NCBI GenBank assembly: GCA_019694735.1
Contig: JAIBBJ010000123.1
Location: forward strand, 1-41,778
Reading direction: 5' to 3'
From: Gemmatimonadaceae bacterium
GTDB taxonomy: Bacteria > Gemmatimonadota > Gemmatimonadetes > Gemmatimonadales > Gemmatimonadaceae
DNA: 41,778 bases
The position numbers and the translations under genes are program-made. Shown here one piece after another: positions 1 through 41,778 of the stretch. Numbering within the stretch: position 1 is the stretch's first letter; each line of letters opens with the position of its first letter. Under the pieces are notes generated by a model that was not told where the DNA came from, searched no databases, and saw only the letters and a program-made list of their open reading frames with translations.

Positions 1-2
1 AC

Positions 3-107
3 GCCATCGTCGGGATCGAGACGTTCGGGGCGAGTGCGCCCTATCAGAAGCTCTATGCGGAGTACGGAATCACCGTGCAGGCGGTGGTGAGATCCGTGCG
101 CAGTTGA
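3..107 (+). CDS. tkt: Transketolase, C-terminal fragment
   Basis: Only the last 34 residues and the stop codon lie in the window; the rest of the gene is upstream. The peptide contains GIETFGASAPYQKLYAEYGI, which matches the typical transketolase C-terminus (I-G-[IV]-[DE]-x-F-G-A-S-A-P ... LY..YG.T...VV). Transketolase is the thiamine-diphosphate enzyme that moves two-carbon ketol units in the pentose phosphate pathway; the C-terminal domain shown here is not the catalytic part. The frame starts at base 3 and ends at TGA 105-107. The stop is followed by a gene-poor region, so transketolase is probably last in its transcript. Confidence 0.88.
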   Translation, partial: AIVGIETFGASAPYQKLYAEYGITVQAVVRSVRS

Positions 108-626
108 GTCGGGGACGCACCAGGGGTACGGCGGCCCATGTCAACTAGAGACGTGCCACTGCGATCGCCATCCAAACGACCAACTGCACATCATCGGCAG
201 TGATCGGCGGCAGTGGCGGCGGCGCCTCTCACGGCTCGACCCCTCGCGCTTGGACGAGCTCTGCAAGCGCCCGGGACGTCTCGAGGGGTGAAACCCGCTC
301 CGCTCGTACGACCCGCCTGACCGCCATCTCATCGCGACCGCTTCGCGGTGCCTCAGGAGCACCACGCAGCCCGTCGGCCTCCTCCTACGTCATCTCGGAA
401 GGCCGGTGACGCCGAATGTGGTTCGCTACCTCTGGCGGCTGACGGGGTGACTCGGGCACGCCGGTGATTCGGGCGAGGCATCCGAGTGAGTCGCGCTCGA
501 TGGGCCGCGCAGCGTCCATCGGCACGAAGCGCAAGCGAAGCTCCGAGTCGATCCTGGCACAGAAGAAGTGTCCACGCACGTTCCCGAGCCGGAGACCCGC
601 ACCGAGAAGCGCACCGTCCCCGCGCC
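108..626. other. Gene-poor 519-bp stretch with possible decayed coding remnants
   Basis: No intact gene is supported between the transketolase stop and the LanC stop. The plus frame from 145 to 450 has about 80% G/C at third codon positions but is interrupted by TGA at 289-291. Its second half reads DPPDRHLIATASR, loosely like the C-terminal D-x-x-D-x-x-[IL]-x-A-T-A region of PIN-domain toxins. On the minus strand, the frame ending at TAG 385-387 also looks protein-like (LRLRFVPMDAARPIERD) but has no convincing start. These may be fragments of lost accessory genes or chance open frames in GC-rich DNA. Confidence 0.3.
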
Positions 627-2033
627 TCACACCACCCCCGCATCCGGCACCACCACCCGCCGCGCGCGCCCCGCGATCGCCCCATCCAGGTGCAGCATCG
701 CCAGCCCCACCCCCGCCGCCCCCTGCATCAGCCCCGTCTGCGCCACCACCGCATCCGGCGACGTGCGGTTCTCCGCCTGCACCCATTTCATCCCCTCCGC
801 ATCCCGCACCCCACGCGCGATCGCATCCCGCGCCACCCGCTCCGCGAACGCCAGCGCCCCCGCGTCGCCGTACCGCTCGTGCCGCGCCACGAAGTACTCG
901 CTCACCCCGCAGTTCCCGCAGCACTGCCCCACGTTGCTCCAGAACCCCGGCGATCGCTCCGGCACCCGCATCGCCACCGTCGCCCTCGCCAGCCGGTCCG
1001 CCATCGCCGTGTGCGACGCGTCGCCCGTCACCCGCGCCAGCGTGTGGAACAGCCGCGCCGTCCCCGCCGGCCCGTGGCACCAGCTCATATAGAAGAGCCC
1101 CTCGTTCCCCGGCGTCGAGTGATGCACCATCCGCCCGTCGCCCGCCGTCGGCGTCGCGATCGCCGCGAGGTACCGCGCCCCCGCGAGCGCGCCGTCCAGG
1201 AATGCCGCCTCCCCCGTCGCCGCGTGCAGCTGCGCGAGGAACGTCGCCACCCCGGCGGTCCCGTGCGAGAAATTGGGATACTCACGGGGGATCGTGGCGT
1301 TCACTGTCCAGCGCAGTTGCCCGGGCTGCGGTCCCGGCAGCCCATCCGTCAGCAGCGCCATCCCTGCCGCGCGCGCGAGCCCTAGGCTCGCGGCATCGCC
1401 GAGCGCACGGTGCGCCCAGAGCAGCGCGAAGCCCGTCCCCGCACGGCCGGAGATGACGTCGGTCGAGTCCATCCACCGCGCCGTCATCGCGCCGCCGGGC
1501 CCGTTCGCCTCCTGCCGCGCCGCCGCATGCACCATCGCCAGCGCCCGCCGCGCCGCGGTCCCGTGCGCCACATCGCCGGTCGCCGCCTGCGCGAGCCCGA
1601 GGGCCAGCGCCATGCCGGCCACGCCCGTGTAGAGCCCGGCGTCGGCGGGGTTCACGTTCGCGAGCGCGCGCACGAGATGGTCCGCCGCGCCCTGCACCAT
1701 CGCGAGCGCGCGCGGCTCACCCGTCGCCGCGTGGAGCTCAACCCAGAACGGCAGCACCCCGGTGGTCCCGTTGTAGAGGTCGTACCCGACCTCCGCCGGC
1801 CGGTCGGGATCGGCCGACCAGAACACCCCGTCGCGCGACCGCTGCGCGGTCCGCTCGAGCCAGTGCGCCGCGCGCACCGCAGTCTCCAGGTACGGCCGGT
1901 CCGCCGACAGCGCCGCCAGCGCGCGCGCCACCGACGCGGTCACTGACGCCGGGTCCGCCAGCAGCCCGCCGCGCGGCGCCGCGAGGGCGGCCACGCCGGC
2001 CAGGCCATGCTGGATGAGGCGACGACGGTCCAT
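627..2033 (-). CDS. Exported LanC-like (lanthionine synthetase C family) protein
   Basis: The 468-residue protein has seven glycine-rich helix-start repeats (NGTTG, YTGVAG, SGRAG, SHGTAG, WCHGPAG, QCCGNCG, MQGAAG) typical of the alpha/alpha toroid of LanC and eukaryotic LANCL proteins. LanC enzymes use zinc to add cysteine thiols to dehydroamino acids. The first zinc Cys (WCHG, about residue 319) and the general-acid His (SHG, about residue 254) are present, but the usual Cys-His pair is Cys-Cys here (QCCG, about 369-370). The N-terminus MDRRRLIQHGLAGVAALAAP resembles a twin-arginine export signal, unusual for LanC. The ATG start has GGAGGG at 2040-2045, one of the few clear ribosome sites here. 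No lantibiotic precursor or dehydratase lies nearby, so classical lantibiotic synthesis is not implied; the substrate is unknown. Confidence 0.8.
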   Translation of the reverse strand: MDRRRLIQHGLAGVAALAAPRGGLLADPASVTASVARALAALSADRPYLETAVRAAHWLERTAQRSRDGVFWSADPDRPAEVGYDLYNGTTGVLPFWVELHAATGEPRALAMVQGAADHLVRALANVNPADAGLYTGVAGMALALGLAQAATGDVAHGTAARRALAMVHAAARQEANGPGGAMTARWMDSTDVISGRAGTGFALLWAHRALGDAASLGLARAAGMALLTDGLPGPQPGQLRWTVNATIPREYPNFSHGTAGVATFLAQLHAATGEAAFLDGALAGARYLAAIATPTAGDGRMVHHSTPGNEGLFYMSWCHGPAGTARLFHTLARVTGDASHTAMADRLARATVAMRVPERSPGFWSNVGQCCGNCGVSEYFVARHERYGDAGALAFAERVARDAIARGVRDAEGMKWVQAENRTSPDAVVAQTGLMQGAAGVGLAMLHLDGAIAGRARRVVVPDAGVV

Positions 2034-2039
2034 GGAAGT

Positions 2040-2045
2040 CCCTCC
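2040..2045 (-). promoter_or_regulatory. Strong Shine-Dalgarno site of the LanC-like gene
   Basis: On the minus strand GGAGGG stands six bases before ATG 2033. Most genes in this window lack such a site, so it fixes this start and the Arg-rich signal peptide that follows. Confidence 0.6.
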
Positions 2046-2091
2046 GTCCCGCCAATCTGGGGCCCGGAACGCCGGGGCGCACGAGGTGGCG

Positions 2092-2097
2092 TATCCT
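2092..2097 (+). promoter_or_regulatory. Candidate -10 element (TATCCT) of the ornithine cyclodeaminase-family gene
   Basis: TATCCT lies 44 bases before ATG 2142 in otherwise very GC-rich DNA and resembles the TATCTT/TAACTT hexamers before several other first-in-operon genes of this window. No matching -35 is clear. Confidence 0.3.
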
Positions 2098-2141
2098 TTC
2101 GGAGGACCCTGCCCCGCACCACCCGCCCCTCCGGAGACCCC

Positions 2142-3029
2142 ATGCGCGTCCTCGACGAACCCGCCGTCTCCGCCCGACTCCACATGGCGACGCTCATCCC
2201 CGCCATCGGACGCGCCCTGCGCGCCCTCGCCGCCGGCTCCGTCGTCCAGCCCGTCCGCACCATCGTCCCCATCGCCGAGCACCGCGGCTTCCTCGGATCC
2301 ATGCCCGCGTACGTGGACGGGCACCTCGGCGTGAAGCTCGTCACCTTCTATCCGCATGCCACCGGGCCGCACACGCATCACGCGGTGATCCTGATGTTCG
2401 ACGCCGCCACCGGCGCGCCGCAGGCGATGCTCGATGGCCGCCTCATCACCGAGATGCGCACCGCCGCCGCGTCCGCGGTCGCCACCGACGCCCTCGCCCG
2501 CCGCGACGCGCACGTGCTCGCCATCCTCGGCAGCGGCGTCCAGGCGCGGAGCCACCTCGAGGCGATGCGCCTCGTGCGCGACATCCGCGACGTGCGCGTC
2601 TGGAGCCCGCGCCACGCCGCGACCTTCGCGCGCGACCACGGCGTGCACGCGGCCGCGAGCGCCGAGGCGGCGGTGCGCGGCGCCGACATCATCTGCGTCG
2701 CGACGAGCGCGCAGCAGCCGGTGCTCCATGGCGCCTGGGTCGCGCCCGGCGCGCACATCAACGCCGTCGGCGCCACCCGACCCGACTGGCGCGAGCTCGA
2801 CGACGCCCTCGTGGCGCGCGCGACGCTCTTCGTGGACTCCGCCGAGGCGGCGACGCGCGAGTCGGGGGACGTGATCGCGGCGCTCGCGGCGGGGCGCACG
2901 GCGACGGAGATCGGCACCGTCGCCGAGGGCGCGTCGACGCGGCGCGGTGCCGACGAGGTGACGCTGTTCAAGTCGGTCGGCGTCGCGGTGGAGGACGTCG
3001 CGAGCGCGGTGCTCGTGCTCGGGGGGTGA
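2142..3029 (+). CDS. Ornithine cyclodeaminase / mu-crystallin family NAD(P)-dependent enzyme
   Basis: The 295-residue protein matches the ornithine cyclodeaminase/mu-crystallin/alanine dehydrogenase family over its whole length. The N-terminal part carries the substrate-contact Lys (GVKLV, K65) and the RTAAASA segment (from about residue 106). A Rossmann nucleotide-binding motif follows (LGSGVQA, about 129-135), then GADIICVATSA, INAVGA and the C-terminal FKSVGVAVED. Family members reduce cyclic imines or ketimines or deaminate amino acids, and the substrate cannot be told from sequence. The ATG at 2142 gives the usual family N-terminus; a longer open frame upstream (from 2007) has no family resemblance. 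The gene diverges from the LanC-like gene. Confidence 0.85.
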   Translation: MRVLDEPAVSARLHMATLIPAIGRALRALAAGSVVQPVRTIVPIAEHRGFLGSMPAYVDGHLGVKLVTFYPHATGPHTHHAVILMFDAATGAPQAMLDGRLITEMRTAAASAVATDALARRDAHVLAILGSGVQARSHLEAMRLVRDIRDVRVWSPRHAATFARDHGVHAAASAEAAVRGADIICVATSAQQPVLHGAWVAPGAHINAVGATRPDWRELDDALVARATLFVDSAEAATRESGDVIAALAAGRTATEIGTVAEGASTRRGADEVTLFKSVGVAVEDVASAVLVLGG

Positions 3030-3043
3030 CCGCAAACGTGCGG
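3030..3043 (+). terminator. Weak hairpin after the ornithine cyclodeaminase-family gene
   Basis: CCGCA-AACG-TGCGG directly follows the TGA stop. The stem is only 5 bp and there is no T-run, so it would be a weak terminator at best. Confidence 0.25.
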
Positions 3044-3096
3044 CTCCCACCCGGGTGCCCCGCCGGTCGTACCCAGCCTTCTGGTGACCCCGAGGA

Positions 3097-3125
3097 TTGA
3101 CCCGGAGACCTTCTCCCAACATCTT
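3097..3125 (+). promoter_or_regulatory. Candidate promoter of the XRE/nucleotidyltransferase pair
   Basis: TTGACC at 3097-3102, a 17-base spacer and CATCTT at 3120-3125 form a sigma-70-like arrangement. The spacer contains the inverted repeat GGAGA-CCT-TCTCC (3104-3116). The assignment rests on pattern only. Confidence 0.35.
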
Positions 3126-3130
3126 TCGGA

Positions 3131-3154
3131 GTATCTCAATACCTCAACAGGTAT
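3131..3154 (+). promoter_or_regulatory. Palindromic operator directly before the XRE gene
   Basis: Two overlapping inverted repeats lie in an AT-rich patch that stands out from its surroundings. GTAT-CTCA-ATAC covers 3131-3142 and ATACCT-CAAC-AGGTAT covers 3139-3154, ending at the base before ATG 3155. XRE-type antitoxins commonly bind palindromes over their own promoter and start site, so self-repression is the natural reading. Binding itself is inferred. Confidence 0.55.
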
Positions 3155-3514
3155 ATGAAATCGGCCGAATTGATCATCACGGCGCGGAATCGGGCCGGGT
3201 TGAGCCAGCAGGAGCTGGCCGACCGGGCAGGGACGTCGCAGTCGGCGATCGCGCGGCTGGAGCGCGGGCTCTCCAACCCCACCCTCGCGACCCTGGAGCG
3301 GATCCTCCGCGCGGCAGGCTTCACGCTCGCCTGCGACCTCGCGCCTGTGGACGCCGAGGATCCGGTGGTCGCCCTGTACAAGCGCGACGTGGATCGCACG
3401 CTCATCCGCGAGAACCTCCGGCGTTCCGTGGATGAGCGGCTGCGGATGAACGCGGAGGCGCTCGCGCTCGCCGGCGAGCTGCAGCGCGCGGTGGCGGAGC
3501 GGCCCGCGCGATGA
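3155..3514 (+). CDS. XRE-family DNA-binding protein (likely antitoxin/regulator)
   Basis: The 119-residue protein starts with a complete Cro/C1-type helix-turn-helix (about residues 5-60). Key stretches are ARNRAGLSQQELADRAGTSQ, SAIARLERG, SNPTLATLERIL and AAGF. The C-terminal half is charged and alpha-helical (TLIRENLRRSVDERLRMNAE), as in antitoxins that use a tail to bind a partner. The stop overlaps the start of the next gene by 4 nt (ATGA, 3511-3514), so the two are translationally coupled. A nested palindrome abuts the start codon, which suggests autoregulation. The promoter of this leader-poor mRNA would be repressed by the protein itself. Confidence 0.8.
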   Translation: MKSAELIITARNRAGLSQQELADRAGTSQSAIARLERGLSNPTLATLERILRAAGFTLACDLAPVDAEDPVVALYKRDVDRTLIRENLRRSVDERLRMNAEALALAGELQRAVAERPAR

Positions 3515-4002
3515 TCGGCCTCGAGCGCCTGCTCGGTGCGCTCGCCGAGTCGGGGGTGGAGTGCATCCTCGTCGGCGGGATCGCGGCGCGTGCGCATGGC
3601 TCGGCGCGCGTCACGCAGGACGTGGACCTCTGCTACGCCCGCACCGAGGAGAACCTCGCGCGCCTCGTGCGCGCGCTCGCGCCGTTCGCGCCCTATGTGC
3701 GCGGCGCGCCGCGCGGCCTGCCCTTCGAGTGGTCGGTGCGCACGCTGCGGCAGGGCCTGAACTTCACGCTCACCACCACCGCCGGCGACCTCGACCTCCT
3801 CGGCGACCTCACCGGTGGCGGCGGCTACGCGGAGCTGGTGCCGCACTCGGCCGTGGTCACCATCTTCGGCCACGACGTGCGGCTCATCGACCTGCCGTGG
3901 CTCATCCGGCTCAAGCGCGCCGCGGGCCGACCGAAGGACTATGAGGTGCTCGCGGAGCTTGAGGCGATCCAGGAGGAGCGCGAACGGCTCGGGCCCGGAT
4001 GA
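3511..4002 (+). CDS. Nucleotidyltransferase-fold protein paired with the XRE regulator
   Basis: The 163-residue protein has the nucleotidyltransferase core at residues 21-40: LVGGIAARAHGSARVTQDVD, i.e. G-G followed by the D-x-D metal-binding pair in VTQDVDLCY. The third acidic residue may be in AGDLDLLGD. The C-terminal LIRLKRAAGRPKDYEVLAEL resembles the tail of the family that includes MenT/AbiEii-like and related small transferases. Such proteins next to a small DNA-binding gene often act as toxins that modify tRNA or as regulators. Here the XRE protein precedes it with a 4-nt overlap. Toxicity is an inference; a housekeeping transferase role is possible. Confidence 0.7.
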   Translation: MIGLERLLGALAESGVECILVGGIAARAHGSARVTQDVDLCYARTEENLARLVRALAPFAPYVRGAPRGLPFEWSVRTLRQGLNFTLTTTAGDLDLLGDLTGGGGYAELVPHSAVVTIFGHDVRLIDLPWLIRLKRAAGRPKDYEVLAELEAIQEERERLGPG

Positions 4003-5063
4003 CCCACGCCGCACCTGCCGGTCGCCACCCGGTCGCACACCTCGCCCCCGGCCTCGCCCTCGTCCTCGGCGTCGGCGCCGCCGCGCTCGGCGGCGCCGCG
4101 CTCGAGGTCCGCTGGTTCGGCCAGCCCGTCATCGAGGCGCTCGTGCTCGCCATCCTCCTCGGGATGGGCGTGCGCTCCAGCGCGCGGCTCCCCGAGTCGG
4201 TGACGCCCGGTGTGGACCTCGCCGCCAAGGAGGTCCTGGAGGTCGCGATCGTCCTGCTCGGAGCGTCGGTGGACCTGCCGCTGCTGCTCCGCGCCGGCCC
4301 CGCGCTCGCCATCGGCATCGTGCTGCTCGTCGTGCTCGGCCTCGCGATCGGCTACGGGCTCGGCCGCCTCATGGGACTGCCGCATCCGCTCGCGGTGCTC
4401 GTCGCCGCCGGCAACGCGATCTGTGGCAACTCCGCCATCGCCGCCGTCGCGCCCGTCATCGGCGCCGACCGCGAGCATGTCGCGAGCGCGATCGCGTTCA
4501 CCGCGATCCTCGGCGTGCTCGTCGTGCTCGGGCTGCCGCACCTGATGGGGCCGCTCGGCCTGAGCGAGTACCAGTACGGCGTGCTCGCAGGGCTCACCGT
4601 GTACGCGGTGCCGCAGGTGCTCGCGGCGGCGTTCCCGGTGGGGACGCTCGCCGGCCAGGTGGGGACGCTCGTGAAGCTGGTGCGCGTGCTGATGCTCGGG
4701 CCGGTGGTGCTCTTCTTCACGGTGACGCACCGCGCGCCGTCACCGCACGCCGATGCGCACGTGATGGGCGCACGCTCCGGGCGCCGCGCGTTCACGCTCG
4801 CGCGCGCGCTGCCGTGGTTCATCGTCGGGTTCCTGGTCCTCGCCGCACTCCGCTCGGCGGGCGCGATCACGCCCGCGCTCGGCGGTCAGCTCAAGACGCT
4901 CTCGGGCTGGCTCACCATCCTCGCGATGGCGGCGCTCGGGCTGGGCGTGGACCTGCGCGCGCTGCGGAAGGTCGGCGCGCCGGTGGTGGTCACGGTGAGC
5001 GGGTCGCTGCTGGCGCTGGTGGCGATGGGGGTGGGGCTGATCCGGGTGCTGGGCATCCGCTAG
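3999..5063 (+). CDS. YeiH/UPF0324-family inner-membrane transporter
   Basis: The 354-residue integral membrane protein belongs to the UPF0324 (YeiH) family of putative anion exporters, some annotated as sulfate exporters. Diagnostic stretches are GNAICGNSAIAAVAPVIGA, ASAIAFTAILGVLVVLGLP and YGVLAGLTVYAVPQVLAAA. Roughly ten hydrophobic helices cover the chain, beginning at about residue 17. The start ATG overlaps the previous stop by 4 nt, so it may be read from the XRE-controlled transcript. No LysR regulator, often next to yeiH, is visible. Transported substrate is not known from the sequence. Confidence 0.85.
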   Translation: MTHAAPAGRHPVAHLAPGLALVLGVGAAALGGAALEVRWFGQPVIEALVLAILLGMGVRSSARLPESVTPGVDLAAKEVLEVAIVLLGASVDLPLLLRAGPALAIGIVLLVVLGLAIGYGLGRLMGLPHPLAVLVAAGNAICGNSAIAAVAPVIGADREHVASAIAFTAILGVLVVLGLPHLMGPLGLSEYQYGVLAGLTVYAVPQVLAAAFPVGTLAGQVGTLVKLVRVLMLGPVVLFFTVTHRAPSPHADAHVMGARSGRRAFTLARALPWFIVGFLVLAALRSAGAITPALGGQLKTLSGWLTILAMAALGLGVDLRALRKVGAPVVVTVSGSLLALVAMGVGLIRVLGIR

Positions 5064-5103
5064 CGGTGCCAGCAGGAATGCAAGTCAGTATCGCGTTCAC
5101 GTC

Positions 5104-5241
5104 ATGAGCGGCTTGTGTCGCTTTCATGCCTCGATCCGCGACCACTTCGCGCGGGGCGGCCGCAAGAGCCGCCGCACGCTCGAGCGCGCGGAGGCGTTCG
5201 TCCGCGCGCACCGCCCGCGCCCCCCGGCCGTCAGAAGCTGA
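5104..5241 (+). CDS. Possible 45-residue basic protein
   Basis: This small open frame, ATG 5104 to TGA 5239-5241, encodes a basic peptide beginning MSGLCRFHASIRDHFARGGR and continuing KSRRTLERAEAFVRAHRPR. Third codon positions are nearly all G or C, as in genuine genes here, and the composition suggests a short amphipathic, positively charged helix. It lies 40 bp after the YeiH-like gene and runs 11 bp into the 3' end of the convergent outer-membrane protein gene. No homologue is recognised, and chance open frames of this length are common in GC-rich DNA. Confidence 0.3.
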   Translation: MSGLCRFHASIRDHFARGGRKSRRTLERAEAFVRAHRPRPPAVRS

Positions 5242-6601
5242 CCGAGAACCCGCGCCCGCCGTCGATGTTGCCGAACCGCGGGTTCACGACGCTGTTGAAG
5301 ATCGAGCCGAACTGGTAGCGCACCCCGAAGAAGGTGAAGTACCGGTAGTTCGTCTGCAGCGCGCGGAGGCGGGTGAGGACCTCGCTCTGCGACGCATCGC
5401 CGCGCTCGAGGAAGAGCTGGTCGCGCACGCGCGAGAGCGAGCCGTCGATGTTGAACGAGAAACCGCGGCCGAGCCGGACGTTGACGCCGCCGCTGACGCC
5501 GGCGCTGTAGTACTTGAGCCCGTCGAGGAACTGCGAGCCGTACACGGTCACGTTCGCCTCGCCCCACTTCTGCCGCGCGGCGAGCGTCACGTCGAGGGTG
5601 TGCACGGGGCGCGTCTCGCGCAGCCGGTCGTAGATCGTCACCTGCTGGTACTGGAAGCTCCGCATCCCGACGGTGTAGAGCACCGCGAGCTTCCGCCGCG
5701 CGAAGTCCTTGTACGGGTAGTAGTCCCACTCGACGGCCGCGGCGGCGCTGGTGCCGAGCTCGAGGTTGTTGAAGTCGGCGCGCTGCGCGCCGATGCGGCC
5801 GCCGGCGGACCAGTGGTCGCCGAGGCTCCGCACCGCCATCGCGCTGGTGCTCCAGCTGCGCTGCAGCGCGACGATGGTGGTGTCGGTGACCGAGTCGAGC
5901 GCGAAGGTGAACCTGGACTCGTCGTACGAGCTGTTCCCCGACACGCGGATCTTCCACGCCTCGGTGGTGCGGTTGGCGTTGACGTCGAACCAGCCGTTGC
6001 GGAACGACTGCCGCGACTCGCCGTTGAGGAACCCGTTCGCCGAGAGGCTGAAGGTCCAGAAGTCCCACTTGTCACGCGCGGGCGGCGGGGCGGCGCCCTC
6101 GCCGGTGGTGGGCGCGGTGTAACTCACCGAGAGCAGCGACCCGAGCGGCCCGCGGGCGGCGTACGGCAGTAGCAGCTGGCCCATCGTGCGGAGCAGCGCG
6201 CGCCGGATGGTGTCCTCGGCGTCGTTGGGGTTCGTGACGAAGGTCAGCGTGTCGGCGCGGCCGGCGAAGCGGCGCTGGCCCAGGGCGACGACAGTGAACT
6301 CCCGGCCGCCGGAGCCGGTGCGGAGGGTGGTGACGAGGAGGTGGAAGTCGGCGTCGAGCCGGTCGCGCATCCAGTTCACCCACTTCATCTCGCTCACCAG
6401 GAACTCCTCGTCGCAGCCGAAGTCGTTGCAGTCGAGGAACGCGCGGAGGGCGGCGTTCTGGGTGGTGTCCCGCGCGGGGGCCGCGGCGGGCGTCTCCTGG
6501 GCGGCGGCCGGACGGGGGGCGAGCACCGCCGTGCCGGCGAGGGCGAGGCCGAACGCGAGAGCGAGTCGGGCCAGGGCGCAGGGAAACCGCAGCGACTTCA
6601 T
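5231..6601 (-). CDS. Outer-membrane beta-barrel protein with N-terminal soluble domain
   Basis: The 456-residue protein starts with a Sec signal peptide (MKSLRFPCALARLALAFGLA ... RPAAAQE). Residues about 45-160 form a soluble domain containing LDCNDFGCDEEFLVSEMKWV, with two Cys that could form a disulfide. From about residue 190 the sequence alternates hydrophobic and polar residues in many short strands (RVSGNSSYDESRFTFALDSV, ADFNNLELGTSAAAAVEWDY) and ends GRGFSVSF, with the terminal Phe expected of barrel proteins. It therefore most likely sits in the outer membrane. I do not recognise a specific family. The start at MKSLRF is preferred to a longer frame because it puts the signal peptide first. 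Confidence 0.72.
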   Translation of the reverse strand: MKSLRFPCALARLALAFGLALAGTAVLAPRPAAAQETPAAAPARDTTQNAALRAFLDCNDFGCDEEFLVSEMKWVNWMRDRLDADFHLLVTTLRTGSGGREFTVVALGQRRFAGRADTLTFVTNPNDAEDTIRRALLRTMGQLLLPYAARGPLGSLLSVSYTAPTTGEGAAPPPARDKWDFWTFSLSANGFLNGESRQSFRNGWFDVNANRTTEAWKIRVSGNSSYDESRFTFALDSVTDTTIVALQRSWSTSAMAVRSLGDHWSAGGRIGAQRADFNNLELGTSAAAAVEWDYYPYKDFARRKLAVLYTVGMRSFQYQQVTIYDRLRETRPVHTLDVTLAARQKWGEANVTVYGSQFLDGLKYYSAGVSGGVNVRLGRGFSFNIDGSLSRVRDQLFLERGDASQSEVLTRLRALQTNYRYFTFFGVRYQFGSIFNSVVNPRFGNIDGGRGFSVSF

Positions 6602-6799
6602 ATGAAGGGGCGGGAGGGAGGGGGCGGACGGGGGGCGGGGGAGGACCGGGCCCGTGCGTGACCCCCATTCGATGCCCCGGGCCGGCAAAGCGTTGCATCG
6701 CGACCCGGGGGGACCGCGGGAAGACTGGGCGGCGTGCGTGAGCTACGGATGGACGGCGGATGAGGATTCGATGAGGGTGGGCGTGAAAGGCCCGACCCC

Positions 6800-7186
6800 T
6801 CAGTCGCCGACGAGCACGCTGAGGCGGCCGCGGCGGTTGGCGCGGCGCGGGGGGCGCACGACGATCTGCACGTCGTGGCCACGCGCGGCGAGGGCGCCCG
6901 GCAGGCGCTCCACCGAGAAGCCGCGGAAGTCGCCGCGCAGGAGCTTCGAGACCTTCGGCTGGTCGAGCCCCCTGATCACCGCGGCCTCCGCCTGCGTGAG
7001 GGCGCGTGCGCGGATCGTGCGCGCGATCCGCAGCACCAGCGCCGACTTGGCGAGCACGCCCTCGCGCTCCGCGTAGCCGAGCCCGGCCCACACGTTCCCG
7101 CTGTCGACCGCGGCGGCGCTGTCCATGGCGCTGTCCATCTGGGGAGCCGGTCTGGGGGCCGGCTTGCGGGAGGTCGGCTTCGTCAT
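6800..7186 (-). CDS. HigA2-type XRE (HTH_37) regulator without a visible toxin partner
   Basis: The 128-residue protein matches the HTH_37 group of XRE antitoxins/regulators: SGNVWAGLGYAEREGVLAKS, then ALTQAEAAVIRGLDQPKVSK, LLRGDFRGFSVERL and ARGHDVQIVVRPP. In this group the gene usually follows a RelE/HigB-like toxin gene. No such toxin is readable in the 371 bp upstream, although the same frame stays open to 7480 with codon use like a gene. The N-terminus has a short duplication, MDSAMDSA. Start ATG 7186 gives the family N-terminus; ATG 7330 (MGDALEWLRA) in the same frame is an alternative. It ends well apart from the outer-membrane protein gene, which is on the same strand. Confidence 0.75.
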   Translation of the reverse strand: MTKPTSRKPAPRPAPQMDSAMDSAAAVDSGNVWAGLGYAEREGVLAKSALVLRIARTIRARALTQAEAAVIRGLDQPKVSKLLRGDFRGFSVERLPGALAARGHDVQIVVRPPRRANRRGRLSVLVGD

Positions 7187-7557
7187 GGGGCGCCGGTGGA
7201 AGAACGAGGCGTACCGGAGGCGGCGGCGGGGGACGTCGCTGGCGGAGCGAACGTCCCGTAGTGCTGCCGGGCGCCAGCAAGGCGGGTCCGGATCGCAGGC
7301 GCGCAGCCACTCGAGCGCGTCCCCCATCGGCACCAGGGGACGGCGCACCCGGCGCGGACGCCGGGCGGGGGCAGGGCAGTATGCTACTTCTGACATGTCG
7401 GGGCACCGGGGCACCTTCGACGGTGCACGCGGCGCCTTCCCGCCCCAGCATCCGCCCCTGCCCGCCCGTATCCCTCCCACACCGTGCGGCCCGGTTTGCC
7501 ATCCCCCGCACCACGGGCGACATTCTCCCGCCCGCCCTGCCCTTCCAGCCCCAGGCC
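7187..7557. other. 371-bp divergent spacer between the HTH_37 gene and tldD
   Basis: No gene is supported here on either strand. On the plus strand TATGCT at about 7380 could be a -10 box for the tldD operon, leaving a long GC-rich leader. On the minus strand the HTH_37 frame stays open back to about 7480, encoding MGDALEWLRACDPDPPCW and similar, which may be a genuine N-terminal extension, a decayed toxin or a chance open frame. Confidence 0.35.
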
Positions 7558-9183
7558 ATGACGTCCCGCCGCGACTTCCTCGCCCAGACCGGACTCGCCG
7601 CCGGTGCCGTCGCGCTCGCCGCGCGCCGCGCCGATGCCGCCGGCATCCGCTCGCCGATCCTCAACGAGCGCACCGAACCCGATCCGCAGGTGAAGGTCCT
7701 CCTCATGGAGGCCCTCAACGCCGCCAAGCTCGCCGGCGCCTCGTGGGCCGACGCGCGCATCCAGCGACAGCGCCGCCAGAACCTCGGCACGCGCGAGCAG
7801 CAGGTCACCAACGTCGCCGACACCGACACCATCGGCTGCGGCGTCCGCGTCCTCGTGGACGGCACCTGGGGCTTCTCGGCGACACGCACCCTCACGAAGG
7901 ACGGCGTCGCGCGCGCCGCGCAGCGCGCGGTCTCGCTCGCCAAGGCCAACCGCGTGGCCCGCGAACGCATGGTGCGGCTCGCCCCCACCGCGGTCCACGC
8001 CAACAAGACCTGGAAGTCGAGCTACACCGTGGACCCGTGGTCCATCCCGGTGGAGGAGAAGGTCGCCCTGCTGATGGCAGCCAACGCCGAGGCGATGAAG
8101 GTCCGCAACATCCGCTTCGTGAACTCCAACCTCTCGTTCGTGAAGGAGGAGCGCTCGTACGCCAACAGCGAGGGCTCGCTCATCACGCAGGACGTGGTGC
8201 GGAGCTGGGTCACGATGAGCTGCACGGCGGTGAGCGACGACCGCACCGAGACCGCGACCCGCGGCCCCGAGGTGGTGCAGCCGATGGGCCGCGGCTGGGA
8301 GTACGTGCTCGAGAACGACATCGTGAGGAACGCGACCGTGTGGGCCGAGCAGGCGCGGGAGAAGCTCACCGCGAAGCCGGTCGAGGTGGGGAAGTGGGAC
8401 CTCATCCTCCACCCGTCGCAGCTCTTCCTCACGATCCACGAGTCCATCGCCCATCCCACCGAGCTCGACCGCGCGATGGGCTACGAGGCGAACTACGCCG
8501 GCACCTCGTTCATCGCGCCGCCGGAGACGGTGCTCGGCAAGCTCCGCCTCGGCCCCGACCACCTCACCATCCGCGGCGACCGCTCGCAGCCCAACGCGCT
8601 CGCGACGATCGGCTACGACGACGACGGGGTCCAGCCCGAGGACTTCGACATCATCCGCAACGGCATCTTCACCGACTACCAGACGAACCGCGAGCAGGCG
8701 GAGTGGCTGCGGCCCTGGTACGAGAAGCAGGGGATGCCGGTGCGCTCGCATGGCTGCTCGTACGCGCAGAGCTGGAGCGACGTCGCCTTCCAGCGGATGC
8801 CCAACGTCTCGATCGTCCCCGACCAGCGGAACGACCGCTCGCTCGACGACCTCGTCGCCGCGACCGACAAGGGGATCGTGATGATCGGGCGCTCGAGCTA
8901 CTCGATCGACCAGCAGCGGTACAACGCGCAGTTCGGCGCGCAGGTCTGCTACGAGGTGCGCGGCGGCAGGATCGTCGGCCAGCTCCGCGACGTGGCGTAC
9001 GTGATGCGCACGCCGGACTTCTGGAACTCGGTGGACCTCATCGGCGGGAAGTCGAGCTACGAGCTGGGCGGGACCTTCAACGACGGCAAGGGCCAGCCCG
9101 GCCAGTCGAACGCGGTGAGCCACGGCTGCCCGCCGGTGCGCTTCCGGAACATCAACGTCATCAACACGGGACGCACGCTGTGA
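7558..9183 (+). CDS. tldD: TldD-family metalloprotease, Tat-exported
   Basis: The 541-residue protein belongs to the TldD/PmbA family, whose paired subunits form a heterodimeric zinc protease with the active site on TldD. The metal motif is HESIAHPTELDRAMGYEANY: H294, E295 and H299 give the HExxxH signature. A late Cys in SHGCPPVRF (C524) is placed like the third metal ligand of TldD. The N-terminus MTSRRDFLAQTGLAAGAVAL is a twin-arginine signal (SRRDFL), so this copy is probably exported folded, unlike the cytoplasmic Escherichia coli enzyme. TldD/E cleaves unfolded peptides such as microcin B17 leader and CcdA. The stop overlaps the GTG start of the partner gene. Confidence 0.9.
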   Translation: MTSRRDFLAQTGLAAGAVALAARRADAAGIRSPILNERTEPDPQVKVLLMEALNAAKLAGASWADARIQRQRRQNLGTREQQVTNVADTDTIGCGVRVLVDGTWGFSATRTLTKDGVARAAQRAVSLAKANRVARERMVRLAPTAVHANKTWKSSYTVDPWSIPVEEKVALLMAANAEAMKVRNIRFVNSNLSFVKEERSYANSEGSLITQDVVRSWVTMSCTAVSDDRTETATRGPEVVQPMGRGWEYVLENDIVRNATVWAEQAREKLTAKPVEVGKWDLILHPSQLFLTIHESIAHPTELDRAMGYEANYAGTSFIAPPETVLGKLRLGPDHLTIRGDRSQPNALATIGYDDDGVQPEDFDIIRNGIFTDYQTNREQAEWLRPWYEKQGMPVRSHGCSYAQSWSDVAFQRMPNVSIVPDQRNDRSLDDLVAATDKGIVMIGRSSYSIDQQRYNAQFGAQVCYEVRGGRIVGQLRDVAYVMRTPDFWNSVDLIGGKSSYELGGTFNDGKGQPGQSNAVSHGCPPVRFRNINVINTGRTL

Positions 9184-10625
9184 GCACCCTCCGCCACCAT
9201 CCCGACGCCCCCACGCGGCGCCTCGCCCACGCCGAGGCTGCGCGGCACGGCGTGCTCGACGAGGCGCTGGTGCTCACGCGCGCCGAGTGCGAGGACATCG
9301 TCCAGCGTGCGCTCAAGCTCTCGAAGGCGGACGCCTGCCGCATCAACATCGGCTCGAGCTACCAGACGAACCTCCGCTTCGCCGACAACCAGATGTCCAC
9401 GTCCGGGATCTCGGACGACGCGACGGTCACCATCTCGTCGGTCTTCGGGCGGAAGCGGGCGAGCGTCACCATCAATGACGTGTCGCCGGAGGGGCTCGCC
9501 CGCGGGGTCGCGCAGTCGGAGGCGCTGGCGAAGCTCGCGCCCGACGACCCGGAGCTGATGCCGGAGCTCGGCGCGCAGGAGTACCAGGCGATCCCGGCGT
9601 GGTTCGACTCGACGGCGAACCTGAGCGCCGAGGACCGGGCGCGCGCGGCGCTGACGGCGCTGGAACCGGCGCGGAAGGCGCGCGACCTCACGGTCGCGGG
9701 GTTCATCGACTGCTCGGCGAATGCCACCGCGGTGGGGACCAGCGCGGGGTGCTTCGGCTACCATCGCTCCACCGGCGCCAACTACACGCTCACTGTGCGC
9801 ACCATCGACGGCACGGGCTCGGGGTGGGTGGGCGCGGACGAGAACGACTTCGCGCGGATCGACTTCGCCGGCATCGCGACGCGGGCGATCGAGAAGTCGC
9901 GCGCATCGCGCAACCCGCAGGCGATCGAGCCGGGCCGCTACACGGTGATCTTCGAACCGCAGGCGGTGAGCGACATCATCGGCTCGGTGCGCGGCGCGAT
10001 GAACGCGCGGTCGGCGGAGGAGGGACGCTCGCCGTTCAGCGTGCGGGGACCCAACGGCAACGGCACCAGGCTCGGCGAGCGGATCATGGATGCTCGCGTC
10101 ACGCTGCTCACCGACCCGGCCGACCCGCAGATCCTCGGCGCGCCGTTCGACGGCGAGGGGCTCCCGACGGGCCGGCAGGTGTGGGTCGAGAACGGGGTGC
10201 TGAAGCAGCTCGCGTACTCGCGCTTCTGGGCGTCGCGGAAGGGCGTGCAGCCCAACAGCGGCGGCGGGGGCGGCTTCGGCGGCGGCGGAGGCGGCGGCCT
10301 CAAGATGGCGTCGGGCGACTCGTCGATGGACGCGATGATCACGGGCGCCGAGCGCGCGGTGCTGGTGACGCGGCTCTGGTACCTGCGCGTGGTGGACAAC
10401 CGCACGCTGGTGTACACCGGCCTGACGCGCGACGGCACCTTCCTGGTGGAGAACGGGAAGGTGTCGCGGAGCATCAAGAACTTCCGGTTCAACGATTCGC
10501 CGCTCTTCCTGCTCTCCAACCTCACCGCGGTAGGCCAGTCGGTCCGGGTGGCGGAGGGCGGGAGCGTGGTGCCGGCGCTGATGGCGCGGGACTTCAACTT
10601 CACCAGCCTGAGCGACGCCGTCTGA
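9180..10625 (+). CDS. TldE/PmbA-family partner subunit
   Basis: The 481-residue protein starts at GTG 9180, sharing GTGA with the tldD stop. It has the PmbA/TldE fold (RINIGSSYQTNLRFADNQMS, SVRGAMNARSAEEGRSPFSV, GLTRDGTFLVENGKVSRSIK) but no HExxxH motif, so it is the non-catalytic half of the heterodimer. It has no signal peptide, so export would depend on TldD, or only TldD is exported. An unusual glycine tract (GGGGGFGGGGGGG, from about residue 360) replaces the segment that normally follows the conserved VLKQLAYSR strand. Such a tract could be a flexible linker. The next gene starts 18 bp downstream. Confidence 0.87.
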   Translation: MSTLRHHPDAPTRRLAHAEAARHGVLDEALVLTRAECEDIVQRALKLSKADACRINIGSSYQTNLRFADNQMSTSGISDDATVTISSVFGRKRASVTINDVSPEGLARGVAQSEALAKLAPDDPELMPELGAQEYQAIPAWFDSTANLSAEDRARAALTALEPARKARDLTVAGFIDCSANATAVGTSAGCFGYHRSTGANYTLTVRTIDGTGSGWVGADENDFARIDFAGIATRAIEKSRASRNPQAIEPGRYTVIFEPQAVSDIIGSVRGAMNARSAEEGRSPFSVRGPNGNGTRLGERIMDARVTLLTDPADPQILGAPFDGEGLPTGRQVWVENGVLKQLAYSRFWASRKGVQPNSGGGGGFGGGGGGGLKMASGDSSMDAMITGAERAVLVTRLWYLRVVDNRTLVYTGLTRDGTFLVENGKVSRSIKNFRFNDSPLFLLSNLTAVGQSVRVAEGGSVVPALMARDFNFTSLSDAV

Positions 10626-10643
10626 CCTCCGCCTGATCCCCAT

Positions 10644-11669
10644 GTGAGCACCCGGCATCCCTGGACCCGCTGGACCGACGACCGGCTCCTGCTGCTGCGC
10701 TTCAAGGACCTCGGGATCACGCTCGAGGGGACCTGGGTGCAGCGGTGCGTGGACGAGCTGCACCAGGAGCTCGACGACCGCGGGCTTCGGCTCAAGCCGC
10801 ACGTGTGGGTGAGCGACGAGTGGTTCTCGCCGGGCGGGGTGTCGGGGTTCGCGGTGCCGTTCTACCTGCTGCACCCGCGGCTCATGAAGCTCGAGAAGTC
10901 GCAGCTGATCGAGATCGAGGGCGGCACGTATCACGAGTGCATGAAGATCATGCGCCACGAGTGCGGCCATGCGATCCAGCACGGCTACCAGCTGCACCGC
11001 CGCCGGGAGTGGCAGCGCCTCTTCGGCCGCTCGTCGGAGCCCTACCCCGAGGCCTACCGCCCCAACCCCGCGAGCAAGCGCTACGTGCAGCACCTGCGAC
11101 GCTGGTACGCGCAGAGCCATCCCGACGAGGACTTCGCGGAGACGTTCGCGGTGTGGCTCCATCCGCGCAGCGGCTGGCGGAAGCGCTACGCCGGCTGGCC
11201 CGCGCTGCAGAAGCTCGAGTACGTGGACCGGCTGATGCACGAGCTCGCCGGCGTGGTGCCGTCGCACCGCAACCGCACGGTGGTGGACCCGCTGCGGTCG
11301 CTCTCGCGCACGCTGTTCGAGCACTACACGTACCGGCGCGCGATATATTCGGTCGAGTATCCCAGGCACTACGACGACGACTTGCACCGCCTCTTCTCCG
11401 ACGACCCGCGCCACCGCGCGCGCCCCTCGGCCGCCGGGTTCCTCCGCCGCCACCGCGCCGACATCCGGCGCATCGTCTCCCGCTGGACGGGCGAGTACCA
11501 GTTCTCGCTCGACCAGGTGCTGGAGGACATGATCGGCCGCTGCCGCGAGCTGCGGCTCCGCGTCGCCGGGCCCGAGCGCCAGCTGCTGACCGACTTCCTC
11601 GTGCTGCTCACCGCGCGCACGATGGGCTTCCTCGTCGGCCAGGGCCGCCGCGACTGGATCGCCGTATGA
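10644..11669 (+). CDS. Putative zinc-binding metallopeptidase
   Basis: The 341-residue protein has a zinc-peptidase site, MRHECGHAIQHGYQLHRR, with HExxH at H105, E106 and H109. About 60 residues later DEDFAETFAVWLHP (about residues 163-176) offers acidic residues for the third metal ligand, an arrangement seen in putative zinc-binding metallopeptidases (the Peptidase_Mx type). No signal peptide is visible, so it should be cytoplasmic. The start codon is GTG 10644. It is preceded by an ATG that reads ATG-TGA (10642-10647) in another frame. The gene sits 18 bp after tldE and overlaps the ATP-grasp gene by 4 nt, so the four genes look like one operon. Its substrate is unknown. Confidence 0.78.
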   Translation: MSTRHPWTRWTDDRLLLLRFKDLGITLEGTWVQRCVDELHQELDDRGLRLKPHVWVSDEWFSPGGVSGFAVPFYLLHPRLMKLEKSQLIEIEGGTYHECMKIMRHECGHAIQHGYQLHRRREWQRLFGRSSEPYPEAYRPNPASKRYVQHLRRWYAQSHPDEDFAETFAVWLHPRSGWRKRYAGWPALQKLEYVDRLMHELAGVVPSHRNRTVVDPLRSLSRTLFEHYTYRRAIYSVEYPRHYDDDLHRLFSDDPRHRARPSAAGFLRRHRADIRRIVSRWTGEYQFSLDQVLEDMIGRCRELRLRVAGPERQLLTDFLVLLTARTMGFLVGQGRRDWIAV

Positions 11670-12676
11670 AGCGGCTCACGATCCTCGTCCTCACGCACCC
11701 CGACCTCGTCCCGCCCGAGACGGACGGCGCGCTCTCGCCGCGCGAGGCGTTCGACGTGAAGACCGAGTACGACGTCGTCTCGACGCTCCGCGAGAGCGGC
11801 CACGACGTGCAGGTGCTCGGCGTGCAGTGGGAGCTCAAGCCGATCCGCGACGCGATCGAGTCGCTCAGGCCCGACATCGTCTTCAACCTGCTGGAGGAGT
11901 TCCACGGCGAGACGATGTACGACCAGAACGTCGTCAGCTACCTCGAACTCCTGAAGGTGAAGTACACCGGCTGCAACCCGCGCGGGCTGGTCCTCTCGCG
12001 CGGCAAGGCGACGTCGAAGAAGCTCCTCACCTACCACCGCATCCGCGTCCCCGACTTCGCGGTCTTCCCGATGGGGCGCAAGGTCCGCCGGCCGCGGCAC
12101 CTGCAGTTCCCGCTCATCGTGAAGTCGCTCATCGAGCACTCGTCGCTCGGCATCTCGCAGGCGTCGGTGGTGGAGACGGACGAGAAGCTCGCCGAGCGGG
12201 TGCGGTTCATCCACGAGCGGATCGGGACGGACGCGATCGCCGAGCAGTTCATCGCCGGGCGCGAGCTCTACGTGAGCGTGCTCGGCAACGACCGGCTGGC
12301 GGCGTTCACGCCGTGGGAGCTGGTGGTGCGCAAGCAGGACCCCGACGCGCCCCTCGTGGCCACGGCGAAGATGAAGCACGACCCCGACTACCAGGTGAAG
12401 AAGGGGATCGTGATCCACGCGGCGGAGCAGGTGCACCCGGAGGTGGAGGCGCGGCTGCTGCACGACAGCAAGCGCATCTACCGGATCCTCGAGCTCTCGG
12501 GCTACGCCCGGCTCGACTTCCGCCTCGACGAGGAGGGGCGCCCCTGGTTCCTCGAGGCGAACCCGAACCCGGACATCGCGCGCGAGGAGGAGTTCGCGCA
12601 GGCGGCGGCGCACGACGGGATCCCGTATCCCAAGCTGCTGGAGCGGATCGTGCGGCTGGGGTTGCGGCAGGACTGA
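11666..12676 (+). CDS. ATP-grasp ligase, D-Ala-D-Ala ligase-like
   Basis: The 336-residue protein has an ATP-grasp fold. The N-terminal lobe (LTILVLTHPDLVPPE) is followed by DIVFNLLEEFHGE, as in D-alanine-D-alanine ligase relatives. The nucleotide-binding and catalytic lobe contains LIVKSLIEHSSLGISQASVV and the metal-binding end DFRLDEEGRPWFLEANPNPD. These enzymes activate a carboxylate as acyl phosphate and join it to an amine or thiol. It is not the cell-wall enzyme, since a standard ddl is at 30649-31605. Its start overlaps the metallopeptidase stop (ATGA). The pairing of a peptidase with a ligase suggests work on a peptide or amino acid, but the product is not known. Confidence 0.83.
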   Translation: MKRLTILVLTHPDLVPPETDGALSPREAFDVKTEYDVVSTLRESGHDVQVLGVQWELKPIRDAIESLRPDIVFNLLEEFHGETMYDQNVVSYLELLKVKYTGCNPRGLVLSRGKATSKKLLTYHRIRVPDFAVFPMGRKVRRPRHLQFPLIVKSLIEHSSLGISQASVVETDEKLAERVRFIHERIGTDAIAEQFIAGRELYVSVLGNDRLAAFTPWELVVRKQDPDAPLVATAKMKHDPDYQVKKGIVIHAAEQVHPEVEARLLHDSKRIYRILELSGYARLDFRLDEEGRPWFLEANPNPDIAREEEFAQAAAHDGIPYPKLLERIVRLGLRQD

Positions 12677-12708
12677 GGGGCGCCGCCGCGCCCGCCGACC
12701 GCGAACGG

Positions 12709-13113
12709 TCAGCCCGCCGGCTGCGCCTCGCCCGTCGGCTGCGCGAAGATCACCGGGTTGCCGCCCGGCTCGCGCACCCCGATCTCGTGCATGCCGTAGA
12801 ACGTCGTCCGCCGCTCGGCGAACACCGGCGCGCCGGCCGTCGCCGCGATCACCGCATCGAGGTCGTCCACCTCGAGGAACAGGAACGTCCCGCCCATCGG
12901 CGCCGTCGCGATCGCCGGGTTGTCATCGGCGACGCTCGCCTGCGACTGGTACATCAGCTCGAGGCCGTCCTTCACGAGGATCGCGAAGCCGAGCCGGCCC
13001 CCGTGCGGCACGTCGGCGACCTTCACCCAGCCGAGCCGCTCCCAGAACGGGAGGCAGGGTTCGATCTCGGGGACCATGAGGACGGGCGTCAGGCGCTTGG
13101 CGACGTGCGGCAT
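12709..13113 (-). CDS. VOC-family (glyoxalase/bleomycin-resistance-like) protein
   Basis: The 134-residue protein has the beta-alpha-beta-beta-beta pattern of the vicinal oxygen chelate fold: RLTPVLMVPEIEPCLPFWER, GRLGFAILVKDGLELMYQS, GTFLFLEVDDLDAVIAA and VREPGGNPVIFAQP. The family includes dioxygenases, glyoxalases and drug-binding proteins, and the usual metal His/Glu set is not obvious, so function stays open. Start ATG 13113 is preferred because it places the first beta strand near the N-terminus; an upstream start near 13197 is possible. It ends 32 bp from the convergent ATP-grasp gene. Confidence 0.72.
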   Translation of the reverse strand: MPHVAKRLTPVLMVPEIEPCLPFWERLGWVKVADVPHGGRLGFAILVKDGLELMYQSQASVADDNPAIATAPMGGTFLFLEVDDLDAVIAATAGAPVFAERRTTFYGMHEIGVREPGGNPVIFAQPTGEAQPAG

Positions 13114-13197
13114 CGGGACCTCGGACACAGCGGAAGGACGGGCGCGGGAGGCGCCGCTGGCACGGCCGGCGTGCATCCCCGTGGCGGATGGCGCCAT

Positions 13198-13203
13198 TAA
13201 CTT
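13198..13203 (+). promoter_or_regulatory. -10-like TAACTT before VKOR
   Basis: TAACTT ends eight bases before ATG 13212. If this is the -10 box, the message would start almost at that ATG, which argues for the shorter VKOR protein and a nearly leaderless transcript. The same hexamer stands in the same position before mmsA. Confidence 0.4.
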
Positions 13204-13211
13204 ACCTCGCG

Positions 13212-13691
13212 ATGGACGACGCCGCCGCTCCGCCGCCGGGCCGCCACGGCCTCCTCGGACTCACCTACCGCCAGGTCACCGCGCTCATCGCGCTCGTGAA
13301 CCTGTTCGTGGCGACCTACCTGCACCTCTGGAAGATCGGGAAGGTCGGCGCGCTCGCATGCGGCGCGGGCGGCGGGTGCCACGTGGTGCAGTTCTCGCCG
13401 TGGAGCTGGTTCCTCGGCGTGGATGTCGCGCTGATCGGTGCGGTGGGGTACACGCTGATCCTGATCACCGCGCTCATCGGCTCGACCGGCGGCCGCGACG
13501 ATGCGCGCGGCCCGGCCGTGGCGCTCGCGGCACTGATCTGGCCGGCGTTCCTGTTCACGCTGCGGCTCAAGTACTACGAGTTCCTCGTGCTCCACAGCTT
13601 CTGCCCGTGGTGCGCGATCTCGGCGGTCTCCATCACCACGCTGAGCGTGCTCGCGTGGCTGGAGCTGCGGCGGACGCGGTCGGCGCGCTAG
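13212..13691 (+). CDS. Vitamin K epoxide reductase (VKOR) family membrane protein
   Basis: The 159-residue membrane protein has four or five hydrophobic helices. It carries both VKOR cysteine sets: CGAGGGCHVVQFSPWSWFLG near the loop before helix 2, and the CxxC active site in SFCPWCAIS. Bacterial VKOR reoxidises DsbA-like thiol oxidases with quinone to make disulfide bonds in the periplasm. No thioredoxin-like domain is fused. ATG 13188 would add eight residues (MAPLTYLA), but the TAACTT box lies between the two ATGs, so ATG 13212 is preferred. The gene is divergent from the VOC gene. Confidence 0.82.
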   Translation: MDDAAAPPPGRHGLLGLTYRQVTALIALVNLFVATYLHLWKIGKVGALACGAGGGCHVVQFSPWSWFLGVDVALIGAVGYTLILITALIGSTGGRDDARGPAVALAALIWPAFLFTLRLKYYEFLVLHSFCPWCAISAVSITTLSVLAWLELRRTRSAR

Positions 13692-13698
13692 CGTCACG

Positions 13699-13726
13699 CG
13701 CGCCGTGGGCGCGCCCACGGCGCGCC
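13699..13726. terminator. 28-bp perfect palindrome between VKOR and mmsA
   Basis: GCGCGCCGTGGG and its reverse complement flank CGCG, giving a perfect 28-bp palindrome just after the VKOR stop (13689-13691). No T-run follows. It can form a very strong hairpin and may end VKOR transcription or shield the mmsA promoter. Confidence 0.45.
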
Positions 13727-13730
13727 CGCA

Positions 13731-13750
13731 GTGCGCACGCAGTGCGCACA
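13731..13750. repeat. Direct repeat of AGTGCGCAC
   Basis: AGTGCGCAC occurs at 13731-13739 and again at 13742-13750, two bases apart, in the VKOR-mmsA spacer. Each unit contains the palindrome GTGCGCAC. It could be a protein-binding site, about 80 bp before mmsA. Confidence 0.35.
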
Positions 13751-13815
13751 CCGCACCCTCGCCCCGACGGCACGCGCACCGCACCGGCCGCGTGGCTCCG
13801 CCGCCCCGCCGGCGG

Positions 13816-13821
13816 TAACTT
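13816..13821 (+). promoter_or_regulatory. -10-like TAACTT before mmsA
   Basis: TAACTT ends six bases before ATG 13828 in an otherwise GC-only stretch. The position suggests a leaderless or near-leaderless mmsA message. No clear -35 is seen. Confidence 0.4.
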
Positions 13822-13827
13822 CGCGGG

Positions 13828-15324
<1,497 letters not shown>

Positions 15325-15363
15325 CGGGAGGCGCCGCCGGCGTGCCGGCCAGTTCGCCGGCCA

Positions 15364-15381
15364 GCGCGCCGACCGGCGCGC
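15364..15381. terminator. Hairpin between convergent mmsA and dmpA-like genes
   Basis: GCGCGCCG-AC-CGGCGCGC is an 8-bp inverted repeat three bases from the minus-strand stop at 15385, and 40 bp after the mmsA stop. It could serve both directions. No T-run. Confidence 0.4.
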
Positions 15382-15384
15382 CGT

Positions 15385-16629
15385 TCAGCGCACCGTGCGG
15401 CCGTACTTGCGCAGCGCGGCGAGCACGCGGTCGGCGGGGAGGCCGTACACGCGGGCGTGGTTCGCGCCCTCCATCGTCGGCGCGGCGAGCATCGCGTTGA
15501 CGATCGCCTCCTCGGTCGCCTGCATCGTCGCCTGGAAGAGCGGCGAGATGCGCGCGTTGGAGAGCATCGTCACCTGCGCGGAGTCGCGGCCCATCGGCGC
15601 GCTCGCGTTCGCGGTGGAGAAGGCGAGGAAGATGTCGCCCGATCCGTTCGACGCGTAACCGCCGGTGCGCGCGACGCCGAGCGAGACGCGCGTGGCGATG
15701 CGCTTGAGCTGGTGCGGCAGCAGCGGCGCGTCGGTCGCGACGATGGCGATGATCGAGCCGAACTCCTGCGGCTCGGCGGCGTCGTCGCGCGGCGCACCCG
15801 CGCCGCAGCGCGGCATCGCGCGGATGTCGGCGTCCGCCTCCGGCGGCACCGCGGCCGTGCGGCACTCGGCGAGGTCGGTGATCTCCTGCCCCACCGGCAC
15901 GCCGGCGATCATGAGGTTCCGCTGCAGGCCGAAGTTGCACTGCACGAGCACACCGACCGTGTAGCCGCCCTGCTCCGGCGGGAGCTTCCGCGACGCGGTG
16001 CCGATGCCGCCCTTGAAGCCGAGGCAGACCATGCCGGTCCCGCCGCCGACCGCGCCTTCGGTGACCGCACCGCCGTGCGCCGAGGTGATGGCCTCGCGCA
16101 CGTGCTCGGGCTTCACGTGGAAGCCGTTGATGTCGTTCAGCACACCGTCCCACGTCTCGGCCGCCACCGGCAGGCCCCACGGCTGGATCCCGGGCGTCCC
16201 GGCCTGCCACTGGAGGATGCCGTCGCGCACGACGCCGACGCTGTTGGTGTTGGTGATGCCGATCGGCCCCTCGAGGATGCCGCCCTCCTCGAGCCAGGTG
16301 GTGCCGGTCATCTCGCCGTTGCCGTTGAGCGTGAACCACGCCCCGAAGACGGGATCGTCCGCGCGCTGCCCGCGCGGATGCACGATGGTGACCCCGGTGC
16401 GCACGGGCCCCTGCCCCACCACGAGCGGCCCGGCTGCGCCGCGGATGATGGTGGCGTGCCCGACCTCGACACCGGCCACGTCGGTGATCGCATCGAACCG
16501 CCCCGGCGTCCCGCCGATGAGCGCCGAGATCCCGAGCTCCCGCGCCCGTGGCTGCCCCGAGTGCGTCGCCGTCGCCTGCGCGAGGAGGATCTGCGGCACC
16601 AACGCCAGCCCCACCACGAGCCCCCGCAT
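15385..16629 (-). CDS. DmpA/BapA-like (S58) aminopeptidase, exported
   Basis: The 414-residue protein belongs to peptidase family S58 (P1 family), N-terminal-nucleophile enzymes that cut themselves before a Ser. The expected site is EFG/SIIAIVATDAPLLPHQ, giving an alpha chain of residues 1-291 and a beta chain beginning at S292. Other family signs are DVAGVEVGHATI, GPIGITNTNSVG and GGTGMVCLGFKGG. A signal peptide (MRGLVVGLALVPQILLAQA) suggests the periplasm. Known members release N-terminal D-Ala/Gly (DmpA) or beta-alanine (BapA) from peptides. Its ATG overlaps the aminotransferase stop, so the two are co-translated. The neighbours favour beta-alanyl peptides as substrates. Confidence 0.85.
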   Translation of the reverse strand: MRGLVVGLALVPQILLAQATATHSGQPRARELGISALIGGTPGRFDAITDVAGVEVGHATIIRGAAGPLVVGQGPVRTGVTIVHPRGQRADDPVFGAWFTLNGNGEMTGTTWLEEGGILEGPIGITNTNSVGVVRDGILQWQAGTPGIQPWGLPVAAETWDGVLNDINGFHVKPEHVREAITSAHGGAVTEGAVGGGTGMVCLGFKGGIGTASRKLPPEQGGYTVGVLVQCNFGLQRNLMIAGVPVGQEITDLAECRTAAVPPEADADIRAMPRCGAGAPRDDAAEPQEFGSIIAIVATDAPLLPHQLKRIATRVSLGVARTGGYASNGSGDIFLAFSTANASAPMGRDSAQVTMLSNARISPLFQATMQATEEAIVNAMLAAPTMEGANHARVYGLPADRVLAALRKYGRTVR

Positions 16630-17993
16630 CACGCCACCGCGCGGATCGCCCGCCCCACGCGCTCGATCAGCTCCCCGATCTGCGCCTCCGAGATGATCAG
16701 CGGCGGCGACAGCGCGATGATGTCCCCCGTGGTCCGGATCAGCACATCCTGCTCCGCGAACGCATTCACGAGCACGTCGTACGCCCGCATCCCCGGCGCC
16801 CCGTCCCGCGGCGCGAGCTCGATCCCGCCGACGAGCCCCAGGTTCCGCACGTCGATCACATGCGGCAGCGCCCGCATCGAGTGCAGCGCCTCCTCCCACA
16901 CCGGCGCCAGCGTCGCCGCGCGCGTCAGCAACCCCTCGGCCGCATAGAGCCCGAGCGTCGCGATCCCCGCCGCCGACGCGAGCGGGTGCCCCGAGTAGGT
17001 GTAGCCGTGGAAGAACTCGATCCCCTTCTCCGTGGCCTGCACCACCGTGTCGTAGATGCGGTGCTGCACCACCGTGGCGCCCATCGGCACCGCCGCGTTC
17101 GTGATCCCCTTGGCGAGCGTGATCATGTCGGGCATCACATTGAAGTACTGCGCCGCGAACGGGGTCCCGAGCCGCCCGAAGCCGGTGATCACCTCGTCGA
17201 AGATGAGGAGGATGCCGTGGCGGTCGCAGATCGCGCGCAGCCGCTCGAGGTATCCCTTGGGCGGGATGAGCACGCCGGTGGAGCCGGCGACCGGCTCGAC
17301 GATCACCGCCGCGATCGTGTGCGCGCCGTGCGTCGCGACCATCGCCTCGAGGGCATCGGCGAGCTCCGCGCCGTGCGCGGGCATCCCGCGCGTGAACGCG
17401 TTCCGCGCGAGGTCGTGCGTGTGCGGGAGGTGGTCCACCTGCGGGAGCAGCTGCGCCGCGAACGCCGCCTTGTTGGGGGCGATGCCGCCGACCGAGATGC
17501 CGCCGAAGCCGACGCCGTGGTAGCCGCGCTCGCGGCCGATGAAGCGGGTGCGCTCGGGCTGGCCGTTCGCGCGGTGGTACGCGAGCGCGATCTTGAGCGC
17601 CGAGTCCACCGCCTCCGAGCCGGAGTTGGAGAAGAAGACGTGGTCGAGGCCGGTGGGGAGGATCGCCTTCACCGCGTTGGCGAGCTGGAAGCTCAGCGGG
17701 TGGCCCATCTGGAAGCTCGGCGCGAAGTCGAGCGTGCCGGCCGTGCGCGCGATGGCGTCCACGATCGGCTGGCGGCAGTGCCCGGCGTTGACGCACCAGA
17801 GGCCGGCGGTGCCGTCGAGGATCGTGCGGCCGTCGTCGGACCGGTAGTGCATGTCCTTCGCGCCGACCAGGAGCCGCGGCTTGGCCTTGAAGGCCTTGTT
17901 CGCGGTGAACGGCATCCACAGCGCCTCGAGATCGGTGGCGGCCGGGGTGGCGGAGGCGGCCGGGGCGGCGGGAGCGGCGGTCGGCGGTGTCAT
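16629..17993 (-). CDS. Omega-amino acid (beta-alanine):pyruvate aminotransferase, class III
   Basis: The 454-residue PLP enzyme matches the beta-alanine/omega-amino acid:pyruvate transaminases. It opens with the typical LWMPFTANKAFKAKPRLLVG, then SNSGSEAVDSALKIALAYHR, the PLP-contact Asp in IFDEVITGFG (D266) and the Schiff-base Lys in TLAKGITN (K295). It moves the amino group of beta-alanine to pyruvate, giving malonate semialdehyde and alanine. The stop overlaps the dmpA-like start by 3 nt, so peptide cleavage and beta-alanine transamination are in one transcript. The N-terminal 20 residues are Ala/Pro-rich and probably disordered. A CATCTT box lies at 18032-18037, 38 bp upstream. Confidence 0.87.
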   Translation of the reverse strand: MTPPTAAPAAPAASATPAATDLEALWMPFTANKAFKAKPRLLVGAKDMHYRSDDGRTILDGTAGLWCVNAGHCRQPIVDAIARTAGTLDFAPSFQMGHPLSFQLANAVKAILPTGLDHVFFSNSGSEAVDSALKIALAYHRANGQPERTRFIGRERGYHGVGFGGISVGGIAPNKAAFAAQLLPQVDHLPHTHDLARNAFTRGMPAHGAELADALEAMVATHGAHTIAAVIVEPVAGSTGVLIPPKGYLERLRAICDRHGILLIFDEVITGFGRLGTPFAAQYFNVMPDMITLAKGITNAAVPMGATVVQHRIYDTVVQATEKGIEFFHGYTYSGHPLASAAGIATLGLYAAEGLLTRAATLAPVWEEALHSMRALPHVIDVRNLGLVGGIELAPRDGAPGMRAYDVLVNAFAEQDVLIRTTGDIIALSPPLIISEAQIGELIERVGRAIRAVA

Positions 17994-18117
17994 GATGTGA
18001 GGGCGGTGCGGGGTGGGCGGGCGGTCGCTGGAAGATGCGCCCGCCGGTCGCCTTGGCACCACCCGGGCCCGGCCGCGGGGTCGCCCACCGGTCCGGGGCA
18101 CCCTTCGGATGCACGAA

Positions 18118-18141
18118 GCGCCCGGTCTCTCGACCGGGCGC
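18118..18141 (-). terminator. Terminator of tRNA-Phe
   Basis: On the minus strand GCGCCCGGTC-GAGA-GACCGGGCGC, a perfect 10-bp stem with a 4-base loop, starts 8 bp after the tRNA 3' end and is followed by TTCGTG. It fits an intrinsic terminator with a weak T-run. Confidence 0.6.
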
Positions 18142-18148
18142 CTCGGGA

Positions 18149-18221
<73 letters not shown>

Positions 18222-18230
18222 GCGACCCGA

Positions 18231-18259
18231 AAGGTAAATGGGCCCGAGGGGTTCGCCAA
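18231..18259 (-). promoter_or_regulatory. Candidate promoter of tRNA-Phe
   Basis: On the minus strand TTGGCG (18254-18259), a 17-base spacer and TACCTT (18231-18236) precede the tRNA by 9 bases. The spacing is ideal for a sigma-70-type promoter. An inverted repeat AGGGGTT-CGCC-AACCCCT (18247-18264) overlaps the -35. Confidence 0.5.
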
Positions 18260-18328
18260 CCCCTTGTCAGGCCACCGCTTGCCCAATCGCACCTCCTGGA
18301 CGACCCTATAGGTAGGCTAGTCAACCAT

Positions 18329-21300
18329 ATGCCAGAGCACGCGACCACCCCACCCACCCCGCCGCGCCCGCCGGAGCCCAGGACCGGGGTGACGCTGGCG
18401 TTCGCGCTCGGCCTCGCGGCCGTCGCCGTGGTGCTGCTCCTCGCGCTCAGCGAGTACACGCGCCGCGCACGCGAGTCCATGGAGACGCTGCTCGCCGCCG
18501 AGGCGCGCGACCGGTCGGAGGCGATCGAGGCGGACCTCGCCGAGCGGCATGCGGACGCGTGGCTCTTCACGACCTTCGAGCGCGCGATCAGCCTGCTGTC
18601 GGATCCGGCGGCGAGCGGACTCGCGCGCCCGGAGCTGGAGGCGCGGCTGCTGCAGCGGATGCGGCACCTGCGCACGGCGTACGGCTACCGCAACATCGGC
18701 GTGGTGGATTCCGCGCTCCGCCCGGTGCTCTCGCTGGAGCACGACGACGGTGACGAGCCAAGCGTACGGCGGGCCCTGGAGGCGACCATCCGCGACCGGC
18801 GGCGGCAGCTCGTGGACCTCTACGTGGACCGCGAGCGCGTGCTGGAGTTCGGCGTCGCGGCCCCGGTGTTCGAGGACGGCGACAGCACGCGCCGCGTGGT
18901 GGGCGCGGTGCTGCTGGTGACGGCCGCCGAGCGCCGGCTGCTGCCGGACACGAGCGCGGCGCACATCTCGGCGGCGGGCGCCTCGCTGGCGCTCGTGCAG
19001 CGGACGGACACCGGCTTCGTGGTGTACGGCCACGCCGACGCGGTGCGGGGCGATGGCCGGGCCGGCGTGCTGTTGCGCCCGACGGACTCCGCGTACGTCG
19101 CGGTGCGCGCGGCGCGCGCGGCCGGCGGCGCGGTCGCGGCGCTCGGCAGCGCCACGACGGTGGCCCTCCCTCCGGGGCTCGCGGCGGGCGGCGAACTCGT
19201 GCACGCGGTGGCCGCCACCGTCCCGGAGACGCCGTGGGTGGTCGTGGCGCAGATCCCCGAGACGCTGGCGGAGGGCCGCATCCGCCTCGCGCGCCTCGCG
19301 GCGCTGGTCACGTTCCTGCTCCTCGCCGTCTCGGCCGCGCTGGTGGGCCGGACGATGTACCTGCAGCGGCGGCGCGCGTTCGAGGCCTTGCAGGCGCGGC
19401 TGGGCACCCGCGCGCTGCGCGTCGTGCAGACCGCGCTGGACGGCTTCCTGGCGCTCGACGAGTCGGGGCGCATCGTCGAGGCGAATGCCGCGCTCTCGGC
19501 GATGACCGGCTTCCCCGCCGATGAGCTGATGACGATGGCGATCGGGGACCTGAAGCACCCCGAGGACGGCAATCCGGAGTCGGCGGCGCACGCGCTCGCC
19601 CGCATCCGCGAGGAGGGCGTCTCGCACTACACGAGCAAGTGGCGCTGCAAGGACGGCCGCGTGATCGACGTGGACGTGAGCGCGCGCTACCTGCGCGACG
19701 CAGGCGGCAACCGGTCGGTGGCGTTCGTGCGCGACATCACGGAGCAGCTCGCGACGCAGCGCCGCATCGAGCGGACCAACCGGCTCTACGGCTTCCTCAG
19801 CCACACGAGCGAGGTCATCTACTCGGCACCGACGGTGGAGGACGCGCTGCAGGGCCTCTGCGATGCCGCGGTGCGCGACGGGCTCTTCGTGCTGTCCGGC
19901 GTCGGCGTGATCGACCGCGAGGCTGGCGTGATGCGCGTGCGGCACGCCGCCGGCCGGGAGGGCGAGCGCACGCTCGGCCTCACGCTCTCGCTCGACCCGG
20001 AGGGGCCGGACCGGCACGAGCCGGGGCTGCGCGCGTACACCGCGGGCGCGCCGGTCGTGGTGAACGACTACCACCGCGACGCCGCGACCCCCGCCACGCG
20101 CGCGTTCGCGGAGCAGCTCGGGCTCGGGTCCTCGATCGTGCTCCCGATCCGCCGCCGCGACGAGGTCTGCGCGCTCGTGTCGCTCTTCGCCGCCGAACGC
20201 GACTTCTTCGGGGCGGACGAGGTGGCGCTGCTCGGCGAGACGGGCCGGCTGCTCGGCCTCGTGATCGCCGCGCACGAGACGTCGGGGACCCTCCGCCGCG
20301 AGGAGGCGCGCTTCCGCAGCCTCTTCGAGTCGTCGCCGATGGCGATGTACGTGGTGGACGCCGCGTCGGGGCGCATCCAGCGGATGAACCGCGCGTTCAC
20401 GGCGCTCTTCGGCTACTCACTGGCGGACGGCCGGACGATCGAAGAGCTCATCGGGCGCTTCTATCCGGACCCGGAGTACCGGGCGCAGATCATGAAGGTG
20501 TTCACCGAGGACGTCGCGCGGCTCGGCGAGACGGGCGCCAGCGCGGCGTCGCCGCCGATCGTGGCCCACTGCCGCGACGGCAGCACGCGCATCGTGCAGG
20601 GCTACGTCACGCGGGTGGGCGACGAGCTGCTGCTCGGCTGGGTGGACCTGACCGAACTGCGGCAGAGCCAGCGCCTCGCGACCGATGTGCAGGCGATCGC
20701 GCGGCTCATCGCGTGGGAGTACGAGTTCGCGCGCGGCGAGGTGCACTTCGCCGATCCCGTGATCGAGGCCGAGTTCGGCGCCGGGCACTCGGCGCAGGCG
20801 ATCTTCGAGCGGGTGGTGCCGGAGGACCGGGAGCGGGTGCGGCAGGCGTTCGAGGCGGCGGTGGCGTCGCGCACGCCGCTCGACACCGTGGCCCGCCAGC
20901 GGTCCGACGCGGGCGACGTCGGCCACGTGCGCTTCCGCATGCGCGTCGAGTACGGCGCCGACGGCCAGCCGGTGCGCGCGATCGGCTCGTCGCAGGACGT
21001 GACCGACGGGCTCCGGCTCACCGAGGAGCTGGAGGAGCACCGCCGGAACCTCGAGCGGCTGGTGGACGCGCGCACCGCGGAGCTCGCCGAGGCGTATCGG
21101 CAGGTCGCGGCGAGCGACGAACGGTTCGCGTTCGCGATGGCCGCGTCGAACGAGGGCATCTGGGACTGGGACCTCGCCAGCGACGAGGTGAACTACTCGC
21201 GCGAGTACCTCAACCTGCTCGGATACGAACCGGGGGAGTTCCCGACCTCCGGCGCGGCATGGGGCGAGCACCTGCATCCCGAGGACCGGGAGCGGACGCT

Positions 21301-23540
21301 GCGCCAGCTGCTGCACGACCTCCGGCGCGACGCGGTGAGCCACATCGAGTTCCGCATCCGGAGGAAGGACGGCACGTACATCTGGGGCCAGACGGTCGGC
21401 CGCGTGGTGGAGCGCGCGCCGGACGGGCTCGCCGTGCGCGCGGTCGGCACCTTCCAGGACCTCACGGCGCGGCGCACGGCGGAGCAGGAGCTGCGCAGCG
21501 CGAAGGAGGCGGCGGACGAGGCGAACCGCGCCAAGTCGTCCTTCCTCGCGGTGATGAGCCACGAGATCCGGACGCCGCTCAACGGCGTGATCGGGATGGC
21601 GGAGATCCTCGCCCAGAGCCCGCTGCCGGTGCGCGAGGCCGACGCGGTGCGCACCATCCGCAACTCGGCGGCGAACCTCCTCACGCTGATCGACGACATC
21701 CTCGACTTCTCGAAGATCGAGGCGGGCCGGCTCGACCTCGAGCTGGTGGATGCCGACCTGCACGAGGTGCTCGACGGCGTGGTCGCCGCGCTCGGGCCGG
21801 TGGCGGACGCGAAGCACGTGGACCTCGCCCTCTTCATCGCACCCGACGTGCCGCAGCGCATCCGCACCGACGCGACGCGGCTGCGGCAGATCGTGTTCAA
21901 CCTCTGCGGCAATGCGATCAAGTTCAGCGCCGGCCGCCTCGAGCGGTTCGGCCGCGTGGTGGTGCGCGCCGAGGTCGCGCGGCACGACCCGCTGCGGCTG
22001 CGGTTCAGCGTCCGCGACAACGGCATCGGCATCTCGCCCGAGGCGCAGGGCAAGCTCTTCGCGACCTTCGTGCAGGCGGAGGCCTCGACCACGCGCCGCT
22101 ACGGCGGCACCGGGCTCGGCCTCGCGATCTGCAAGCGCCTCACCGACCTCTTCGGCGGCACGATCGGCGTGACCAGCGTCCCCGGCGAGGGCTCGACCTT
22201 CACGGTGGAGATGCCGGCCACCGCCTCCGACGAGCAGCCGACGAGCGCACTCCCCGACCTCACCGGCCTCCCCTGCGTGGTGGTCCGCACCCCCGACGAC
22301 TTCGGCCGCGCGGACGACATGGCGGCGTACCTGCGGCACGCGCACGCGCGGACCGTCGTGATCGACGGGGCGGAGGAGGCCTTCCGGGTGGCGCAGGGCC
22401 AGGGCGACCCGGTCGTCCTGGTGGAGTGGACGCGGATCGGCGACGAGCGGGGCGGCATCCGCCCCGACGCCGACGGCGTGCGCCACCTGCGGATCACGCA
22501 CGGGCAGCGCCGCACGGCGCGCGTGGTGTCGCCCAACTTCGTGGTGCTCGACCAGCTCGCGGTGCGCGAGGGGAGCTTCCTGCGCGCGGTCGCGATCGCT
22601 GCCGGGCGCGCCTCGCCCGAGGTGCACGACCTCGAGGCGGAGGCGCCGCTGGTGGACCCCGACACGCGCCCGATGACGGTCTCGGAGGCGCGCGCCCAGG
22701 GTTCGCTCATCCTGGTCGCCGAGGACGACGAGATCAACCAGAAGGTGATCCTGCGCCAGCTCGAGCTCTTGGGCCACGCGGCCGAGGTCGCGGTGGACGG
22801 CCAGGAGGCGCTCGCGATGTGGCGGCGCGGCCAGTACGCGATGCTCATCACCGACATGCACATGCCGGAGATGGACGGCTACGCGCTGACCGCCGCGATC
22901 CGCGCCGAGGAGGACCCGACGGACCGGCTCCCGATCGTGGCGCTGTCGGCGAACGCGCTGCGCGGCGAGGAGCTGCGCGCCAAGGCGGCCGGCATCGACG
23001 AAGTACCTGACCAAGCCGATCCGGCTCAAGGAGCTCAAGCGCGCCATCCGGCACTGGCTGAACGCGGACGAGGCCGGCGGCACCAACCGGAGCGACGCGA
23101 GCCCGACCCGCGGCGGCTCGTCGGGCCCGTCGCCGAGCGCGGTGGTCCGGGCAGCGGTCGCGGCGCGCGCGGCCACCATGGGCACGACCACGCCGCATCC
23201 GATCCTCGACACCGACATCCTCCGCCGCTACATCGGCGAGGACGAGGAGATCGTCCGCGAGTTCCTCGTCGGGTACCGGGAGTCCGCCGTGACCTACCAT
23301 CAGAAGCTGATGCAGGCGTACCTGGGCAAGGATTACCAGACGCTGGCCAACGCGGCACATTCCTTCAAGTCGTCGTCGCGCGCGGTCGGTGCACTCGCGC
23401 TCGGGGAGCTCTGCTCCGAGGTCGAGTCCGCCGCCAAGCGGCACGACGCGACCGCCCTCGACGCGTACTGTCCGCTCTTCTCGCAGGAGCTGGCGCGCGT
23501 GGAGCAGCGGCTCGACGAACTCCTGGCCCCCGCCCCCTGA
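18329..23540 (+). pseudogene. Multi-PAS hybrid histidine kinase (REC, HPt) with a 1-nt frameshift
   Basis: Read with one base removed at 23001/23002, this is a 1736-residue sensor kinase. The order is: helix at 21-41, periplasmic sensor to about 315, helix at 320-345, PAS (about 364-475), GAF (about 490-655), PAS (660-780), PAS (795-895), PAS (930-1050), HisKA with MSHEIRTPLNGV (H1078), HATPase (about 1178-1300), and a receiver-like domain with VVLVEWTR where Asp is expected. A true receiver (D1509 in ITDMHMPEMDG) and an HPt domain (H1677 in AAHSFKSSSRAVGA) follow. As given, GACGAAGTACCTG replaces the expected GACGAGTACCTG, so the frame loses EYLTKPI and the HPt and runs on to a stop at 23842. 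It may be a sequencing error, a recent mutation or a split gene. Confidence 0.82.
23178..23540 (+). CDS. HPt domain, possibly translated separately from the frameshifted kinase
   Basis: After the frameshift, ATG 23178 (MGTTTPHPILDTDILRRYIG) could start a free 120-residue histidine phosphotransfer protein ending at TGA 23540. The phosphoacceptor is H in AAHSFKSSSRAVGALALGEL, followed by the helical bundle LCSEVESAAKRHD. No ribosome site is clear, so it is listed as an alternative to the fused reading of the kinase. Confidence 0.4.
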   Translation: MGTTTPHPILDTDILRRYIGEDEEIVREFLVGYRESAVTYHQKLMQAYLGKDYQTLANAAHSFKSSSRAVGALALGELCSEVESAAKRHDATALDAYCPLFSQELARVEQRLDELLAPAP

Positions 23541-23543
23541 CCG

Positions 23544-24734
23544 ATGCGGATCCTCGTCATCGACGACGACGCCTTCGCCCTCCGGCTCGCCACGCACCAG
23601 CTCGGCAAGCTCGGCTTCACGGACGTGACCGCGCTCGCCCGTCCGGAGGACGCGCTCGAGCGGCTGGAGCACGACGTGGCCGAGTTCGACATGGTGCTGC
23701 TCGACCTGCAGATGCCGGGGATCGACGGCGTGGAGTTCGTGCGGCACCTCGCGCGGCTGCGCTTCGCCGGGGGCGTCGCGCTGGTGAGCGGCGAGGACGA
23801 GCGGATCCTGCAGACCGCGCACCGGCTCGCGCGCGCCCATGACCTCGAGGTGCGTGGCGCGCTGCACAAGCCGATCACTCCCGAGCAGCTCTCGGCGCTC
23901 CTCGGGCCGCCCGGCACGGGGCCGCGCCGGTCGCGCGCGGCGCGGAAGACCTACACCGCCGACCGACTCGCCCAGGCGATCGCCGCCGGCGAGCTCGTGA
24001 ACGTCTACCAGCCGCAGGTCGCACTCGCGACCGGCGAGGTCATCGGCGTCGAGACGCTGGTGCGCTGGCAGCATCCCGACGACGGGATGGTCTTCCCCGA
24101 CCAGTTCATCCCGCTGGCCGAGGAGCACCGGCTGATCGACGACCTCACGCGCACCGTGCTGGAGCAGGCGGTGGCGCAGGCGCACGAGTGGCAGGGCGCG
24201 GGGCTGGCGTTCCACGTCGGCGTGAACGTGTCCATGGACAATCTCGCCGCGCTCGACTTCCCGGACTTCGTGGCGCGCACCCTCGCCCGGCTCGGCACCA
24301 CCAACCGCGCGCTCGTGCTCGAGGTGACGGAGAGCCGGCTCATGACGAACGCGCTGGCGTCGCTCGACATCGTGGCGCGGCTGCGGCTCAAGCACATCGG
24401 GCTCTCGATCGACGACTTCGGGACGGGGCACTCGTCGCTCGCGCAGCTGCGCGACATCCCGTTCGACGAGCTCAAGGTGGACCGGAGCTTCGTGCACGGG
24501 GCGGCGGGGAATGCGGCGAGCCGGGCGATCCTCGAGGGGAGCATCTCGATGGCGCGGCACCTGGGGATGCGGGTGGTGGCCGAGGGGGTGGAGGACCGCG
24601 CCGACTGGGACCTCCTGCGCCAGCTCGACTGCGACGTGGCGCAAGGGTACTTCATCGCGCGGCCGATGCCGGCGGCGGGACTTCCGGCGTGGCTCGCAGA
24701 GTGGGAGGCGCGGCGGGCGGAGCTCGCGGGCTGA
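23544..24734 (+). CDS. REC-EAL response regulator (c-di-GMP phosphodiesterase)
   Basis: The 396-residue protein has an N-terminal receiver (acidic DDD at 7-9, phosphoacceptor D54 in LLDLQMPG, Lys in LHKPIT) and a C-terminal EAL domain from about residue 140. Catalytic positions look intact: ETL at the EAL position (VIGVETLVRW), Asn in NVSMDN, Glu in LEVTES, DD in SIDDFGTGHS, Lys in ELKVDRSFV, Glu in AEGVED and Gln in QGYFIARPMP. It should degrade cyclic di-GMP when phosphorylated. It starts 3 bp after the kinase/HPt stop, so the HPt domain is the likely phosphodonor. EAL is written ETL here, a change also seen in active members. Confidence 0.9.
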   Translation: MRILVIDDDAFALRLATHQLGKLGFTDVTALARPEDALERLEHDVAEFDMVLLDLQMPGIDGVEFVRHLARLRFAGGVALVSGEDERILQTAHRLARAHDLEVRGALHKPITPEQLSALLGPPGTGPRRSRAARKTYTADRLAQAIAAGELVNVYQPQVALATGEVIGVETLVRWQHPDDGMVFPDQFIPLAEEHRLIDDLTRTVLEQAVAQAHEWQGAGLAFHVGVNVSMDNLAALDFPDFVARTLARLGTTNRALVLEVTESRLMTNALASLDIVARLRLKHIGLSIDDFGTGHSSLAQLRDIPFDELKVDRSFVHGAAGNAASRAILEGSISMARHLGMRVVAEGVEDRADWDLLRQLDCDVAQGYFIARPMPAAGLPAWLAEWEARRAELAG

Positions 24735-24808
24735 ACGCGCGGGCGGAACGCGCGGGATGTGCGCACGGGACGCACGCCCCACCGCGACCGCGGCCCCACT
24801 GCGCTTGT

Positions 24809-24841
24809 CGGGCCCCGGGGCAACGGCGTTCCCGGGGCCCG
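24809..24841 (+). terminator. Long hairpin between the REC-EAL gene and the M16 operon
   Basis: CGGGCCCCGGG (24809-24819) and CCCGGGGCCCG (24831-24841) form a perfect 11-bp stem with an 11-base loop. No T-run follows. It could end the kinase/REC-EAL transcript. Confidence 0.5.
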
Positions 24842-24861
24842 CTGTCCAAGGGGGGCGGCAG

Positions 24862-24867
24862 TATCTT
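24862..24867 (+). promoter_or_regulatory. -10-like TATCTT before the M16 pair
   Basis: TATCTT stands 25 bases before ATG 24893, just after the hairpin at 24809-24841. It is the likely -10 of a separate promoter for the peptidase pair. Confidence 0.4.
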
Positions 24868-24892
24868 CCTTACCATCCCCAGCCCTCTCCCG

Positions 24893-26248
24893 ATGCTCCG
24901 ACGCCTCCTCGCGCTCGTCGCCCTCGCCGTCCCGGCGGTCGGCCACGCCCAGGGCCCGGCCCTGCGCGTCCCGGTCACGGTGGACACGCTCCCCAACGGG
25001 CTCACGCTCATCGTCCACGAGGACCACTCGGTCCCGGTGGTGACGACCAACGTCTGGTACCACGTCGGCTCCGGCGACGAACGCGTCGGCCGGACCGGCT
25101 TCGCGCATCTCTTCGAGCACCTGATGTTCATGGGCTCGAAGAACGCGCCGTACCCGCAGTTCGACCGCCTGCTCGAGGCTGCCGGCGCCAACAACAACGG
25201 TTCCACGACCACCGACCGGACGAACTACTACGAGGAGGGCCCCGCGGGGAGCCTCCCGCTCATGCTCTGGCTCGAGGCCGACCGCCTCGGCTGGATGCTC
25301 GAGACGATGGACGCACCCAAGGTGGACCTGCAGCGCGACGTCGTGAAGAACGAGCGCCGGCAGAGCTACGAGAACCAGCCGTACGGGCTCTCGTTCGAGA
25401 CGATGGCCCCCGCGCTCTATCCCAAGGGCCATCCGTACTCGTGGACGACGATCGGCGCGATGGCCGACCTCTCGGCGGCCTCGCTCGAGGACGTGAAGGA
25501 CTTCTTCCGCACCTACTACGCACCGAACAACGCGACGATCGTCGTCGCCGGCGACGTGAAGGCCGATTCGGTCCGCGCGCTCGTGCGGACGCTGTTCGCC
25601 GAGATCCCGCGCGGGCCGGCGATCACCCGCCCGACGCCGGCGCCGTTCACCGTCCGCGACACGCTGATGGTGCTCGAGGACCGGGTGCAGCTCCCGCGGC
25701 TCTACCTGGCATGGCATGCCGTCCCCGAGTTCTCGGCCGATGACGCCGCGCTCGACGTGGCGGCCTACGTGCTCGCCGGCGCGCGCAACGCCCGACTCAC
25801 GCAGGCGCTCGTCTTCCGCGGCGAGCTCGCGACGAACGCCAGCGCGTTCAACGCGAGCAAGCGGCTCGACGGCGACTTCCAGGTGGTCGCGACGGCGCGC
25901 CCCGGCTTCGCGCTCGACACGCTCCGCGCGGTGATCGACGCCGAGCTGCGCACGCTCGCCGCCGGCGGCCCGACGGCGCGCGAGCTCGAGCAGGCGAAGA
26001 ACGCGATCGAGGCGTCGTTCCTCAACCGCCTCGAGTTCACCTCGGCCAAGGCCGACCAGCTCAACGCGTACTTCTACGCGAAGGGCACGGCGGACTGGTT
26101 CCAGCAGGACCTCGACCGCTACCGCCGCGTGACCGCGGCCGACGTGCAGCGCGTGGTGCGGCAGTACCTCCTCGCCGGCCGCGTCACCCTGAGCATCGTG
26201 CCGCAGGGGAAGCCGCAGCTCGCCGCCACCCGGAGGATCGTCCAGTGA
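24893..26248 (+). CDS. M16-family zinc peptidase, catalytic subunit, secreted
   Basis: The 451-residue protein has a signal peptide (MLRRLLALVALAVPAVGHAQ) and the M16 inverse zinc motif HLFEHLMFMG (HxxEH), with the distal Glu likely in ERRQSYENQPYG. Further M16 signs are DTLPNGLTLIVHEDHSVPVV, TTTDRTNYYEEGP and TYYAPNNATIVVAGDV. These enzymes form clamshells that degrade or trim peptides. The periplasm is the likely place. The TGA stop overlaps the GTG of the partner gene. Confidence 0.9.
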   Translation: MLRRLLALVALAVPAVGHAQGPALRVPVTVDTLPNGLTLIVHEDHSVPVVTTNVWYHVGSGDERVGRTGFAHLFEHLMFMGSKNAPYPQFDRLLEAAGANNNGSTTTDRTNYYEEGPAGSLPLMLWLEADRLGWMLETMDAPKVDLQRDVVKNERRQSYENQPYGLSFETMAPALYPKGHPYSWTTIGAMADLSAASLEDVKDFFRTYYAPNNATIVVAGDVKADSVRALVRTLFAEIPRGPAITRPTPAPFTVRDTLMVLEDRVQLPRLYLAWHAVPEFSADDAALDVAAYVLAGARNARLTQALVFRGELATNASAFNASKRLDGDFQVVATARPGFALDTLRAVIDAELRTLAAGGPTARELEQAKNAIEASFLNRLEFTSAKADQLNAYFYAKGTADWFQQDLDRYRRVTAADVQRVVRQYLLAGRVTLSIVPQGKPQLAATRRIVQ

Positions 26249-27738
26249 TCACCACCCTCCGTCCGTTCCCCGCCGCGGTCGCCACGGCGGTCGCCAGGGC
26301 GGTCGCCGGTGCGCTCGCGCTCGCGTCGCTCGCCGTCGGCGCCCGCAGCGCCGACGCGCAGGCGTTCGACCGCACGCGGCCGCCGGCGCTCGGCGCCGCC
26401 GCGCCGCTCGTGGTGCCCACCGTGCATGCCGCCCGGCTCCCCAATGGCCCGGCCCTGCAGGTCGTCGAGCACCGCGAGCTGCCGCTCGTGCAGGTCACGC
26501 TCACCATCGCCGGCGGCGGCCGCCTCGACAACGACCGCCCCGGGCTCGCGAGCTTCACCGCGAACCTCCTCGACGAGGGCGCCGGCCGCCGCGACGCGAA
26601 CGCGCTGCAGGCCGAGCTCGCGTACCTCGGCGCCTCGCTCAGCACGGGGGCGTCGTGGGATGCGATCACCGTCTCGCTGAAGGTCGCGCGGCGGAACCTC
26701 GAGCCCGCGCTCGACCTGATGGCCGACGTGGTGCTGCGCCCGACGTTCGACGCCACCGAGGTGCGGCGCCAGCGCGACCTGCGCGCCGCGGGCATCCTGC
26801 AGCAGCGCGACCAGCCCGCCTCGCTGGGCGGCCTCGCGCTCGCGCAGGCGATCTTCCCCAAGGGCCATCCCTACCGCCAGTCGCTCGGAGGCGACTCGGC
26901 CTCCACCGCGCCGCTCGACTCGGCGATGGTGCGCGACTTCTACGCCGGCGCCTTCCGGCCCGGGCGCGCGACCTTCTACGTCGTCGGCGACCTGGCGACC
27001 GCCGAGGCGCAGCAGCTGCTCGCGCGGCGCTTCGGCGGCTGGCGCGCGACGGGGCCCGAGCGGCGCCCGGCCCCGGTCCTCACCGCCGCCGCGCGGCCGC
27101 AGGGGCTGCAGGTCATCCTCGTGGACAAGCCCGGCGCCGCGCAGTCCATCGTGACCGTCGGCACCACGGGCGTCGAGCGCACGAGCGCCGACCTCGCCGC
27201 GATCGACGTGATGAACACGATCCTCGGCGGCTCCTTCTCGTCGCGCCTCAACACCAACCTCCGCGAGACGAAGGGCTACACCTACGGTGCCAGCTCGGGG
27301 TTCGCGTACCGGCCGCTGCCGGGGCCGTTCACGGCGAGCGCCGCAGTGCGCACCGACGTGACCGACTCGTCGCTCGTCGAGCTCTTCAAGGAGCTGCGCG
27401 CCATCCGTGACGGGCCGGTCTCCGATGACGAGCTCGCGCGCGCGAAGGCGTACATCACCCTCGGCCTGCCGGGGGACTTCGAGTCCACGTCACAGGTGGC
27501 CGGGCAGATGGCGTCGCTCGCGAACTGGAACCTCCCGCTCACCTGGCTGCAGGAGTACGTGCAGCGGATCGAGAAGGTGACCGCCGCCGACGTGCAGCGC
27601 GTGGCGCGGCAGTACGTGCCGGCGGAGAACGGCTACGTGATCGTGGTGGGCGACCTCGCGCGGATTCGGGCGGGGATCGAGGCGCTGCGGCTCGGGCCGG
27701 TCACCGTGCGCACGGTGGCGGAGCTCGTGCAGCCGTGA
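26245..27738 (+). CDS. M16-family peptidase, non-catalytic partner, secreted
   Basis: The 497-residue protein has a long signal peptide ending ARSADAQA and an M16 fold (HAARLPNGPALQVVEHRELP, GLASFTANLLDEGA, LGGSFSSRLNTNLRETKGYT). The HxxEH motif is absent: the aligned segment is LASFTANLLDEG. It should therefore pair with the preceding catalytic subunit as in mitochondrial processing peptidase and bacterial M16 heterodimers, where the partner supplies the arginine-rich SRLNTNLRE region. Translation starts at GTG 26245 in a 4-nt overlap. The GTGA at 27735 couples it to pheA. Confidence 0.87.
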   Translation: MITTLRPFPAAVATAVARAVAGALALASLAVGARSADAQAFDRTRPPALGAAAPLVVPTVHAARLPNGPALQVVEHRELPLVQVTLTIAGGGRLDNDRPGLASFTANLLDEGAGRRDANALQAELAYLGASLSTGASWDAITVSLKVARRNLEPALDLMADVVLRPTFDATEVRRQRDLRAAGILQQRDQPASLGGLALAQAIFPKGHPYRQSLGGDSASTAPLDSAMVRDFYAGAFRPGRATFYVVGDLATAEAQQLLARRFGGWRATGPERRPAPVLTAAARPQGLQVILVDKPGAAQSIVTVGTTGVERTSADLAAIDVMNTILGGSFSSRLNTNLRETKGYTYGASSGFAYRPLPGPFTASAAVRTDVTDSSLVELFKELRAIRDGPVSDDELARAKAYITLGLPGDFESTSQVAGQMASLANWNLPLTWLQEYVQRIEKVTAADVQRVARQYVPAENGYVIVVGDLARIRAGIEALRLGPVTVRTVAELVQP

Positions 27739-28616
27739 GTGCGGTCGCGCCGCTCCGCATCGCGCTCCAGGGCGAGCTCGGGTCCTTCAGCGATGAGGCG
27801 ATCCAGCAGCTGTGGGGCGGCGATGTGGAGCGGCGTCCCTGCCGCGACCTCGCCGACGTGGCGTCCGCCGTCGCGGCGGGCGAGGCGGACCGCGGCGTCC
27901 TCCCGCTGGAGAACACGATCGTCGGGTCGATCGCCGGCGCGCACGACGCGCTGAGCGCCGACGCGCGGCTCGCGGTGGTGGCCGAGACGGTGGTCGCGGT
28001 GCGGCACTGCCTGCTGGCGGCGCCCGGCGTCACGCTCGATACGGTGCGGAGCGTGTTCGCGCACCCGGTGGCACTCGCACAGTGCTCGCGCTTCTTCGCC
28101 GCGCACCCCGAGGTCGACGTGAGCCCCGCGTACGACACGGCGGGTGCCGCACTCGACGTCGCGCGCGTCGCGGACCCGGCCCTCGCGGTGCTCGCCAGCC
28201 GCCGCGCCGCGCAGCGCTACGGGCTGGCGATCCTGCGCGACGACGTCGAGGACCGCGACGACAACCAGACGCGCTTCATCGCGGTCGCCGCGGCGCCGGC
28301 GCCGTTGCCGGCCGGCACGCCGGCGCGCACGATGCTGGTGCTCCGCACGAGCGACGATGCCGGCGCGCTGCTGGCCGCGCTCTCGCCCTTCGCGCGGCAC
28401 GGCACGAGCATCCGCCGGCTCGAGTCGCGCCCGGGCGGCGCGCCGTGGACGTACCGCTTCTTCATCGAGTTCGACCACCAGGCGGGCGACCCGGTGGCGG
28501 ACACGGTGGTGCGCGAGGTCCTCGCGGCGGCCGCCGAGGGCCGGGCGATCGGGACCTACCCGCGGTGGAACCCCGGGCGGCGCGGCAGCATCGGCTGGCG
28601 CGCGATGTCGGGGTGA
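27735..28616 (+). CDS. pheA: Prephenate dehydratase
   Basis: The 293-residue enzyme has the PDT domain (LQGELGSFSDEAIQQLW, GVLPLENTIVGSIAGAHD, and the catalytic TRF motif in DDNQTRFIAV) followed by an ACT domain with the LESRPGG motif that binds phenylalanine for feedback inhibition. It converts prephenate to phenylpyruvate for phenylalanine synthesis in the cytoplasm. There is no chorismate mutase domain. It starts at GTG, overlapping the M16 partner's stop, an unexpected transcript mate. It ends 10 bp from the convergent queF. Confidence 0.9.
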   Translation: MSAVAPLRIALQGELGSFSDEAIQQLWGGDVERRPCRDLADVASAVAAGEADRGVLPLENTIVGSIAGAHDALSADARLAVVAETVVAVRHCLLAAPGVTLDTVRSVFAHPVALAQCSRFFAAHPEVDVSPAYDTAGAALDVARVADPALAVLASRRAAQRYGLAILRDDVEDRDDNQTRFIAVAAAPAPLPAGTPARTMLVLRTSDDAGALLAALSPFARHGTSIRRLESRPGGAPWTYRFFIEFDHQAGDPVADTVVREVLAAAAEGRAIGTYPRWNPGRRGSIGWRAMSG

Positions 28617-28626
28617 CGCGCGCGAC

Positions 28627-29019
28627 CTACCGCGCGACGTGCTCCGCGGTGATGATCGACTTGAGGCCGCCGCGCACGTTGAAGTCGCCGACGACCTTCA
28701 GGCGCCTGGGCTGCGCCGCCGCGACGAGGTCGTCGAGGATGCGGTTCACGACGCGCTCGTAGAAGATGCCGTCGTTGCGGAAGCTCCAGAGGTAGAGCTT
28801 GAGGCTCTTCAGCTCGAGGCAGGCCGCGGCCGGCACGTACGTGATGTTGATCGTCGCGAAGTCGGGCGCGCCGCCCTTGAGCAGGGCGAGCTCCGCCGCA
28901 TCGGACTCCACGCCGCCCAGCGGGCAGAGCGACGTGAACTCCGGCGTCGTCATGAAGATCTCGTAGTCCCGGTCGGGATACGGATTGGGGAACGTCTCGA
29001 GCAGTTCGGGCTGCGGCAT
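28627..29019 (-). CDS. queF: NADPH-dependent 7-cyano-7-deazaguanine reductase
   Basis: The 130-residue protein is a short, single-domain QueF. It contains the catalytic Cys in FTSLCPLGG (C32), the QueF motif CLELKSLKLYLWSFRN and the substrate-binding YERVVNRI. The enzyme reduces preQ0 to preQ1 in queuosine synthesis. It lies at the end of a long minus-strand gene array, 24 bp after the rhomboid gene and two genes from a QueE-like protein that has lost its metal-cluster cysteines. Confidence 0.92.
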   Translation of the reverse strand: MPQPELLETFPNPYPDRDYEIFMTTPEFTSLCPLGGVESDAAELALLKGGAPDFATINITYVPAAACLELKSLKLYLWSFRNDGIFYERVVNRILDDLVAAAQPRRLKVVGDFNVRGGLKSIITAEHVAR

Positions 29020-29043
29020 GTCAGGGTCCGGGACGCGCGCGGC

Positions 29044-29982
29044 TCAGCCGTCGCGCATCCGCTTCGCGTGGTCCTGCAGGATCCGGCGTTCCTCGTCGGT
29101 GAGCCGGTCGATCCCCTCCGCGGAGATCTTGTCGAGGATCGCATCCACGGTCGGCGGGGCCGCCGGGGGCGCCTCGGGCTTGGCGCGCCGGCGCGGCGCG
29201 CTGGAGCGGCGCGCGGCCGCGGCGTTGGTGCGCGAGACCACGTCGTCGATCGAGTCGCGGTCCTTCGCGCGCGAGCGCGGCGCGGTGCGTGGCACGGCGC
29301 GGGGGAGCTGGTCCTCGGGCGGCTCGTCGGGCAGCGCGGTCACGCCGTCGCGCAGCGTCTCGGCCAGCTGGACCGGCGTGGCGCGGACGAAGAGCCACGC
29401 CGTCGCGAGCCCGCCGAGGTGCGCCAGGAACGGCAGCCCGCCGCCATCCCCGCTCCGGAGCCCGACGAGCAGCACCATGGTCCCCACCAGCACGGTGAGC
29501 CAGCGGCCGCGCATCTCGAGGCCGCCCGCCGTACCGTGCACGTCGCCGCCCCAGCGCATGGCGTACGCGCCGAGCACCGCGAAGGCCGCTGCGGACGCGC
29601 CGAGGAGCACGCCCTCGCTGCCGGTGAGGAGCTGCAGCATCCACGCGCCGAGCCCGGCGAGCCAGAGGAAGGCGAGGTAGCGCCGCGCGCCCCACGCGAC
29701 CTCGAGCCGGGAGCCGAACAGCGCGATCGCGTACGCATTGAGCAGCAGCAGCGTCAGGTCGCGGTGCACGAGCGGGAAGGTCAGCGTCGTCCACCAGCGT
29801 CCCACCTCGAGGTCCTCCCGGTGGAACCCGAGCGCCGCCTGCACGTCGGCGGGGAGCACCACGGTCCACTGGAGGAACTCGACCGCGACGAGCAGCGCCA
29901 CGACCCACGCCGAGATGCGCGGCAGCCGCGGGAGCGGCGACGCGCCTCGTGCCTCGGGGAGCGGGACGCGGTCGGGCGTCAT
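29044..29982 (-). CDS. Rhomboid-family intramembrane serine protease with C-terminal tail
   Basis: The 312-residue protein has about six transmembrane helices. The dyad fits rhomboids: Ser in VLLGASAAAF (S130) and His in LAHLGG (H188); the HRDLTLLLLNAYAIALFG segment carries the His/Asn seen near the oxyanion hole. The polar tail includes an alkaline region (SSAPRRRAKPEAPPAAPP) and ends with TVDAILDKISAEGIDRLTDE, a short domain found behind many bacterial rhomboids (DUF6576-like). Start ATG 29982 is 5 bp after the QueE-like gene stop. Substrates are unknown. Confidence 0.85.
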   Translation of the reverse strand: MTPDRVPLPEARGASPLPRLPRISAWVVALLVAVEFLQWTVVLPADVQAALGFHREDLEVGRWWTTLTFPLVHRDLTLLLLNAYAIALFGSRLEVAWGARRYLAFLWLAGLGAWMLQLLTGSEGVLLGASAAAFAVLGAYAMRWGGDVHGTAGGLEMRGRWLTVLVGTMVLLVGLRSGDGGGLPFLAHLGGLATAWLFVRATPVQLAETLRDGVTALPDEPPEDQLPRAVPRTAPRSRAKDRDSIDDVVSRTNAAAARRSSAPRRRAKPEAPPAAPPTVDAILDKISAEGIDRLTDEERRILQDHAKRMRDG

Positions 29983-29986
29983 CGCG

Positions 29987-30652
29987 TCAGCGGAGCCCGG
30001 TCGGCGGCGGGAGCCGGAGCCCCAGCCGCGTGTCGGCGTGCACACCCACGGCCTGCTCGAGCAGCGTCGCCCACCGCCGGTCGAGCACGTTGTACGCGTC
30101 GGGCGCCTGGAACGGGTGGATGACCACCTGCGTCGCGGCGCTCACCGCGTGCGCCTCCTGCACCAGCCGTAGCAGCACGGAGTCCGGCGTCTCCTCGCGC
30201 GCCGCGAGCACGAGCGCGTGGTCGCGCCCCCCCGCGGCCGCGACGCGGAGCGTCTCGATCGCGCGGTCCGTCGCCGCTTCATTGGAGAGGAACTCGAGCG
30301 TCACCTGCACCAGGGCGAGCTGCGGCAGCAGCTCGGCGAGCGCCTCGGGGCGCTGGCCGTCGGTGTCGAGCATCACCGGGATCCTCGGCTTCACCGCCTC
30401 GAGCGCGGCGAGCAGGAACGGTACGCTCCCGAGCGGGTCGCGCCCGCCGATCACGATCGAGTGGAAGCTCGAGCGCGAGAGCTGCCGGTCGAGCTCGCGC
30501 GCGAGCGCCGGCGCGACGTACATCGTCGCCGTCTCGGCCTCGCCCGCGAACCGCACGAAGAGCTGCCGACGCCCCGCCCAGGGCCCGAGGGACTGCACCC
30601 CTGCCGGGACCCCTGCCAGCGCCGCTGCCACCACCGATCCCACGTCGGTCAT
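29987..30652 (-). CDS. QueE-like protein lacking the radical-SAM cysteine motif
   Basis: The 221-residue protein resembles 7-carboxy-7-deazaguanine synthase (QueE) and related radical SAM activases: residues 19-37 read VQSLGPWAGRRQLFVRFAG, where QueE has the SxQGEGxxxGxxxxFVRxxG stretch. The next residues, EAETATMY, replace the expected cluster motif CxxxCxxC. The SAM-binding GGE motif is GGRDPL (69-74) and the strand PVMLDTDGQRPEALAELL matches the ldTnG region. The protein has no Cys at all, so a [4Fe-4S] cluster cannot be bound. It is likely a repurposed or regulatory paralogue. Its ATG overlaps ddl by 4 nt, and queF is two genes downstream. Confidence 0.65.
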   Translation of the reverse strand: MTDVGSVVAAALAGVPAGVQSLGPWAGRRQLFVRFAGEAETATMYVAPALARELDRQLSRSSFHSIVIGGRDPLGSVPFLLAALEAVKPRIPVMLDTDGQRPEALAELLPQLALVQVTLEFLSNEAATDRAIETLRVAAAGGRDHALVLAAREETPDSVLLRLVQEAHAVSAATQVVIHPFQAPDAYNVLDRRWATLLEQAVGVHADTRLGLRLPPPTGLR

Positions 30653-31605
30653 CGATCCGTTCCCGTTGCCGTTGCCCCGAGCGCGTCGAGCGCGATGCGC
30701 TCGCACAACGTCGGGAAGTCCACGCCGTCCGCCTGCGCCGCCTGTGGCACGAGGCTCGTTCCCGTCATGCCCGGCAGCGTGTTCGCCTCCAGGCAGAACA
30801 ACCGTCCGTCCGGATGCAGGCGGAAGTCGATCCGCGCGCATCCCCGCAGCTTGAGCGCCTCGTACGCGCGCCGCGCCAGCCGCTGCGTCTCGTCCCGCAC
30901 CGCCGGCGGCAGGTCCGCGGGGAACACCTCCTCCGCCATCCCCGCCGTGTACTTGCACTCGTAGTCGTAAATCTCGTGCTTCGGGATGATCTCGCCAACC
31001 GGCATCACCCAGTCCCCGAGGATCCCGACCGTCAGTTCCCGCCCGGGAACATACGTCTCCAGCATGACCTCGTCATCGTGGCGGAACGCGAGCGCGACCG
31101 CCTCGGACAGCGCCTGCGTCGCTTTCACGATGGAGAGCCCCACGGTGGACCCCTGCTTGGAGGGCTTCACCACCAGCGGCAGGCCGAGCGCCCCGGCCAT
31201 CTCCTCGGCGAACGGCGTGGTCCGCCATGGCCACCGGTCGCCCGGCCGGAGCATCCGCCAGTCCGCGGTCGGCACACCGGCCGCCCGGAAGACGATCTTG
31301 GACAGGTCCTTGTCCATCGCGAGCGCGCTCGCGAGGTGCCCGCTGCCGGTGTAGCGCACGCCCGCGAGGTCGAACATCGCCTGGATGGTGCCGTCCTCGC
31401 CGGCCCCGCCGTGCAGCGCCATCCACACGACGTCCGCGGCGCGCGCGGCCGGCAGCACGGCGAACGCATCGCCGGCCGGGTCGGCCTCGGTGACGGCGTG
31501 CCCCTTCGCGCGCAGCGCGGCGGCCACGCGGCCGCCGCTCGAGAGCGAGACCTCGCGCTCGGCCGAATCACCGCCCTGGAGGAGGAGGATCTTCAGCGGG
31601 GCCAT
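30649..31605 (-). CDS. ddl: D-alanine-D-alanine ligase
   Basis: The 318-residue ATP-grasp enzyme has the Ddl signatures LLLQGGDSAEREVSLSSGG, WMALHGGAGEDGTIQAMFDL, KPSKQGSTVGLSIV, ETYVPGRELTVGIL and the metal-binding end CLEANTLPGMTGTSLVPQAA. It joins two D-alanines for peptidoglycan in the cytoplasm. Its start overlaps the cbs stop by 3 nt and its stop overlaps the QueE-like start, so it is embedded in a larger operon. It is the standard cell-wall enzyme, unlike the divergent ATP-grasp at 11666-12676. Confidence 0.93.
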   Translation of the reverse strand: MAPLKILLLQGGDSAEREVSLSSGGRVAAALRAKGHAVTEADPAGDAFAVLPAARAADVVWMALHGGAGEDGTIQAMFDLAGVRYTGSGHLASALAMDKDLSKIVFRAAGVPTADWRMLRPGDRWPWRTTPFAEEMAGALGLPLVVKPSKQGSTVGLSIVKATQALSEAVALAFRHDDEVMLETYVPGRELTVGILGDWVMPVGEIIPKHEIYDYECKYTAGMAEEVFPADLPPAVRDETQRLARRAYEALKLRGCARIDFRLHPDGRLFCLEANTLPGMTGTSLVPQAAQADGVDFPTLCERIALDALGATATGTDR

Positions 31606-33002
31606 CAGCGCGCCATCACGTACTGCAGCAGGTCCGACCGCGTCAGGATCCCCTGCACCGTGCCGTGGTCGCGCACGAGCACCGCCGGGTTGTTGCGGCC
31701 GAGGAGCTTCACGGCGGCGTCCACCGCCATCGGTGCGTCCACCACCGGGAACGGGCCGTCCATCACGTCGCTCACCGTGCGCTCGAGCACCTTGGTGTCC
31801 TCGAGCCCGCGCACGCTCAGCACGCTCTCGCTCACCGAGCCGACGCAGCTCGGCCCGTCCATCACCGGCAGCTGCGAGACGTTGTGGAGGCTCATCAGGC
31901 CGAGCGCCTGGCGCACCGACATCCCCGGTGCCGCGCTGACGAGGGCCGGGATGTCCCCGCCCTTCATCGCGAGCAGCTGGCCGAGGGTCATCTTCTCGGG
32001 ATCGAGCAGCTGGTTCTCGCGCATCCACTCGTCGTTGAAGAGCTTCGAGAGGTAGCGCTCGCCGGTGTCGCAGAGCACGGTGACGACGCAGGCGTCGGGG
32101 TCATTGATGCGGCGCGCGACGTTGAGCGCGGCGTGGGCGATCATCCCGGCCGAGCCGCCGACGAAGAGCCCTTCCTCACGCGTGAGCCGGCGCGCCATCG
32201 CGAAGGCATCGCGGTCGCTCACCGACTGGTACTCGTCGATCACCGAGAGGTCGAGCGCGCCCGGCACCTTGTCCTGGCCGACGCCCTCCACCTTGTACGG
32301 CGCACCCTGCGGCTTGTTCGCGCCGTTGGAGCGCCACACCTCGGCGAGGATCGAGCCCACCGGGTCGGCGCCGACGATCTGCACCTTGGGGTTCCGTTCC
32401 TTCAGGTACTTCCCGGTGCCGCTGATCGTGCCACCCGTGCCCGCACCGGCGACGAAGTGGGTGATCCGGCCGCCCGTCTGCTCCCAGAGCTCCGGCCCCG
32501 TCGTCTCGTAGTGCGCCTGCGGGTTCGTCATGTTGTAGAACTGGTTGGCGAGCACCGCATTGGGGGTCTCGCCCGCGATCCGCTTCGCCATGGACGTGTA
32601 GCTGTCCGGGTGCTCCGGCGGGACCGCGGTCGGCGTGATGATCACCTCGGCGCCGAACGCCTTGAGGAGCCGCACCTTCTCCTGGCTCATCTTGTCCGGC
32701 ATCGTGAAGATGCACTTGTAGCCCTTGAGCGCGGCCGCGATCGCGAGCCCCACGCCGGTGTTGCCGCTCGTCGCCTCGACGACCGTGCCGCCCGGCTTGA
32801 GCTGCCCCGTGCGCTCGAACTCGGCGATGATCGGCAGGCCGATGCGGTCCTTCACCGACCCGCCCGGATTGAAGAACTCGGCCTTGCCGTAGACCGGCGT
32901 CCGGAAGCCCTGCGTCACCCGCGTGAGGCGGATGAGCGGCGTCCAGGCGATGGTCTCGAGGACGTTCGCGTACGGCTGGCGGTGGCGGGGATGGTCGGTC
33001 AT
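31605..33002 (-). CDS. Cystathionine beta-synthase / cysteine synthase with CBS pair
   Basis: The 465-residue PLP enzyme has the cysteine synthase fold: PGGSVKDRIG with the Schiff-base Lys (K51), TSGNTGVG, and the PLP-phosphate loop GAGTGGTISGTGKYLK. A pair of CBS domains (about 345-465: VRQALGLMSLHNVSQLPVMD and VDAAVKLLGRNNPAVLVRD) follows. This plan matches bacterial cystathionine beta-synthases; cysteine synthase activity cannot be excluded. CBS pairs usually bind adenosyl ligands and regulate activity. Its stop overlaps the ddl start; mutS ends 31 bp upstream. Confidence 0.9.
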   Translation of the reverse strand: MTDHPRHRQPYANVLETIAWTPLIRLTRVTQGFRTPVYGKAEFFNPGGSVKDRIGLPIIAEFERTGQLKPGGTVVEATSGNTGVGLAIAAALKGYKCIFTMPDKMSQEKVRLLKAFGAEVIITPTAVPPEHPDSYTSMAKRIAGETPNAVLANQFYNMTNPQAHYETTGPELWEQTGGRITHFVAGAGTGGTISGTGKYLKERNPKVQIVGADPVGSILAEVWRSNGANKPQGAPYKVEGVGQDKVPGALDLSVIDEYQSVSDRDAFAMARRLTREEGLFVGGSAGMIAHAALNVARRINDPDACVVTVLCDTGERYLSKLFNDEWMRENQLLDPEKMTLGQLLAMKGGDIPALVSAAPGMSVRQALGLMSLHNVSQLPVMDGPSCVGSVSESVLSVRGLEDTKVLERTVSDVMDGPFPVVDAPMAVDAAVKLLGRNNPAVLVRDHGTVQGILTRSDLLQYVMAR

Positions 33003-33033
33003 GGGAGGGAGGGGGGAGGGGCCTGGCGCCAAT

Positions 33034-35658
33034 CTACCGCCGAGCCCGCGCCTCGGCCGACAGGTCGGCGAGGAGCGCGAGCGCCTGCAGCGGCGTGAGC
33101 GTGTCGGGGTCGAGGTCCTGCAGCCGTGCGACGAGCGGGTCGGGCACGGCGAAGAGCGCGAGCTGGTCCGCCGGCGCGGCGGCGCCCCCGGCCGGCGTCG
33201 CCCGGCGCGCACCGGGCCGGCCGCCGAGCGCGGGCACGAGCTGCTCCCCCTCGAGGACCCGGAGCAGCGCGCGTGCCCGCGCGATGACCGGCGCGGGCAG
33301 CCCGGCGAGCCGCCCGACCTCGATGCCGTAGGAACGGTCGGCGCCGCCCGGCTTGAGGCGGTGGAGGAAGAGGATCCGTTCGCCGGCCTCCTGCACCGCC
33401 ACATTATAGTTGCGCACCGATACGAATTCGTCGGCGAGCTGGGTGAGCTCGTGGTAGTGCGTCGCGAAGACCGTCTTGCAGCCGACGCGCTCGTGGAGGT
33501 GCTCGCTCACCGCCCAGGCGATGGAGAGGCCGTCCCAGGTCGCCGTGCCGCGGCCGATCTCGTCGAGCAGCACGAGGCTCTGCGCGGTGGCGGTGTGCAG
33601 GATCGCGCTCGTCTCGGCCATCTCCACCATGAAGGTGGACTGGCCGCGCACGAGGTTGTCGCTCGCGCCGACGCGGGTGAAGACGCGGTCGGCGACGCCG
33701 ACGCGCGCCGCGGCGGCGGGGACGTAGCTCCCCATCTGCGCCATCAGCACCAGGAGCCCGATCTGGCGGAGGATCGTGCTCTTGCCGGCCATGTTGGGGC
33801 CGGTGAGGATGATCATCCGCGCGTCGGGCGTGAGCGTGACGTCGTTCGGGACGAACTGGTCGCGCGGCATCATCCGTTCGACCACCGGGTGGCGGCCGCG
33901 CACGATCTCGAGCGCCGGGCCGTCGTCCACCACGGGGCGCACGTACCCCTCGCGCGCCGCGACCTCGGCGAGCGCGGCCAGCACGTCGCCCTCGGCGCAG
34001 CGCCGGGCGATCGCCTGGAGCCGCGCCACCTGGGCGCCGGTGCGCGCGCGCAGCGCCTCGAAGAGCTCGCGCTCCAGCGCCTCCATGCGCTCGGTCGCGT
34101 GGAGCACCTTCTCCTCGAACTCCTTCAGCGCCGGCGTGATGTAGCGCTCGGCGCCGGTGAGCGTCTGCCGCCGCTGGTAGTCGGCGGGGACGCTGCCGCG
34201 GTGCGCGTTGGTGATCTCGATGTAGTAGCCGAAGACGCGATTGTACCCGACCTTGAGCGACGCGATGCCGGTGCGCGTGCGCTCCTCGGCCTGCAGCGCC
34301 GCGATCGCGTCCTTGCCGCCGGTGGCGATGGCCCGCAGCTCGTCGAGCGGCGCGCTGACGCCGGGGGCGATGGTCTCGCCGTCGCCGAACGCGATCGGCG
34401 GCCGCGCGACGAGCGTGGCCTGGATCTCCGCGGCGAGCGGGGCCGCGTCGTCCCATCCGTCGGCGAGCGCGCGCAACGCGCCGTCGAGCCGCGTGCGGCG
34501 CAGCGCGGCGATCACCTCGGGCAGCCGGGCGAGCGAGTCGCCGAGGGCGCGGAGGTCGCGCGGCGTCGCACGGCCGGCGGCGGTACGGCCGGCGAGGCGC
34601 TCCACGTCGCGCACGCCGTCGAGCGCCTCGCGCAGCGCGGCGCGGGCGAGCGCGTCGTCGAAGAGCGCCGTGACGGCATCGAGCCGCGCGGTGATCGCCG
34701 CGACGTCGGTCAGCGGCGCGAGGATCCATTGGCGCAGCAGCCGCGCGCCCATCGGCGTCGCGGTGCGGTCGAGCACGCCGAGGAGCGTGCCGCTGGTGTC
34801 GTCGCGCGCCCGGAGCGACTCGACGAGCTCGAGGTTGCGGCGCGTCATCTCGTCGAGCGGCATCGTGCCGCCCGGGCGCTCGACGACGGGACGCGCGAGG
34901 TGCGGGAGCCCGCCCGGCTGCAGCTCCTTGAGGTAGCGGAGCAGCGCGCCGGCCGCGCCGGTGGCGACCGCGTCCGCCGCGCCGATGCCGAAGCCCTCGA
35001 GCGACCGCACCGCGAACTGCTGCGCGAGCGCGTCCTCGGCGAGCGCCGGCTCGAACTCCCAGCCCTCGCGTGTGGTGACGAGCGCACCGGCGAGGCCCGC
35101 GAGCGTCTCGGCGGCGCCGTCCCCACCCGCCGGCACGAGTACCTCGCGCGGCGCGAGGCGCGCGAGTGCGGCGTCCGCATCGCGTCGCGCGCAGCGCACG
35201 AGGCGCAGTTCGCCGGTGGAGAGGTCGGCCGCGGCGATGCCGACCTCGTCGCCGGCCGCGCGCACGGCACAGAGCCAGTTGTTGCGGCCGGTGTCGAGGA
35301 GGTCGTCGCTGAACGCCGCGCCCGGGGTCACCGTCTCGATGACGGCGCGCTTCACGATCCCCTTCGCGAGCTTCGGGTCCTCCACCTGCTCGCAGATCGC
35401 GACGCGATGGCCCTGCTGCACGAGGCGGCGCAGGTACTCGGAGGCCGCCTTCACCGGCACGCCGGCGAGCGGCACCTCGGTGGCGCCGCCGTTGTTCCGC
35501 GAGGTGAGCGTGAGGTCGAGCGCGCGCGCGGCGACCTCGGCGTCCTCGTAGAACATCTCGTAGAAGTCGCCCATCCGGAAGAACAGGATCGCGTGCGGAT
35601 GCCGCGCCTTGATCTCCCGGTATTGCGCCATCAGCGGCGTCGCCGTCGCCCCACTCAC
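33034..35658 (-). CDS. mutS: DNA mismatch repair protein MutS
   Basis: The 874-residue protein has all MutS parts: the mismatch-binding FFRMGDFYEMFYEDA near the N-terminus, connector and lever domains, and the ATPase with Walker A GPNMAGKS, LVRGQSTFMVEMAETS and Walker B LVLLDEIGRGTA. It recognises base mismatches. The GTG start at 35658, overlapping the SPOR gene stop, supplies the conserved TPLMAQY lead-in, so it is preferred to ATG 35631. A perfect TATAAT on this strand (33403-33408) lies in the 3' part of the gene. Confidence 0.95.
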   Translation of the reverse strand: MSGATATPLMAQYREIKARHPHAILFFRMGDFYEMFYEDAEVAARALDLTLTSRNNGGATEVPLAGVPVKAASEYLRRLVQQGHRVAICEQVEDPKLAKGIVKRAVIETVTPGAAFSDDLLDTGRNNWLCAVRAAGDEVGIAAADLSTGELRLVRCARRDADAALARLAPREVLVPAGGDGAAETLAGLAGALVTTREGWEFEPALAEDALAQQFAVRSLEGFGIGAADAVATGAAGALLRYLKELQPGGLPHLARPVVERPGGTMPLDEMTRRNLELVESLRARDDTSGTLLGVLDRTATPMGARLLRQWILAPLTDVAAITARLDAVTALFDDALARAALREALDGVRDVERLAGRTAAGRATPRDLRALGDSLARLPEVIAALRRTRLDGALRALADGWDDAAPLAAEIQATLVARPPIAFGDGETIAPGVSAPLDELRAIATGGKDAIAALQAEERTRTGIASLKVGYNRVFGYYIEITNAHRGSVPADYQRRQTLTGAERYITPALKEFEEKVLHATERMEALERELFEALRARTGAQVARLQAIARRCAEGDVLAALAEVAAREGYVRPVVDDGPALEIVRGRHPVVERMMPRDQFVPNDVTLTPDARMIILTGPNMAGKSTILRQIGLLVLMAQMGSYVPAAAARVGVADRVFTRVGASDNLVRGQSTFMVEMAETSAILHTATAQSLVLLDEIGRGTATWDGLSIAWAVSEHLHERVGCKTVFATHYHELTQLADEFVSVRNYNVAVQEAGERILFLHRLKPGGADRSYGIEVGRLAGLPAPVIARARALLRVLEGEQLVPALGGRPGARRATPAGGAAAPADQLALFAVPDPLVARLQDLDPDTLTPLQALALLADLSAEARARR
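33403..33408 (-). promoter_or_regulatory. TATAAT inside mutS, possible internal promoter for cbs-ddl
   Basis: A perfect TATAAT on the minus strand lies in a locally AT-rich patch encoding RNYNVAV, about 400 bases before the cbs start. No good -35 is seen. It may be an intragenic promoter or simply the codons for Tyr-Asn. Confidence 0.25.
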
Positions 35659-36653
35659 CCGCGCGGGACCTCGACCAGGAAGGCGGCGCTCTTCTCGCGG
35701 GTCTTGTAGCGCTCGAGCGCGGCGGTGGCGGCCGCGCGCGTCGGGAAGAGGCCGACGCGCACGCGATACGGCGCGGCGGTCCCGTCCACGCGGGCGTCGT
35801 AGCCGCGGTCGCGCAGCTTCCGCACGAGGGCCTCGGCTTCGCTGCGCGTGCTCATCGCGGCGACCTGCACGGACCACATCGGGGCGCCGTTCGACGCGCG
35901 GGGAGCCGGGCGTTCGGGCGGGCGGGCGGTGTCGCGGGCGGGCCTGGTCGTCGCGGCGGGTGTCGGTGCGCTCGGCGGCGCGGTCGGTGGCGCGGCGGGC
36001 ATCGCTGGGGTGACGCTCGGGTCAAGGCAGCCGCGCAGGAGGAAATCGTACTGGTTCTCCAGCTCGATCGCGCCGGCGGCGACGCGGTCCCGGCCGTCGC
36101 GCAGCACGCGGCACCCGGCATCGCGGTCGCCCCGCTCGATCAGGATGCGCCCGTGCCAGAGCGCCGCCTCGGCGCGCGCCGGCGCATCCGGTGCCTCGCG
36201 CGCGAGCCGTTCGAGGTAGCGGATCGCCGCCTCGCGGTCGCCGCGGGCCAGCTCCCCCTGCGCGAGCCGGAGCATCGCGTCGCCCGCCCGGGCGGACCGG
36301 TCATGCTCGAGCATGATGCGCAGGAAGTCGCGCTGCGCGGCGTCCCAGTTCTCGGCGAGCATCGCGCGCCAGTAGAGCGCCTCGGCCTCCTCCGGCGACC
36401 CCGGCTCCGCGGCATTGAGCATCGAATCGGCCAGCGCACGGCCCTCGGTGCCCTGCCCGTCATTGACGAGCCGTTGCGCGCGGCGGAAGACCGCCTGCGC
36501 GGAGTCCGCCCGCGTGACCGGCGCGCCCTGCGCGCGCGCCGGACGTGGATCGCCGGCGAGCAGCGCGCCGGCGAGGGTCACGGTCAACGCACCGGCCGCG
36601 GCACGCCGCACGATGCGCCGCGCCATGCGGCGGGCGATCCTCCCACGGTCCAT
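35655..36653 (-). CDS. TPR-like and SPOR-domain protein, exported
   Basis: The 332-residue protein begins with an Arg-rich signal peptide (MDRGRIARRMARRIVRRAAA ... RPARAQ). Residues about 45-190 are helical repeats of the TPR type (AQAVFRRAQRLVNDGQGTEG, AEALYWRAMLAENWDAAQRD, RAEAALWHGRILIERGDRDA). A Pro/Ala-rich linker is followed by a C-terminal SPOR domain (MWSVQVAAMSTRSEAEALVR to SAAFLVEVPRG). SPOR domains bind denuded peptidoglycan, often at division sites, so a periplasmic envelope role is likely. Its ATG overlaps the holA stop; its stop overlaps mutS. Confidence 0.82.
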   Translation of the reverse strand: MDRGRIARRMARRIVRRAAAGALTVTLAGALLAGDPRPARAQGAPVTRADSAQAVFRRAQRLVNDGQGTEGRALADSMLNAAEPGSPEEAEALYWRAMLAENWDAAQRDFLRIMLEHDRSARAGDAMLRLAQGELARGDREAAIRYLERLAREAPDAPARAEAALWHGRILIERGDRDAGCRVLRDGRDRVAAGAIELENQYDFLLRGCLDPSVTPAMPAAPPTAPPSAPTPAATTRPARDTARPPERPAPRASNGAPMWSVQVAAMSTRSEAEALVRKLRDRGYDARVDGTAAPYRVRVGLFPTRAAATAALERYKTREKSAAFLVEVPRG

Positions 36654-37711
36654 CACGCGGCCCTCCGTCGCGCCGCCGTCGGCGTGATCGCCAGCAGCAG
36701 CGAGGTGATGATCTGCGCCTCGCTCGACACCTTCGTGTCCTTGAGCGCCGCGTCGGCGGCGAGCAGGTGCGGCAGCGCGCGGTCCACGTCGGCCGCGGTC
36801 CATTTGGGGACCGCGCGCGCCCAGCACTTCACCGCATCGCCCCACGGGCGGCCGGTGTACACGCTGCCGCCTTCCTTGAGCAGGTTGAAGAACTCCGACT
36901 CCATTCGGGACTGCGCGAGGCCTCGTGCCTTGGCGGCCACGCCCCAGCCGATCGCGAGGGTCTGCGCCGCGAGGGCGAGCACGACCACGACGCCCGACAT
37001 CTTCGGCTGCGACAGCACCTCCTCGACCAGCGCCACCGCCTGCGTCGTTTCGCGCGCGGCCGCGTGGTCGAGCAGGTCGGCGAGCGTGTGGCCGGGCCGC
37101 ACGCCGGTGACCGCCTTCACCGCGTCCACGCCGATCGGTCCGCCATCGGCGTAGGCGCTCAGCTTCTGCAGCTCGCCGGCGAGCAACGCCAGGTCGTTGC
37201 CGCCGTAGGTGGCCAGGAGCGCGGCCGCCTCCGGGGCGATCGTCGTGCCGTTGGCCGTCTGCGCCTGGTGCGCGATCCACTGCAGCAGTTCGTCATCCGA
37301 GAGCGCGCGGAACTCGACGCTGCTCGCGGCCTTGAGCCAGTCCGCATCCGGCTTCGTCCCGCCGGGGACCACGAGCACGAGGCAGGTGTCGCTCGCGGGC
37401 GAGGCGAGATAGCGCTCCAGCCGCTCGGTCGCCGGCTTCTTCATCGCATCGGGCTCGCGCAGGATCACCACGCGGCGCTCGGCGAGCATCGGCAGCGCCT
37501 CGAGCGCACCGGACAGGCGGGCCGCGTCACATTCGGCGCCCCGCAACTGCTCGAGATTGAAGTCCCGCACGGAGGGATCGAGCGCGCGCGCGATCAGCGC
37601 CCGGACCTTCTCCTCCTTCAGGTAGTCATCCGTGCCGTGGAACAGGTAGACGGGGTCCAGCCGCCCGGTCTCGAGCGCGACCTTGAACGCCTTCATCGTC
37701 ACGGGTGCCAT
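36653..37711 (-). CDS. holA: DNA polymerase III delta subunit
   Basis: The 352-residue protein matches HolA: YLFHGTDDYLKEEKVRALIA at the N-terminus, the sequence RVVILREPDAMKK, CLVLVVPGG, then the AAA-like lid and the C-terminal collar (GRPWGDAVKCWARAVPKWTA). It is part of the clamp loader. ATG 37711 lies within the 3' part of the anti-sigma candidate gene on the same strand (86-bp overlap in a different frame). A TATATT hexamer at 37720-37725 would start transcription almost at the ATG. Confidence 0.88.
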   Translation of the reverse strand: MAPVTMKAFKVALETGRLDPVYLFHGTDDYLKEEKVRALIARALDPSVRDFNLEQLRGAECDAARLSGALEALPMLAERRVVILREPDAMKKPATERLERYLASPASDTCLVLVVPGGTKPDADWLKAASSVEFRALSDDELLQWIAHQAQTANGTTIAPEAAALLATYGGNDLALLAGELQKLSAYADGGPIGVDAVKAVTGVRPGHTLADLLDHAAARETTQAVALVEEVLSQPKMSGVVVVLALAAQTLAIGWGVAAKARGLAQSRMESEFFNLLKEGGSVYTGRPWGDAVKCWARAVPKWTAADVDRALPHLLAADAALKDTKVSSEAQIITSLLLAITPTAARRRAA

Positions 37712-38009
37712 ACGGCGGGAATATAGCGGTCCGCGGGGCCCCGGATTCCGCAGCGACGGGCGTCGCGACGGGCGTCGCGATCGGCGTCGTGGCACGCGTC
37801 CCGAGGGCGCGGAGCGCGCGCCGGAGCTTGGGCGACGGACGGAGCGGCGGCAGGTGTCGGGCGAGCAACAGCCCCGCGCGGACCTGACGGTCGTAGGTGG
37901 CGCACGCGGGACAGGCGTCGGCGTGGGCCCGCATCGCCTCGGCGCGCGAGGGATCGAGGGCGGCGTCGAGCCAGGAGAGCTGCTGGGAGCGGAACTCGGG
38001 ACAGCGCAT
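37626..38009 (-). CDS. Zinc-finger (zf-HC2-like) anti-sigma factor candidate
   Basis: The 127-residue protein starts MRCPEFRSQQLSWLDAALDP and has AHADACPACATYDRQVRAGL, giving the C...HxxxCxxC pattern of zinc-binding anti-sigma domains. No membrane helix is visible, so it would be a soluble form. A short VATP repeat (from the 12-bp repeat at 37756-37791) precedes a tail that overlaps the first 86 bases of holA. It follows the ECF sigma gene on the same strand but behind a strong terminator (38041-38076). Partnership with that sigma factor is inferred from position and fold. Confidence 0.68.
   Translation of the reverse strand: MRCPEFRSQQLSWLDAALDPSRAEAMRAHADACPACATYDRQVRAGLLLARHLPPLRPSPKLRRALRALGTRATTPIATPVATPVAAESGAPRTAIFPPYGTRDDEGVQGRARDRAAGPRLPVPRHG
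37720..37725 (-). promoter_or_regulatory. -10-like TATATT eight bases before holA
   Basis: TATATT on the minus strand ends eight bases before ATG 37711, in a run of G and C. It predicts a nearly leaderless holA message driven from inside the anti-sigma gene. No clear -35. Confidence 0.4.
37756..37791. repeat. 12-bp tandem repeat in the anti-sigma candidate
   Basis: ACGGGCGTCGCG occurs twice in tandem (37756-37779), followed by a third imperfect copy to 37791. On the minus strand it encodes ATPIATPVATPVA. Copy number could vary between strains. Confidence 0.6.
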
Positions 38010-38040
38010 CGGTGGGGACCGGGCCGGTGGGGGTGGCCGG

Positions 38041-38076
38041 AAAACGAAACGCCCCCCCGGTACCCCGGGAGGACGT
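38041..38076 (-). terminator. Rho-independent terminator after the ECF sigma gene
   Basis: On the minus strand ACGTCCTCCCGG and CCGGGGGGGCGT form a 12-bp stem with a GGTA loop, followed by TTCGTTTT. It is the best intrinsic terminator of the window and lies between the sigma gene and the anti-sigma candidate. Confidence 0.72.
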
Positions 38077-38128
38077 TCCGCGTTCCGGCCTGCGCTCCTT
38101 CGGAGGTCCCACCCCCCTTCACGAGGCG

Positions 38129-38767
38129 TTACTGCAGGGCCGGCTCGATGATCTCGGCGAACGAGCTCCGCGCCCGGTTCAGGCGCGACTTCACGGTGCC
38201 GAGGTTGCAATGCGTGATCTCGGCGATCTCCTCGTACGACCGCCCCTCCAGCTCGCGGAGGACGAAGACCTCGCGGTGATGCTGCGGCAGCTGGGCGACC
38301 GTCTGCTCGACGAGCGAGCGGATGTGCCGCTTGCGGAAGAGGTCGTCCGGGCGCGACTGCGTGTCCTCGAACTCCAGCGGACGCTCCTCGTCCTCCCAGC
38401 CGGAGGTCATGGTCTGGAAGAGCACGACCGGATTCCGCGAGCGGTTGCGGAGCTCGTTCTTCGCCAGGTTGGAGGCGATGGTATAGATCCAGGTCGAGAA
38501 CTTCTTCGACCGGTCGAAGCGGGCCAGATGCCGGTGGACGCGGATGAAGACCTCCTGCACGAGGTCCTCGGCGCGCTCCCGATCGCCGACCGTCCGGTAG
38601 ATGAAGTTGAGGAGCCGGGCCTGGTAGCGGTCGACGAGCGCCTCAAAGGCACGCGGCTGACCGGCCAAGTATTCGCTCACCAACGCGCCATCATCTAGCG
38701 CCTTGAGGTTCTCGAGCGGGATGAACTGCAGGCGCTTCGCGGTCGACTTCACAGCGGCGGTCCCCAT
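38129..38767 (-). CDS. ECF-type RNA polymerase sigma factor
   Basis: The 212-residue protein has sigma region 2 (FEALVDRYQARLLNFIYRTV, RAEDLVQEVFIRVHRHLARF, KKFSTWIYTIASNLAKNELR) and region 4 (AQLPQHHREVFVLRELEGRS, YEEIAEITHCNLGTVKSRLN), so it is an ECF sigma factor of the RpoE kind. A linker of 30 residues (VVLFQTMTSGWEDEERPLEF) joins the two. The ATG at 38767 has GGAGGAG at 38771-38777, which decides the start over a longer open frame. A zf-HC2-like anti-sigma candidate follows after a terminator. Two perfect inverted repeats lie in the AT-rich DNA upstream. Confidence 0.92.
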   Translation of the reverse strand: MGTAAVKSTAKRLQFIPLENLKALDDGALVSEYLAGQPRAFEALVDRYQARLLNFIYRTVGDRERAEDLVQEVFIRVHRHLARFDRSKKFSTWIYTIASNLAKNELRNRSRNPVVLFQTMTSGWEDEERPLEFEDTQSRPDDLFRKRHIRSLVEQTVAQLPQHHREVFVLRELEGRSYEEIAEITHCNLGTVKSRLNRARSSFAEIIEPALQ

Positions 38768-38770
38768 GTG

Positions 38771-38777
38771 CTCCTCC
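38771..38777 (-). promoter_or_regulatory. Shine-Dalgarno site of the ECF sigma gene
   Basis: GGAGGAG on the minus strand ends three bases before ATG 38767, in a window where such sites are rare. Confidence 0.6.
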
Positions 38778-38854
38778 GTCGTTCTGGAGTACGGTGGCCA
38801 ATCCCCGCTCGATAGTGGAGCATCGGGCGTGCCACCGCGCACACGGGCATAAGT

Positions 38855-38936
38855 CGTTGATTTACAACGCTTTAATCACTTCCTAATGTCGTCAGATGTC
38901 CCGCTTTTCGGAGACACGCGTCCTCTATAGAGGACG
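38855..38936. promoter_or_regulatory. AT-rich control region with two inverted repeats
   Basis: CGTTG-ATTTA-CAACG spans 38855-38869 and the perfect 18-bp palindrome CGTCCTCTATAGAGGACG spans 38919-38936. The region is far more AT-rich than its surroundings and lies between the Nudix stop and the sigma gene start. It probably holds the sigma promoter and an operator; the second palindrome could also end Nudix transcription. Confidence 0.45.
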
Positions 38937-38946
38937 ACCTCGGCTG

Positions 38947-39501
38947 TCACCGCCCTGCCCGGAACCCCGCGGCGAAGAGGATCCCGATCATCGTCTTCGC
39001 GTCGGTGATCTCGCCGGCCTCGATCTTCGCGAGCGCCTCCCGGAGGGACATCGGCACGACTTCGATGAACTCGTCCGCTTCGTGCGCGGTCGCGCCGCGC
39101 GTGAGTCCGCTCGCCAGGAAGATGTGGATCTTCTCGTTGGTGAAGCCCGGTGTGGTCCAGAAGGCCGTGAGGTGCTCCATGGTCGCTGCGGTGCAGCCGG
39201 TCTCCTCGAGGAGCTCACGGTGCGCGCAGGTGAGCGGGGCCTCGTCGGGCTCGAGCCGGCCGGCCGGGATCTCATACAGGTGTCCGCCGGTCGCGTAGCG
39301 GTACTGCCGGATGAGGAGCAGCTGTGGATCGTCGCCGCGCGGGTCGCTGAGGAACGGCACCACCGCCGACGCGCCCGGGTGGTGGATGAGCACCTGCTCG
39401 CCGACCGATCCGTCGGGATAGCGTACCTGGTCGAGGTGTGCATCGAGGAAGCGGTGCTGCCAGATGCGGTGGCCGTCCACGCGGCCGAGGGACTCGCTCA
39501 T
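38947..39501 (-). CDS. Nudix hydrolase, ADP-ribose pyrophosphatase-like
   Basis: The 184-residue protein has a full Nudix box, GRLEPDEAPLTCAHRELLEE followed by TGC (Gx5Ex7REuxEExGu). The preceding VVPFLSDPRGDDPQLLLIRQ and the YRYATGGHLYEIPAGRLE segment match ADP-ribose pyrophosphatases. It probably cleaves ADP-ribose or another nucleoside diphosphate-sugar. ATG 39501 overlaps the M16 partner gene stop by 4 nt, so it follows that pair in one transcript. Confidence 0.88.
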   Translation of the reverse strand: MSESLGRVDGHRIWQHRFLDAHLDQVRYPDGSVGEQVLIHHPGASAVVPFLSDPRGDDPQLLLIRQYRYATGGHLYEIPAGRLEPDEAPLTCAHRELLEETGCTAATMEHLTAFWTTPGFTNEKIHIFLASGLTRGATAHEADEFIEVVPMSLREALAKIEAGEITDAKTMIGILFAAGFRAGR

Positions 39502-40895
39502 CGGGGCTCCGAGGGATCGTCGTCGCTGGTGACGCACTGCACGGGGCCGCGCCCGAGCGCGGCGAGTCCGTCGCGCACGATCGCCGGGTCCCCGACCGCG
39601 AGCACGAGCAGGCGCGCCGGATCGAGGTGAGCGCGCGCGGCGGCGTGCACCGCGTCCGCGGTCACCGCGCGCACGCGCTCGCGGTAGGTCGCGAACCAGT
39701 CCGCGGGCAGCGCGAACATCGTGGCCGCGGCGAGCGCACCGGCCACCGCGGCGGTCGTCTCGTAGCGGATCGGGAAGACGCCGGCGAGGTAGTCGGTCGC
39801 GAGCGTCATCTCGTCGGCCGTCGGCGGCGCGGCGCGCATCGCATCGATCTCCTTCAGGATCTCCTCGACCGCGCGCGCCGTGACGTCGCTGCGCACGGCG
39901 GTGCTGACGACGAACGGCCCCGCGCCCCGGCGCCAGTCGAACGCCGACGACGCGCCGTACGTGAAGGCGTGCCGCTCCCGGAGGTTCAGGTTGATGCGCG
40001 ACGAGAAGAATCCGCCGAGGAGGCCGTTCATCACGACGATCGGCAGGTGGTCGGGATGCGCGCGGGGCACGCCGACGTGGCCGACGCGGAGCTCCGATTG
40101 CGGCGCCTCGGACTTCTCGACGACGATCACGCGTCCGCCGGCCGCGGCGGCGGCCGCGGGCGCCATCACCGCAGGCCGGCTCCCGCCGCGCCAGGCGCCG
40201 AACTCCCGCGCAGCGGCGGCGAGCGCCGCATCCTCGGTGAGGTCGCCGACGAGCACGAGCGTGGTCGTGGCGGGTCCGTAGTGCGCGGCGTGGAAGGCCT
40301 GCACGGCCGCGGCGTCGAGCGCCGCGACGCTCGTCGCCGTGCCGCCGGCATCGCGCGCGTAGCGGTGCGTCGGTGCGTAGAGGAATCCCGTGAAGCGCTC
40401 GTCGGCGAGGCCGCGCGGCTCGGCCAGCTGCTGCGCGAGCTCGGCGAGCCGCTCATCGCGCCGGCGTACCACGTCGGCGGCGGGGAACGCGGGCCCCTGC
40501 AGCACGGTGGCGAAGAGGGCGAAGGCCTCGTCGAAGCGCGAGCGCGTGACCGTGAGCCGCGCGAGGCTGGCGTCCCAGTCGGCCGAGCCCTCGAACACCG
40601 TGCCCAGCCGCTCGAAGGCCGCGGCGAGCGCCGCCCCGTCGAGGCCGCCCGCCCCCTCGGCGAGCGTGCGCGCGGTCAGCGCCGCGATCCCCTCCTGCCC
40701 GGCAGCTTCGGTCGCGGCGCCCGCATCCACCAGCGCGAGCGCCGTCACGAGCGGCAGCCGCGGCATCGGCGCGACGAGCACGGTCAGGCCGTTCGGGAGC
40801 ACATGGCGGTGGACCGTCGGGAACTCATACGGCCGCGCCGCAGCCGCCGAGGGGCGCGGGAGCGCGGCGGGCATCACCCGGACGTCGACGCTCAC
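39498..40895 (-). CDS. M16-family peptidase, non-catalytic partner (second locus)
   Basis: The 465-residue M16 protein (HVLPNGLTVLVAPMPRLPLV, GLLGGFFSSRINLNLRERHA, FTYGASSAFDWRRGAGPFVV) lacks HxxEH: the aligned segment is IAALTARTLAEGA. It has the RINLNLRERHAFTYG region of partner subunits. No signal peptide is seen, unlike the locus at 24893-27738. It starts at GTG 40895, overlapping the preceding catalytic subunit's stop by 4 nt. It should form a heterodimer with that neighbour. Confidence 0.85.
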   Translation of the reverse strand: MSVDVRVMPAALPRPSAAAARPYEFPTVHRHVLPNGLTVLVAPMPRLPLVTALALVDAGAATEAAGQEGIAALTARTLAEGAGGLDGAALAAAFERLGTVFEGSADWDASLARLTVTRSRFDEAFALFATVLQGPAFPAADVVRRRDERLAELAQQLAEPRGLADERFTGFLYAPTHRYARDAGGTATSVAALDAAAVQAFHAAHYGPATTTLVLVGDLTEDAALAAAAREFGAWRGGSRPAVMAPAAAAAAGGRVIVVEKSEAPQSELRVGHVGVPRAHPDHLPIVVMNGLLGGFFSSRINLNLRERHAFTYGASSAFDWRRGAGPFVVSTAVRSDVTARAVEEILKEIDAMRAAPPTADEMTLATDYLAGVFPIRYETTAAVAGALAAATMFALPADWFATYRERVRAVTADAVHAAARAHLDPARLLVLAVGDPAIVRDGLAALGRGPVQCVTSDDDPSEPR

Positions 40896-41778
40896 GCGGC
40901 CTCCGCCGCCGCGGGGCGCGGCACATAGAGGAGCGACGCACGGTTGTCGGGCCCGAGCAGCGTGCCCGCGCATGCCTCGAGCGCCTCGACCGTGACCGCG
41001 GCATGGCGCGCGTGCTCGTCGTTGACGAGCGCCGGGTCCCCTCTATAAGTAGCGAACTGAGACAATTTATCGGCGCGCGCGCCGACGGTCTGCAGCCCGG
41101 ACACCCACGAAGTCTCCAGCAGGGCGAGCGCCCGCTCGCGGTCGGCCGCGGGCACGCCGGCGGTCCGCAGGCGGTCGATCTCGGCGACGACCGCCGCCTC
41201 GAGCCGCGCCGCCGGCACGCCCGGACGTGCCGTGACATCGCACACCAGGAGGTCGCTCCCCTTCGACAGGTCGAACGTGAAGGCGGTCGCGTCCGACGCG
41301 AGCTGCTGCTCGCGCACCAGCGCCCGTTGGAGCCGGCTCCCCTCGCCGGTCCCCAGCACGGCGCCGAGGAGGCTCGCGGCGTACCAGTCCGGCGCGCCGG
41401 CCGGGGGGATGCGGAAGGCGAGGAAGAGCCGCGGCGCGACCACCGCATCCTCCACCTCGTCGCGCAACCACCGGCCGAACGTCGGCGGCAGCGCCATCGG
41501 CGGCAGCGGCGGGCGCCCCGCCCCGCGCGGGATCGGCCCGAAGTGCCGTGCGACCATCGCGTGCGCCCCGTGCGGGTCGAAGTCGCCGCAGATCGTCAGC
41601 ACCGCGTTGTCCGGCGTGTAGTACGTGCGGAAGAACTCGGCGACGTCCTCGAGGCTCGCCGCGCTCAGGTCCTCCATGGACCCGATGAGCGAGTGGTGGA
41701 ACGGGTGCGCCGGCGGGAAGCAGAGCGCCGGCAGGCGCTCCCACCAGGTGCCGTACGGCTGGTTGTCCACCGACCAGC
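40892..41778 (-). CDS. M16-family zinc peptidase, C-terminal part (truncated by window edge)
   Basis: The gene enters from beyond the window; about 295 residues are visible, starting WSVDNQPYGTWWERL. The visible portion covers the end of the first M16 half (LSAASLEDVAEFFRTYYTPD, ICGDFDPHGAHAMVARHF) and the second half to the C-terminus. The HxxEH motif would lie upstream and cannot be seen. The DNA at 41041-41071 is about 65% A+T inside a very GC-rich gene and encodes DKLSQFATYRG with rare codons. It partners with the gene at 39498-40895. Confidence 0.85.
   Translation of the reverse strand, partial: WSVDNQPYGTWWERLPALCFPPAHPFHHSLIGSMEDLSAASLEDVAEFFRTYYTPDNAVLTICGDFDPHGAHAMVARHFGPIPRGAGRPPLPPMALPPTFGRWLRDEVEDAVVAPRLFLAFRIPPAGAPDWYAASLLGAVLGTGEGSRLQRALVREQQLASDATAFTFDLSKGSDLLVCDVTARPGVPAARLEAAVVAEIDRLRTAGVPAADRERALALLETSWVSGLQTVGARADKLSQFATYRGDPALVNDEHARHAAVTVEALEACAGTLLGPDNRASLLYVPRPAAAEAA

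Follow-up and report, generated by a model that had tools for sequence, protein, structure and literature searches.

The four-gene locus examined in the window (the whole stretch of DNA analysed, 41,778 nucleotides) is made up of two bicistrons that have been joined, rather than one ancient unit. One encodes TldD and TldE (TldDE), and the other a zincin belonging to PF15887 (MP) and a predicted ATP-grasp amide ligase (AG). The MP-AG pair is the more general finding, with the four-gene operon an addition at the level of the genus. MP and AG are most likely a cytosolic hydrolase-ligase pair that acts on a peptide-like metabolite, with TldDE, predicted to be exported via Tat, as a lineage-specific helper. 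In the explanation we prefer, which we hold to be about evenly balanced between right and wrong, the MP-AG bicistron is ancient and moves horizontally, and the two modules in one transcription unit act around one peptide-like compound. The observations made directly are the gene structure, the pairing and co-inheritance of MP and AG, the predicted folds, the conservation of the catalytic residues, the loss of Ddl residues from AG and the repeated adjacency of TldDE.

Organisation of the four-gene locus

The features of the window are listed in Table 1. The four open reading frames described in the first-pass annotation were recovered at their place and strand, with a 4 bp overlap between TldD and TldE (GTGA), an 18 bp gap between TldE and MP and a 4 bp overlap between MP and AG (ATGA). 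The first, second and third PmbA_TldD domains were detected above the Pfam cut-offs in both TldD and TldE, Peptidase_Mx (PF15887) in MP and Dala_Dala_lig_C in AG.

Table 1. Features of the window (positions in nucleotides)
Feature	Position	Strand	Remarks
Gene pair, by eye an Xre regulator and a nucleotidyltransferase	3155–4002		Possible toxin-antitoxin remnant
HTH_37 antitoxin-like gene	6800–7138		No partner called; possible toxin-antitoxin remnant
TldD-type metallopeptidase subunit	7558–9183	+	541 aa; Tat signal SRRDFL, HExxxH 294–299, Asp509
TldE-type inactive partner subunit	9180–10625	+	481 aa; expanded glycine tract typical of operon paralog
MP, PF15887 zincin	10644–11669	+	341 aa; HECGH 105–109, HPDEDFAETFA 159–169
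AG, ATP-grasp amide ligase (predicted)	11666–12676	+	336 aa; D-Ala-D-Ala ligase fold, altered acceptor site
CoA-acylating methylmalonate-semialdehyde dehydrogenase (MMSDH), S58 (DmpA-type) aminopeptidase, omega-aminotransferase AptA	13828–17915		Just downstream of the operon
Canonical Ddl, internal contrast to AG	30649–31605	-	Outside the operon; 339.8 bits, passes Ddl cut-off

The order TldD-TldE-MP-AG was found in 11 of the 17 genomes of the genus (the window, L037–L045 and L047), with TldD cut by a contig end in L044; in a twelfth, L046, the contig begins at MP. Neighbourhoods were called using our own procedure and the starts of neighbouring genes are approximate. The spacing between TldD and TldE was -4 in every genus relative tested, and that between MP and AG was -4 in 11 of 12. 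As these overlaps recur across nearly all of the genus relatives, they are not due to chance. Spacing at the TldE-MP junction ranged from -1 to 89 bp, and in two members of the genus the junction was interrupted by inserted genes, which were named by reading of the sequence. The insert in L040 is a serine-hydrolase-like ORF, and that in L045 is a 2 kb stretch with an RHS-like fragment (L045:6099–6677) that contains a VHETGH zincin motif. We infer that the four genes are probably co-transcribed.

A search of relatives for the same four-gene order had been proposed as a check, and the order held within the genus but not beyond it, where nearly all MP-AG loci are without TldDE. Similarly, the earlier suggestion of a single pathway combining a ligase with peptidases of two families stands as far as the tight packing and the two unrelated families go, but the distribution and the junction data led us to reject a single four-gene machine. 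A single TldD-TldE-MP complex is also unlikely, because a Tat signal is present on TldD but there is none on either MP or AG, and AG requires ATP.

The MP-AG pair

MP reached the gathering score of PF15887 (36.3 bits, threshold 27) over about a third of the profile, and all 58 MPs scanned matched this family (E ≤ 0.01). Like Peptidase_Mx (PF15887), it has an HExxH motif, seen in the first pass as HECGH, and the (E)DFAETF motif; it differs in covering only this part of the profile, in having no zinc ribbon and in having a helical C-terminal part of its own that follows a zincin core (residues 1–204). HExxH and HPDED(F/W)AETFA (DEDFAETF-type) are conserved throughout the MPs. Foldseek returned weak zincin matches only, and in VIA the core grouped with PPEP-type and lethal-factor-type zincins with middling scores (Z 6–8.7) that bear on the fold only. 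A search by sequence for a solved relative found none at E values up to 10, and no signal peptide was seen by inspection. Together, the two motifs and the predicted core point to a gluzincin. We found no characterised member of PF15887.

AG is modelled (pLDDT 90) with the D-Ala-D-Ala ligase fold, and the best Foldseek match of the model was DdlA (8evx, E 1e-27). Compared with Ddl/DdlB (PF07478/TIGR01205), AG has the same fold and retains the ATP/Mg residues and the oxyanion Arg, but it falls far below both curated Ddl family cut-offs (126.6 of 243 and 116.7 of 245.65 bits) and the Ddl-specific residues are mostly altered. In an alignment of 85 rows, K114, K153, E193, K237, R282, D284 and N299 were invariant and E297 was found in 84. 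The EANPNP motif noted earlier near the end of the protein lies at 297–302, shortly upstream of the last helices. The Ddl-specific residues E15, S150, Y216 and S281 are numbered as in E. coli DdlB, for which their roles are established. At the position of Y216 the 85 AGs have His or Trp, with one Phe and no Tyr, and at S150 mostly Ala or Gly, with Ser in 16 rows including the window protein. The S281-L282 pair is replaced mostly by Glu followed almost always by an acidic residue, and E15 mostly by Lys, Arg, Gln or a gap, though this last position is uncertain as the N-terminal alignment is weak. Because the ATP/Mg residues are kept and the Ddl acceptor residues are changed, AG is best described, judging from these residues, as a putative Ddl-fold amide ligase with an acceptor other than that of Ddl. 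A clean alignment with a known unrelated family had been set against the first-pass reading, and the outcome was divided, with the fold that of Ddl and the active-site residues not. AG was rejected as the Ddl of the cell, as a canonical Ddl is encoded separately 18 kb away in the same window. We expect that automatic annotation is likely to call AG “D-alanine--D-alanine ligase” despite the altered acceptor site.

A total of 84,980 species genomes were scanned for relatives of MP, giving at least 579 confirmed MP stretches, and the best 80 of these were checked for pairing. In 78 of the 80, MP was followed by AG in the same orientation, and the remaining two end at a contig edge. These best 80 come from about seven phyla, including Gemmatimonadota, Alphaproteobacteria (Bradyrhizobium amongst them), Planctomycetota, Myxococcota and other former Deltaproteobacteria, Nitrospirota, Acidobacteriota and Eisenbacteria. 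No conserved third gene was found beside the pair in this set, and TldDE was found in only three of the 80 loci, each from the genus of the window. Pairwise identities or distances of MP and AG were strongly correlated over 106 loci (r 0.97, a value reached in 0 of 1000 permutations). The window pair shares approximately 60 % identity with that of Bradyrhizobium, as against 29–40 % with pairs from different genera within its family, and this closer relationship suggests that the pair probably moved between lineages as one unit. Carriage as cargo of a mobile element was rejected, as no match to MP was found among plasmids or phages.

Across 61 genomes from the order to which the window belongs, almost every occurrence of MP had AG adjacent to it. 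In L067–L070 the two are adjacent on opposite strands, and in four f2 genomes AG adjoins a zinc-ribbon protein (c37) in place of MP; the one copy of c37 scanned, from L074, matches PF15887. The opposite-strand neighbours and the PF15887 partner indicate that the partnership outlives gene order, and suggest that AG commonly has a PF15887 hydrolase as its companion. Of the five members of the genus in which MP and TldE are both absent, four, two of them 98–100 % complete, keep AG without MP and without TldDE. In these, AG has 68–70 % identity and the same neighbours are retained, which indicates that AG can act alone and has a role of its own. We counted this against our preferred explanation.

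TldD and TldE beside the pair

TldD/TldE pairs are defined by HExxxH in TldD and its absence from TldE (PMC5810440), and the window proteins conform. As first described, TldD contains HESIAH (H294/E295/H299) and a Tat signal, here a Tat-type start reading MTSRRDFL, and TldE has a glycine tract without HExxxH. TldE also has the three TldD/PmbA domains. The likeness to E. coli TldD/TldE (PMC5810440) lies in the three-domain pair with HExxxH restricted to TldD. The differences are that TldD is here predicted to be exported via Tat, that several paralogs are present per genome, one in an operon with MP-AG, and that Asp509 (NDGKGQ) is probably the third metal ligand in place of the usual Cys (Cys454 in E. 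coli). Each of the 43 TldDs examined from the order has HExxxH, and 42–43 of them have Asp at the third-ligand (DGKGQ) position. Asp has already been noted as a natural substitute for the third ligand in a TldD from Gemmatimonas sp. (PMC5810440), so the variant gives no ground for excluding this TldD from the family. Most TldE copies of the operon paralog have an expanded glycine tract, as do those of L050 and L179; in nearly all other TldE paralogs the tract is short (GGGN/GGGS).

Most TldDs of the order examined have the Tat motif. TatC was found in 16 of the 17 genomes of the genus; it was not found in the draft genome of the window itself, which is probably an assembly gap, and we counted its absence against our preferred explanation. 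TldE, without a signal of its own, may be co-exported with TldD.

Amongst the 61 genomes of the order, TldE shares an operon with MP-AG only in the genus of the window. A serious alternative, though one we find rather doubtful, is that the modules are unrelated and share a promoter in one genus, with TldDE serving in general peptide clean-up, MP-AG separate and no substrate common to both. The predicted Tat export of TldD, but not of MP or AG, favours this alternative, as do the tolerance of the TldE-MP junction for inserted genes and the two further tandem TldDE copies found away from MP-AG in the window's genome. Outside the genus, the presence of MP and of TldE is uncorrelated (Fisher p 0.77), which both supports the alternative and was counted against our own explanation. 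Against it, MP and TldE are both present in 12 genomes of the genus and both absent from five, though this may reflect a single event. Different TldDE paralogs also adjoin MP-AG elsewhere. TldDE encoded on the opposite strand adjoins AG-MP in three other genera, with two pairs in g3 (L051) and one each in g15 (L058) and g6 (L050), and chance placement is unlikely: the probability of three or more such adjacencies is approximately 6e-6, and of two or more 7e-4, under random placement that ignores shared ancestry. These counts are partly dependent, as g3 and g15 have an ancestral neighbourhood in common, and this too was weighed against our explanation. In the TldE tree, the operon copies form one genus-specific clade (100/100) apart from the copies near MP-AG in other genera. 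We therefore read the functional link between TldDE and MP-AG as real but loose, as far as can be judged from gene content and order.

A second TldD/TldE locus of the same genome (L076, G000:C187), consisting of two tandem pairs, lies beside c12, c23 and c22, the genes bordering MP-AG in other genera within the family. This suggests an ancestral shared neighbourhood.

Possible substrates and proposed function

The genes at 13828–17915 look like a set for beta-alanine or beta-peptide catabolism and provide a weak, local hint as to substrate. In an unlikely explanation built on them, amino acids released by all of the peptidases, beta-amino acids among them, would pass to MMSDH, the S58 aminopeptidase and AptA, and AG would be a salvage ligase. 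The three genes sit 1–5 kb downstream of the operon (MMSDH matching TIGR01722), and 9 of the 20 loci inspected had AptA no more than 6.5 kb from AG; two AG-only genomes and one other genus are among these. However, other phyla do not conserve the set next to MP-AG, about half of the genus lacks it at that position, and a catabolic unit would have no need of a ligase.

TldD/E enzymes are known to complete compounds that are built on a precursor, among them microcin B17 and ammosamide (PMC5810440, PMC12424672), and their part in maturing several RiPPs raises the question of whether this is a graspetide-like cluster whose precursor peptide was overlooked. Loci with an ATP-grasp enzyme and a peptidase but no visible precursor are known from graspetide branches 7 and 8 (PMC8939145), and the Anbu operon is similar (PMC6376114), but both use other ATP-grasp families and other peptidases than AG and MP. 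We consider a RiPP cluster very unlikely, and less likely than catabolism. AG is Ddl-type rather than MvdD/RimK-like, with similarity to RimK-like enzymes at only E 0.17, and neither a transporter nor a leader-binding gene is conserved across loci. The first pass had seen no ribosomal precursor, and our six-frame search for ORFs of at least 15 aa, which covered 700 bp on the upstream side and 600 bp on the downstream side of the genus loci, likewise found no convincing conserved candidate, the hits being either pieces of neighbouring called genes or antisense frames that did not convince; the operon itself leaves no room for one. The Anbu-type amidoligase operon brings together ATP-grasp, alpha-E, transglutaminase and Anbu genes (PMC6376114). 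Membership was rejected because there is no conserved third gene near MP-AG, and none of the last three is a conserved neighbour in the best 80 of the at least 579 loci.

Separately, Ddl-like ATP-grasp clusters with a GNAT-like gene were seen in L184, L186, L187 and L188, with a tandem ATP-grasp pair in the first three. L184, L187 and L188 also include a radical SAM protein resembling KamA-family lysine 2,3-aminomutase (the L187 copy was scanned), and the L184 cluster has a convergent TldDE pair beside it. These could represent a beta-lysine peptide or osmolyte pathway.

In our preferred explanation, AG would use ATP to convert a carboxylate to an acyl-phosphate and then form an amide bond to an amine. 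In the cytosol, MP would hydrolyse the same small peptide-like compound at a peptide or amide bond, either supplying the substrate of AG or undoing its product. TldD-TldE, predicted to be a heterodimeric peptidase that is exported via Tat, and one of several paralogs, would have been recruited in the genus of the window to cut, trim or recycle a related peptide outside the cytoplasm. We infer that both modules meet the same compound, and the direction of flow, the identity of the substrate and export are likewise read from the gene context and protein features. More broadly, and with somewhat less than even confidence, we propose that MP-AG is an unrecognised, widely shared ligase-hydrolase module that makes and breaks an amide-linked metabolite or peptide tag without a ribosomal precursor, to which Gemmatimonas has added an exported TldD/TldE. 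No description of the pair was found in the open-access literature searched, though a 2009 amidoligase survey cited in PMC6376114 may hold one.

MP-AG is found in hundreds of species (at least 579 MP stretches, with pairing checked in the best 80) and is co-inherited almost perfectly. Naming its product would define a conserved small-molecule pathway. The Gemmatimonas operon suggests that cells make and break a peptide-like compound, and with its peptidase partner it provides a handle on the substrate of MP-AG.
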